From positions 1 to 38,466 of the IMG/VR virus record IMGVR_UViG_3300045971_000434: a stretch of 38,466 nt of DNA. One strand, given 5' to 3'. This stretch comes from a virus. This document shows positions 1-38,466 of the stretch, in pieces. Position numbers and translations under genes: made by a program. The notes beneath the pieces are model-generated. The model made no database searches. It was given only the letters and a program-made list of their open reading frames with translations, and had not been told where the DNA came from. Numbering within the stretch: the first letter of the stretch is position 1; every line of letters begins with the position of its first letter.

Positions 1-51
1 TACGGCAAGTAGTGTAGGAACCCTATTTTCATCTCGTGAAGCATTAGACAT
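1..51 (-). CDS. Tail fibre protein, N-terminal fragment (duplicate of the right end)
   Basis: This is the first 17 codons of the tail fibre gene, reading leftward off the edge of the window. It is the duplicated copy of the start at 38326. The gene is complete at 37202-38326, so this fragment is an artefact of the linear cut of a circular molecule and not a broken gene. Confidence 0.9.
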   Translation of the reverse strand, partial: MSNASRDENRVPTLLAV

Positions 52-191
52 ATTATAGACTGTTGATTAATAATTTATTTGTAATTGCATCTGCATATAT
101 AGGAATAGGGGTCGCTCCATCTACTGAAGATACCGCCATAAATGCAACTTTTCTATTTTCATCTCGTATATCAACGGTAATTGTATCTCCA
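1..191. repeat. Terminal direct repeat, left copy
   Basis: These 191 bases are the same as 38276-38466 except for A at 123 versus G at 38398. The simplest reading is that a circular or circularly permuted genome was assembled with an overlap, so the true unique length is about 38275. The mismatch changes Val to Ala in the small repeat protein whose coding region it covers, which suggests population variation rather than a purely technical overlap. A short genuine terminal repeat cannot be excluded from sequence alone. Confidence 0.95.
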
Positions 192-325
192 CCGGTTGAC
201 CCATTATCTACACATAATGTATGAAATACTGGATCTGCACACAAGGCTACGGTAGTTTTTCCATCGATGTTTGATACTCCCAATGCTGTTGGAACTCCAT
301 TCTCGTCTAGACTTGCATTAGCCAT
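53..325 (-). CDS. Small virion-associated protein made of two 'DEN-VPT-DG-ADP' modules
   Basis: This 90-residue protein consists of two copies of a module of about 40 residues. The first runs from DENGVPT through SNIDGKT to ADPVFHTLCVD (residues about 7-41). The second runs from DENRKVAFM through SSVDGATP to the C-terminus. The tail fibre gene that follows it (start at 51, equal to 38326) opens with a third copy: DENRVPT, SDVDGFTP, ADPVTHRLLVD. The shared module suggests a common attachment or assembly role at the tail, such as a fibre docking segment. That is inference from paralogy and adjacency, and I do not recognise a characterised family. The start is the first ATG after the preceding gene, with a five-base gap and no SD. 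Confidence 0.75.
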   Translation of the reverse strand: MANASLDENGVPTALGVSNIDGKTTVALCADPVFHTLCVDNGSTGGDTITVDIRDENRKVAFMAVSSVDGATPIPIYADAITNKLLINSL

Positions 326-329
326 ATAC

Positions 330-644
330 TTATGCGGTTAATTCTGTTGCAACGTATCTAGCATTTGTCCCAGCAATCGTGATTATTCCTGTATACATTG
401 AACCAGCCTTGCTTTCATAAAGACCTCCTATGCCATCATCGTTACCTGTTCCAGCTTTTAAAATGAAACTAAATACAGTAGTAGAAGCTCCAGTCCCAAG
501 ATATACAAATAAAGGATTTGTCCCTAGATTCTGTATCAGGAATGCTGCGCGTGTTGAATTTGCTGCTAACGCTGTTGCTGCGCTTGCTATTGATGGAGTG
601 CTTGATGTTCCAACTGGAGCTAATATTGTTCTTGTATCTGCCAT
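330..644 (-). CDS. Small hypothetical virion protein
   Basis: A 104-residue protein rich in Ala, Thr, Ser and Gly, opening with MADTRTILAPVG. It contains segments that read as beta strands, such as AAFLIQNLGTNPLFVYLG and TGIITIAGTNARYVATEL. There is no signal peptide or membrane segment. It lies between a coiled-coil protein and the DEN-module protein in the virion gene block, one base from the upstream gene, so it is probably a small structural or decoration component. The function is not recognised. The start ATG at 644 follows the A/T-rich leader typical of this genome. Confidence 0.7.
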   Translation of the reverse strand: MADTRTILAPVGTSSTPSIASAATALAANSTRAAFLIQNLGTNPLFVYLGTGASTTVFSFILKAGTGNDDGIGGLYESKAGSMYTGIITIAGTNARYVATELTA

Positions 645-645
645 A

Positions 646-1167
646 TTATTGTTTATTTCTTAATCTTTTAAGTTCTTCAAACCCTCTCTCTAATATCCCA
701 CGCTTGTCGTTCAATAATCGCATTTCATCACTTGTCTTCTTTCTCTCCCTATCTAACATCTTCCTGTCTTCTGCTATTTGAATACGTTCAGATTTAGTTT
801 TATTTAAAGTTTCATTAACTTTAATGAGATGTTCCTTTATGTCCTTATCTATCTCATTTATGCTAATATTAAAGCCCTCAAAGAGAGTAGCAATTTCAGT
901 AGACATGAGCTTGATCTCTTTGGCATAAGCCTGTAACTCATTAGAAAAATTAATGAGTTCCGTGTGATTTTGGGTTGTCTCTTCTAAAGCATTGCGACTC
1001 TCTTTGAGGACTGTAATTATCCTATCCTCTACATCTTTTTCTCGTAAAACGAGATATTGTTCTGTTTCCTCTTTTAGTTTATTTAATTCCGAATGCGCAG
1101 TAGACAAATTCATCTGCATTGTGGACAGTTCTTTTGCCGTATTGAATTTTTCTTGGTCTAATTGCAT
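646..1167 (-). CDS. Coiled-coil protein of the virion gene block
   Basis: A 173-residue, strongly charged, almost wholly helical protein. Heptad patterns run nearly end to end (for example TAHSELNKLKEETEQYL and HLIKVNETLNKTKSERIQ), and the C-terminus is very basic (RGFEELKRLRNKQ). There is no membrane segment. It is placed downstream of capsid and decoration genes and upstream of the small repeat proteins and tail fibre. A trimeric connector, fibre shaft or assembly chaperone role fits a coiled coil at this position, but this is inference. The gene is preceded by a gap with strong stem-loops at 1188-1244. Confidence 0.7.
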   Translation of the reverse strand: MQLDQEKFNTAKELSTMQMNLSTAHSELNKLKEETEQYLVLREKDVEDRIITVLKESRNALEETTQNHTELINFSNELQAYAKEIKLMSTEIATLFEGFNISINEIDKDIKEHLIKVNETLNKTKSERIQIAEDRKMLDRERKKTSDEMRLLNDKRGILERGFEELKRLRNKQ

Positions 1168-1187
1168 ATATTTTTTATAATTATTGA

Positions 1188-1244
1188 AGCCGAGGGGGGA
1201 TACGATCCCCCTACATAGCTATATTGTCATAACAACTCGGCTTA
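1188..1244 (-). other. Nested stem-loop between virion genes
   Basis: AAGCCGAG at 1188-1195 pairs with CTCGGCTT at 1237-1244, eight of eight bases. Inside it, GGGGGAT at 1196-1202 pairs with ATCCCCC at 1206-1212 around a three-base loop, directly stacked on the outer stem. It fills the gap between the genes at 1249-1821 and 646-1167. There is no U-tract on either strand, so it is more likely an RNA processing or stability element, or a translational spacer, than a classical terminator. Confidence 0.75.
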
Positions 1245-1248
1245 GAAA

Positions 1249-1821
1249 CTAGATAGCGAGCAGTTCTTCGAGCTTTGCCTTACTAAGACGAGCATCAAAT
1301 GATGCACCCTTCTTTTCAAGTTCAGCAATTACTTCTGCCTTATCCTTATATACCAATGCAGAGTTGTTTACATCTGTCGGCGTAATACCCGATGCATCAG
1401 CATTACCACCCTCTATGGTTACTGCTTTGTTGAGTTCATCAACGCGCTGCGCAAGCCTTTCAGCTTCCGATAGCGGATTCTTCTTCTCCTCCTCAAATAC
1501 ATTAACCATGATTTTTGCCTTGATTTCATCAATAGCAGAATCATCCCATAGTGGCCTATCTGATCCCTTACCATCAAGCTGGTTCGCATCGCGCGTAGGA
1601 GCTTTCCTGATAAGAATCTGCCGTGCTAGATGCATAGCTAAGTGGTCTCCTACAGTTTGTGGGACCAATAATGATCCACCGGCTGGTATGAAGAAGTCAC
1701 GACCCGCGAATCGTGCACCAATATCACCAGTGAAATCAAAGTCTGATATGTTCGTAATACGAACAATCTTATAATCTGAATCGTTCATTTGTGTAAAATG
1801 ATTTATAATATCTGGCTTCAT
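1249..1821 (-). CDS. Virion protein with C-terminal HeH/SAP-like segment
   Basis: A 190-residue protein. Residues about 16-70 look like a small beta domain (YKIVRITNISDFDFTGDIGARFAGRDFFIPAGG), followed by a charged helical stretch. The final 30 residues (KAEVIAELEKKGASFDARLSKAKLEELL) match the helix-extension-helix pattern seen at the ends of many phage head proteins. HeH/SAP/LEM-type folds often bind nucleic acid or protein, so it may contact DNA or another head protein. It lies directly after the decoration-type genes, flanked on both sides by stem-loop gaps. The exact role is not recognised; a head completion or accessory capsid protein is my best guess. Confidence 0.7.
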   Translation of the reverse strand: MKPDIINHFTQMNDSDYKIVRITNISDFDFTGDIGARFAGRDFFIPAGGSLLVPQTVGDHLAMHLARQILIRKAPTRDANQLDGKGSDRPLWDDSAIDEIKAKIMVNVFEEEKKNPLSEAERLAQRVDELNKAVTIEGGNADASGITPTDVNNSALVYKDKAEVIAELEKKGASFDARLSKAKLEELLAI

Positions 1822-1832
1822 CGTTCCAGATA

Positions 1833-1878
1833 GCAGTGGTTAAATACTGCATCCTACCCCCGAACGAATCGGGGATAG
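1833..1878 (-). other. Stem-loops in the gap upstream of the HeH protein gene
   Basis: GCAGT at 1833-1837 pairs with ACTGC at 1846-1850. A stronger stem follows: CTA plus CCCCGA (1854-1863) against TCGGGG plus TAG (1869-1878), with one mismatch and a five-base loop. It occupies nearly all of the gap between 1821 and 1888. It belongs to the same series of hairpin-filled gaps as 1188-1244. Confidence 0.6.
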
Positions 1879-1887
1879 TAGCAATAA

Positions 1888-2583
1888 TTAACGGATTCCA
1901 ACACGCACAAGTGCGGTCTGATCTGCTCCTGCATTTGCAACGAGACAAATACCGAGAGACTGCTCATCAAATGGACCCTTACCTGTAGTACCCTTGAGTA
2001 CCTGACCTGTAGTGTCATCACCTGTTACGAAGCTCTCGCCAATGACGAGGACCTCACCAGCAAGAACAACACCATCACCTGCTGTAAGAATCCAACCAAA
2101 GTCTGCTGCTGCAAATGCAACCTGTGCAATACCAACAGAAGACTGTACCTTTGAGGTAACTGCTGCCTTATCGACGAGTGCCATGGTTCGGATAGTAATA
2201 TCTGAATCAGCAACTGCAAGAGCAGTTGAGAATGCTGTCTCTGGATAGAGTTCAAGTGTAGTTGCGGTATTTGACTTGATCTTACCAGCCTGACCAACAC
2301 CTGTACCATCATCAACAACAACCCAACCATCCACAAACTGATCTGCCGTCCAACCTGCTGCTGCCTTCGTAATATATACGATACGACCAAGTGCGTCAGT
2401 ACCCGATGATACTGTATCAACTGAGGTAACTGCTGCTGGAACTGCTGCTGAACCCTTTGCGAGTGCTGTATTTGCCTTAACAAATACCCACTCGCGACCA
2501 TCTGCTGTCATTCCACGAGTTCCAACCTTAAATGCTGGGTTAGTCGTAGTCTGATAAGCATTATGAAATGTAATAGTAACCAC
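1888..2583 (-). CDS. Probable capsid decoration protein
   Basis: A 231-residue protein rich in Ala, Val, Thr and Gly, with no membrane segment. It opens with MVTITFHNAYQTTTNPAFKVGTRG, resembling N-termini of decoration or accessory capsid proteins in environmental phages, and continues as predicted beta strands (GRIVYITKAAAGW, DGWVVVDDGTGVGQAGKIKSN, TTLELYPETAF). It is the second gene after the major capsid protein and is flanked by hairpin-containing gaps. A surface decoration or cement protein is likely from position, size and composition; no catalytic motif is visible. Confidence 0.65.
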   Translation of the reverse strand: MVTITFHNAYQTTTNPAFKVGTRGMTADGREWVFVKANTALAKGSAAVPAAVTSVDTVSSGTDALGRIVYITKAAAGWTADQFVDGWVVVDDGTGVGQAGKIKSNTATTLELYPETAFSTALAVADSDITIRTMALVDKAAVTSKVQSSVGIAQVAFAAADFGWILTAGDGVVLAGEVLVIGESFVTGDDTTGQVLKGTTGKGPFDEQSLGICLVANAGADQTALVRVGIR

Positions 2584-2623
2584 TTTATTATTTTGTACGG
2601 TTATAGTTTTTTAAACATTTCCC

Positions 2624-2676
2624 GCCAAATTTCAGCCGTTGGCTCTTAACCGCTGGCTATTTGGGATAAACATCCC
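2624..2676 (-). other. Weak stem-loops in the gap upstream of the decoration gene
   Basis: GCCAA at 2624-2628 pairs with TTGGC at 2639-2643, and GGGAT at 2663-2667 pairs with ATCCC at 2672-2676 around AAAC. Each stem is only five base pairs, so individually they are weak. They matter mainly as part of the repeated pattern of structured gaps in this gene block. Nothing else is visible in this 109-base gap. Confidence 0.45.
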
Positions 2677-2692
2677 TTAATTTTTAATCGAA

Positions 2693-3442
2693 CTACGCGG
2701 ATACAGTAATATTACTAATCCACGTATTTGTCCCTGTACAAACATTGAATATCTGGGCATTCTTACCTGATGGAACTGCTACAGTACCTGTAAGTGTATT
2801 GCCAGAAGCTGCGGTAATCGTCACTGTCTGATTACCAACATTTGCATATACTGTCCAAAATCCATCACCAGTTGTTACACCAGTAATAGCAGATGACATA
2901 TTTGTTCCTGTTGGAACGGTGAATGTACCTGCGCCAGTTACTGAGGTATGGGTGATAAGACCTCCGAGCAGTTGTGCTGCTGTTGGAGCAGCATTTTGTG
3001 TTGCTACGGTTGTATTTACAACTCCACCAAATACTGTATATGCTGTTGTTCTACCGATTGATAAACCTCCAGTAGATACGCCACCAATAACCATCACTCC
3101 TGTACCCTTTGCATCAATAGAAAGTCCAGCTGCTGCACCAGACGAAATCGAAGCAAGTGCTACTGTACCTGTAGCGGTAGCACCCTTAACTTTAAGACCA
3201 GCTGCTTGTGATGCAGTAGATGAGTCAACTACAAATGCTGGATTTGTTGCACCTGCAAGACCTACTGCAAATGCCGTAGCTGATGCTGATGTAACTGTTC
3301 CTAGACCTGTGACTGTAGAACCTCCAACGGTTGTTGCTGCTGGAAGATCTACTGTTGGAGCTCCAGTAAAATCAACTGCTACATCAGTATTTAAACCATT
3401 AAATCTAACTACTGGTACGTAATCCTCTAAATTTCCTGCCAT
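2693..3442 (-). CDS. Head fibre or decoration-like protein
   Basis: A 249-residue, low-charge protein of repeating Thr/Val/Gly/Ala beta-strand units (TVGGSTVTGLGTVTS, TATGTVALASISSGAA, GVMVIGGVSTGGLSIGRTTAYTVFGG). The C-terminal beta domain contains GDGFWTVYANVGNQTVTITAASGNT and QIFNVCTGTNTWISNITVSA. That C-terminal pattern is common in phage head fibres and tail spikes, where it ends a trimeric beta shaft. It is the gene immediately after the major capsid protein, so a capsid-attached fibre is the best inference. No enzyme motif is seen. Confidence 0.6.
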   Translation of the reverse strand: MAGNLEDYVPVVRFNGLNTDVAVDFTGAPTVDLPAATTVGGSTVTGLGTVTSASATAFAVGLAGATNPAFVVDSSTASQAAGLKVKGATATGTVALASISSGAAAGLSIDAKGTGVMVIGGVSTGGLSIGRTTAYTVFGGVVNTTVATQNAAPTAAQLLGGLITHTSVTGAGTFTVPTGTNMSSAITGVTTGDGFWTVYANVGNQTVTITAASGNTLTGTVAVPSGKNAQIFNVCTGTNTWISNITVSA

Positions 3443-3471
3443 ATATTTTTATCGTTTAACCCTCTGACGTA

Positions 3472-3554
3472 ACCAATCCTAAATGGATTGGTACATCGTA
3501 AAGGGATGAATAATTTTTATCTTAGCTAATTAGCTGAAGTTGGTTTTAGCAACT
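3472..3554 (-). other. Stem-loops between capsid gene and next virion gene
   Basis: A perfect eight-base-pair stem, ACCAATCC (3472-3479) with GGATTGGT (3485-3492), has a five-base loop. It is followed in plus-strand coordinates by the palindrome AGCTAATTAGCT (3524-3535) and by AGTTG (3538-3542) with CAACT (3550-3554). All lie just downstream of the major capsid stop in the direction of transcription. They may protect or process the 3' end of the capsid message; there is no clear U-tract. Confidence 0.6.
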
Positions 3555-3558
3555 AACT

Positions 3559-4611
3559 CTAGCTGAGACCTGTCATCTGACCCTGAAGTCGAGGATTCTC
3601 CGAAATGAAGTTACCTGCGTAGATGATGTGTCCGATTTCCGCAAGCTGATCGACTGGACTCATCATGTCTCGGAAGTTGAAACCAAGTGTTGATGGTAAA
3701 CGTCCCGGAACACCCATTGGTACTCCATCGTTATTCTTCTTGAAGTTGACCTGCTTTAGACCTGCAACATTGATACCCTTGAAACCGAAGTAGTTTGTGT
3801 TGATGAAGAACATCTTTCCTGCTGGAATCTGCTCATCCTTAACAACTGGTGTACCACGGAAGAAAAGAACATCGAATCCACCCATACCTGCCATGCCATC
3901 TGTGCGAGAAAGCATACCGAATGCATTCATCTTAGGATAACCATTCTGTGTGTATCCTGCACGAACTGTTGGCTGGAGCAATGACTCATATGTTGACCAA
4001 AGAGCCTTTGTCGTAGCAATAATGTCTGGAGTATCTGTACCAACCTGCACTGCATCGTAAGCTGTTGCCATCTTTGCGAGTGTAAGTGAACCTGCACCTG
4101 CAAGGTAGTAACCCTTCAATGATGTATAAGTTGTGCGTGAGAGACCACCGTATGTTGGGTAGTTTGTACCATCATCTGCTGCGTTAGCAATTGAGTCCCA
4201 GTTGTTACCAATACCTGTACCAGTCCAGAGATTCTGTGCCATTACGAGCATAAGTGACTGTGCCTGTGAATCAAACTCTGCTTCGAGAAGATCAACAACC
4301 TGCATGTCGCCCTGATTCAAAGTCGTTTCGATATTTGCAATAACGATTGGCTTGTAACACATCTTTGGATAAAACGCCATCTGTGTACGAACATTCTGGC
4401 GATCTGTGTCAAGCTTGTCTGCAATACCAGTGTTTCCACCATTAGTTGAATCTTGGTATTTAACGATCACGTTGTAGCTAACACCGGTCTTCCAAGGCTT
4501 TGCATTCTGCAAGAGCTTCATGAGAACTGGTGAGCCGCGTGAGATTGTATCGTAAACCTTTGGCACGATATACGCACGAGTGACTGATGTCACTGCTTCT
4601 GAAAACTGCAT
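3559..4611 (-). CDS. Major capsid protein
   Basis: A 350-residue protein that builds the head shell. The N-terminus (MQFSEAVTSVTRAYIVPKVYDTISRGSPVLMKLL) and phrases such as FYPKMCYKPIVIANIETTLNQGDMQVVDLLEAEFDSQAQSLM are typical of HK97-fold coat proteins from short-tailed and unclassified tailed phages. There is no N-terminal protease-processed delta domain; a separate scaffold lies immediately upstream. The gene sits between the scaffold and decoration-type genes, the canonical place. The upstream leader is A/T-rich without an SD even though the protein must be made in large amounts, and the downstream gap has a perfect eight-base-pair hairpin. The fold assignment is from recognition of sequence style and synteny, not alignment. 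Confidence 0.85.
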   Translation of the reverse strand: MQFSEAVTSVTRAYIVPKVYDTISRGSPVLMKLLQNAKPWKTGVSYNVIVKYQDSTNGGNTGIADKLDTDRQNVRTQMAFYPKMCYKPIVIANIETTLNQGDMQVVDLLEAEFDSQAQSLMLVMAQNLWTGTGIGNNWDSIANAADDGTNYPTYGGLSRTTYTSLKGYYLAGAGSLTLAKMATAYDAVQVGTDTPDIIATTKALWSTYESLLQPTVRAGYTQNGYPKMNAFGMLSRTDGMAGMGGFDVLFFRGTPVVKDEQIPAGKMFFINTNYFGFKGINVAGLKQVNFKKNNDGVPMGVPGRLPSTLGFNFRDMMSPVDQLAEIGHIIYAGNFISENPRLQGQMTGLS

Positions 4612-4625
4612 AATTATTTAAAATA

Positions 4626-5360
4626 TTATTGTTTGCCCTTCAATGATGCGAGATACTCATTTGCGCCCCTGTATTGTGACATTCTATTTGGGTCGTATGC
4701 GTCATTAGCTTCAGCATTACCACCGGGTACTGTTGCAATAGGGTCGGCTTCGCGTGTCTTTAAATTCTTAATTACACGCTGTTCTGTCTCAATTGCAGTA
4801 CGCTTAATGTCCATCATGTTCGCATGAGCAGTCTTTAAATCCCTGAAACCATACTTGTTTGCATGTGTGAACAATGCATTTTCATCAAGTTTTGGGTCCA
4901 ATGATCTAAGTTCAGCAACCTGACTTTCAACCTCTGATTTTACCGCATCTACTCGCGCTTGTTCAGCTTGATAAGTGCTCTGCATCTCTTGGATAGCAGC
5001 TTTTTTAGCTATCTCAATTACTTCTGCATAATCTTTAGGTACATAGTCTGGCTTCTGCCATTCTGGAGTATCATCTCTAGGCTTGTTAATGTCCCTTTCA
5101 CGTTCAATCGCAGCGAGTGCTTGTGATTTACGAGTAAATTCTGGGAGTAAATTTTCATACTCTCGTTTAAGACCAGCAGCATCTACTTTTCTACCATCGG
5201 GTAGAGCGTATAATTCTGGTTCTACTGGCTTAATTTCCTCTGGCTGGGGATCAACCGTTGGTGTTTCTACTACTGTCTCTGGTGTAACTTCGCTTGGTGT
5301 TTCTACCTTTGGAGTAGGGTCACTGCTTGTTAACTCCATGTCTGATTCATATCCATCCAT
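4626..5360 (-). CDS. Capsid scaffold protein
   Basis: A 244-residue acidic protein. Residues about 10-48 are a Pro/Glu/Thr/Val-rich disordered segment (PSEVTPETVVETPTVDPQPEE). A small ordered stretch follows (ELYALPDGRKVDAAGLKREYENLLPEF), then long helices (EVIEIAKKAAIQEMQSTYQAEQARVDAVKSEVESQVAELRSL) and a C-terminal segment with YRGANEYLASLKGK. This disorder-helix-short-basic-tail arrangement immediately upstream of the coat gene is the signature of internal scaffolds that direct capsid assembly and are then released. No protease motif is visible. An alternative start at the second Met (residue 8) is possible. Confidence 0.8.
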   Translation of the reverse strand: MDGYESDMELTSSDPTPKVETPSEVTPETVVETPTVDPQPEEIKPVEPELYALPDGRKVDAAGLKREYENLLPEFTRKSQALAAIERERDINKPRDDTPEWQKPDYVPKDYAEVIEIAKKAAIQEMQSTYQAEQARVDAVKSEVESQVAELRSLDPKLDENALFTHANKYGFRDLKTAHANMMDIKRTAIETEQRVIKNLKTREADPIATVPGGNAEANDAYDPNRMSQYRGANEYLASLKGKQ

Positions 5361-5426
5361 ATGTGTTTTAGATTGCCTCCATTTTTGACTTGGCCCATAG
5401 GCTGTCGAAATGTCGCTTGATCAATT

Positions 5427-5462
5427 AACTAACAATAATTAGTTTTATGGCATCACGGCCAT
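5427..5462 (-). other. Stem-loops upstream of the scaffold gene
   Basis: AACTAA (5427-5432) pairs with TTAGTT (5439-5444), and ATGGC (5447-5451) pairs with GCCAT (5458-5462). They lie in the 105-base gap between 5360 and 5466, just downstream of the small gene at 5466-5705 in the direction of transcription. They may limit read-through or define a processed 5' end for the scaffold and capsid message. Confidence 0.5.
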
Positions 5463-5465
5463 GAC

Positions 5466-5705
5466 CTATTTGACAGGTTCGCCCTCCTTCTGCTCACCCT
5501 GCTGATAAGAATTAATCTTACTTTGCAGTTCATTTGCAAGTGCTACCTGCTCCTCCTTCTGTCCACCGGTAAGTACTTGAATCATATTCGTAACTTCTTC
5601 AGTGGTAAATTGAGGTCCTTCATCTTGCTCATTATCATCATTACCTTCAACCTGCATGCCATTATCTTGCATGCGTTGCGCCATAAATTTCATTCTTGGA
5701 TCCAT
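5466..5705 (-). CDS. Small acidic hypothetical protein
   Basis: A 79-residue acidic, Gln/Glu-rich protein. It starts MDPRMKFMAQRMQDNGMQVEG, carries the acidic run GNDDNEQDEG, and then a probable helix (TTEEVTNMIQVLTGGQKEEQVALANELQSKINSYQQ). It lies between the portal and scaffold genes, six bases after the 61-residue gene. Small acidic helical proteins here can be scaffold or portal accessory factors, but I do not recognise a family. Confidence 0.65.
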   Translation of the reverse strand: MDPRMKFMAQRMQDNGMQVEGNDDNEQDEGPQFTTEEVTNMIQVLTGGQKEEQVALANELQSKINSYQQGEQKEGEPVK

Positions 5706-5711
5706 AATATT

Positions 5712-5897
5712 TTACTTATGAAAACCTTTTAATGTTTCTGCAAAACGTGCACGCTCACCAGTGATTCCTTTTTTCTTCGATGCATCTTTAAGCATTGAGA
5801 GTGGAATTTTTTTACCAGCAGCAACTCCGAGCGTTTTATGCAATGCACCTTTGTGCTTTATTGCTCCTTGAATCCAATGGTCTTTTTGTGTGGTCAT
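5712..5897 (-). CDS. Small basic hypothetical protein
   Basis: A 61-residue basic protein: MTTQKDHWIQGAIKHKGALH, then the Lys-rich KDASKKKGITGERARFAETLKGF. Its ATG overlaps the portal stop in an ATGA arrangement (5894-5897), so translation is probably coupled to the portal. Short proteins of this style occur beside portals in environmental phages. The function is unknown; the basic character allows DNA or scaffold contact. Confidence 0.75.
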   Translation of the reverse strand: MTTQKDHWIQGAIKHKGALHKTLGVAAGKKIPLSMLKDASKKKGITGERARFAETLKGFHK

Positions 5898-7954
5898 GGT
5901 TGTTCTGCTTTACTAGCACCTTGTAACTTTGTATGTTCAAGATTTAATTTATTTGTTTCAGTTGCTTGCTTATCCTCATGTGCCTTCATTGTTTCAGCCA
6001 TCAATATCTGTGGGTCAAGAATGATTCCTGCCTTAGCTGCCAACTGCGCCTTTCCATCTGGTGGAAGATCAGCGTAATTAAGTACTACTGGTGCGGACCT
6101 ATCATTACTTTGCAAATCTTGTGGTTGTACTTGTATACCCATACGTGAAAGGAATTGAATCTTACCTGTATCGGGTAAATCGTTGAATGCAACTTGCTCG
6201 CGCAATGTTGATTGTGGAACTGGTGGAGGAATTGATTTCCTCTCCTCATCGGTAACACCAAATGCTTCCATTGGATTTACCTTTTCCATAAATCCATTCT
6301 TCGCCATCTCTTTTGGATTTGAATAACCAGCAGCTTCGAGATAATCAACCTTTCCAATTATTCCATCCTTCACATCAGCCTGTGCTTGCTCATACTTGAA
6401 CTGACGATCTTCAGGAAGTGTCTTTCCACTTACAATACGTATCTCTGAACCGTCACGGAAGTCATCTTGTATGAGTGTGAGTGTTTCCTCTGCCATACTC
6501 TTTCCTAATGTCTTCGCATAGTGATGTTCCGTATAACGTACCTTTGCTAATTGATAGAACCAATTAAACAATTCGTAGTTTACATAATCAATTACTTGCA
6601 CGAGTTCATTCAAACGTAGGAACGATTGATCAATGAGTGCAAGTCGTCCACCGCGCGTCTCTTGTCCTTCACGCTGTCCCTTAAACGCTGATGATGCAGC
6701 CATGATGTCATCAATCTCATTACGTGAGTCACGCATGTTTTCAATGACAAACGCTGGGAGCGCAGGCCCTGTCTCACGCGATACCCCTGCTACTGCACCC
6801 TTACCCCAAATAATTCCCTCTGTCTCAAAACGTAATCGTTGCGCATCAGATTTTTCCATCACTGATGCATCAACTTTTATAATTCCATTAACAAGTTTTG
6901 CGTTCTGACAAATATCTCTTTTCGTTTCATCAATATTTTCTTGAAGTGGAATCGCCTGTGTAATCATGTCGGTCTGACCGATTGGAGTATTTTCATTATT
7001 GAAAATAGTTGCAAAGATATATGGCTTACGAGGATGGTCAAAGTGATTAAATAAATATGATGACAATGTTACTGGCTCTGATGAGTTTTCTAATTGTGGC
7101 ATTACTTTATCTCCACTCTTCTGTACTTGTCGCTGTGATTGCTCTGCGCGTATTGATGAGAAAATATCTCTTCGTGCATCACCTTCTGCTTCGAGCAATT
7201 GTTTTTCTTCCTCTGATGTAATTAATATTCCATCCCAATCCCAATATGGATTACGAATTTTTCCAAGAATTGTTTTCTTATTCTTTAATTTAAATATTAC
7301 ATAATCCCAACACCATGCTTCGTAATAAGTAACATCAGGATTTTCAATGAGTACATCTTCAGAAGAATCAAGCCCGACACTTTCAAGTAATTCTTTTTCC
7401 ATTGATGGAAATCTTTTTATCACTGATGAAAGCTGATCGGTGATTTCTTCAATCGCAAATTCTGAATCATCTTCCTTTGTTGATGTCTTTGAAAAACGTA
7501 CCTTCGTTGGATCAACCGCACGTGCATCAAAGTCATTAATCTTCGCATTCCAAAAAGGCTTTAGAACTATCAATCGGCTAAAGTATAAATTACGCAATCC
7601 CTTGCGTATGATTTCTTTTATATTACGTTCCGTATATTTAATCTGAAAATATTTTTCCTGATTAGACGAAAGTGTTTTTGACTCTGGAGAATTTCTACCA
7701 TTAAGCACGATTGGCTTTGGAGGATTTGCAATCAATGAGTTAATGACTGCTTCCGTGTTCACAAAAATACGATTAGCACGTACCTTACTTTTCTTTAACG
7801 ATATTGTTGAGAGCCATTTAGGGTCACCCTTATAGACTCGTACATTATCATCATATGTTTTCTTAACAGTATCCCAAATAGTTTCTGAAGACCTCCATCT
7901 ATTATCAACGAGATTGCATAACTGCTCATCAGTAAATTCAGATATCTGTTTCAT
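5894..7954 (-). CDS. Portal protein
   Basis: A 686-residue protein that forms the dodecameric DNA-entry ring at one capsid vertex. It starts MKQISEFTDEQLCNLVDNRWRSSETIWDTVKKTYDDNVRVYKGDPKW, an N-terminal pattern typical of large P22-type portals. It has the helix-rich body and a long Gln/Pro-rich C-terminal tail (QVQPQDLQSNDRSAPVVLNYADLPPDGKAQLAAKAG). The length fits the P22-like class rather than the smaller HK97 or T7 portals. It lies directly after the large terminase gene, the usual order. A nine-base-pair palindrome and a DnaA-box-like 12-mer sit in the 55-base gap upstream, so it may have its own promoter. Confidence 0.85.
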   Translation of the reverse strand: MKQISEFTDEQLCNLVDNRWRSSETIWDTVKKTYDDNVRVYKGDPKWLSTISLKKSKVRANRIFVNTEAVINSLIANPPKPIVLNGRNSPESKTLSSNQEKYFQIKYTERNIKEIIRKGLRNLYFSRLIVLKPFWNAKINDFDARAVDPTKVRFSKTSTKEDDSEFAIEEITDQLSSVIKRFPSMEKELLESVGLDSSEDVLIENPDVTYYEAWCWDYVIFKLKNKKTILGKIRNPYWDWDGILITSEEEKQLLEAEGDARRDIFSSIRAEQSQRQVQKSGDKVMPQLENSSEPVTLSSYLFNHFDHPRKPYIFATIFNNENTPIGQTDMITQAIPLQENIDETKRDICQNAKLVNGIIKVDASVMEKSDAQRLRFETEGIIWGKGAVAGVSRETGPALPAFVIENMRDSRNEIDDIMAASSAFKGQREGQETRGGRLALIDQSFLRLNELVQVIDYVNYELFNWFYQLAKVRYTEHHYAKTLGKSMAEETLTLIQDDFRDGSEIRIVSGKTLPEDRQFKYEQAQADVKDGIIGKVDYLEAAGYSNPKEMAKNGFMEKVNPMEAFGVTDEERKSIPPPVPQSTLREQVAFNDLPDTGKIQFLSRMGIQVQPQDLQSNDRSAPVVLNYADLPPDGKAQLAAKAGIILDPQILMAETMKAHEDKQATETNKLNLEHTKLQGASKAEQP

Positions 7955-7962
7955 ACTAAAAT

Positions 7963-7983
7963 AATACCATAAAATATGGTATT
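7963..7983. promoter_or_regulatory. Nine-base-pair palindrome upstream of the portal gene
   Basis: AATACCATA (7963-7971) and TATGGTATT (7975-7983) are perfect inverted copies with a three-base spacer, nine bases from the portal ATG on the minus strand. It may be an operator or an mRNA 5' hairpin. It is followed outward by the 12-mer at 8000-8011. Confidence 0.55.
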
Positions 7984-7999
7984 AATAAAGGGTTATGGC

Positions 8000-8011
8000 C
8001 TGTGGATAACT
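8000..8011 (-). promoter_or_regulatory. AGTTATCCACAG box, copy 1 (DnaA-box-like)
   Basis: On the minus strand this reads AGTTATCCACAG, containing TTATCCACA, the exact DnaA-box consensus. Identical 12-mers occur at 11319-11330 and 19125-19136, each just upstream of a leftward gene in the same orientation. Here it overlaps the last codon of the terminase gene and precedes the portal gene. Confidence 0.65.
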
Positions 8012-9605
8012 ATGCTTCTTGTGATGGCCATCCATTGTTTGTTGCCATAATTTCTCCGATGTCCCCCACTAAATTGTCTCGTCCTATGAGCATCTTTGAA
8101 TCAGTCCCTCGTAGTGCTTCGGGCATGTATGAACCCACTCCTGTACCTCCAAGAGTTGCGAGATAATAATATAGCGTTGCAAAAACGTAGTGATCCTCTC
8201 CAGTTGTACTATCCCATTGGAAACTTTCAATACCGCGATTATCCGTCACCTTAATGCGCCTCAATGTCTCCCAATGTTTAAGATAATTCTTAATTTCACT
8301 ATCAGAAGATAGGCCAAAGAGCATCTTTGCCCTCATAATTTGGTCAATAAGTTGGTCCAAAATACGATTTCGATTGCTATAGACGATGCCTTCGCGGTCT
8401 CCTTCACCCCACCAGACAATTGTTTTTGGATTATTTTTGTTCTCTTGGAAGAACGACATCAGTGCATTACGGTAGTTTTCAACGTAATACTTCGACATTG
8501 TATTATCCGGCATGGCATCAATCACCAATTTCGGCTTATACATCTTCATCATATCGTCCAAATCAGCCCATTTTGTAAACCTACCAATCTTTGTTGGACC
8601 TAATTCAGAACCTAAAACATAGTGTTTTATGTTTCCAACATCCACTCCAAGGAACCATTTACCTGTTTCAAGGTTACGCGGTGTCCAACTATCAAGGATT
8701 GTAGACCTACCAACACGAATATCTCCCGGTGAGTAAGGTTCACCAAGTACGAAGTTATAGAAATACTCCTGATCACCTTCACTGTCCTTAATGATTTCCG
8801 CCGCGTCAATCCATGGAGCCATCATAAGCGAAATATGGTAGCCCGAAATGCTATTTCCCGGTGCTTGAGCTACCCATCTTCCCATTCTACGGTCAGCCTT
8901 ATAGAGTTTTCCCTGACATTCCTTACACTGGTAGAACTTCTTCTCCATGTTAATGCTGTCTGGCCATGTCAACGTCTGCTCATGCTTACATAAATGGCAT
9001 GTCACCATCCATTCCTTCTTATCGGACTTGTTCCATGCGATGTCAATCGCGTCCTTTTCCGTAGTCGGGTTAGAAAAAAGCCAACGTCCTTTATACTTAC
9101 TCGCTTTAGTACGTGACTTCATCGTATCAATAACGCTTTGGTCCGAACGTGATGCCTCATCGTGAATCAAAAGGTCAGCAGTGGTCATAATGGCTGATGT
9201 CTTTGACACTGTACCCTTAAAGAACATGAACCTACCATCAAACTCCTTGCGTTCGATGTTGTCCGTGTTCATTCCACCAAATACCTTTGGATTTGCCGCA
9301 ATAATCTTGTTTGTCTTTGATGAAACGAACTCTTGGACATCACTATCAGTCGGAAATGTATAGAGAATGTTCCATCCAAACTTTAGGATGGCAAAAAGTG
9401 CCTTAAAGTTAAAGGACACTGAACCTCCAATCTGCGCACACTTCTTAATAACGATTTCCTGCGACCAATCCGTCAAAATATCAAGCAAAAATGGGCGATC
9501 GTTGAAGTCCAACATCTCGCCCTTCTCTGAAACCAGTCCATTCTCGAATATCCACGCGAGAATAGACAGGTCTTCACTCTTAACTTTTTGCTCTTTTTCC
9601 TCCAT
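8010..9605 (-). CDS. Terminase large subunit (GpA-like)
   Basis: A 531-residue DNA-packaging motor with ATPase and nuclease domains. The N-terminal half shows the adenine/Walker A region as KKCAQIGGSVSFN (residues about 54-66), a deviant A motif of the QxGxS type seen in lambda GpA-like terminases. Walker B is LLIHDE (145-150). A zinc ribbon C203-x2-C206...C227-x2-C230 sits between the domains, also a GpA-family trait. The C-terminal nuclease begins at FLGVDVGN (about 318-325), with a second acidic site in LVIDAMPD. It lies between the upstream packaging genes and the portal. The start at 9605 overlaps the previous gene by 26 bases. Confidence 0.92.
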   Translation of the reverse strand: MEEKEQKVKSEDLSILAWIFENGLVSEKGEMLDFNDRPFLLDILTDWSQEIVIKKCAQIGGSVSFNFKALFAILKFGWNILYTFPTDSDVQEFVSSKTNKIIAANPKVFGGMNTDNIERKEFDGRFMFFKGTVSKTSAIMTTADLLIHDEASRSDQSVIDTMKSRTKASKYKGRWLFSNPTTEKDAIDIAWNKSDKKEWMVTCHLCKHEQTLTWPDSINMEKKFYQCKECQGKLYKADRRMGRWVAQAPGNSISGYHISLMMAPWIDAAEIIKDSEGDQEYFYNFVLGEPYSPGDIRVGRSTILDSWTPRNLETGKWFLGVDVGNIKHYVLGSELGPTKIGRFTKWADLDDMMKMYKPKLVIDAMPDNTMSKYYVENYRNALMSFFQENKNNPKTIVWWGEGDREGIVYSNRNRILDQLIDQIMRAKMLFGLSSDSEIKNYLKHWETLRRIKVTDNRGIESFQWDSTTGEDHYVFATLYYYLATLGGTGVGSYMPEALRGTDSKMLIGRDNLVGDIGEIMATNNGWPSQEA

Positions 9606-10023
9606 TTTTGACTAATTGTCTATATTGCTCTGGGTAAACTTCCTTAAAGCGTGGGTCTTCAGGTGTTAAGAGCAAATCTGCATACTCTAAGCGTTGATGC
9701 TGCATCATTAGTGATGCGTAGTAATAACTATCAGCATATTTGTCCGTTATCCTACGAACAAGTTTGTGCCCTAAAGGACATACTCCCATATACCATGAGT
9801 GGGGTATACGGTTAGGGAGATGCCGCACCTGCTTATATCCTGTCCCTTTGCAGTCTTTCTTACAGACATTACACCAAAAATCTATTATCGAATACTTTGG
9901 TGACTCTAGTATGGCCTTTATCTGGTCCTTTATCGGCTCCTCAATCTGCTCCCGATAATGTCTTTTAGCTCTGGCTACTTCATACCTACGAATGAGTCTC
10001 TGTGTCATTCTTTTTGTAGCCAT
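9580..10023 (-). CDS. Zinc-binding protein next to terminase
   Basis: A 147-residue basic protein. A helical N-terminus (TKRMTQRLIRRYEVARAKRHYREQ) is followed by a metal-binding cluster CNVCKKDC and, about 30 residues later, CPLGH. The C-terminal half is helical. It overlaps the terminase start by 26 bases and is two bases from the GroES-like gene, so all three are probably co-translated. A role in DNA packaging, or as a DNA-binding partner of terminase, is inferred only from position and the zinc motif. I do not recognise the family. Confidence 0.7.
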   Translation of the reverse strand: MATKRMTQRLIRRYEVARAKRHYREQIEEPIKDQIKAILESPKYSIIDFWCNVCKKDCKGTGYKQVRHLPNRIPHSWYMGVCPLGHKLVRRITDKYADSYYYASLMMQHQRLEYADLLLTPEDPRFKEVYPEQYRQLVKNGGKRAKS

Positions 10024-10025
10024 GG

Positions 10026-10292
10026 TTAGTTGATTACTCCAAGGATCATCTCCTCACTAATCACAATCAAGACTTCACCATCAACGAGCACTTCGTCATA
10101 TCCATAAGGTGAGAATGCTACTTTGTTTCCTACCTTTACTTCCTTTGTGCTTGGTCCACAAGAAAGTACCGTTGCGTACACAGTGTTATTTGTAGCTACC
10201 TTTGGCTTCTGTACCTCACCTTCAACTACTTGCTCCTCCACTACCACTTCTACATTCTGACGCACAAGCACACGATTATTTGTTGGCTGCAT
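10026..10292 (-). CDS. GroES-like co-chaperonin
   Basis: An 88-residue protein with the Cpn10 layout: an N-terminal strand in MQPTNNRVLVRQ, a mobile-loop-like insert (residues about 16-36, VVVEEQVVEGEVQKPKVA), then VYATVLSCGPSTKEVKVGNKVAFSPYGYDEVLVDGE and the ending VLIVISEEMILGVIN. That ending aligns naturally with the GroES barrel and its final strand. GroES caps the GroEL chamber, and known phage versions (T4 gp31) replace the host cap to fold the coat protein. Here it lies among head-assembly genes, so folding of the capsid protein by host GroEL is the likely role. The mobile loop is not the usual GGIVL type, so partner specificity is uncertain. Confidence 0.8.
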   Translation of the reverse strand: MQPTNNRVLVRQNVEVVVEEQVVEGEVQKPKVATNNTVYATVLSCGPSTKEVKVGNKVAFSPYGYDEVLVDGEVLIVISEEMILGVIN

Positions 10293-10447
10293 TATATATT
10301 TTTTACTTTGTTAATAAACCCTTTCCATCCTTGATCCTCCATCTTTATAAACTCCGCTAATTCCTCTTCTGTACCTTCAGAAAAGAAAGCACCATCCGGC
10401 TTCTCCTCAACTTCAGGTAGCTCATTCAGCTCCACCTTCTTCTTCAT
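10292..10447 (-). CDS. Small acidic coil protein
   Basis: A 51-residue acidic protein from the Met at 10447 (MKKKVELNELPEVEEKPDG, then EEELAEFIKMEDQGWKGFINKVKNI). The frame stays open to an upstream ATG at 10528, which would add a coil segment (KTIAQLEEELMKKK) but overlap the preceding gene by 107 bases. I prefer the shorter form because it overlaps by only 26, but the longer coil looks protein-like. It shares a base with the GroES-like start. The function is unknown. Confidence 0.55.
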   Translation of the reverse strand: MKKKVELNELPEVEEKPDGAFFSEGTEEELAEFIKMEDQGWKGFINKVKNI

Positions 10448-11078
10448 CAACTCCTCCTCCAATTGCGCTATCGTCTTCTCCTTCGTCTTCCTCCTCGTCT
10501 TTAATATGATTCTTCCTAGCCATGTCATTGAATATTGATTGTTTTAATCCAGCCTCAAATGACTTCATTTGCTCGCGGATTTCGGGCTTATAAAATAGAT
10601 TATACGTAACATCCTGCTTCTTTGGACCTTTGTCTTCCTTATACGCACCACGCAGTTTGTAAACCATGTCGAGTGCCTTTGATGAAGCGGCAGTATCTGG
10701 TCCATTGTCAATCTCAGTTTCGCTACCATCAACATTCTTCACCTTCCTAAACTCACGCTTGTTGAGTAATCCTGAATGCACACGAGCAACCATGTCCTCC
10801 GGCATGGCTTCGTCCATAAGCATTTTCCAAGACTTCGTAGTTGTTATCTTATCAGTACGAATAGCGACATTTTCAGAATAAACATCTGTCCTCCTTATTG
10901 CTTTTCCCATATGTCGATATCCTTGTTCCTGATAGTTTTTAAAAATGAGCCTATGTGCCGGGATTATTCCAGTCTCCCTAACCTTTGGAACCTTTTTCTT
11001 TCTTTTAAAAATTTTTTTTGGAATTTCACGGTCAAGAACTTCAACCTTTTCAATAGGAGGAGTGTCTTTGTTTTTCAT
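10422..11078 (-). CDS. Putative terminase small subunit
   Basis: A 218-residue protein. The N-terminus is very basic (PKKIFKRKKKVPKVRE). A helical DNA-recognition-like segment follows (AHRLIFKNYQEQGYRHMGKAIRRTDVYSE, residues about 41-69), then DKITTTKSWKMLMDEAMPEDMVARVHSGLLNKREF and KALDMVYKLRGAYKED, matching the order seen in small terminases (HTH, oligomerisation helices, link to large subunit). The C-terminus is a very acidic tail. It binds the packaging site and recruits the large subunit. It lies four genes upstream of the large subunit in one operon. Assignment is from motif style, size and position. Confidence 0.7.
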   Translation of the reverse strand: MKNKDTPPIEKVEVLDREIPKKIFKRKKKVPKVRETGIIPAHRLIFKNYQEQGYRHMGKAIRRTDVYSENVAIRTDKITTTKSWKMLMDEAMPEDMVARVHSGLLNKREFRKVKNVDGSETEIDNGPDTAASSKALDMVYKLRGAYKEDKGPKKQDVTYNLFYKPEIREQMKSFEAGLKQSIFNDMARKNHIKDEEEDEGEDDSAIGGGVDEEEGGAE

Positions 11079-11089
11079 GCCACCGGGGG

Positions 11090-11254
11090 TTATTCAGCGA
11101 CAGGTTGCTCCAATTCATCAGGCTTTGGGACCACTACTGGTCTTGCCATGATCCTTCCACCATCAATATATGGCTCTGCACTTAGGGCAAACTTATATTG
11201 AGTGAGCAATTCTTTTAATGCTACGTTGAATGCAGCGATGTTATTTTCATCCAT
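11090..11254 (-). CDS. Small hypothetical protein, first gene of the late operon
   Basis: A 54-residue protein: MDENNIAAFNVALKELLTQYKF, then ALSAEPYIDGGRIMARPVVVPKPDELEQPV. An N-terminal helix is followed by a Pro-rich tail. It ends 12 bases before the putative small terminase and is the first gene after the leftward promoter at 11284-11313. Small helix-plus-tail proteins occur beside small terminases, but I do not recognise it. Confidence 0.65.
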   Translation of the reverse strand: MDENNIAAFNVALKELLTQYKFALSAEPYIDGGRIMARPVVVPKPDELEQPVAE

Positions 11255-11283
11255 GCGATGAGGGCTTATTGGTTAATGCTATT

Positions 11284-11313
11284 AGTATACCTTAAATGGG
11301 GTAATTTTCCCAA
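11284..11313 (-). promoter_or_regulatory. Leftward sigma70-type promoter for the late operon
   Basis: On the minus strand TTGGGA (11313-11308) and TATACT (11289-11284) are 18 bases apart, placing a transcription start about 22 bases before the ATG at 11254. The AGTTATCCACAG box lies only six bases upstream of the -35 element, where an activator or a DnaA-like protein could act. This is a visual match to the consensus only. Confidence 0.5.
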
Positions 11314-11318
11314 CTTTC

Positions 11319-11330
11319 CTGTGGATAACT
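11319..11330 (-). promoter_or_regulatory. AGTTATCCACAG box, copy 2 (DnaA-box-like)
   Basis: Identical to the boxes at 8000-8011 and 19125-19136 and in the same orientation. It contains a perfect DnaA-box core, sits at the late-operon edge of the large noncoding region, and lies just upstream of the putative late promoter. It could serve replication initiation, transcription control or both. Confidence 0.65.
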
Positions 11331-11692
11331 CAAAATCGATGAAGATTCGGGGGTAGGGGGGAACTTAAATAATACAAGAATCTCCCACCTATCTATGGTA
11401 TACCCCCCACCTAGAAAAAAGACCCACACCCTATCACAATACTCAATGCACAAAGGATATAGTCTATAAAAAACGCGCGCGAGTGGAACGCTTGAAGGTT
11501 AGTGTTTAAGGCGCAAAAAGGCACATGCTCTATGACGCTCTACAAGGCGCAAGGCTGATAGTTATATGCTTAGTGACATGATTGCTTATGTTTTGAGATT
11601 AAAAGGTGTGAGAGACGAACCACAAGCCATACAGAGCATGTCTAGCAACGCCACACAATCAACACTATATATGCTGTCCCTTTCTTCCCCTT

Positions 11693-11714
11693 CATTCAAA
11701 TAACCATTTGAATG
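11693..11714. promoter_or_regulatory. Perfect inverted repeat in the control region
   Basis: CATTCAAAT (11693-11701) and ATTTGAATG (11706-11714) are perfect inverted copies around AACC. It may be a protein-binding operator or hairpin. It lies between the C-rich stretch and the AT-rich tract. Confidence 0.5.
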
Positions 11715-11800
11715 ACTTTGCTTGATCTCCCCATGTGCAACCCAACCAACAACAAAAAGGTGCTATCTTGACACTTCCATAAACAATGTTACAAAGCAAA

Positions 11801-11912
11801 ATAATATTATACCACAAATTTATACTTTGTATATGTATCCCTTTTACCCTATATACATATATATTATAATATATATATATATATTATTTAATAATTTTAA
11901 TATATAACTATC
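11801..11912. other. AT-rich tract, possible DNA unwinding element
   Basis: The tract is dominated by alternating TA (about 11848-11890, repeated ATATAT) followed by TATTTAATAATTTTAATATA. No coding sequence is supported here. Such a tract next to a DnaA box is where strand opening would occur in an origin. Confidence 0.5.
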
Positions 11913-11963
11913 TAGAAACAGGGTATGCGCTCGCCGTAGCGTGGCTCAACCACAACGCCACTA

Positions 11964-11999
11964 TTGACACACCATCGGAAAATGTGTTACTATCAGATA
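11964..11999 (+). promoter_or_regulatory. Facing promoter arm, rightward
   Basis: TTGACA at 11964-11969 is followed after 18 bases by TACTAT (11988-11993), preceded by an extended -10 TG. It would transcribe the early operon beginning at 12194. The 36-base block recurs in inverted orientation at 12055-12090: 22 bases match with one difference, then an eight-base unmatched spacer of equal length, then the TTGACA again. Confidence 0.55.
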
Positions 12000-12054
12000 C
12001 TATCCCTTGACTATCTTATACACTTATAATACACTTATCACATAGATAACATGT

Positions 12055-12090
12055 TATCTGATAGCAACACATTTTCATGCACCGTGTCAA
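12055..12090 (-). promoter_or_regulatory. Facing promoter arm, leftward
   Basis: This is the inverted copy of 11964-11999. On the minus strand it reads TTGACA (12090-12085), an eight-base variable spacer, then the conserved 22-base block containing TGCTAT in the -10 position. It points toward the rightward arm, so any transcripts would run through each other's promoter. The arms are separated by 55 bases. Confidence 0.5.
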
Positions 12091-12193
12091 ATTCTCACGT
12101 CTGCGACAAAATGTCAAGTACCTCAGAAAACACGCGATCTTCACCGTGCATAGCGTCCACTATTAGAGACGCGATAGCGGTAACAACTAACAT

Positions 12194-12565
12194 ATGGAAA
12201 CATACAAAACAGAGTCAAGGCTCATTGTCAAAAAAATACTTGAAACAAAGGAAAATGGTGACACACAATATATTAAGCTATCAGTAACAGCCCATAAGAC
12301 TGATGCATACCGCAAGGCGCGCATCGTCCTATCAATTAACACCGTTGAGGGCATGAAGCGCGATGGATATACAATGGAAAATTACATGCCTATTGATGCA
12401 TATGTTGCCACTATCTGTAATATGCCACGCTACAACGTTAAGACGGTTACAAAGGTATTTGCACTCGTGGAAGCACAGGCAACGCGCCTAGTCTCAATGT
12501 ATGAGGCTAGCAATATTATAGAGCTTAACGGCATTATTACGGGCATTAAGATTGACATAGCATAG
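12194..12565 (+). CDS. First early gene, hypothetical
   Basis: A 123-residue protein with mixed alpha/beta character and no membrane segment: METYKTESRLIVKKILETK, then QYIKLSVTAHKTDAYRKARIVLSIN, a central helix and ending GIITGIKIDIA. It is the first gene rightward of the facing promoters, with a leader of about 190 bases if the promoter is correct. First-expressed phage genes often encode host take-over or regulatory proteins, but nothing in the sequence identifies an activity. No SD precedes the ATG (context AACATATGG). Confidence 0.7.
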   Translation: METYKTESRLIVKKILETKENGDTQYIKLSVTAHKTDAYRKARIVLSINTVEGMKRDGYTMENYMPIDAYVATICNMPRYNVKTVTKVFALVEAQATRLVSMYEASNIIELNGIITGIKIDIA

Positions 12566-12566
12566 C

Positions 12567-12665
12567 ATGTCCCCCCTTCAAATAACCCTTGCCATCCTTG
12601 CCCTCATTGTGCTAGTGCTTGGCATTATACACACCACATGGACCATATGGACCATGAAAGACTAA
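12567..12665 (+). CDS. 32-residue single-span membrane peptide
   Basis: The peptide is MSPLQITLAILALIVLVLGI followed by IHTTWTIWTMKD. Residues about 5-24 form one strong hydrophobic helix, with a tryptophan-rich, weakly charged tail. It starts one base after the previous stop and ends four bases before the next start. Tiny early membrane peptides in phages can alter the host envelope or block superinfection; here the role is unknown. Confidence 0.6.
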   Translation: MSPLQITLAILALIVLVLGIIHTTWTIWTMKD

Positions 12666-12669
12666 ACAT

Positions 12670-12831
12670 ATGCCAACATTTACAATCTACAGAGGTATTA
12701 CAATCGAAATATATAACGATTGTTGCGGGGAATTGCAGTATCAGTGTGCTTCTTGGAATATTGGGACGCGCGGAACAGTTACAGCCATCATACACGCGAT
12801 TGATTATCATATGAATAAGCTCACCAACTAA
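12670..12831 (+). CDS. Small hypothetical protein with CC motif
   Basis: A 53-residue protein: MPTFTIYRGITIEIYNDCCG, then ELQYQCASWNIGTRGTVTAI and IHAIDYHMNKLTN. Beta strands are followed by a helix with no membrane segment. It has three cysteines (two adjacent), which might bind metal. It is tightly packed between its neighbours (four and one base gaps), which supports it as a real gene. The family is not recognised. Confidence 0.6.
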   Translation: MPTFTIYRGITIEIYNDCCGELQYQCASWNIGTRGTVTAIIHAIDYHMNKLTN

Positions 12832-12832
12832 C

Positions 12833-13006
12833 ATGCACACCTTCAAAAAAGGCTTTGCGGAACGCCTAGCAGAGCAACGCGCGCAAAACCCTAGCGCCAT
12901 CATGCGCAACATTGCACGAATACCCACACGCGCGAACTATGACGCATTACGCGCCGTGCGCATTACTCAAGCGCCGTTTCCACGCTATGGATACACTAAT
13001 AAATAA
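12833..13006 (+). CDS. Small basic hypothetical protein
   Basis: A 57-residue, Arg-rich protein: MHTFKKGFAERLAEQRAQNP, then SAIMRNIARIPTRANYDALR and AVRITQAPFPRYGYTNK. The basic character and two helices would suit nucleic acid binding, but no known fold is visible. It starts one base after the previous stop. The following gene has the leader AAATAAACACCATG, which recurs at the gene starting 13220. Confidence 0.6.
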   Translation: MHTFKKGFAERLAEQRAQNPSAIMRNIARIPTRANYDALRAVRITQAPFPRYGYTNK

Positions 13007-13011
13007 ACACC

Positions 13012-13206
13012 ATGAGAGAAGTATATATAATAACCAACGCTGACGCGTCAAAGATTTATAAAGTAGTACGGCAAAATAGCGAATCAGTACGGCATTGGTG
13101 CATTAATCATCTCGACATGTCCGAAGTGTGGACATATGCGAAGGAGAACGCTGTTAGTCGCATACTATATAACGCTATTGCAGAAAAACAAGCTAATAGC
13201 ATTTAA
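13012..13206 (+). CDS. Small hypothetical protein
   Basis: A 64-residue protein: MREVYIITNADASKIYKVVR, then QNSESVRHWCINHLDMSEVW and TYAKENAVSRILYNAIAEKQ. One beta strand is followed by helices, with no membrane segment. Its leader AAATAAACACC is repeated before the next gene. The function is not recognised. Confidence 0.6.
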   Translation: MREVYIITNADASKIYKVVRQNSESVRHWCINHLDMSEVWTYAKENAVSRILYNAIAEKQANSI

Positions 13207-13219
13207 GTAAATAAACACC

Positions 13220-13333
13220 ATGAAAAACTACATGGAACAGCGCGGGGATTCTTGGACAAAGGCAGGGGGCGTATGCCTTGCAAAGGAGGCTGTAAGGCGA
13301 GCAGTGAAGTTAATCAGAGCACAACATGACTAA
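13220..13333 (+). CDS. 37-residue hypothetical protein
   Basis: Short basic protein MKNYMEQRGDSWTKAGGVCL followed by AKEAVRRAVKLIRAQHD; the second half is an amphipathic basic helix. Its stop overlaps the next gene by eight bases, which supports coupled translation. The leader AAATAAACACC is shared with the gene at 13012. The function is not recognised. Confidence 0.5.
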   Translation: MKNYMEQRGDSWTKAGGVCLAKEAVRRAVKLIRAQHD

Positions 13334-13679
13334 CACTCATTGCGGGATACACCGCGATAATTATATGGATGAGATAAAAGAATTGTATAGAGTATATAAA
13401 AACTCTCTCAAAGATGCTAATTTCGGGCTACTATCGCATCATATCGACGTGGATAAGTTGGAAAAAGCAGCAAGTGACTTGTATGCTTTCCGTGTTGCAT
13501 ATGTAAAGTACACACTTGCAAATACTACGGATAAATTATCACGTGAAAGCAATCAACTAAGATGGTACTTAGAACAGAGGCCATATAAATTAAGCAATAC
13601 AGAGATTAAGCAATACCCTGGATGCTTGAGCTTCATGTATACACTTGAGAACGACATTATAGAGAAGATAACCGCATAA
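13326..13679 (+). CDS. Hypothetical helical protein
   Basis: A 117-residue protein, mostly helical (MDEIKELYRVYKNSLKDANF, VDKLEKAASDLYAFRVAYVK, TTDKLSRESNQLRWYLEQ). An alternative start at the internal Met (13365) would remove the overlap with the previous gene and gives a cleaner N-terminus. There are no cysteine clusters or membrane segments. The function is unknown; it is an accessory early protein. Confidence 0.65.
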   Translation: MTNTHCGIHRDNYMDEIKELYRVYKNSLKDANFGLLSHHIDVDKLEKAASDLYAFRVAYVKYTLANTTDKLSRESNQLRWYLEQRPYKLSNTEIKQYPGCLSFMYTLENDIIEKITA

Positions 13680-13683
13680 TAGT

Positions 13684-13845
13684 ATGAAACAATTCTACTT
13701 TAGGCGCGTGAAGTGTGGAGGACTGCACATACTGCAAGTTATCGCTTTTCGCTGGGTAATTGGATACACACGCAATACTTCATTGCAAAATGGAGAAAAG
13801 GGAAGCGAGCTATACATTAAAAGCCGTTCACGAACTGCACTATAA
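13684..13845 (+). CDS. 53-residue basic hypothetical protein
   Basis: MKQFYFRRVKCGGLHILQVI, then AFRWVIGYTRNTSLQNGEKG and SELYIKSRSRTAL. Beta strands are followed by a basic tail. It starts four bases after the previous stop and ends one base before the next ATG (13847). The alternative longer frame across this region, from 13760, is rejected because it would overlap this gene almost completely. Family unknown. Confidence 0.5.
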   Translation: MKQFYFRRVKCGGLHILQVIAFRWVIGYTRNTSLQNGEKGSELYIKSRSRTAL

Positions 13846-13846
13846 C

Positions 13847-14068
13847 ATGAGTAAACTATACGCAACAGTATCAAGTGAAAAGGCGACAAAGTATCAAGGG
13901 GGTAATGTAAAGATAGCCGGACACGTAACAGCAGAGATAAACGGGGAAAATGTGGAAGTGGTGCGCTATGGGGTAGCAGTCAATGAGCAGGGCGAGTATG
14001 ACGTGTTTATGAGGCTATGGGACGGTACAGAGGTAACAGCAACAGTGGGGAAATATAACGTAAAATAA
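13847..14068 (+). CDS. Small beta-rich hypothetical protein
   Basis: A 73-residue protein from the ATG at 13847: MSKLYATVSSEKATKYQGGN, then VKIAGHVTAEINGENVEVVR and YGVAVNEQGEYDVFMRLWDG, ending TEVTATVGKYNVK. It reads as a compact all-beta domain. The start was chosen because it lies one base after the preceding gene, although the frame remains open upstream to 13760. The function is unknown. Confidence 0.65.
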   Translation: MSKLYATVSSEKATKYQGGNVKIAGHVTAEINGENVEVVRYGVAVNEQGEYDVFMRLWDGTEVTATVGKYNVK

Positions 14069-14069
14069 T

Positions 14070-14255
14070 ATGGACAAAGATACATCGAAAATCACCAACG
14101 CCGAAGAAGCGCGAGAGTTCGCTATTGACTGGCAACAGTGGGCGAGTGAGCAGAACATGAGCTATGGGGAGCTTGCAGAGTGGAGCAATATACTTACAGA
14201 GCTTGCGAACAAGTTCGACCTAACAGAGGAGTTTATAGAGAACGGCATAATTTAA
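14070..14255 (+). CDS. Small acidic helical protein
   Basis: A 61-residue acidic protein: MDKDTSKITNAEEAREFAID, then WQQWASEQNMSYGELAEWSN and ILTELANKFDLTEEFIENGI. It is helical and acidic with several tryptophans; acidic small early proteins sometimes mimic DNA to inhibit host enzymes, but there is no direct evidence here. It follows the previous stop with the common TAATATG junction. Confidence 0.65.
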   Translation: MDKDTSKITNAEEAREFAIDWQQWASEQNMSYGELAEWSNILTELANKFDLTEEFIENGII

Positions 14256-14298
14256 TAAGCAAAAGACCAACCGCACCGCGCAAGCGTTGCCAATAGGT

Positions 14299-14340
14299 GA
14301 AAAGCTGATATTGACCCATGGGGGACTGTATCGGCTTTTC
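14299..14340 (+). terminator. Strong hairpin inside the early operon
   Basis: GAAAAGCTGATA (14299-14310) pairs with TATCGGCTTTTC (14329-14340), twelve pairs including one G-U, around an 18-base loop that itself contains CCCATGGGGG. It is followed by TATTAC, so the stem's T-run could act as a weak terminator or attenuator before the helicase genes. No open frame crosses it convincingly. Confidence 0.5.
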
Positions 14341-14356
14341 TATTACAATAATCACT

Positions 14357-14530
14357 ATGAATACTCACGAAATAAAGAACGCGCCCAAGGGCTCGCGCAC
14401 AGTCATGTTTCACAAGCACATAATGTGTTGTTGTTCGTCATGCACAGAGCAAAAGAAACTTGCTAACCGTGAGCGAATACTAAAGCGGATGAGAGAATGG
14501 CATAGTGCATGGATAAAGACAAAAAAATAA
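14357..14530 (+). CDS. Small cysteine-rich protein
   Basis: A 57-residue protein from the ATG at 14357: MNTHEIKNAPKGSRTVMFHK, then HIMCCCSSCTEQKKLANRER. The CCCSSC cluster with nearby His looks metal-binding, followed by a basic helix (ILKRMREWHSAWIKTKK). An upstream in-frame ATG at 14318 lies in the loop of the hairpin at 14299-14340 and is less likely. It ends three bases before the helicase start. Confidence 0.6.
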   Translation: MNTHEIKNAPKGSRTVMFHKHIMCCCSSCTEQKKLANRERILKRMREWHSAWIKTKK

Positions 14531-14532
14531 TT

Positions 14533-15684
14533 ATGGAATTATACGAACACCAAAAACGCTTTGACAGTAAAAACCCAAATAACGCACTATTAGCATGGGA
14601 AGTAGGCACCGGGAAGACCGTAGCCGCTTGTACGTGGATGAACAGACGCGCAAATCTGCATTTTTTGGTTTCCTGTCCGAAGGGAATAGTGGAAAAGTGG
14701 AAGCGGGATCTCGAAGTGTGGGGAGTAATGAACGCCGATATAGTATCGCGCGATGAGATAAAGAAAACAAATCTGGAAAAGTACGATGGCCTTGTATTAG
14801 ATGAGGCGCAGGACTATAGCTCTCCATTGTTTGATAAGTCACGATCACAAAGGGCAGAGGTTGTATATAACTACAGAAAAGCACATAAGAATGCGCATAT
14901 ACTCATGCTCACGGCGAACCCTGTACGCTCTACGCCTTGGAATATGCACACACTCGCGTGCTATATGGGAATATTCTACCCGGTAAAGGAGTTCCGCAAT
15001 GACTTCTTCTACATGTCCGACAAGTTTGGCCGTATGCATTACGAGAAGCGATCAGGATGGCAGAAGATGATACGCCCATATGTGGAATCAATCGCGGATA
15101 TTGTGCTCATGAGTGACTGTACTGATGTACCGGCGCAGCACCATCAAGTCATTACGATCCCTTGGACCAAGAAGCAGGAGGAGGAATTAAAGGTGCAGCA
15201 ACAGGAGGAACCATCAATGGAATGGCACGCAAGGCATAGGGCAGAACAAGGGGATGCGAAATGGGATAAGGTAAAGGAACTGATTGACGGTTATCACAAA
15301 GTCATCGTTGTATGCTACTATAAGGCGCAAATAAAGGACTATGTGGATAGAATAGGCGATGAACGAGAGGTTTATGTGCTCACAGGGGAGACAAAGGATC
15401 AAGACGCAGTAATTGAGGGCGCAAAAGCATCAAAGAATTGTGTATTCTTTATTCAAGCAAGCATGGGAGCAGGGTTTGATGCAGGAGAGTTTAGCGTCAT
15501 TATCTTTGCATCACAGTCATTCCGCTATGTGGACAAGGTGCAAATGTGCGGACGCGTAAAGCGTATTAATAACCTACACGAGAATACCTTTATTTATCTG
15601 CTCGCAGGTAAAACAGATATGGCCGTGTATAAAACAATAGAATCAGGGAAAGACTTTGATCCTATTAACTACAATGAAAAATAA
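14533..15684 (+). CDS. SF2 DEAD/SNF2-type helicase
   Basis: A 383-residue ATP-dependent DNA or RNA translocase. From the ATG at 14533, Walker A is VGTGKT (residues 24-29), motif II is DEAQ (90-93), and a motif III-like stretch is LTANPVRST. The second RecA domain ends with the motif V/VI region QASMGAGFDAGEFSVIIFASQ and QMCGRVKRI. This order matches phage SNF2/DEAD-like helicases used in replication restart or recombination. An in-frame ATG at 14509 lies inside the previous gene, so 14533 is preferred. It precedes a membrane peptide and an RHH regulator. Substrate and polarity cannot be read from sequence. Confidence 0.85.
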   Translation: MELYEHQKRFDSKNPNNALLAWEVGTGKTVAACTWMNRRANLHFLVSCPKGIVEKWKRDLEVWGVMNADIVSRDEIKKTNLEKYDGLVLDEAQDYSSPLFDKSRSQRAEVVYNYRKAHKNAHILMLTANPVRSTPWNMHTLACYMGIFYPVKEFRNDFFYMSDKFGRMHYEKRSGWQKMIRPYVESIADIVLMSDCTDVPAQHHQVITIPWTKKQEEELKVQQQEEPSMEWHARHRAEQGDAKWDKVKELIDGYHKVIVVCYYKAQIKDYVDRIGDEREVYVLTGETKDQDAVIEGAKASKNCVFFIQASMGAGFDAGEFSVIIFASQSFRYVDKVQMCGRVKRINNLHENTFIYLLAGKTDMAVYKTIESGKDFDPINYNEK

Positions 15685-15820
15685 AGCAGCATATAAGCAG
15701 TATATTAGTGATGTAAAGAATATGAAGCGAACAGTTGTTCGTTTACGTATCTACGCATGGGTTGGATTTCTCACGATATTCGTGGGTATACCATTATTCG
15801 TTTATTTAATCATCAAATAA
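15674..15820 (+). CDS. 48-residue membrane protein
   Basis: Lys-rich N-terminus (MKNKAAYKQYISDVKNMKRT) followed by one hydrophobic helix (YAWVGFLTIFVGIPLFVYLI), so an N-in single-span protein is expected. Its ATG overlaps the helicase end by 11 bases, and it ends one base before the RHH gene with the TAATATG junction. The function is unknown; possible roles are early envelope modification or holin-like action. Confidence 0.6.
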   Translation: MKNKAAYKQYISDVKNMKRTVVRLRIYAWVGFLTIFVGIPLFVYLIIK

Positions 15821-15821
15821 T

Positions 15822-16172
15822 ATGGCACGAAAGAAAGTATCAGTAAAAAAGTTTATGGTATCAGTTAATGAGATGCAGTCTATTGCACTTGATAATCTTA
15901 TGCAGGAGGATATGCAGGATAATGTATCGCAATATATTGGATTCTTGATTGCGGAAGTTTCAAAGCAGCGTGAAAGCGGACGCTCCAAGCGTTCCGTTGG
16001 CCGTCCTAAGAATGAGAAGGAGGAAGAAGTATATTATCCAGCTCCATATAATAAAGATGCGCCACCGTACACACATGACGATTTGGAAGCGTATTATACT
16101 GCGCGTAAGGAAAAGGTTCCGGCCGGACTTATTCCACTCACAAAGGAGGAGTTGAAGAAGTGGGATATGTAG
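15822..16172 (+). CDS. Ribbon-helix-helix DNA-binding protein
   Basis: A 116-residue protein. Residues about 8-48 fit an RHH (Arc/MetJ-like) fold: the strand KKFMVSVNEMQ, helix A (IALDNLMQED) and helix B (NVSQYIGFLIAEVSKQ). A basic AT-hook-like segment SKRSVGRPKNEK follows at about 55-67. The C-terminal half is Pro/Tyr-rich, then helical (THDDLEAYYTARKEK). RHH proteins bind operators as dimers, so this is a candidate phage regulator; its targets may be the repeats in 11964-12090, which is inference. It is the last gene before a bidirectional terminator. Confidence 0.65.
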   Translation: MARKKVSVKKFMVSVNEMQSIALDNLMQEDMQDNVSQYIGFLIAEVSKQRESGRSKRSVGRPKNEKEEEVYYPAPYNKDAPPYTHDDLEAYYTARKEKVPAGLIPLTKEELKKWDM

Positions 16173-16216
16173 TATACACTTATATTAATAACAACTTCTT
16201 TATAAAACAGGCATAT

Positions 16217-16245
16217 AAAAAACACCTCTACTTGGGGTGTTTTTT
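16217..16245. terminator. Bidirectional intrinsic terminator
   Basis: AAAAAACACC (16217-16226) pairs with GGTGTTTTTT (16236-16245), ten perfect pairs with a nine-base loop. The stem carries A/T runs on both sides, so it can stop transcription from both directions. It lies between the rightward RHH gene (ending 16172) and the leftward replication island, whose last small gene ends within it. Confidence 0.85.
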
Positions 16246-16338
16246 GTTTAGCTTTTCAAGTTCCTTCTCATATCCTTCTTTAAAAGTCTTTGATTTTAAT
16301 TGTTTAGCTAGATATTTTTTAAATGGTATTGTCTTCAT
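16228..16338 (-). CDS. 36-residue basic protein, coupled to the nuclease
   Basis: The protein is MKTIPFKKYLAKQLKSKTFK followed by EGYEKELEKLNKKHPK. Its ATG overlaps the VRR-NUC stop as ATGA (16335-16338), strong evidence for coupled translation. The sequence resembles the N-terminal helix of XRE/HigA-like antitoxins (YL-x-QL-x-F-x-x-x-Y-x-x-x-x), but the HTH that should follow is absent. It may be a remnant or a free-standing peptide. Its stop lies inside the terminator. Confidence 0.6.
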   Translation of the reverse strand: MKTIPFKKYLAKQLKSKTFKEGYEKELEKLNKKHPK

Positions 16339-16673
16339 TTTGTTAGGTGAAAGGTTTTTAATCCTGCTTGTACTTCTTCTAGTGAGTGCGCGAGTATATA
16401 TACTCCACCAATATCCTCACATTTCTTTTTGAACTTCTTCTGTAGTTGGCTCTGCACTCCATCTATGTCCTTTAACTCTATTCCCACAAACAATCCCATA
16501 ACGTCACCGGTAATGTCTGGCCACCCTGAATCCTTATATGAGGACATATGGTTAGTAAGTCCGAACTGACAGTCATTTTTAAGACAGAGCTCACGTAAGT
16601 ATTCCATGACTGAATCTTGTAGCTTTCCTTCTTTACGCTCCTTCTTCTTTGGTAGGTTAGGTAGATCAGTCAT
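16335..16673 (-). CDS. VRR-NUC nuclease
   Basis: A 112-residue nuclease of the PD-(D/E)XK superfamily in its compact phage form. Key features are D53 in GWPDITG, then E66 and K68 in GIELKD and Q76 in the following helix; an upstream Glu lies in the first helix (VMEYLREL). Family members cut branched or flap DNA and can act as Holliday-junction resolvases. The N-terminus is Lys-rich, suited to DNA binding. It overlaps its upstream neighbour by eight bases and its downstream neighbour by ATGA. Its position in the replication island suggests processing of recombination or replication intermediates. Confidence 0.85.
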   Translation of the reverse strand: MTDLPNLPKKKERKEGKLQDSVMEYLRELCLKNDCQFGLTNHMSSYKDSGWPDITGDVMGLFVGIELKDIDGVQSQLQKKFKKKCEDIGGVYILAHSLEEVQAGLKTFHLTK

Positions 16674-16914
16674 AGCTTATGGTTGGCATCTTAATCATAG
16701 TAAACTTTGGACCATCAACGATATCGTTGTAGAAAAGCATTGATTGTTCGTTACCGACACACATATACTGTGCAAGATGTGATCGTATAAATTCGAGCAC
16801 ATCCTCAAAGAGAGCGAAATCAGCAACGAGTTCCTGTCCTTTATGAATGTAGAACCTATCAGCACGTGCTTGTTCCTCCCTTATTTCCTTAATGAGATTA
16901 CGATTGTATTTCAT
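16666..16914 (-). CDS. Small hypothetical protein of the replication island
   Basis: An 82-residue protein: MKYNRNLIKEIREEQARADR, then FYIHKGQELVADFALFEDVL and EFIRSHLAQYMCVGNEQSML, ending with a beta segment (FTMIKMPTISYD). No motif is recognised. It overlaps both neighbours by a few bases and so is part of the tightly coupled island operon. Confidence 0.65.
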   Translation of the reverse strand: MKYNRNLIKEIREEQARADRFYIHKGQELVADFALFEDVLEFIRSHLAQYMCVGNEQSMLFYNDIVDGPKFTMIKMPTISYD

Positions 16915-17140
16915 GGTATGCTTTTTGTTTTATTTCTTCTTCTGTATAACGATAACGCCCTTCCTTTCTTGTTCGTACCCTACGGATAAGCTCTTGTTTA
17001 TCAAACGGAATATCAATCTTTACTAATAGGTTTCCATTATGGACCATATGTGCATGGTCTAATAAGTACTGCCATATTGCTTCATCCCATGATATATTAC
17101 GCTTTCCATCTTTACGCCAACGTAATTTACGTGCTCCCAT
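16898..17140 (-). CDS. Small basic hypothetical protein
   Basis: An 80-residue protein from the Met at 17140: MGARKLRWRKDGKRNISWDE, then AIWQYLLDHAHMVHNGNLLV and KIDIPFDKQELIRRVRTRKE. It has a very basic N-terminus, then mixed helix and strand. The frame is open six codons further to 17158, which would overlap the ATPase gene by 14 bases; the shorter form leaves a four-base gap. A DNA-binding accessory role is plausible but unproven. Confidence 0.6.
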   Translation of the reverse strand: MGARKLRWRKDGKRNISWDEAIWQYLLDHAHMVHNGNLLVKIDIPFDKQELIRRVRTRKEGRYRYTEEEIKQKAYHEIQS

Positions 17141-17144
17141 AGTA

Positions 17145-18398
17145 TTAGAATCCAGCATTAATAAAGTCCATATCTTCCTCTACATTATATTCAGGTATTG
17201 GTGCTTCATCCTCCTTTAGTTTAATCTGTGGTGTTGATTTTGATACGCGTTTAATAAATACCTTTGTATTTTCATCCTCAATATACCACTTGAATGGAAT
17301 CCTTGCGGTATCACGTTTAATCATTCCTACCGCAAACAATGGGTTAAGGTAAGTCTCTACTCCCTCCTTCTCTAGCCCTAGTCCATTAGTTGAGCCTATC
17401 TGTGAGGCTGAGAGATGATTTGTCGCATCAGTAAGGATCTCCAAGATTGCTCTACGCTCACGATTTATCGAACTATAGGCGCACTTTTCAACGATTTCAA
17501 TCATCTCATCAGTAACCACCGCATCCTTTTTCCCGGTCTCATAGCAGTGCATTACCTGTAGCGTCTGTAATAGTGCCTCAAATGACTTATTATCGCGTCC
17601 TACAGAGGCTTTCTGTGGTATTTGGTCTACCTTACCACTTTTAAAATTAGTATGCACAGTAGCCTTTCCAGACACACAAAAGATAGATGCCTTACGTACT
17701 CGGTCCTTCTGCTCTACGGTTAAGGAAAGTGGAGTTACGCCATGCTTCTCAATCCATTCCTTGACACCTGTATAATATGATGCGTAATAACCTTTCATCT
17801 CATCAGTCATATCCTTTGCACTGATGGTTGTCTCTGATTGCTTTGTCGCAATTTCAATATCTGATGGGACATCCATCCAGTAATAGATGAAGCGTTCACC
17901 CATCGAGCGTCCACTTTCAAGGTGGTAATAGATATCTGCGGTTGCTGCACCGACAAAGCCTATCTTACCTTCCCAATTTACCTTACCGGTCCCGGTATAC
18001 TTCGTCACTTTACGGTCATAGACGAGCTTTAATTGGGAAAGAATTTCACCTCGACTGACAATATTCTTTGAGAGGATGGAGGTGAAGTCTGAGAAGGCCA
18101 TTATTCCACTTCCGATTGTTCGTAGTAGTGAGTTATCCTTACCACCAACTTTATAGCCCGATAGGAGTGTCTTCTCCGTGAGATCATCAACAAAGAATAC
18201 TCCTTTAATGTCAACGATAGGTGAAAGCAATGTCGTTTTGCCTCCTGATGATGGTGCAACCACCATTAGCCAAATAGGGTCAAGGTCGATAAGCTGATTG
18301 CCAATTACGGTGGCAAGGAGCATGTCCAGTGTGTGGTGGTCCTTGAGTAAAATATACTCTCCCCATTTAGTTTTAATGTCCTTTAATTTTATGGTCAT
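17145..18398 (-). CDS. AAA+ ATPase, probable replicative helicase
   Basis: A 417-residue protein. Walker A is APSSGGKTT (residues 48-56), with a Walker B-like GIMAFSDF about 60 residues on, a sensor-1-like GFVGAATAD, and an arginine-finger-like SGRSMGERFIYYWMD. A probable winged helix is near the C-terminus (RRAILEILTDATNHLSASQIGST, VETYLNPLFAVGMI). The order recalls MCM or D5-like hexameric DNA helicases. Its ATG overlaps the stop of the CHC2 zinc-finger gene, so the two are translated together as a helicase-primase-like pair. DNA unwinding is inferred; a loader role is the main alternative. Confidence 0.75.
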   Translation of the reverse strand: MTIKLKDIKTKWGEYILLKDHHTLDMLLATVIGNQLIDLDPIWLMVVAPSSGGKTTLLSPIVDIKGVFFVDDLTEKTLLSGYKVGGKDNSLLRTIGSGIMAFSDFTSILSKNIVSRGEILSQLKLVYDRKVTKYTGTGKVNWEGKIGFVGAATADIYYHLESGRSMGERFIYYWMDVPSDIEIATKQSETTISAKDMTDEMKGYYASYYTGVKEWIEKHGVTPLSLTVEQKDRVRKASIFCVSGKATVHTNFKSGKVDQIPQKASVGRDNKSFEALLQTLQVMHCYETGKKDAVVTDEMIEIVEKCAYSSINRERRAILEILTDATNHLSASQIGSTNGLGLEKEGVETYLNPLFAVGMIKRDTARIPFKWYIEDENTKVFIKRVSKSTPQIKLKEDEAPIPEYNVEEDMDFINAGF

Positions 18399-19078
18399 TT
18401 TTTAAGTAAGAACTTCACTGCTTGTAAAAAATTCAGTCCGAGTAACTTCATGATGTAATCAACAACACTCCCACCTTCCGCGCATCCAAAGCAGTACCAA
18501 CTGTTTTGGTCGGTGTAGATAGTGAATGAACCGGTCTTTTCCTTATGAAACGGACAATTACCTTTTGCTCGTTTACCTGTATGCTGTAATTTATCGGTGT
18601 AGTAATTGGTAATTGTAAGTTGCTTTGCAAGTGCGATATCTTGATCCGTAATTGGCATCACAATCTTTTTTCCTTTACCTTCGAGACCATCAAGATAAAG
18701 AAGGTTCAGTTCAATTTGTTTTTTTTGTTCGTTTATTTGCTTTCGTTGATACTCGTACCATTGTTCAAAGAGTTCCCTTACATATTGCTGCTCCTTAAAA
18801 GCAACCTTTGTGATTATACTATCATAGACTAATTGTTCGCTTTGTGTAACCTCCTTCAAATTCTGTTTACATTCTTTTACTTTTTCTTTCAATCCCCTAC
18901 GCGCTTCTTTTGCAGCGTTGGGAAATATTTCCATGAGATTAAAGAATGAGAGATTAGGAAGTTGTGACTGCCATTTTTCCCTTATTCTATCAAGTGTATC
19001 AATATCATCATGAGAATAGAGATTACCATCAAAGCCAAAAAACAGATCTTTTGATGGGAGATAAAGGAAAGGCTTCAT
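18395..19078 (-). CDS. CHC2 zinc-finger protein (primase-like, lacks TOPRIM)
   Basis: A 227-residue protein from the Met at 19078. An N-terminal coil-rich region (KEARRGLKEKVKECKQNLKEV, QRKQINEQKKQIELNLLYLDG) is followed by a C-terminal CHC2 zinc finger, with C175 and H178 in NCPFHKEKTGSF and C196, C199 in WYCFGCAEGGSVVDYI. That finger is the DNA-recognition domain of DnaG-type primases, normally N-terminal and followed by TOPRIM; here it ends the protein. It may guide host primase or load the coupled AAA+ helicase. A start at 19099 is possible, but the -10 element at 19093-19088 lies inside that extension. Confidence 0.75.
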   Translation of the reverse strand: MKPFLYLPSKDLFFGFDGNLYSHDDIDTLDRIREKWQSQLPNLSFFNLMEIFPNAAKEARRGLKEKVKECKQNLKEVTQSEQLVYDSIITKVAFKEQQYVRELFEQWYEYQRKQINEQKKQIELNLLYLDGLEGKGKKIVMPITDQDIALAKQLTITNYYTDKLQHTGKRAKGNCPFHKEKTGSFTIYTDQNSWYCFGCAEGGSVVDYIMKLLGLNFLQAVKFLLKK

Positions 19079-19087
19079 AATGAGGAC

Positions 19088-19096
19088 ATTATAGCA
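19088..19096 (-). promoter_or_regulatory. Leftward extended -10 promoter of the replication island
   Basis: On the minus strand TG-C-TATAAT occupies 19096-19088, a perfect -10 hexamer with the extended TG. There is no good -35. Transcription would start near 19081, three bases before the ATG at 19078, so the message would be almost leaderless, which fits the absence of SD sites. Confidence 0.55.
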
Positions 19097-19124
19097 CATA
19101 ATCTAAACATATGTGTTTACATAA

Positions 19125-19136
19125 CTGTGGATAACT
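19125..19136 (-). promoter_or_regulatory. AGTTATCCACAG box, copy 3 (DnaA-box-like)
   Basis: Same sequence and orientation as the boxes at 8000-8011 and 11319-11330. It lies between the divergent promoters for the leftward replication island and the rightward HTH/SSB operon, where it could control both or mark a second origin-like site. Confidence 0.65.
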
Positions 19137-19139
19137 CAC

Positions 19140-19168
19140 TTGCGCTATAAAAATATGTAAGGTAATAT
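19140..19168 (+). promoter_or_regulatory. Rightward promoter of the HTH and SSB operon
   Basis: TTGCGC (19140-19145) and TAATAT (19163-19168) are 17 bases apart. The predicted start falls at about the ATG at 19175, so the transcript would be leaderless. The -35 is only a partial match, so confidence is moderate. Confidence 0.4.
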
Positions 19169-19174
19169 AAACTT

Positions 19175-19336
19175 ATGGCAAGACCAAACAAAGAACAATT
19201 AGTAGTCATCCAAAAGCGTAACAAAGAGCTTCTTACAATGGTCAAAAAGGGCTATCCATCTGACTATATCTGCTCATTCTTCAACCTTTCAAAAGGCCGA
19301 GTCTCACAGATAATCAAGAAGAATAAATCTACCTAG
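19175..19336 (+). CDS. Small HTH DNA-binding protein
   Basis: A 53-residue protein: MARPNKEQLVVIQKRNKELL, then TMVKKGYPSDYICSFFNLSK and GRVSQIIKKNKST. The second half is a helix-turn-helix (helix YPSDYICSFF, turn NLSK, recognition helix GRVSQIIKK), of the minimal type seen in sigma region 4 or Trp-repressor-like proteins. It is the first rightward gene after the divergent promoters and directly precedes the strong RNA hairpin and the SSB gene, so it is a likely transcription regulator of this junction. Confidence 0.7.
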   Translation: MARPNKEQLVVIQKRNKELLTMVKKGYPSDYICSFFNLSKGRVSQIIKKNKST

Positions 19337-19342
19337 GATGTA

Positions 19343-19390
19343 GATAGGGGGGATGCCAAGTTCTCTATGCCAGCATAGAGTCCCCCTATC
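19343..19390 (+). other. Nested RNA stem-loops before the SSB gene
   Basis: GATAGGGGG (19343-19351) pairs with CCCCCTATC (19382-19390), nine perfect pairs with one further A-U pair beyond a bulged G. Inside, CTCTATG (19363-19369) pairs with CATAGAG (19374-19380) around CCAG. There is no U-tract. It may be a leader structure or processing signal for the SSB message, or a repressor target; it resembles the structured gaps in the virion operon. Confidence 0.7.
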
Positions 19391-19434
19391 TGTACCTTAG
19401 TCGGAGGGACAGAATAATAAATAATAACAATCAA

Positions 19435-19935
19435 ATGTCAAAAGCAAAAAATGACTTCTTTCCAGAGGGCTATAAAGAGCCAACAGGAAACTATATGAAG
19501 TTGCAGCAAGGCGAGAATGTGTTCCGTGTATTATCAAGCGCAATCACCGGTTATGAATACTGGAATCTTGACAATAAGCCTATCCGATCAAAGACACAGT
19601 GGACATCAACTCCAAGTGATATCAAGCGTAAAGATGATGGTAAGCCATCAGCAGTCAAGCACTTCTGGGCATTCGTTGTCTGGAACTACGCAGCAAAGAA
19701 GGTGCAGATCCTTGAACTTACCCAAAAGGGCATCATGTCATCAATGAAGGCCTATATCGGGAACAAGGCATGGGGAGATCCAAAGGGTTATGACCTTACC
19801 GTCACGAAGACTGGCAGCAACCTCGATACAGAGTATGTAACGATGGCCAACCCTCATTCAGACGCTCCAAAGGAAGACTTTACCATCAACCTTGACGCAT
19901 TATTTGAGCTTGAAGGCGATCCTTTCGCTGTTTAA
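19435..19935 (+). CDS. Single-stranded DNA-binding protein
   Basis: A 166-residue protein. It opens MSKAKNDFFPEGYKEPTGNYMKLQQGENVFRVLSS, carries beta strands typical of an OB fold (SAVKHFWAFVVWNYAAKKVQILELTQKGIM), and ends in an acidic tip DALFELEGDPFAV like the C-terminal peptides of SSB proteins that recruit partners. It coats single-stranded DNA in replication and recombination. It is followed by a coiled-coil protein and a PD-(D/E)XK nuclease, a common phage recombination block. Hairpins flank it on both sides, perhaps because it is made in high amounts. Confidence 0.75.
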   Translation: MSKAKNDFFPEGYKEPTGNYMKLQQGENVFRVLSSAITGYEYWNLDNKPIRSKTQWTSTPSDIKRKDDGKPSAVKHFWAFVVWNYAAKKVQILELTQKGIMSSMKAYIGNKAWGDPKGYDLTVTKTGSNLDTEYVTMANPHSDAPKEDFTINLDALFELEGDPFAV

Positions 19936-19946
19936 GTAGATAGGGC

Positions 19947-19992
19947 ACTGGACCGACTTCCAGTTCCTTATTCTGCTTAAATTAGTAAGCAG
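19947..19992 (+). other. Stem-loops after the SSB gene
   Basis: ACTGGA (19947-19952) pairs with TCCAGT (19959-19964), and CTGCTTA (19973-19979) pairs with TAAGCAG (19986-19992). They fill the 76-base gap between the SSB gene and the next gene. They may protect the 3' end of the SSB message or adjust downstream expression; no U-tract follows. Confidence 0.55.
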
Positions 19993-20011
19993 AGCTTAAT
20001 TAATTACACAT

Positions 20012-20602
20012 ATGGCAATCGTAAAGATTGAGGATGAGAAGAAGCAGGTTATGTTCGTACAGCAGCAAGCTAATGAGCTTGTAGTGGCATCAGGAGAGGA
20101 TATGGAGCGTGCATCAGACCTCCGCGCACAGGTGAAGATGGTGGAGAAGGCAATTACTGACCGTAAGGAATTGATTACACGCCCACTCATGACCGCACTC
20201 GCATCAGCTAGGGATTTGTTTAAGCCTCTTGAATCAGGTTACATCGAAGCCAAAAAAACTATTGACGCTAAGATGCTCGCCTATACCAACGCAGAGTATG
20301 AACGCATACAGAAGGAAAAGGATCGCGTTGCAGCACGCGTAGAGAAGGGCACAATGCGTGCAGATACCGCCATCAACAAGCTCGAAGCCATTGGTGAGGT
20401 GAAGAAGTCCATTGCTGGTGAATCCAGCAAGGTCTCTATTAGGAACACCACCAAGGTACGTATTATCGATGAATCACTTCTCCCACGCGAATTTATGCTA
20501 CCTAATGTGCCAATGATTACAGAGGCACTACTGAAGAAGAATCAGATTGTTCCGGGTGCAGAGACGTATATTGAAAAGACTATTGCGGGTAGTTCTCGTT
20601 AA
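20012..20602 (+). CDS. Coiled-coil recombination-associated protein
   Basis: A 196-residue protein, mainly helical: ELVVASGEDMERASDLRAQV, AYTNAEYERIQKEKDRVAARVEKG and KLEAIGEVKKSIAGESSKV, followed by a C-terminal beta/DNA-contact-like part (SIRNTTKVRIIDESLLPREFML). Proteins of this layout occur beside SSB and RecB-like nucleases in many phages, where Gam-like or recombinase-mediator functions are proposed. I cannot separate those possibilities. It ends one base before the nuclease gene. Confidence 0.6.
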   Translation: MAIVKIEDEKKQVMFVQQQANELVVASGEDMERASDLRAQVKMVEKAITDRKELITRPLMTALASARDLFKPLESGYIEAKKTIDAKMLAYTNAEYERIQKEKDRVAARVEKGTMRADTAINKLEAIGEVKKSIAGESSKVSIRNTTKVRIIDESLLPREFMLPNVPMITEALLKKNQIVPGAETYIEKTIAGSSR

Positions 20603-20603
20603 T

Positions 20604-21269
20604 ATGGCTAAACGAAAATTTATCCAACTTCCCTCTGACTGTATATCCTACTCACAGGTGTCACTATGGCTTGCAAGTCCTGATCGCTATAAGGAGATAT
20701 TCTTCAACCATAACGATAGCAAACGCTTTATGAACAAGGCTATGGAGTACGGCTCTGTAGTTGCAAATGCGATTGAGAATGGCGAGGAGACCGGTGATTT
20801 ACTTACCGATGCGGCAATCGCACTACTCCCAAAGTATGATATCCGTGATAAGGATATGTATGGAGAGCTCAAGACGCGTTATGGGTGGTTGAAGATATTG
20901 AGCCATCCAGACACCATGGATAGTAAGACGCTTGCCCTGCGTGAGTATAAGACCGGGATGGTCAAGTGGACACAACGGAAGGCAGATAAGTGGTTTCAAT
21001 TGAAGTTCTATGCCATGCTTATCTATATCTGTTATGGTAAATTACCACCAACAGTCCACCTTGATTGGATACAGACAGAGAAGGTGCTTGTAGAGGATCC
21101 ATTCCTCGGTGAGATAGAGATTATACGCCCCACAGGACACGTAGAGACGTTTGAGGTAAAGATTACCCTCCAAGATGTGCTTGAAACGATGAATGCTGTG
21201 ACAAAAGCTGCTCATGAGATTGAGATCGCATGGGCTTCCCATATACCAGAGCCAGATAAACCTTTTTAA
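20604..21269 (+). CDS. PD-(D/E)XK exonuclease, RecB/Cas4-like
   Basis: A 221-residue nuclease. It begins ISYSQVSLWLASPDRYKEIF, the typical 'S-S-Y-L-W' N-terminal helix of RecB-like nucleases. E48 and G50 in AMEYGSVVANAIENG match the family's conserved G-x2-H/E region, D106 lies in DTMDSKTL, E114-x-K116 in REYKTG, and the QLKFYAM motif carries the family Gln at 132. It probably resects DNA ends for recombination with the SSB. No cysteine cluster is present, unlike Cas4. The start was set at 20604 by the TAATATG junction; an upstream in-frame ATG at 20547 lies within the previous gene. Confidence 0.8.
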   Translation: MAKRKFIQLPSDCISYSQVSLWLASPDRYKEIFFNHNDSKRFMNKAMEYGSVVANAIENGEETGDLLTDAAIALLPKYDIRDKDMYGELKTRYGWLKILSHPDTMDSKTLALREYKTGMVKWTQRKADKWFQLKFYAMLIYICYGKLPPTVHLDWIQTEKVLVEDPFLGEIEIIRPTGHVETFEVKITLQDVLETMNAVTKAAHEIEIAWASHIPEPDKPF

Positions 21270-21270
21270 T

Positions 21271-21531
21271 ATGCGAACAAAAAAACTAGAATGTCGTGGA
21301 TGTCGAAGGACTACCGGTGTTATTCTATTCTTTATTGATGACGGTGATGAGACCCCAAAACCCTTTCATGATCTCTGCCATAAGGATAAGAAAAACCTTG
21401 TAGTACTTGGCGTACGTTATCGACACGCAAAAGATTGTGAGTGTACTTGCCACGATAAACCATCAAAAAAATCTTCATGTGTGCGCTGTAAGTTTGATAA
21501 GGTTAATGATTTTGGACATAAACTCATATGA
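21271..21531 (+). CDS. Cysteine-rich zinc protein
   Basis: An 86-residue basic protein with many Cys/His pairs: ECRGCRR near the N-terminus, HDLCHK, then DCECTCHDKP and CVRCK. It probably holds two zinc ions in ribbon or knuckle folds. It starts one base after the nuclease stop. Nucleic acid or protein binding is likely; no family is recognised. Confidence 0.7.
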   Translation: MRTKKLECRGCRRTTGVILFFIDDGDETPKPFHDLCHKDKKNLVVLGVRYRHAKDCECTCHDKPSKKSSCVRCKFDKVNDFGHKLI

Positions 21532-21749
21532 ACATATTATGGAAAGACCATGGAGCCGATAGGGTGGACGGCATGGTGTGCCTTCCTTGCCTCGCTATCG
21601 AGTATTTCAAATGCCCCAAGTGCTGCAACACTACCCTCTCAGAGTGGTACGAGGAGAAGCACTGCACGAAGGAGGAAGACTTTAAGCACTGGCAACTACA
21701 CACGCAATCATGCCGGGAAGCATTAGCAGATGAACCTAATTTAGAATAA
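21528..21749 (+). CDS. Second cysteine-rich zinc protein
   Basis: A 73-residue protein with VCLPC, FKCPKCCNTT and HTQSCREA around a Trp-rich centre, again probably binding zinc. Its ATG overlaps the previous stop by four bases (ATGA). It follows directly in the series of small zinc proteins here. The function is unknown. Confidence 0.7.
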   Translation: MNILWKDHGADRVDGMVCLPCLAIEYFKCPKCCNTTLSEWYEEKHCTKEEDFKHWQLHTQSCREALADEPNLE

Positions 21750-21750
21750 T

Positions 21751-22086
21751 ATGGAAAAACTTACAAAGATGCAGATCCGCTACCGTACGAAGGAGCATCA
21801 AGCCTTCCTGAAAAAGTACCACCAGTCGGACAAGTATAAGGCTCTTGTGAAGCGAGCGAATGCGAGCGATGGCCACAAGGTGGCACTGAAAAAGTATCAG
21901 CAATCAGAGAAGGGAAAGGAAAATATGAAGGAGAGGGTAAGGAAATATCAAAAGTCGGAAAAATACAAGGCATATAAAGCTGTATATAATAAATCAGGAA
22001 AATACCTTGAAAAACGAAAGAGATATGAGCAATCGGAACAAGGGAAAGCAACCCGCCACGCTTATTATTTAGCTCACAAAAAATGA
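21751..22086 (+). CDS. Basic repeat protein (KY-x2-SE-x2-K repeats)
   Basis: A 111-residue, very basic protein composed of about six repeats of a 14-17 residue unit: KKYHQSDKYKAL, KKYQQSEKGKEN, RKYQKSEKYKAY, KRYEQSEQGKAT. Such repeats form helices and occur in phage HNH-associated and DNA-binding proteins; here no nuclease motif is present. Tight spacing supports a real gene. It probably contacts nucleic acid. Confidence 0.65.
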   Translation: MEKLTKMQIRYRTKEHQAFLKKYHQSDKYKALVKRANASDGHKVALKKYQQSEKGKENMKERVRKYQKSEKYKAYKAVYNKSGKYLEKRKRYEQSEQGKATRHAYYLAHKK

Positions 22087-22280
22087 CTAACGAACAACTA
22101 CGGAAAGAGTTTAATGAACTTTTTTCAGATTATAAGAATGGTAGCAATTCAGTCGGTATAGAATATATTGACGTACCAAAATCTCTTGTCATCAACTGGT
22201 TCCTCTCAAAACGAGAGGAAAACGAAAAGGAAAACGCTGCAAAGAGGAAAGAGGAAAGAGGAAATGGGGGAAATAATTAA
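22083..22280 (+). CDS. Small hypothetical protein
   Basis: A 65-residue protein: MTNEQLRKEFNELFSDYKNG, then SNSVGIEYIDVPKSLVINWF and a highly charged tail (LSKREENEKENAAKRKEERG). It overlaps both neighbours (ATGA at its start). No family is recognised. Confidence 0.6.
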   Translation: MTNEQLRKEFNELFSDYKNGSNSVGIEYIDVPKSLVINWFLSKREENEKENAAKRKEERGNGGNN

Positions 22281-22398
22281 GAAGATAGACGGCATGATGT
22301 TTGTTGACTCACGAGAGGCAGGACAGTTCAGGCTTCATAGTGATGGTTATAATCAAGGGTGCGAAGATGTTATTAACCTACTCAAAGAATATGAATGA
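22264..22398 (+). CDS. Short hypothetical protein
   Basis: A 44-residue protein from the ATG at 22264: MGEIIKKIDGMMFVDSREAG, then QFRLHSDGYNQGCEDVINLL and KEYE. Its final codons (VINLLKEYE) form part of the 26-base repeat at 22370-22395, which recurs at 22637-22662. An upstream start at 22168 would overlap the previous gene. Unknown function. Confidence 0.5.
   Translation: MGEIIKKIDGMMFVDSREAGQFRLHSDGYNQGCEDVINLLKEYE
22370..22395 (+). repeat. 26-base direct repeat, left copy
   Basis: TTATTAACCTACTCAAAGAA plus TATGAA recurs exactly at 22637-22662. Both copies end in a start codon context, so the repeat frames exactly one gene (22391-22633). Homologous recombination between copies would remove that gene cleanly and leave a start codon in place. 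Confidence 0.85.
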
Positions 22399-22633
22399 AG
22401 AAAAAAGATTTTTTATAGACGGAGATAACGTTAGGTGGGTGAGGTCTTTTATAGAAAAAGATATAGAGTGGGATTATTCAACTACACATTTAGTGGTATC
22501 CATGAAGAACAATATGAATAAGCCGACATCTCCAAGTGATGTTATGGTTCAATCTGTTAATGTAAAGGATATGTTCGATACTCTCAAAAATGCTCAACTT
22601 GAAATTATTAGACGTGAAAGATTTGGAAAATAA
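22391..22633 (+). CDS. Small hypothetical protein framed by direct repeats
   Basis: An 80-residue protein from the ATG at 22391: MNEEKRFFIDGDNVRWVRSF, then IEKDIEWDYSTTHLVVSMKN and VNVKDMFDTLKNAQLEIIRR. Mixed alpha/beta, no recognised motif. It overlaps the previous stop by eight bases. The flanking 26-base repeats suggest it is an acquired or removable cassette. Confidence 0.6.
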   Translation: MNEEKRFFIDGDNVRWVRSFIEKDIEWDYSTTHLVVSMKNNMNKPTSPSDVMVQSVNVKDMFDTLKNAQLEIIRRERFGK

Positions 22634-22636
22634 ACA

Positions 22637-22662
22637 TTATTAACCTACTCAAAGAATATGAA
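22637..22662 (+). repeat. 26-base direct repeat, right copy
   Basis: Identical to 22370-22395. It lies in the gap after the gene at 22391-22633 and includes the start of the gene at 22658. Here the sequence is no longer read as the C-terminus of a protein, so it looks like a relic of duplication. Confidence 0.85.
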
Positions 22663-23071
22663 AACACAGCAAGAACAAATCTATAATAAGTTAAAAGAGA
22701 ATATGGAACTTACAAACAATCCAATGAGGCCAGTAGATACTAACCCTCCCTCCGCCTTTCTCGACGCTGAAATTACCCGCATAGTAGGGGAAGCAGTGCC
22801 AGAGATATATAGCGATTTCGGAACAATGCTTCGTCGCCCTATACAACTTCAAGACATAATGAGAGCACTACAAAACAAATGTGAGAAGTATGATTATGTT
22901 GAGGTATATGTAGCTAATGGAACAGGGATAACATCAGAAATATCATTTACTCACGGAACTTATGACAGAGAAGGAGATTATAAAGATACATTATTCTGGA
23001 ACCTCTCCCTCGACTACGCTCATCAAGAATATGCGACACGCCTTGCAATTTATCAGTTATTGAAACCATAA
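22658..23071 (+). CDS. Hypothetical protein
   Basis: A 137-residue protein. It has an N-terminal helix (MKTQQEQIYNKLKENMELTN), a Pro-rich link and a mixed domain (YDYVEVYVANGTGITSEISF, DTLFWNLSLDYAHQEYATRL), ending IYQLLKP. The end overlaps the YopX start. The C-terminal LLKP followed by a start codon recurs at the YopX end, giving similar short junction sequences. No function recognised. Confidence 0.65.
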   Translation: MKTQQEQIYNKLKENMELTNNPMRPVDTNPPSAFLDAEITRIVGEAVPEIYSDFGTMLRRPIQLQDIMRALQNKCEKYDYVEVYVANGTGITSEISFTHGTYDREGDYKDTLFWNLSLDYAHQEYATRLAIYQLLKP

Positions 23072-23415
23072 TGAATAGAGAAATAAAGTTCCGTGGCTGG
23101 GATAAAGCACTTAAAGAAATGTCCTACACTCCGCTACATTCTATCTCGTTTAACGGAACGCTGAACTATGGAAATGCTGACTTCACGGATTATCCAATAG
23201 AGATTATGCAATTCACTGGCCTACACGATAAAAATGGAAAAGAGATTTACGAGGGGGATATAGTGGAGTATGAGTTTGCCCCATGTGGATTACAGCGTGG
23301 AGAATTTATATTTAATGAAGGCACATTTTACCTAAAGGGAACAGGAAAATTCAGGCCATATGATTGTGAAATCATCGGAAACATTTATGAGAACACAGAG
23401 TTACTTAAACCATAA
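23071..23415 (+). CDS. YopX family protein
   Basis: A 114-residue protein with the family hallmarks: the opening NREIKFRGWDKALKEM, the central MQFTGLHDKNGKEIYEGDIVEYE, and the C-terminal IIGNIYENTELL. YopX proteins are widespread in phages and mobile elements of Firmicutes and Bacteroidetes and form a beta barrel; their role is unknown. It shares one base with each neighbouring gene. This is one of the most confident family assignments among the accessory genes, but it gives no mechanism. Confidence 0.9.
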   Translation: MNREIKFRGWDKALKEMSYTPLHSISFNGTLNYGNADFTDYPIEIMQFTGLHDKNGKEIYEGDIVEYEFAPCGLQRGEFIFNEGTFYLKGTGKFRPYDCEIIGNIYENTELLKP

Positions 23416-24074
23416 TGAAAACAAGATATAAATTCCTACATACAGGCCTGAAAAGTGCTCACCAGGATTTTACCTGGGAGATAGAAAAGTGGTACAAAAC
23501 GGAAGGTAAATTAGATATTTGCCATAATGGGTTTCATTGTTCAGAACAAATAGGTCAAGCATTTTCTTATGTTCAAGGGGAGATACTTGCAGTAGTAGAA
23601 GTGAGAGGAAAGAGCATTGTTCAAGATGATAAGGATTGCTGGGAGGAAATGCGAATAGTAAAAGCATGGAATTGGAATAAGGAAAATTCTGTTGCTATTG
23701 CTATTTATTCAGCAGAACTTTGTTTGGGTATCTTTGAAAAACAATATCCTAATGACAAGCGACCACGAGAAGCAATCGAAGCAACAAAGATGTGGATAAA
23801 AAATTCTACAGCAGAGGCAGCAGATGCAGCATGGGCAGCAGCAAGGGCAGCATGGGCAGCAGAGGTAGCAGGGGAAGCAAGGGCAGCATGGGCAGCAAGG
23901 GCAGCAAGGGCAGCAAGGGCAGCATGGGCAGCAGAGGTAGCAGGGGAAGCAAGGGCAGCAGCAAGGGCAGCAGCAAGGGCAGCAGGGGCAGCAGGGGAAG
24001 CAGAGGCAGCACTTACTACAAAAATCTATAAGCGTTTTGATAAAGAACTAAAAATACTTACGAAATATGAATAA
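23415..24074 (+). CDS. Phage protein with alanine-rich repeat tail (DUF7666-like)
   Basis: A 219-residue protein. Residues about 1-130 form a domain beginning KFLHTGLKSAHQDFTWEIEKWYKTEG, with CHNGFHCSEQIGQAFSYVQGEILAVVEV, as seen in many phage proteins that may bind nucleotides or DNA (function unknown). Residues about 133-205 are an Ala/Arg/Trp/Glu repeat built of AAR, AAW and AAE units, which should form one long helix. The coding repeat is GC-rich relative to its surroundings and contains a perfect 48-base unit twice. It is likely to vary in length between isolates by slippage in steps of three codons. Confidence 0.7.
   Translation: MKTRYKFLHTGLKSAHQDFTWEIEKWYKTEGKLDICHNGFHCSEQIGQAFSYVQGEILAVVEVRGKSIVQDDKDCWEEMRIVKAWNWNKENSVAIAIYSAELCLGIFEKQYPNDKRPREAIEATKMWIKNSTAEAADAAWAAARAAWAAEVAGEARAAWAARAARAARAAWAAEVAGEARAAARAAARAAGAAGEAEAALTTKIYKRFDKELKILTKYE
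23841..23960 (+). repeat. Tandem repeat within the alanine-rich tail
   Basis: A 48-base unit at 23841-23888 recurs perfectly at 23913-23960 (72-base offset), and the whole stretch 23812-24012 is made of nine-base GGGCAGCAA-like units. Because the unit lacks stops, both other forward frames and the reverse strand also stay open here. Confidence 0.85.
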
Positions 24075-24231
24075 CCTTGAAATTGAACGATATGAGACAA
24101 TGGAGGAAATACGTACCCATATTCAGCAATGTGAAGGGCACCATATGCAACAAGTGGCGTATTCAACCTTCCATGATGCACTTACGCAGATATGCTATGA
24201 GTGCAGGAAGGTTAGGACAAACATAAAATAG
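24067..24231 (+). CDS. Small zinc-binding hypothetical protein
   Basis: A 54-residue protein: MNNLEIERYETMEEIRTHIQ, then QCEGHHMQQVAYSTFHDALT and QICYECRKVRTNIK. The CEGHH and CYEC motifs look like a small zinc site. It overlaps the previous stop by eight bases. Function unknown. Confidence 0.6.
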   Translation: MNNLEIERYETMEEIRTHIQQCEGHHMQQVAYSTFHDALTQICYECRKVRTNIK

Positions 24232-24248
24232 GGTAATACTTAAATAAG

Positions 24249-24545
24249 ATGAAAATTATTGAGCAAAAATTTGACGAGAGCTTTCCACTCAAGAGTCGAT
24301 TGGCAAGCTATAGAGTATTTTCATGGAGTCCAGCAATATTGAAAAAAGATACTGGTTATTCTGTGAGAATTATAATGAGTGGTGGATATGGAAAAACAAG
24401 TTGGGATTACTTTGATATGGATAGCACTGGGCTTATTTTAACAAGTCCACGAGGATTAGCAAAGCAATTCAATAACAAAATTCGATATACTGATATGGAT
24501 GAAATGGTCGAAAAATATAAAGAAAAAGTTATCAACCAATTCTAA
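24249..24545 (+). CDS. Hypothetical protein
   Basis: A 98-residue protein: MKIIEQKFDESFPLKSRLAS, then YRVFSWSPAILKKDTGYSVR and IIMSGGYGKTSWDYFDMDST, ending in a Lys-rich helix. The GGYGKTS stretch is not a P-loop in context, as no other ATPase motif exists. No family is recognised. Confidence 0.6.
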   Translation: MKIIEQKFDESFPLKSRLASYRVFSWSPAILKKDTGYSVRIIMSGGYGKTSWDYFDMDSTGLILTSPRGLAKQFNNKIRYTDMDEMVEKYKEKVINQF

Positions 24546-24549
24546 TTTT

Positions 24550-24639
24550 ATGACCACAGGTTACGCAGCACGAAGCAGTGCAGACATTGATAGGGTTGAT
24601 TATTTATTCGCGGAATTGATGGCAACAAGTACAAAATAA
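24550..24639 (+). CDS. 29-residue hypothetical peptide
   Basis: MTTGYAARSSADIDRVDYLF followed by AELMATSTK. It starts four bases after the previous stop and ends one base before the next ATG, so packing supports expression, but the peptide is too short to identify. Confidence 0.4.
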   Translation: MTTGYAARSSADIDRVDYLFAELMATSTK

Positions 24640-24640
24640 T

Positions 24641-24958
24641 ATGAGTAAAGCAACAGTAAGATTAATGCATCCATTTCAGTGTTGGTGCCTTAGCGGACGT
24701 GGTAGGCATGAGCATTTCAGATTGCGAGATTTTTTCAAAGCAATCAAGGCTAGAAATAAATATAACAATCAAGGTACAAAATGCTTTTGTCCAAAGTGTG
24801 ATAATGAACTCTGTGGAAGTGGGAGCTACATAGACAATATGTGTGACCAAAATAGATTTGAACATTATAAATGCTCAAAATGTGGGAAAGAAAGTAAATG
24901 GGACTTTGATATGCCTTGTCCGTTCTTGGTAGAAGATACAATGTCTAGCCTCTCTTAA
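24641..24958 (+). CDS. Zinc-ribbon hypothetical protein
   Basis: A 105-residue protein with two Cys pairs forming a ribbon, CFCPKCDNELCG and YKCSKCGKES, and a basic helical N-terminal half (RLRDFFKAIKARNKYNNQ). Nucleic acid binding is plausible. The family is not recognised. Confidence 0.65.
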   Translation: MSKATVRLMHPFQCWCLSGRGRHEHFRLRDFFKAIKARNKYNNQGTKCFCPKCDNELCGSGSYIDNMCDQNRFEHYKCSKCGKESKWDFDMPCPFLVEDTMSSLS

Positions 24959-24991
24959 CAGCGGATTACAAGATATGTTAAATGTAAAATA

Positions 24992-25315
24992 ATGAAAATA
25001 AAAAACACGGAGATATTACCTAAACAAATGCTCGAAGTGGTACAAGTTGAACATAAGGGGATAAAGGTAATGGTAGAAATTGACCATATTTCACACAAGG
25101 CTTGCTTGGTTGAATATGATTTCAACGTAGAACAGTTTGATGTTAAGGAATGGGTATTTGGGCGTAGGGAACTTCCTTATATGAATAGTTGGCTTGATAT
25201 TCTCGATGCGATGAAGAAGGCGGTGGAGTATGGAAAGGAACGACTTGAGCATCAGCTTGCAGAAGATTCAAAGTTTAGTGAGGATTTTATTAAAAGTATG
25301 ACTAATCTAAAATAA
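24992..25315 (+). CDS. Hypothetical protein
   Basis: A 107-residue protein: MKIKNTEILPKQMLEVVQVE, then HKGIKVMVEIDHISHKACLV, with a helical C-terminal part (LDILDAMKKAVEYGKERLEH). Alpha/beta, no recognised motif. It shares its last base with the next gene's start. Confidence 0.6.
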   Translation: MKIKNTEILPKQMLEVVQVEHKGIKVMVEIDHISHKACLVEYDFNVEQFDVKEWVFGRRELPYMNSWLDILDAMKKAVEYGKERLEHQLAEDSKFSEDFIKSMTNLK

Positions 25316-25500
25316 TGAAACATAGAGTAATGATTGCTGGACTTGGAACTTTCATACTGCTTCCGTTCCTTGTTGGCGGAATACACAATGCATGGATGAG
25401 ATATGGGTTAAGTAGTGACGCTTCATGGGCTTCAGTGTGGATGACATTTGTGTTCACTGGGATTATTGTTGCTATTATAATTGGAGAGATTAAAAACTAA
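25315..25500 (+). CDS. Two-span membrane protein
   Basis: A 61-residue protein with two hydrophobic helices, VMIAGLGTFILLPFLVGGIH (residues about 4-23) and VWMTFVFTGIIVAIIIGEIK (about 41-60). Small two-span proteins include holins and superinfection exclusion proteins; location in an early accessory operon favours the latter or an unknown envelope role. Confidence 0.65.
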   Translation: MKHRVMIAGLGTFILLPFLVGGIHNAWMRYGLSSDASWASVWMTFVFTGIIVAIIIGEIKN

Positions 25501-25501
25501 T

Positions 25502-25651
25502 ATGTCCTTCCTACATAAACTATTCGGATGGTGTGAGCATATGTGGATAAAACTTTCAACAGTAAGTAAAATTTCACAATCATGCACATATTATTGGGAG
25601 AGCACATTCAAGTGTACAAAATGCCTTAAAATTAAGAAAGTAAAATACTAA
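25502..25651 (+). CDS. Small Cys/Trp-rich protein
   Basis: A 49-residue protein: MSFLHKLFGWCEHMWIKLST, then VSKISQSCTYYWESTFKCTK and CLKIKKVKY. Four Cys suggest a metal-binding knuckle (CEH... C... CTKC). It starts one base after the previous stop. Unknown role. Confidence 0.55.
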   Translation: MSFLHKLFGWCEHMWIKLSTVSKISQSCTYYWESTFKCTKCLKIKKVKY

Positions 25652-25652
25652 T

Positions 25653-25832
25653 ATGGAAGAATGTTGCTATAAGGCGGTACTTGGTAGTACTGATAGATAT
25701 AAGACTCGAAGGATAGGTCGCTGTCATTACATCTGCGACTACTGCGGAAAAGATGTGAGTATGTTTATGGCATTCTTCTTACTATCAGAATTCGGACAGA
25801 GAAAACTAAACAAAATAAAAAATCATGAATAA
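25653..25832 (+). CDS. Small zinc-finger hypothetical protein
   Basis: A 59-residue protein: MEECCYKAVLGSTDRYKTRR, then IGRCHYICDYCGKDVSMFMA and FFLLSEFGQRKLNKIKNHE. The cluster CHYICDYCGKD is a likely zinc site, with a hydrophobic helix after it. Its end overlaps the frameshifted gene by eight bases. Confidence 0.6.
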   Translation: MEECCYKAVLGSTDRYKTRRIGRCHYICDYCGKDVSMFMAFFLLSEFGQRKLNKIKNHE

Positions 25833-26320
25833 GCAAGACGCACTCGATAAAATTGCAACCCATTGAAAAGGATATTGCAGCATTAAAGGAAGTAGTGAAC
25901 AAGCCAGAGGGTGGGAAAAATTGGAGGGCAGAGATTGATGGACAATATTTTGTAGTAGGAGTTGCTGGGGATATTTTAAGATGGGGTGAACATAATTCTA
26001 TATGTGATGACTTTTGTTATAATACACTGAACTATTTCCGCACTAAAGAAGAAGCCGAAGCAAAGAAGGCATATGACATTGCGGTAGGAAAAGTTTCAAG
26101 GATGATAAATGAGTTGAATTGGGAGTGGGAACCTAATTGGGATGACTCTAGTGAATTTAAGTATCATATTTTTTATGATAATAATAATGATACATATACA
26201 AAAACTTCAAATTCATATGTGCAATATCGTCTCACTATCCCATATATAAAGTCAGGAGGAATCGCCGAGCAGATAATCAAGGAGTGTAAGAGTGATTTGG
26301 ATGTGATCTTTAAGAAATAA
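25825..26320 (+). pseudogene. Hypothetical protein interrupted by a +1 frameshift
   Basis: From the ATG at 25825 the frame reads MNKQDALDKIATH and stops at 25866. Removing one C from CCC at 25859-25861 gives ...ALDKIATIEKDIAALKEVVN and continues to 26320, restoring a helical N-terminus and a full protein of about 164 residues (NYFRTKEEAEAKKAYDIAVG, YVQYRLTIPYIKSGGIAEQI). Without the correction the main frame could only start at a TTG at 25853. A one-base indel in a short C run, real or from sequencing, is the likely explanation. Function unknown. Confidence 0.7.
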
Positions 26321-26332
26321 ATAATTTGCCCT

Positions 26333-26382
26333 TTGACAATCTGATCTGTAGGACTTGCATAATACAGCGATAGCTCTATAAT
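26333..26382 (+). promoter_or_regulatory. Sigma70-type promoter of the terminal cassette
   Basis: TTGCAT (26355-26360) and TATAAT (26377-26382) are 16 bases apart, with a perfect -10. Another exact -35, TTGACA, is at 26333-26338. The start would be near 26389, with a strong SD at 26397-26402. This gives the cassette its own control, unlike the rest of the operon. Confidence 0.65.
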
Positions 26383-26407
26383 GGGTTAAGTCAGAAGGGA
26401 GGTCGCC

Positions 26408-26557
26408 ATGACCATCGCTGCTCTTTACGCAAAGTATCAGAATATGCACGTTATCTACGAGTTCCGGCACTTCGACGATGGGATTCATGTAAGAGTAGTA
26501 ACCCCTTGTGAGCGTATACTCATCGAGGAACATGTCATAGAAATCAAGGAGGTGTAA
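26408..26557 (+). CDS. Small cassette protein 1
   Basis: A 49-residue protein: MTIAALYAKYQNMHVIYEFR, then HFDDGIHVRVVTPCERILIE and EHVIEIKEV. It reads as a compact all-beta domain after a short helix. The SD GGGAGG (26397-26402) precedes the ATG by five bases; this and the next gene are the only ones in the genome with clear SD sites. No family is recognised. Codon style and signals suggest recent transfer. Confidence 0.7.
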   Translation: MTIAALYAKYQNMHVIYEFRHFDDGIHVRVVTPCERILIEEHVIEIKEV

Positions 26558-26558
26558 T

Positions 26559-26759
26559 ATGTTCACCATAGTTAAAAGTATGGAAGACATACGGACACTT
26601 TATCGAGACAAAAAGGTTTCGTTTAGCAGGGAATACTGGAAAGACTTTCAGTATATCGTTCGTGTGTACGACAACAAAACTCGAAAAGAGTTAGGTGATG
26701 GATATGTGTTCTATTCATTCTATAAATTGAGTCCACTTAAAGGACTACGGAAGAGATAA
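26559..26759 (+). CDS. Small cassette protein 2
   Basis: A 66-residue basic protein: MFTIVKSMEDIRTLYRDKKV, then SFSREYWKDFQYIVRVYDNK and TRKELGDGYVFYSFYKLSPL, ending KGLRKR. The SD AAGGAGG (26546-26552) lies within the end of the first gene, so the pair is co-translated. It is followed at once by a strong terminator. It is unlike any family I know; the self-contained layout recalls 'moron' genes added to phage operons. Confidence 0.7.
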   Translation: MFTIVKSMEDIRTLYRDKKVSFSREYWKDFQYIVRVYDNKTRKELGDGYVFYSFYKLSPLKGLRKR

Positions 26760-26762
26760 AAT

Positions 26763-26784
26763 AAAGCCCCTATTTAGGGGCTTT
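26763..26784. terminator. Bidirectional intrinsic terminator
   Basis: AAAGCCCC (26763-26770) pairs with GGGGCTTT (26777-26784), eight perfect pairs with a six-base loop and a following T-rich run. It ends the rightward cassette and, on the other strand, the whole late operon, whose last gene stops within the hairpin. Confidence 0.9.
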
Positions 26785-27280
26785 TATAATTATTATTAAA
26801 CTTTGCTACATATGCAGGATCTTGATACTGCGTTGATCCCGGTGGACTAGCATTAGTGAACCCTCTACGGTGGATATCTGCCACCTGTGGGGGCGTATAG
26901 CCCTCACCAGCGAATCTATTTGCCTTATTAGTGATATATCTATCTTGTGCAGTTGATGAGGCTAAAAACTGGTCTCCGGTCATTTTCTGCCCTAAGTACT
27001 TAGGTGCATAGGACTTCAGTTCACCTTCAGTCACTTGATACTTACCAAGGTCGCGCCCCATCTTAGGATCACCAGAGAACTTAGCAAATGTATAAGGATT
27101 ACCCTTCACTATCCCTGTCTCGTTATTAGCGATTGCTGCGAGATACTTCTGCACATCAATCTTTGGGGCAGGAGCAGTTACTGGCTGATGGTTTATTGGA
27201 TTATCTACACTGATGGTAGGATTAAGATACTGTTTTGCCTTACCGATAAGACCTTGTATGAAGTTTTGTTTTGGGTCCAT
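26774..27280 (-). CDS. Transglycosylase-like virion or lysis protein
   Basis: A 168-residue protein. Residues about 45-140 resemble an SLT/lysozyme-like fold: catalytic Glu in AAIANNETGIVKGNPYTF, the GKYQVT motif (typical G-x-x-Q-V/I), and an AdiHRRG end. It probably cuts peptidoglycan glycan strands during DNA entry or lysis. The N-terminal segment (MDPKQNFIQGLIGKAKQYLNP) is like those of internal virion proteins. It is the last late gene, one base from the large ejection-type protein, which supports an injection-linked role. Confidence 0.7.
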   Translation of the reverse strand: MDPKQNFIQGLIGKAKQYLNPTISVDNPINHQPVTAPAPKIDVQKYLAAIANNETGIVKGNPYTFAKFSGDPKMGRDLGKYQVTEGELKSYAPKYLGQKMTGDQFLASSTAQDRYITNKANRFAGEGYTPPQVADIHRRGFTNASPPGSTQYQDPAYVAKFNNNYKSP

Positions 27281-27281
27281 A

Positions 27282-30200
27282 TTACTTCTTATTCAATTTA
27301 GCAAACTCTAGTAGTGTCTGGCTAGTGATAACCTTCTTCTTTAATAAATCAGTTAAGTATGCCTTCCTCTCTCCGGTGCTCATGTCTTTTGAGTTATCAT
27401 ATACCCACTTTGCCCTAAATTCAGGATTGAGTGACTTGATATAACCTTCATTCTTTGTAAGACCATTATTATCCTGCTTTGAAATTGCAATGATTTTATC
27501 AAATGTTTTCCTATCAGTAGTGAGTAAGTTCTTCAAGTATGCCTGTCGCTGCGCCTTGTCTGGCAGTGCTCTCATCTTATCATATTCCTTCTGTGCATCA
27601 GCATTAAACTGTGCACTCTCCTTTAGCTGTTGATCCTTATAGTCAAATATCTTATTCGCTTCCTCGCTATTGGTTGAGCTAAACTTCAGTGGTGCTTCAA
27701 GCATTGCTGATGCTGCCTGATACGCTGGCTTTTTACCTTGGAAATATTTGATTGCCTCACCAACATAAGGATGATTGATGGTAACTCCTATATACTGCGC
27801 AATCTTCTTACGCTGATCTAGTGGAGAATCGGTGTCCTTATAGATTGGATTTCCGAAGTAGTCCTTATTCGCATAGACTTCACTCATTGTTTTTATAGGA
27901 ACTGACAGTACTGAACCAAATTTCTGCGTTGCGTCCTTGATGTCTCCACCTGCAAGTGACATACTTCCTTGGACCATATTACGAGCGAAGGACAGGAATC
28001 CCGGCATGAAGTCGATATACATGACATCCTTATTTGGAAGTGGAACCCTCACCGCAAACTCTCTACCCTTTGGATTCTGCCATATATGATGACCATTAAG
28101 CTTGTAGTTGAGCGCATCATAACCAGCAAAGGTTATTGCCATACCGATGAGGAGCTTTCTATTCGCTGCGAGTGATGGGTTAAGTGGTGCACGCATACCA
28201 CCAACATTCTTTGCCATATCTATGCCTGCTGCACCTGTATTTTTTAGAACATTAGCGATACCTTCACGATACTTTGGGGCAAAGAAGAAGGCAGTAAGCA
28301 TATCCTCCATCCATTTTGCGCGACCAGTGAAGCCCGTGAGTCCAAATTGCTTCTTTGTAACATCACCAGCGAGCTTCTGTGCCTCCTGTGAGCTCATTCC
28401 TTTAGCGAGCGCACCCTTGTATGTATCCTCAAACAACTGAACATGCATCTGTGGCATGAAGGAGTTGAAGGTCTTCTCATTGAATGCCTTGTTAAACTGC
28501 TCACCGATCACTCCCTTTATATCTCCGAGCTTCCTAATATCAAAGGTATGGACCAGATTCTTATATGCGTTCTGATAGTTCGCAATATTCTTTGTTTCAT
28601 CTATTCCCTGATTAGCCATCATTTGAATGACTGGGGCCTTTTCTGTAAACCATACCTTGCTTGCGTCATTAGAATTAGCGCGTAAGAACGCTACTATTGC
28701 CTTTGGATTACCTGCGGTAGATTCCTTGATCATTTGTCCAGTAGAGAAGAAGTTCTGATTGGTACGTGGAATACCAGCAGAAAGTGTGATCTCTTGTGCA
28801 AGGCTCGATGCACGAGCACCTGCATGAACTAATCGCTCTGGGAATGATGCGTTTGATTGTGAACGGAATATACCATTAAGGATATTCCCGATCTTAGGCT
28901 CCGCATAATATCCATGAGGTGAGAACTCCAAGTTTACCGGTACAAAGTTTAATGGCTTATGTGTAGATGATGCAGGAACAATCTTACCAGCTTCAGTAAG
29001 TTGTGTGATCAAGTCCCTATTGGCTAGATTTTTACCTATCTGCTCAACATTATGTGCTGCCAACTGCTCCGGGTGAGTGAACTTTGGTGTTCCATCATAT
29101 TCCATACCAGTTTTATAATCTGGGAATACTGATTCTTTTGTAAATGTTGGATTAACGCCAAGTCTCTTTGCTACTTCGGGTTCTAATTCACCACCCTTCA
29201 TATATTCCTGTGCTGCTGCATCAGTTAATCCTTTACTTTCAAGATACTTCACCACATCAGGAAATTTTTCCCACACGTGTGGAACATAATTCTGTTTTTC
29301 TGGGACGGTAAACCCTGCATCGCGCTCATTCTTCAGGAGTGTATCAAACTTTGTAGCAATAGCCTTTGTTTCTGGTGTCTGAACTCCTGCCTGACGATCA
29401 AGGATAGCCTGCCATCCCTTATCTTCTGGGATATTGAGCTGTCCTATTTCTCCATTTGCAGCGACTCGTGACTGAATAATCTTCGTATTCCAGTCATGGA
29501 ATATCTTCTGACTTGCTGGGTCAAGATGTGCGACAGGATTAAGTGCTTCCTTTATTGACTGGACAATACCAGTCTTTTGTGGCATTTGTGACAATCGTGA
29601 GGCTTTTCCATCCTGAGCATTTGATTGGTCAAATATGTCACTAAGTTTTTGTTCATCACCTAGAATACCATCATTATATATAACTTTGATACCTTTTTTT
29701 TCAAATTGTTTACCTAGTTCTTCTGCTGAAATATATTCTGGTGTTTTTCCATTAGAGAAATTCCATAAAATTTTAGTATTCAATCCCTCTGATTTATTCA
29801 AAGGTAATGTTACATTTTCAATGTTATCCAGTGGAATGTCTTTTGAATGTCTATATTCAAAACCTTTATATGTTTCCCCTTTAGTTGTACCGTCAGGTGC
29901 ATCATATACATCAACAGCATTTTTTATTTTAAAAACAGGACCATATGAATGGGCTACACCCCTTGATCCACTTAACGAAATAACATTTTCACCAGCATTA
30001 TCAAGCCTACTTACTGATGTTTTTAATTTTCCACTATCTAATATGGATTTTAAATTTGTTATACTTGCTCCGTGATATTGTCCGGTTTCAGGCAATTTCT
30101 CTAAACGTGTTGCACCAGGATTTAGATCGTAAGATTGTGGTGTATAAAAATCTTCTATAAATTTGTTTTTATCGGTGTACCCCTGTGCAATATTTTTTAT

Positions 30201-30785
30201 AGGAGCATACTGTTTTTCCTCTTTTCCTGCCTGAACTATTGCCTGTTCACCCTTACTTAGAGCTAGTGGGATACCTTCAGTTGAGTACTTTAAGGGCAAA
30301 GTTAAGCCACTACCAACCTCTCTTGCACCCTGTTTAGCCGCTTGCGAGAGCTCACCTTCTGCACCAGCACCCGGAGTGGCAAATGACATCGCTAAAGCCC
30401 CTACACGCTGGCTGGCGAGCTTCCTATACGTGTCAAAGGCTTGCTTATCCTTATAACCAGAGTCAATATATTGCTTATGCGCTGCAAGTTCCTCTGGAGT
30501 ACCAACAAGTTGATCCGTGACCGCACTTGCTCTTGATTGTAGACCTGTCTTAAACGCCTCTCCATAGGTCTTCGGAGTCGTTGGAGCATATATTCCCGGT
30601 AAACCACCAGCGATGACCTTCTTCAGCTCATCTGATGGACTAGCAGGAGAATTACGTACCATATTAGATACACCACTCTTAATAGAATCCCATAAAGATG
30701 GTTTCTGTGTAGCAGGAAGAACAGCCGGTGTACTATTGGCTGTTCCCTGTTGATTTGGAGTTGTTGGTGTATTCCAGAATGACAT
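27282..30785 (-). CDS. Large ejection-type internal virion protein with ART-like domain
   Basis: An 1167-residue protein. A Pro/Thr-rich N-terminus precedes the segment at residues about 230-385, which reads like an ADP-ribosyltransferase: H238 in QYHGASITNLKSILDSG, S270 in ISLSGSRG, Y281 in AHSYGP, and E310 in GFEYRHSKDIP. The rest is long and helical, with the style of T7/P22 ejection proteins that form a channel into the cell (for example TGERKAYLTDLLKKKVITSQ near the end). The DNA for the ART-like part (about 29615-30080) is more AT-rich than the flanks. An injected toxin or RNA polymerase-modifying function is possible but inferred. It ends one base before the transglycosylase-like gene. 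Confidence 0.7.
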   Translation of the reverse strand: MSFWNTPTTPNQQGTANSTPAVLPATQKPSLWDSIKSGVSNMVRNSPASPSDELKKVIAGGLPGIYAPTTPKTYGEAFKTGLQSRASAVTDQLVGTPEELAAHKQYIDSGYKDKQAFDTYRKLASQRVGALAMSFATPGAGAEGELSQAAKQGAREVGSGLTLPLKYSTEGIPLALSKGEQAIVQAGKEEKQYAPIKNIAQGYTDKNKFIEDFYTPQSYDLNPGATRLEKLPETGQYHGASITNLKSILDSGKLKTSVSRLDNAGENVISLSGSRGVAHSYGPVFKIKNAVDVYDAPDGTTKGETYKGFEYRHSKDIPLDNIENVTLPLNKSEGLNTKILWNFSNGKTPEYISAEELGKQFEKKGIKVIYNDGILGDEQKLSDIFDQSNAQDGKASRLSQMPQKTGIVQSIKEALNPVAHLDPASQKIFHDWNTKIIQSRVAANGEIGQLNIPEDKGWQAILDRQAGVQTPETKAIATKFDTLLKNERDAGFTVPEKQNYVPHVWEKFPDVVKYLESKGLTDAAAQEYMKGGELEPEVAKRLGVNPTFTKESVFPDYKTGMEYDGTPKFTHPEQLAAHNVEQIGKNLANRDLITQLTEAGKIVPASSTHKPLNFVPVNLEFSPHGYYAEPKIGNILNGIFRSQSNASFPERLVHAGARASSLAQEITLSAGIPRTNQNFFSTGQMIKESTAGNPKAIVAFLRANSNDASKVWFTEKAPVIQMMANQGIDETKNIANYQNAYKNLVHTFDIRKLGDIKGVIGEQFNKAFNEKTFNSFMPQMHVQLFEDTYKGALAKGMSSQEAQKLAGDVTKKQFGLTGFTGRAKWMEDMLTAFFFAPKYREGIANVLKNTGAAGIDMAKNVGGMRAPLNPSLAANRKLLIGMAITFAGYDALNYKLNGHHIWQNPKGREFAVRVPLPNKDVMYIDFMPGFLSFARNMVQGSMSLAGGDIKDATQKFGSVLSVPIKTMSEVYANKDYFGNPIYKDTDSPLDQRKKIAQYIGVTINHPYVGEAIKYFQGKKPAYQAASAMLEAPLKFSSTNSEEANKIFDYKDQQLKESAQFNADAQKEYDKMRALPDKAQRQAYLKNLLTTDRKTFDKIIAISKQDNNGLTKNEGYIKSLNPEFRAKWVYDNSKDMSTGERKAYLTDLLKKKVITSQTLLEFAKLNKK

Positions 30786-30790
30786 ATAAT

Positions 30791-31765
30791 TTAGTTCATT
30801 GCGTCAATAAGTGCCTGATCTGCTGCCGATATTGGTCCGGTGACGAGTCGCTGTTCTGACTTGGTAAGTCCATAACCACCAAGATTTCCGTTTGTGATAT
30901 AGTCACCATACTGCTTGATGAAATCAGCGCGTGGAATACCCTTCGTGCGTGCATCAGCTATCGCTGACTTCCATGCTGCTGCTGTTAGATTACCCTCAGC
31001 ATCATGTATTGGGGTCTGTCCATCTCCTAGATAACCACCAGCATCAAACTTACTTCCATAGCTACCTAGGCTGTAGTCTTTCTTTTCTGAAGCTGTGAGA
31101 TTATCTGGTTTTGGTGCAAGACTTGCAATCAATTTACCATTTGCATCATAACGAGCTTCACCCGGACTAAGGCTAAATCCAGCACTGTCTTTTACTCCAG
31201 TGATTTCTTTACCACTAATAGGATCAAAGTATTTATCTCCAATCTGCATTGGCTTTGACAAATCTGCCTGTGTCTTTAAGTAATCCTGCTTTGCGGTCTG
31301 GTTTCCTGTGAGTGCATCAAGCGTCCTTGCCTGTGCGCTCTGGCGTAGTGCTAAGTCTGCAAGTTCCTGATTATTCAGTCGTAAGTCCTCTGCTGCGGCG
31401 GTCTGTGCGCCACCTTTTAGCATTCCCGGAGTATCAATCGTCGTGTCATATGACCTGCGTGCCTGTAATGCCTTAGCCTCTGACTGATTCTGTATATCCG
31501 CTAGTCCTGTACGCGCAGTATCAATTGCTGGATCCTGTGTACCTACTGAACCGATATACTTTGATAGGTAGTTACGATATGCAGCGAATGGGGAAGTATC
31601 TACAGGTGCCGTAGAAGGTGCGACAACTGGAGCAGTAGGATTAGTTGCTGATGGGTTTGCGTAATTTGAACCAGCATAAGGAATGCCCGGTTGCGCTGTA
31701 TTCTGCGAGAGCATTGAGTTTCCTCTTGCGAGTAAATTATTTACGTATGTGTTTTGTGGGTTCAT
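30791..31765 (-). CDS. Helical internal virion protein
   Basis: A 324-residue protein. An N-terminal low-complexity Ala/Pro/Thr part (residues about 25-60) is followed by a long amphipathic helical region (IDTARTGLADIQNQSEAKALQARRSYD, DLALRQSAQARTLDALTGNQ) and a C-terminal part. It lies directly before the large ejection-type protein and likely belongs to the same ejection set. No enzyme motif is seen. The family is not recognised. Confidence 0.65.
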   Translation of the reverse strand: MNPQNTYVNNLLARGNSMLSQNTAQPGIPYAGSNYANPSATNPTAPVVAPSTAPVDTSPFAAYRNYLSKYIGSVGTQDPAIDTARTGLADIQNQSEAKALQARRSYDTTIDTPGMLKGGAQTAAAEDLRLNNQELADLALRQSAQARTLDALTGNQTAKQDYLKTQADLSKPMQIGDKYFDPISGKEITGVKDSAGFSLSPGEARYDANGKLIASLAPKPDNLTASEKKDYSLGSYGSKFDAGGYLGDGQTPIHDAEGNLTAAAWKSAIADARTKGIPRADFIKQYGDYITNGNLGGYGLTKSEQRLVTGPISAADQALIDAMN

Positions 31766-31775
31766 AATGTTTTGA

Positions 31776-32261
31776 TTACACTCTATTCACAAGAGCAAAT
31801 TCACCGAATAATTCCTTAGCCTTTATATTGTAAGCTTTTGCTGCTTTGACCTCTGTTAAGAACGTACCTAACACAAATCTTTTACCTTCAGCCATAATTT
31901 GTGCTTGCCATTTTCTATATTTATGAACTTTGATTCCATTATTATAGAATACGCCCTTATAGATAGAAGTAGATGGTCTTGTTTTACTCTTTCTTATATT
32001 CCCCATATTTTGAGAACGAGTACATAATCTAAGATTACTTTTTCTATTATCAAGAAAATTATGATTTATATGGTCTACTTCTTTATCTGAAGGAGCATTC
32101 ATTATCAATCTATGCATAGATTGTTTTACCTCTCTTTTATTTATAGTCTTACACCTTGATACACTTCGTGATGCTACATGCCATTTATTTTTATTTAAAA
32201 ATTCAAAATCTTCATCATCAACTAATGCAAACTTACCCTGTGTTAATTTAATCTCTTTCAT
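31776..32261 (-). CDS. HNH homing endonuclease with AP2 domain
   Basis: A 161-residue protein from the Met at 32261. Residues about 50-90 hold an HNH site: H50 in MHRLIMN, DH at 63-64 in EVDHINHNFLDNRKSNLRLC, and N72. Residues about 101-158 (IYKGVFYNNGI, KWQAQIMAEGKRFVLGTFLT) are an AP2 DNA-binding domain, a classical free-standing phage homing arrangement. It is inserted between two virion genes, is AT-rich, and leaves both neighbours intact. It spreads by cutting related phages lacking it. The upstream open frame (from 32372) overlaps the adaptor gene and is not used. Confidence 0.85.
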   Translation of the reverse strand: MKEIKLTQGKFALVDDEDFEFLNKNKWHVASRSVSRCKTINKREVKQSMHRLIMNAPSDKEVDHINHNFLDNRKSNLRLCTRSQNMGNIRKSKTRPSTSIYKGVFYNNGIKVHKYRKWQAQIMAEGKRFVLGTFLTEVKAAKAYNIKAKELFGEFALVNRV

Positions 32262-32262
32262 A

Positions 32263-33255
32263 TTAGAAGCCTGATCCTTGTTGGTATGGATAATAATATA
32301 GAACAGACTGTGGAGAAGTATTCGTTGACCCAAACGGTGGAATATACGATCCTTCCTCTGTCTCCCCTTCATTCACAATCATCTGTCCTACCAGCCCTCC
32401 ATACTGCGATGAATAACCTGCTTCATTTCCTCCATCATACTGCATCCAATAGCTCTTTGCACGTACAAGGTCATTCTGATTCTGCCACCAGAGTGCTGCG
32501 GTACGATAGCAGATTGCTACGTCATAAGCCTCTGGAATAGCAGATACCTGTCCAATCTTATATGCTGCGGAACCAGCAGCAATTGCTAATCCCTCATATG
32601 GCTTCTTCAGTTCAAGCACGGTAGTACTCGTGACTGAAGCTATCTCATACCAATATCCATCACCACCATTATCTGCGGTGGTTTCGGTAATCTGCATATA
32701 CCTACCCACCATATCCTTTGTCCAAGTCGTACCACTACCAGTAACCGTTGTCGCATTATTTGCGATAGATACGATAGTTCCAGTCGTATAGTCTGCAATG
32801 GTGAGGTCCTTTGTATTCAACCTACCACGGAGCATAATCATGTTCCCCGATGTTGATGGCACTGGCTGGATGAGTAGCCTTCGTCCTTCAACATAAGTAA
32901 AATAAGGAACATTCTGCGTACCATACTTCGCTTGCTTCACCTTCTTAAACTTTACAGGATCAAAGAGCATTTCAGGAGTATAGATGACTTGCCTTGAATC
33001 TGTACCATCACCGCTATAAATCCATAGGTCAATGAGCTTTCTAAACCCATTGGGTATCTCATATCCCTCCTGATTAGCTACTGTATAGATAGACTTTAAT
33101 GCTTCAAGGAAGCGTAACTTACCACCATGAAGATTACACATGGTACGTATGGAGTCATTATTGAGGCTATTTAAAGTAGCCATTTTTGTAGCATCGAGCA
33201 CAGACACGTTACAGAAGTCTGCTGCTTTACTACCCAATTCAGTAAATGTTTTCAT
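32263..33255 (-). CDS. Head-tail adaptor-like protein
   Basis: A 330-residue protein. The helical N-terminal half (MKTFTELGSKAADFCNVSVLDATKMATLNSL) is followed by GYEIPNGFRKLIDLWIYSGD, and a central beta insert has repeats of strand-loop type (TVSIANNATTVTGSGTTW, YWYEIASVTSTTVLELKKPYEG). The C-terminal part is acidic and Tyr-rich. This pattern is common in adaptor or connector proteins of short-tailed environmental phages that join portal and tail. It lies beside the propeller-like tail gene (shared base at 33255). Exact role inferred. Confidence 0.6.
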   Translation of the reverse strand: MKTFTELGSKAADFCNVSVLDATKMATLNSLNNDSIRTMCNLHGGKLRFLEALKSIYTVANQEGYEIPNGFRKLIDLWIYSGDGTDSRQVIYTPEMLFDPVKFKKVKQAKYGTQNVPYFTYVEGRRLLIQPVPSTSGNMIMLRGRLNTKDLTIADYTTGTIVSIANNATTVTGSGTTWTKDMVGRYMQITETTADNGGDGYWYEIASVTSTTVLELKKPYEGLAIAAGSAAYKIGQVSAIPEAYDVAICYRTAALWWQNQNDLVRAKSYWMQYDGGNEAGYSSQYGGLVGQMIVNEGETEEGSYIPPFGSTNTSPQSVLYYYPYQQGSGF

Positions 33256-35099
33256 TAGTTACTTGTTATATCTTCACTGTTAATAAGCATACCCTTATGA
33301 TATTCCCCTGCTCCGGTATAGGTGAAGCATCCTTTTAATTGGATCCGTGGAACACTTTCAGTATTTAACGCCCAGTTCGCCCATGTTGAAGTCGTATTGA
33401 GTGGATTTTTTGGATACATCTTTATCCATTTTTGGAAACGTGCATTTGATTTTATGCTTGCTGTCGCTGATGAACTTTCATCAATAGTTACCGTCCATGT
33501 ACCTGCATTATTAACCGCATTAGTTATATGCGCACATATACCACCACCAGCACCCTGCACTATCTCTACCTCACCTCCAGTACCTGATGTCCAATATTTA
33601 CTTACATCAACGCTTGAGTTTAATATTGTGAAACTTGTTCCATCAATCCATGTTATTGTACCTGTTTTTGCTGGTTCTTCTGACAAACGATATTTAAATA
33701 CAATATTATCAGTACTATTTAATAGTTTTTTGAATGTTGTCCACCATCCATTCCATGAACTTGCAATCTCTCCTGACTCAAACCATGTACTTACAAAATA
33801 TCCTTTTTTAATAATGTCATCATTTGAATTATCACAGAAGAATCCTGATCTTACTGATGCTATATTATTTGTTGAATGTGTATAAGTAGCACCAGCAAGC
33901 ATTGTTCCATTAACATTATTTAAATTTGCTATATTTGCATCTGAGAGTGCTCCAACTTGTGGTAATATATTTTGGCTATAATCAGTAATTGTTGATAGCG
34001 TACTTACATCTGTTTGAGAGACAGAACTAATATGGATAAGTCCAGTATCTATTGACCACTCCCATGTACCTGATGGCATATTTTCAATTACCGTACCATC
34101 ATCAAGTACGTTGCTAATGAGCATTCTTAATGTGCCATTCTTAGTGAAATACATTCCATTTGGATGAATATTTCTACTTGAACCACTAGGAGTTGAATCT
34201 GATGAACGTGTTAATTTATTTATTGGAAATGGAAGTCTTGTTACTTCAGAAAAACCAGATCCATTATAAGAAGAAATTATTCCATTTGAATCAAACACAT
34301 AAGGAATATCGTATTTTGGTTCAATTGCTATTGCCAATATTCCTCTAGCGTTGTTAACTTTAAACTCTTTTATTACCTGTGCAGATATCCCATCCCATTG
34401 GAGAATTTTCCCTATCCCTAATCCGTTTGCATAATTCATCGTACCAATCCAAATATCAGTCGATGTCGATTTCATACATGAAATCAAGTAATTATCTGGT
34501 GATGTAGATATTGTTAGCGAAAAGTCTCCAGTGAGAGATGATGGAGTTAATGTAGAATCAAGCGATCTAATTTTTGCAGTATCATATGCATAATATAACC
34601 TATCAAAGTATTTGAAATAGGTCATATAATGTACACCTCCTTGCAAAGTATCTTTAGTAACCCATGCAGATGCATCACTTGTATATAGTTTTGTAGTCAA
34701 TATTGTATCAGTTGTAGCACAGAGATACGATCCAAATATTTCAAGGTCTGATTTAAGTGGGTTACAATCAGTTGGAACACTACCTGTTGGATCTTGTACA
34801 AAAGCTGTTGTTCCTGGAATTATACCTTTAAATATTGTAGTCCCAATTACAGCATATGTCGTACCAGTATCTATCATTCTAAAAGCAGTTGCATATTTAT
34901 TGTTTCCAGTAAATGTTGTATGTGCTAATAGCCTAGGAGAAATACGCAAAACACCTAGATTACTCTGTAAATCTAAGTTATTTGATGACCATATATTTCC
35001 AAGTGGAAATATATTAGTACGATTATTTTGGATATATGCCTTGCTCTTATTTGGTACAAGACTGTCTCTCCCTGTTCCTGATGATGGATTTCTTGCCAT
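33255..35099 (-). CDS. Tail protein, probable beta propeller
   Basis: A 614-residue protein rich in Asn, Ser, Thr and aromatic residues, with recurring blade-like units (YATAFRMIDTGTTYAVIGTTIFKG, LYYAYDTAKIRSLDST, PYVFDSNGIISSYNGSG, GTLRMLISNVLDDGT). A C-terminal beta domain follows. Large propeller tail proteins of this style make up the tail hub (like T7 gp12 or P22 gp10) in short-tailed phages. It overlaps the adaptor by one base and lies nine bases from the next gene. It is AT-richer than the head genes. No enzymatic site is seen. Confidence 0.65.
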   Translation of the reverse strand: MARNPSSGTGRDSLVPNKSKAYIQNNRTNIFPLGNIWSSNNLDLQSNLGVLRISPRLLAHTTFTGNNKYATAFRMIDTGTTYAVIGTTIFKGIIPGTTAFVQDPTGSVPTDCNPLKSDLEIFGSYLCATTDTILTTKLYTSDASAWVTKDTLQGGVHYMTYFKYFDRLYYAYDTAKIRSLDSTLTPSSLTGDFSLTISTSPDNYLISCMKSTSTDIWIGTMNYANGLGIGKILQWDGISAQVIKEFKVNNARGILAIAIEPKYDIPYVFDSNGIISSYNGSGFSEVTRLPFPINKLTRSSDSTPSGSSRNIHPNGMYFTKNGTLRMLISNVLDDGTVIENMPSGTWEWSIDTGLIHISSVSQTDVSTLSTITDYSQNILPQVGALSDANIANLNNVNGTMLAGATYTHSTNNIASVRSGFFCDNSNDDIIKKGYFVSTWFESGEIASSWNGWWTTFKKLLNSTDNIVFKYRLSEEPAKTGTITWIDGTSFTILNSSVDVSKYWTSGTGGEVEIVQGAGGGICAHITNAVNNAGTWTVTIDESSSATASIKSNARFQKWIKMYPKNPLNTTSTWANWALNTESVPRIQLKGCFTYTGAGEYHKGMLINSEDITSN

Positions 35100-35108
35100 A
35101 TGTTTTGG

Positions 35109-35621
35109 TTAAAAACCTATTGAGAATAAATACTGACTCCCTGTACCTGCATCAGTAATATCTATTGCTGCACCTCCAGATGTTAATGATAATTGAAATG
35201 TCTGACCAGTAGAATTTATAACGTAATAATCTACTCCATTTATTAGAGGACTTGGAGTTGATCCTGTACTTGAAACATTAACTATCTGCGTATTTTCATA
35301 ATTACCCGTAGTAGTAATATAGTTCGTTGTTACATTAACTGTATATGGATTATAGAGATTTGCATTTAGAATGAATTCAAGTTGATTTGACTGATTGAAT
35401 GTCCCCGGAATCAATCTACCATTTCCTTGTCTTCCTATATATTCATATGCATATCTTCCTGCACCCGCAGCCGTAACTAGCTGTTGTGTAATATGCATAT
35501 AATACTTATCAAGAACTTCTAGAGATTGTTTATCAAGTGGATAAGAAATCTGCTGACGCTCTTTTTCAGCAAGTTTATTTTCTAATACCTGTAATCTACT
35601 TAAAATATCTTGATTATCCAT
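35109..35621 (-). CDS. Tail-associated protein with coil and beta domain
   Basis: A 170-residue protein. The N-terminal coiled coil (MDNQDILSRLQVLENKLAEKERQQI) is followed by a helical link (EVLDKYYMHITQQLVTAAGAG) and a beta domain, ending NGVDYYVINSTGQTFQLSLTSGG and AIDITDAGTGSQYLFSIGF. That last pattern is common in phage tail fibre and baseplate proteins. It probably trimerises through the coil and attaches to the tail. It sits between the propeller gene and the membrane protein. Confidence 0.65.
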   Translation of the reverse strand: MDNQDILSRLQVLENKLAEKERQQISYPLDKQSLEVLDKYYMHITQQLVTAAGAGRYAYEYIGRQGNGRLIPGTFNQSNQLEFILNANLYNPYTVNVTTNYITTTGNYENTQIVNVSSTGSTPSPLINGVDYYVINSTGQTFQLSLTSGGAAIDITDAGTGSQYLFSIGF

Positions 35622-35624
35622 ATA

Positions 35625-36002
35625 TTATTTTTGCTTTACTTCGTAATTTGCATCAACCCATTCAGTTAACTTATTAAACTGCTGCTGATCGCTAAGATTT
35701 GTCTGTGCAATTATATTATGTTCAATACTTTCAAGTGTAAGCTTAAAAAGTACTCCACTTATTGCCATAATAATCGTCACAATCAGTGCGGTCCAATATT
35801 TTGTGGCTTGTGCAACCCCCTCCATCTCGGCGCGATACTTTACCATATCAGAAAGTGCACTACTGAGTTTATCCATTCCCTGCCCAAGAGTCTCAAACTG
35901 TCCTTTTGTTTCCTCCTTTATACTATCAAGCTTAGAGTCAATATTTTCGACAATGATTGAGACCTCGCCTAGCGTATATTTTTTAGATTGCTGGCTGGTC
36001 AT
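35625..36002 (-). CDS. XhlA-like holin-associated membrane protein
   Basis: A 125-residue protein from the Met at 36002. A long coil (VSIIVENIDSKLDSIKEETKGQFETLGQGMDKLSSALSD) is followed by one hydrophobic span (YWTALIVTIIMAISGVLFKL) and a short tail. This recalls the XhlA partner of the PBSX lysis cassette, a coil plus membrane anchor acting with a holin. The start overlaps the holin by 20 bases; a start at 36017 is possible. The assignment rests on layout and neighbourhood. Confidence 0.55.
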   Translation of the reverse strand: MTSQQSKKYTLGEVSIIVENIDSKLDSIKEETKGQFETLGQGMDKLSSALSDMVKYRAEMEGVAQATKYWTALIVTIIMAISGVLFKLTLESIEHNIIAQTNLSDQQQFNKLTEWVDANYEVKQK

Positions 36003-36213
36003 TTGTCGTATAATCATTTACGAGTAATTGATATACGGCCTTAACCGCCGAACGTCCTGCCGCTGATATGATCGCAGTAATCAGCGCACCATCAATCACT
36101 GTTTGAGCATTAATATGCTGTAACAGAAGTGGTGATGCCACTCCGATAAATACGGTAATAAATGTGACTAATGCTGATTGGAGCTCTGCTTTTACTTTTG
36201 GTGAAATTGTCAT
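35983..36213 (-). CDS. Holin
   Basis: A 76-residue protein with two hydrophobic spans: ALVTFITVFIGVASPLLLQH (residues about 14-33) and VIDGALITAIISAAGRSAVK (about 39-58), and a polar tail (NDYTTNDQPAI). Small two-span proteins beside a peptidoglycan-degrading enzyme are typical holins, which form lesions in the inner membrane. Its ATG overlaps the peptidase stop by four bases, so the lysis genes are coupled. Confidence 0.75.
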   Translation of the reverse strand: MTISPKVKAELQSALVTFITVFIGVASPLLLQHINAQTVIDGALITAIISAAGRSAVKAVYQLLVNDYTTNDQPAI

Positions 36214-37100
36214 GATTTTTTCTTTAACAATGCTAATAATTGCTGCATGAGATCAATCACTTGTCCCATTATTTTCTTTCTATTTTCTAGTTGAATCTGA
36301 ACATGGTCTGGTAGTACCTCGTCCGCATACCAAACTTTCCATACCTCTCGTGGCATATAACGATCAAAGGTTGAATATGCTGTACCATCTTCGCACCATG
36401 TTGGTCCCCATGAGTTTGCTAAGCGATATGATGAGCCATCGTAGTTTGTCATTGTAACTGCATGTCCTGACACAACTTCCTTTGGAGGACGTAAGGGCTG
36501 TATTGCATTCTTATCCCACGTAATGTTTCCATGCACATCAGTCCACCACTCATTTCCCACAAGGAACATACAAGCAACACCATAGTCAGAAGCATCTATT
36601 GCCAAACAAATAGCATCCCTAGAGTTCTTATCTACTTTTGCATATGCCTTAATCTTATATGGAGCACATAGCGTAATAAGCCTTTTGATTTCTTCATCTG
36701 GTATAGCTATAAGTTTTTCTACCCACTGTTGATATGAGAGGAAGCTATCCTGCTCTGTTGTCCATTTCCATTCTTCAAGCGGAAGATAGCCATATTTTTG
36801 TCCAACTTTCAGTGAACTAAATATTGAACTTCCTTCGTTCCAATCTCCATCCACAAACTTTTTCTGTAATAGATAGTGGAAATCCTCTGAGAACTTACGC
36901 TTAAACTTCTTCTGTGCGTGCATGGTGTCCTCAATTGACGTACACTTGCCTATTTTATGTTGATGATCAATATCTTCTGGTAGCCATCGCGTACCACCTT
37001 TTACTTTTGCATCCAAGATACTTGGTACATAGGTGAAGGTTCGGAGGTCGAATGGTGATGGTCTTGCACCTGTTGAAAAGTCTGATTGAAAGTTTTCCAT
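36210..37100 (-). CDS. Papain-like (C1) cysteine peptidase
   Basis: A 296-residue protein with the C1 triad: C53 in HQHKIGKCTS, H213 in SGHAVTMTNYDG and N229 in LANSWGPTW, in the classical N-S-W-G motif. The sequence RPSPFDLRTFTY and the glycine/tyrosine style agree with phage C1 members. There is no signal peptide; the C-terminal helix (KIMGQVIDLMQQLLALLKKK) is amphipathic and basic. Placed before the holin, it may be a lysis endopeptidase cleaving cell-wall peptides, or a virion protease. The 63 nucleotides upstream hold an in-frame small peptide. Confidence 0.8.
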   Translation of the reverse strand: MENFQSDFSTGARPSPFDLRTFTYVPSILDAKVKGGTRWLPEDIDHQHKIGKCTSIEDTMHAQKKFKRKFSEDFHYLLQKKFVDGDWNEGSSIFSSLKVGQKYGYLPLEEWKWTTEQDSFLSYQQWVEKLIAIPDEEIKRLITLCAPYKIKAYAKVDKNSRDAICLAIDASDYGVACMFLVGNEWWTDVHGNITWDKNAIQPLRPPKEVVSGHAVTMTNYDGSSYRLANSWGPTWCEDGTAYSTFDRYMPREVWKVWYADEVLPDHVQIQLENRKKIMGQVIDLMQQLLALLKKKS

Positions 37101-37133
37101 ATTAGAATATTTGTCCTTGACCTTGTAAATGTA

Positions 37134-37199
37134 TCATTGGGAGATACCCTCTTCAAATCCATCAATGATTATGTCATTTTCTTCTATTCTGTGTGCCAT
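37134..37199 (-). CDS. 21-residue peptide or vestigial N-terminus
   Basis: The peptide is MAHRIEENDIIIDGFEEGIS plus Q, ending at TGA (37136-37134). It is in the same frame as the peptidase that begins at 37100, with no other stop between. The IIDGFEEGI stretch resembles, to my recollection, the start of some phage tail proteins. It could be a remnant, a leader peptide, or (unlikely) part of a read-through product. Confidence 0.4.
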   Translation of the reverse strand: MAHRIEENDIIIDGFEEGISQ

Positions 37200-37201
37200 A
37201 T

Positions 37202-38326
37202 TTATCCTATCTTATAACACCAGAAATTAGTCATAGTGTTTGCACTTGTATTTGATGCACTATTCGTATATCCAAGGAGCTCAATGTAATCATTAAGTGC
37301 AAATTGGTATACCCCACTTACTCCTGCACGACCATTTGTTGAACCTGGTGCTCCTCCAACATTTCCTGTAATAAATGTTGTTCCATTTAATCTTATTTTG
37401 AGATTAACACTTTGTGATGTAGCTGCAATTTCAACAGCTCCCCCAAAGTTATAATAACCAGCAGTTGTAATAGTAATACGAGTATTATTGGTTACATTAT
37501 CGTGCATTGTTGAAGTATCAAATGATTCAGTCTGAAATGTTACTGCCCCATAAGTTGGGTCTGTTGGTAAACTAAACACTGCATTTTGGAATACTCTACA
37601 TCCAATAAATGAACCAGAAGCAGAGGCTTGACTTACCCAGTCTGTACCATTCGAAGTTAGCACATTTCCTGACATTCCTGGTGCTGCGTGTGGTACATTG
37701 TGTCCATCTGAAATAGCCTTAGCTGTTACAAACCCAACGTTGTCTGTAAGAGCATCAAGCGTTGCCCCCGTAATAAGAGCGTTAGCCGTTGCCCCAGTAG
37801 CTATACCTGCCAACTTCGTATCAAGTGTTGTTGTATATGAAGCTGTTGTATTAGTTAGAACTGTTGCAAGGGGTTGCTTTCCATTTAACTGTGTTTGAAT
37901 TGCTGAGGTAACTTCCTTTACATAGGAAATTTCAGTGAGAGAAGGATATGTTGCTACTGCTAAAGTTCCTTGTGCGGTAGCAGAAGTCCAGTAAGAAAGC
38001 TCGTTAGTTGTACCTGACCCCGTGACCGTACCTGCACCCTTTGTATTCAATTGTGTTTGAATTGCTGAGGTAACTCCCTTTACATAGGAAATTTCAGTGA
38101 GGGAAGGATATGTTGCTACAGTCAAAGAGCCAAGAGTTGATGCTCCTGTCCAGTATGTTATTTCATTTATAGTACCTGAGCCACTAATCGTTCCACCTCC
38201 GGGCAAATCAACTAAAAGCCTATGTGTTACTGGATCAGCCCATAAAACTACAGGTGTAAATCCATCAACATCAGATACGGCAAGTAGTGTAGGAACCCTA
38301 TTTTCATCTCGTGAAGCATTAGACAT
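37202..38326 (-). CDS. Tail fibre with repeats and C1q-like tip
   Basis: A 374-residue protein. The N-terminal DEN-VPT-DG-ADP module is shared with the gene at 53-325. It is followed by two 54-residue repeats (GSGTINEITYWTGASTLGSL, ATYPSLTEISYVKGVTSAIQ and close variants), a helical/collagen-like link, and a C-terminal beta domain (residues about 240-374, GAVTFQTESFDTSTMHDNVT, GYYNFGGAVEIAATSQSVNL, NDYIELLGYTNSASNTSANT). The C-terminal pattern fits a C1q/TNF-like trimeric tip, as found in receptor-binding proteins of several phages. It probably recognises the host surface. Its start lies 2 bases from the gene at 53-325 on the circle. Confidence 0.75.
   Translation of the reverse strand: MSNASRDENRVPTLLAVSDVDGFTPVVLWADPVTHRLLVDLPGGGTISGSGTINEITYWTGASTLGSLTVATYPSLTEISYVKGVTSAIQTQLNTKGAGTVTGSGTTNELSYWTSATAQGTLAVATYPSLTEISYVKEVTSAIQTQLNGKQPLATVLTNTTASYTTTLDTKLAGIATGATANALITGATLDALTDNVGFVTAKAISDGHNVPHAAPGMSGNVLTSNGTDWVSQASASGSFIGCRVFQNAVFSLPTDPTYGAVTFQTESFDTSTMHDNVTNNTRITITTAGYYNFGGAVEIAATSQSVNLKIRLNGTTFITGNVGGAPGSTNGRAGVSGVYQFALNDYIELLGYTNSASNTSANTMTNFWCYKIG
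37890..38119 (-). repeat. 68-base direct repeat in the fibre gene
   Basis: Positions 37890-37957 and 38052-38119 match over 68 bases with two differences, offset 162 bases, or 54 codons. They encode the two fibre repeat units, and could expand or contract in frame by recombination. Confidence 0.85.
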
Positions 38327-38466
38327 ATTATAGACTGTTGATTAATAATTTATTTGTAATTGCATCTGCATATATAGGAATAGGGGTCGCTCCATCTGCT
38401 GAAGATACCGCCATAAATGCAACTTTTCTATTTTCATCTCGTATATCAACGGTAATTGTATCTCCA
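38276..38466. repeat. Terminal direct repeat, right copy
   Basis: This is the second copy of positions 1-191, with G at 38398 in place of A at 123. It includes the fibre start and the C-terminal half of the small repeat protein. Confidence 0.95.
38328..38466 (-). CDS. Small repeat protein, C-terminal fragment (duplicate)
   Basis: This is the C-terminal half of the protein encoded at 53-325, cut off by the window edge. It differs by one residue (Ala for Val in SSVDGATP) because of the single mismatch between terminal copies. Confidence 0.9.
   Translation of the reverse strand, partial: GDTITVDIRDENRKVAFMAVSSADGATPIPIYADAITNKLLINSL

Follow-up and report, generated by a model that had tools for sequence, protein, structure and literature searches.

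A conserved early phage promoter and its mirrored arm as a possible dyad control site

Operator pairs may bracket tandem promoters, as the gal operators of E. coli do. P2-like phages carry face-to-face promoters 40-60 bases apart, and in phage 186 seven direct repeats with a spacing of 10-11 bases lie between the promoters and are bound by Apl, according to the accessible sections of PMC7498355. For phage 186, PMC7708051 reports no significant interference of pE on pR.

Here, we describe a related arrangement in a virus record of 38,466 bases, which we analysed as a whole and refer to as the window. Late-side genes (terminase, portal, capsid and others) run leftward and reach up to 11254, and early genes run rightward from 12194. 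The gap 11254-12194 harbours two mirrored promoter-like arms (Table 1).

As in the P2/186 switch, as far as the accessible sections describe it, an early promoter faces a promoter-like site about 54 bases away, and repeats occur at 10-11 base spacing, in the window as five units from 11988. The window differs in that the opposing -10 element is damaged (TGCTAT) and in that its leftward side has no repressor gene, since the first gene (11090-11254) is followed by late genes. Furthermore, its promoter cores are mirror copies of each other, a feature that the accessible sections of PMC7498355 do not mention for 186. The 66 ORFs scanned with PHROGs (E 0.01-0.1) contained neither integrase nor repressor families, and the data thus give no support to a P2/186-type lysogeny switch; the locus may operate like a portion of such a region, though we do not class it as a member. 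With gal-type operator pairs the window shares two like sites that flank a start region, here approximately seven helical turns apart, whereas one of its sites lies over the -10 element, the sites are inverted and the repressor is only putative.

The reading we prefer, with a rough probability of 0.4, combines both arms: the left one would be the early promoter, the right one a mirrored recognition site, and a regulator would bind both blocks.

Geometry of the inverted repeat

A sequence-only reading of the window had described TTGACA, eight free bases and a 22-base block, repeated inversely with equal spacing and a single difference within the block. Both arms were located as described, and the blocks agree in 21 of 22 bases. 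The outer match comprises seven bases (TTGACAC) and not six, which refines the arm to the form 7 + N7 + 22: TTGACAC-N7-GAAAATGTGTTACTATCAGATA, recurring inverted with 28 of 36 bases equal. TTGACA begins at 11964, and the TGTCAA of the mirrored arm ends at 12090. The eight differences consist of a contiguous run of seven (11971-11977) and of the pair 11989 (A) and 12065 (G, minus strand).

The inverted-repeat score of 19 is the highest in the 38.5 kb record. Among 200 Markov-1 copies made from the complete window the maximum was 16, and among 2,000 shuffled copies of 11931-12193 it was 12. For the 18-base core (at most 3 mismatches), the window has two occurrences where 0.08 would be expected. 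A repeat so far beyond chance speaks for a dyad site.

Table 1. Features in and around the mirrored arms and candidate regulator gene
Feature	Position	Strand	Remark
Leftward gene nearest the gap	11090-11254	-	first gene downstream of either leftward promoter; gene-like codon usage
Candidate late-gene leftward promoter	11806-11833	-	TATACA-16-TATAAT, TG extension
AT-rich stretch	11840-11910		90% AT; upstream of the early promoter; position conserved in relatives
Left arm, conserved early rightward promoter	11964-11999	+	rank 1 of 76,872 with the relatives-only matrix; leave-one-out
Spacer stretch of 7 bases	11971-11977 (partner 12077-12083)		wholly different between the arms (arm comparison)
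22-base block, copy 1 (GAAAATGTGTTACTATCAGATA)	11978-11999	+	overlaps -10 and start region of the left-arm promoter
Array of five units at 10-11 base spacing (TACTATC... / TACACTTAT...)	11988-12040	+	lies in the window's densest TATC/GATA cluster
Weak second promoter-like site	12007-12035	+	TTGACT-17-TACACT; 43 bases after the first promoter
Perfect 14-base palindrome GATAACATGTTATC	12045-12058		adjoins the right block
Right arm, mirrored promoter core	12055-12090	-	TTGACA and TGTGT kept; -10 TGCTAT with G at -11 (12065)
22-base block, copy 2, inverted	12055-12076	-	21 of 22 bases equal to copy 1
First early gene	12194-12565	+	123 aa; no relative found
Ribbon-helix-helix (RHH) protein, candidate regulator	15822-16172	+	predicted fold

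The mirror match is absent beyond the arms and within the 7-base spacer, and the equal parts thus look selectively kept. Seven of the eight differences fall into this one stretch, for which P is about 3e-5 under random placement. Both observations bear on the view that the right arm is a functionless remnant of mutation, left when a template switch copied the promoter core inversely. This would fit the absence of the arm from the relatives examined, the lack of a third copy in the window and a leader that is about 100 bases longer than in the relatives L003 and L026 (230 versus 125-129 bases). Such a local inverted duplication could yield equal arms without any function, which counts against a dyad site, and one multi-base event could imitate the clustered differences. 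But with unmirrored flanks and clustered differences an old neutral copy is not expected to keep 28 of 29 bases in two blocks, and we regard the remnant as unlikely. A transposon-like element was set aside, as the left arm is a promoter conserved in relatives and no duplication can be seen at the flanks.

The early promoter and its surroundings

The left arm consists of the -35 element TTGACA (11964-11969), an 18-base spacer ending in TGT and the -10 element TACTAT (11988-11993), with a TG extension before -10 and a predicted transcription start at about 12000. Promoter sites were picked by eye ahead of the leave-one-out analysis, and the matrices excluded the window; they comprised six relatives first, then five after dropping L032. 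With six relatives, the left arm ranks first among all 76,872 positions (21.95 versus 11.76 for the runner-up), and with five it is still first (19.5 versus 13.3 for the next position). After removal of the -35 columns it ranks 3rd (six relatives) and 11th (five) of about 76,900; the fit therefore does not stem from TTGACA alone, yet it is not unique without the -35 element. When only the 25 upstream bases went into the matrix, the left arm was not singled out (rank 41,046). Leave-one-out retrieved the chosen site in six of seven sequences, L032 being the failure. The promoter of the group can be written as TTGACA, about 12 free bases and TTTTGTGT-TAT at 18-base spacing, and the left arm has all of these elements. 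These sequence comparisons give good support to the left arm as an early rightward promoter shared across the family, and its top rank under a matrix free of the window speaks for the dyad site.

The five relatives L003, L005, L015, L018 and L026, all of the same terminase group, have the early promoter and the upstream AT-rich stretch in common with the window; unlike the window, none of them has a mirrored promoter arm. The 60-base stretch with the highest AT content in the whole locus is found 117-121 bases ahead of the promoter in L003, L005 and L015. AT-rich stretches are also found nearby in L018 (-119) and L026 (-146), and the most AT-rich stretch of the window lies at -115. The word TTATNCACA, which we take to be the E. 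coli DnaA-box consensus, is located at the start point, 32-33 bases after the -35 start, in four of the five relatives (not in L026). In the window, the DnaA-box-like word is degenerate, with only TTATACACT present and displaced to +52. AT-rich stretch, promoter and DnaA-box-like word are thereby mapped as a conserved early-promoter module of this phage group, an arrangement that resembles an early promoter coupled to a replication origin.

An origin could also involve the repeat itself: the arms and the TTATACAC-type repeats that lie between them would be initiator sites beside the AT-rich stretch, and the early promoter would serve as activator of the origin. The regular position of TTATNCACA in the relatives agrees with this, as do the placement of the AT-rich bases in three of the five and in the window, and a GC skew that changes sign at the arms region. 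But the skew tracks gene direction too, the box of the window is degenerate and has moved, the mirrored arm lies outside the conserved module, and no initiator gene was identified in the window. Both the origin module and the promoter's role within it appear rather improbable to us.

Between and across the arms, TATC/GATA words form the densest cluster of the window (8 words in 90 bases, four of them inside the arms). Phased units were found in none of 300 shuffles (unit 6), none of 300 (unit 7) and 2 of 300 (unit 8). Cluster and phasing are in favour of a dyad site, although the array shares bases with the left block and the -10 element and is therefore not an independent observation.

Sites similar to the weak second promoter-like site occur 43-52 bases downstream of the early promoter in three relatives, with P = 0.18 for the window alone and 0.0005 over five sequences together. 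Over these five sequences, a second promoter at this distance is suggestive. For the window it was set aside, given its own P and the best site of L003, which is located elsewhere.

The ORF 12194-12565 has a codon-usage score of +0.428, and structure prediction gave no usable model for its protein (pLDDT 34). ORF 12051-12287, which begins at the right arm, was rejected as coding because of its non-coding codon usage (-0.126).

The role of the mirrored arm

The only difference within the block affects the -11 A, i.e., the second base of the -10 element (TACTAT to TGCTAT). In sigma-70 promoters, the -11 A of -10 is the most important base for DNA opening. Its change to G makes an opposing promoter of equal strength unlikely. 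With the family matrix, the right arm takes rank 62 with a score of 4.6 versus 19.5 for the left arm, drops to rank 7,220 without the -35 columns and does not qualify as a promoter of the group. The earlier proposal that the arms are two opposed promoters thus holds for the left arm, which would fire rightward and takes matrix rank 1, while the right arm (TGCTAT, rank 62) is doubtful as its leftward equal.

A transcription interference that tunes early expression is conceivable nevertheless, in which the right arm would start leftward transcripts at about 12054 that run into the early promoter. The arm retains TTGACA, the 18-base spacing and the TGTGT extension; the spacer contains the sole stretch that has changed freely, as expected under promoter constraint; and about 54 bases separate the predicted starts, a distance inside the 40-60 base range of P2-like phages given in the accessible sections of PMC7498355. 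Apart from the G in its -10 element and its low ranks, a leftward transcript would reach no regulator gene, just the late genes from 11254, and these have their own candidate promoter at 11833-11806. We consider facing promoters unlikely. Still less likely is a decoy promoter, where polymerase would be captured by the perfect -35 element and TGTGT while the G at -11 blocks melting; the same low estimate applies to the idea that a polymerase stalled there, facing the early promoter, would be a self-made roadblock that delays early transcription.

The arms could also pair as an RNA hairpin in a read-through transcript and control expression at that level. The folding score of either strand is far lower than that of shuffled sequences (z -3.96 and -3.45), and a 32-base inverted repeat of L015 lies fully within the early leader. 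An Rfam search gave no match, and the transcript of the conserved promoter begins only where the left arm reaches its inner end and would thus lack this arm. We consider a hairpin highly improbable.

We return to the dyad arrangement, under which a control site specific to this lineage is the most likely role of the right arm. The mirrored -35 bases and the -10/start block would be kept for recognition and not as a second equal promoter. The equal part of the arms extends six bases (CAGATA) beyond -10, where the relatives differ; this is more than a promoter needs and favours a recognition site. The facing blocks, 77 bases from centre to centre, would bracket the start region with its helically phased TATC/GATA array. 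A putative regulator on both blocks could cover the -10 region and in this way shut or tune early transcription, and contact between the regulator-bound sites might add to this control. The data are consistent with a dyad operator; binding of a protein, repression and cooperation of the two sites are what we infer from the layout of the sequence. It is weakened by the fact that the block occurs only at these two places, with no further operator at other promoters of the genome, and that the pair is present in none of the relatives examined, which makes an evolutionary test of binding impossible. If the mirrored arm is functional, a phage can make a second control site from its own early promoter. 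The arms offer a defined test of operator versus decoy promoter versus interference.

Candidate regulators, relatives and further repeats

The RHH protein is only a candidate regulator of the arms. Its model (pLDDT 74) has a strand at residues 11-15 and helices at 17-29 and 35-54; the fold is defined by a strand-helix-helix order over about 45 residues. The best structural matches are NikR (Z 5.8), TacA2, ParD and MazE9, all ribbon-helix-helix or related DNA-binding proteins; Foldseek with the model returned no match at E 0.001. The only relatives found are in L003 and L026, phages without the 22-base block, which argues against the RHH protein as block binder. The HTH protein 19175-19336 (53 residues), with weak profile matches only, is a further candidate; its gene has no additional copy of the block in its vicinity.

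Viral contigs supplied the relatives, by their terminase (58 loci, later the best 80 of 193 loci) and via a small-terminase-like protein (30 further loci). Where the divergent region is retained, its early side carries a TTGACA followed by sequence similar to that of the left arm. The search of relatives for the 22-base block, as suggested by the sequence-only reading, found none that carries it. The exact block had no match in viral contigs, and within the window there is no third copy, with the next best matches at chance level. No inverted repeat like that of the window was found in 1.2 Mb of scanned loci, and no phage or plasmid record matched the pair. The looser pair CTATCAGATA-N40-70-TATCTGATAG gave two matches in viral contigs, which were dismissed as chance because both lie inside coding genes of unrelated phages. 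By sequence, the mirrored right arm is specific to the window record and absent from the relatives examined. Among the sequences examined, the phage group is represented in metagenome records and one MAG contig only. This contig (L085, 55% terminase identity) belongs to a MAG binned as Candidatus Scalindua, which is too little for naming a host.

Several relatives have long inverted repeats of their own. Like the window, L015 carries one ahead of its first early gene, i.e., the 32-base repeat (2963-2994 / 3044-3075) in the early leader just before that gene; unlike the arms of the window, it has no sequence relation to them and is situated entirely downstream of the promoter. Each of its arms contains TTATCCAC-like and CTATCA words. 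In more distant phages, long inverted repeats are located near promoter-like sequence in L083 (1506-1583 / 1693-1762) and L116 (414-496), likewise in L084. Those of L083 and L116 are possibly a recurring habit of the group. A 69-base inverted repeat of L006 (8209-8277 / 8389-8457) is located at the contig end and is perhaps an assembly artefact.

Enrichment of the word TACTATCA was seen in 7 of the 16 divergent regions analysed, the 16 being taken from 22 prepared regions after near-copies (L009, L011, L014, L016, L023 and L024) had been left out. In L010, L012, L015, L018 and L021, leftward promoters share a type that has TACTATCA at a fixed place between -35 and -10, and L026 carries the type rightward. 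Leave-one-out retrieved it in five of six sequences (L008 fails), and it is probably the late promoter of the group. A link between the arms and these leftward promoters was rejected, as the arms do not fit in the matrix test: the best score in the divergent region of the window is 3.1, versus 9.6-21.4 in the self-retrieving relatives (five of six).

Inside the coding gene 646-1167, the window has a 27-base inverted repeat with a 96-base loop (868-894 / 991-1017, within 859-1023, minus strand). In an alignment of eight sequences, which excluded L027 and L034, where the repeat does not pair, pairing was kept despite sequence change in 92.1% of cells versus 86.2% in shuffled alignments, and 14 cells were changed on both sides versus 4.2 in shuffles. 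The arms encode conserved residues, and protein constraint or shared ancestry may be the cause of the pairing.

A GroES-like co-chaperonin gene is located at 10029-10292 (minus strand). Near both record ends, an identical direct repeat of 122 bases is present (1-122 and 38276-38397); it carries the start of gene 37202-38326, and the sequences differ beyond it. It may reflect a circular or terminally redundant genome with variation, or a repeated tail-fibre module. Finally, TTATCCACA occurs five times in the window (8009, 11328, 19134, and on the minus strand 25550 and 23799). Four of the five copies lie between genes, where 0.04 are expected and four were reached in none of 500 shuffles; the word may be a DnaA box or a piece of a phage control signal.

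Follow-up and report, generated by a model that had tools for sequence, protein, structure and literature searches.

Two short genes lie in tandem on the plus strand of this phage genome, at the point where its two arms converge. Gene 1 (26408–26557) encodes a product of 49 aa with a pI of 5.7 and gene 2 (26559–26759) one of 66 aa with a pI of 9.9; the two abut, the AUG of gene 2 lying one base past the stop codon of gene 1. Both appear in the ORF listing as described in the initial annotation, a reading made from the sequence alone in which they were seen as a self-contained cassette. An antisense ORF of 112 aa spans the same region and is best read as a shadow ORF. The window, by which we mean the whole stretch of DNA analysed, is one entire IMG/VR record of 38,466 bp. 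Its ends carry a terminal repeat of 191 bp, in which 190 positions match (one mismatch), and the genome is therefore probably circular or complete. We also note that the proteins encoded at 53–325 and 37202–38326, both of which overlap this repeat, match the same short repeated segments in three related genomes (G001–G003).

The two genes are set apart by their Shine–Dalgarno (SD) sites. The SD of gene 2, AAGGAGGTG (26546–26554, +), overlaps the last codons of gene 1 and pairs with the 16S tail at −15.3 kcal/mol, making this the strongest start in the genome. The SD of gene 1, AAGGGAGGT (26395–26403, +), presents GGGAGGT with a 6-nt gap to the ATG and ranks second at −12.5 kcal/mol, compared with a mean of −2.6 kcal/mol over all chosen starts. 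The start ranked third (−11.5 kcal/mol, at 5360) owes its energy to a GGAGG about 18 nt upstream, beyond the usual spacing. The longest unbroken anti-SD match runs to 9 and 6 nt at the two cassette genes and never exceeds 5 nt at about 67 other starts. The GGGAGG and AAGGAGG sites singled out earlier are thus real, and the accompanying claim of an otherwise SD-less genome holds in that these matches stay within 5 nt at every other start. Of the 1648 ATGs, just 4 reach −12.5 kcal/mol, and no two tandem ORFs of at least 45 aa with SDs of that strength turned up in any of 400 Markov-simulated genomes, which argues that the pair is neither a product of chance nor a set of shadow ORFs. A hairpin at the start codon of gene 2 was no better than those of shuffled sequences (z −1).

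Candidate promoters lie upstream of gene 1. The best of these, TTGACA-N19-CATAAT (26333–26363, +), has a perfect −35 hexamer and ranks 7th among 76,862 positions scanned with an approximate sigma-70 PWM, and its hexamers (26333–26338 and 26358–26363) constitute the sole TTGACA-N15..20-[CT]ATAAT combination in the window. The promoter originally assigned to the cassette, TTGCAT-N16-TATAAT (26355–26382, +), is present and has a perfect −10 element, but its −35 element matches at 3/6 positions, the consensus scan omits the pair and it ranks lower, at 17. Further top-scoring sites are found in divergent regions around 19.3–19.4 kb and 12.0 kb, so that sigma-70-type promoters seem to be native to the phage and are no mark of foreign origin. 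Bacteroidota promoters differ from the sigma-70 type, and the sigma-70-like promoters of the phage thus make a Bacteroidota host less likely.

Downstream of gene 2, a hairpin at 26763–26784 (z −2.4) scores as a terminator on both strands. The stop codon (26774–26776) of the convergent 168-aa gene (26774–27280, −) lies inside it, and the terminator is therefore not clearly part of the cassette. Indeed, a strong two-way hairpin can also be read from the G001 sequence at the convergence, directly after the last rightward gene, and together these observations indicate that the hairpin is probably the terminator of the phage arms, used by the cassette. A strong terminator is thus present as claimed, but its attribution to the cassette itself is doubtful. 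The cassette does sit at the convergence, with the final rightward-arm gene before it and the two-way arm terminator after it, and no target-site repeats were found flanking it. The last plus-strand arm gene (25825–26320) looks split: the ATG at 25825 opens a frame of 13 codons followed by a stop, and a 155-aa frame begins at a TTG at 25853, one frame off from that ATG. This appears to reflect either a frameshift (real or from assembly) or a TTG start. On the other side, the gene at 27282–30785 (−) encodes a protein of 1167 aa whose middle part shows 40% identity to its relative in G001 and which has no profile match; it is likely to be a large protein that is part of the virion or is injected.

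The phage belongs to a group that has terminase, portal-like, capsid-like and neighbouring proteins in common. Its closest long relative is G001 (41,214 bp, terminase 89%), and G002 and G003 (about 40.5 kb, GC 56–58%) are more distant, with terminases about 71–72% identical. The nearest match of the capsid-like (MCP-like) protein is to a TM7 phage, at only 31% identity. Across the group, taken as the whole window, G001 and fragments, GC ranges from 32 to 59%, nearly all genes are without SD sites and, in the low-GC members, the start regions are A-rich. G001 is the one relative that spans the convergence, and it does not contain the cassette. This counts against conservation of the cassette in all relatives, but the test is a weak one because the genes beside the convergence in G001 are different, with no immediately flanking gene in common except the diverged relative of the 1167-aa gene. 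For the flanking plus-strand arm genes and the convergent 168-aa and 1167-aa genes, the viral contigs offered no relatives beyond G001.

The products had been called unfamiliar, and the searches agree. Pattern scans and tblastn with the two proteins against viral contigs, 84,980 prokaryote genomes, phages and plasmids recovered no homologue, and neither protein matched an entry in Pfam, PHROGs, NCBIfam, PADLOC or the PDB. Pattern scans detect close relatives only, and distant homologues may therefore exist. With blastn, the best matches to the cassette were short and low-scoring and fell in the terminator hairpin or the last part of gene 2. The single-sequence AF2 model of gene 1 is confident (pLDDT 89) and predicts a compact alpha-beta-beta-beta domain; gene 2 is also modelled as alpha-beta-beta-beta, weakly (pLDDT 64). 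Despite this similarity, paralogy of the two genes was rejected (shuffle p about 0.65–0.73). Fold searches returned nothing at E ≤ 0.001, the weak matches being mostly to unnamed small phage proteins.

We consider the locus to be a two-gene accessory cassette of the moron type that probably came from a genetic background in which SDs are used, and put the probability of this reading at roughly 0.58. The case for acquisition is built on the SD sites, the lack of detectable relatives and a parallel in G002 and G003 described below, and not on composition. The atypical synonymous codons and the absence from G001 probably add to it. The cassette fits the synonymous codon use of the phage less well than do all 113 same-length chunks of its large genes (z about −2.3). 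In sliding windows across small genes of the early arm, however, codon fit falls to −0.25, below the −0.17 of the cassette. The codon comparison thus marks the cassette as atypical relative to the large genes and not relative to the whole early arm. The initial proposal of a recent moron from an SD-using donor is accordingly retained in part: the unique SDs, the codons and the absence from G001 agree with it, but GC content and k-mers are ordinary, the terminator is probably the phage's and no donor was found.

An alternative that we regard as unlikely is that these are native early genes whose strong SDs evolved for high or regulated translation in a host whose starts are otherwise SD-free, with no recent transfer. 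The composition fits this well, since the cassette and the genome have the same GC content (40.3%) and the k-mer distances of the cassette fall at percentiles 46 and 25. Sigma-70-like promoters also occur in divergent regions elsewhere in the phage, and orphan small genes are common in the same arm. However, no other gene of the phage and no gene of G001 has an SD as strong as those of the cassette, and the low codon fit of the cassette also speaks against a native origin.

For the acquired cassette, the closest parallel comes from its own phage group. G002 and G003 carry an SD-led two-gene unit (L034:7617–8729 and L037:8429–9540, respectively) in which a gene of 57–58 aa is combined with ArdC (ArdcN + MPTase-PolyVal), each gene has an AGGAGG SD and the unit closes with a hairpin-T terminator. 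ArdC is an antirestriction protein that is widespread on conjugative plasmids (PMC5512222). As in the window, two genes with strong SDs and a terminator at their end stand in a related SD-poor phage, where fewer than 30% of starts have an anti-SD match of 4 nt or more; the proteins and the location differ, and a recognisable antirestriction protein is present there and none in the pair studied here. The comparison suggests that, within this phage group, genes bearing an SD are accessory. The cassette also resembles described phage morons (PMC2147016, PMC7067206) in being a short unit between phage genes with a candidate promoter, a hairpin end, different translation signals and a patchy distribution. 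It differs from them in that the terminator seemingly belongs to the phage arms, no donor was found and both its function and its independent expression are putative.

Under the accessory-cassette reading, a local sigma-70-type promoter would give one short mRNA ending at the hairpin, and read-through from the upstream arm is possible. Both genes would be translated from their strong SDs, with gene 2 translationally coupled to gene 1, as expected from an SD within the end of gene 1 and an AUG one base past its stop. The products may be small host-interaction proteins. We found no direct support for the roles initially proposed, namely superinfection exclusion, anti-defence or toxin–antitoxin function. 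If the locus is a cassette, anti-defence or host takeover would be our leading guess, a tentative one held at less than even odds, and the SD-led ArdC unit in the same phage group is the main reason to lean towards anti-defence.

A toxin–antitoxin pair, with an acidic 49-aa antitoxin first, a basic 66-aa toxin second and coupled translation, is compatible with the gene order, sizes, pI values and coupling. It is nonetheless improbable, as no library profile, PADLOC included, and no significant fold connects either protein to a type II family, and the predicted compact domain of gene 1 has no evident DNA-binding part. More doubtful still is the idea that the strong SDs act as a regulatory address, opening a separate translational channel through ribosomes with a free anti-SD in a host that mostly initiates without SD pairing; its one positive argument is the strength of the SDs themselves. 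A separate comparison is with Flavobacteriales rpsU, which has a strong SD in SD-less genomes (PMC9976891). What the two share is an outstanding SD (below −13 kcal/mol) where the genome is otherwise devoid of them, but the cassette does not encode bS21 and the sigma-70-like phage promoters do not suggest a Bacteroidota host. A search of the window with PF01165 for a phage-encoded bS21 gave no match. Least probable of all is an assembly artefact in which foreign sequence was fused to the contig: the cassette occurs in one record only and its translation signals differ, but it fits neatly into place, with a stop codon on one side and the arm terminator on the other, its GC content matches and the contig closes through its terminal repeat as a circular assembly would.

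The acquired accessory cassette would thus be of a known kind carrying unfamiliar cargo, a pair of small orphan proteins of which one has a confidently predicted mini-fold. Should genes with SDs in SD-less phages generally prove to be recent accessory genes, the strength of an SD by itself would be a simple flag for anti-defence or host-interaction cargo in uncultured phages.
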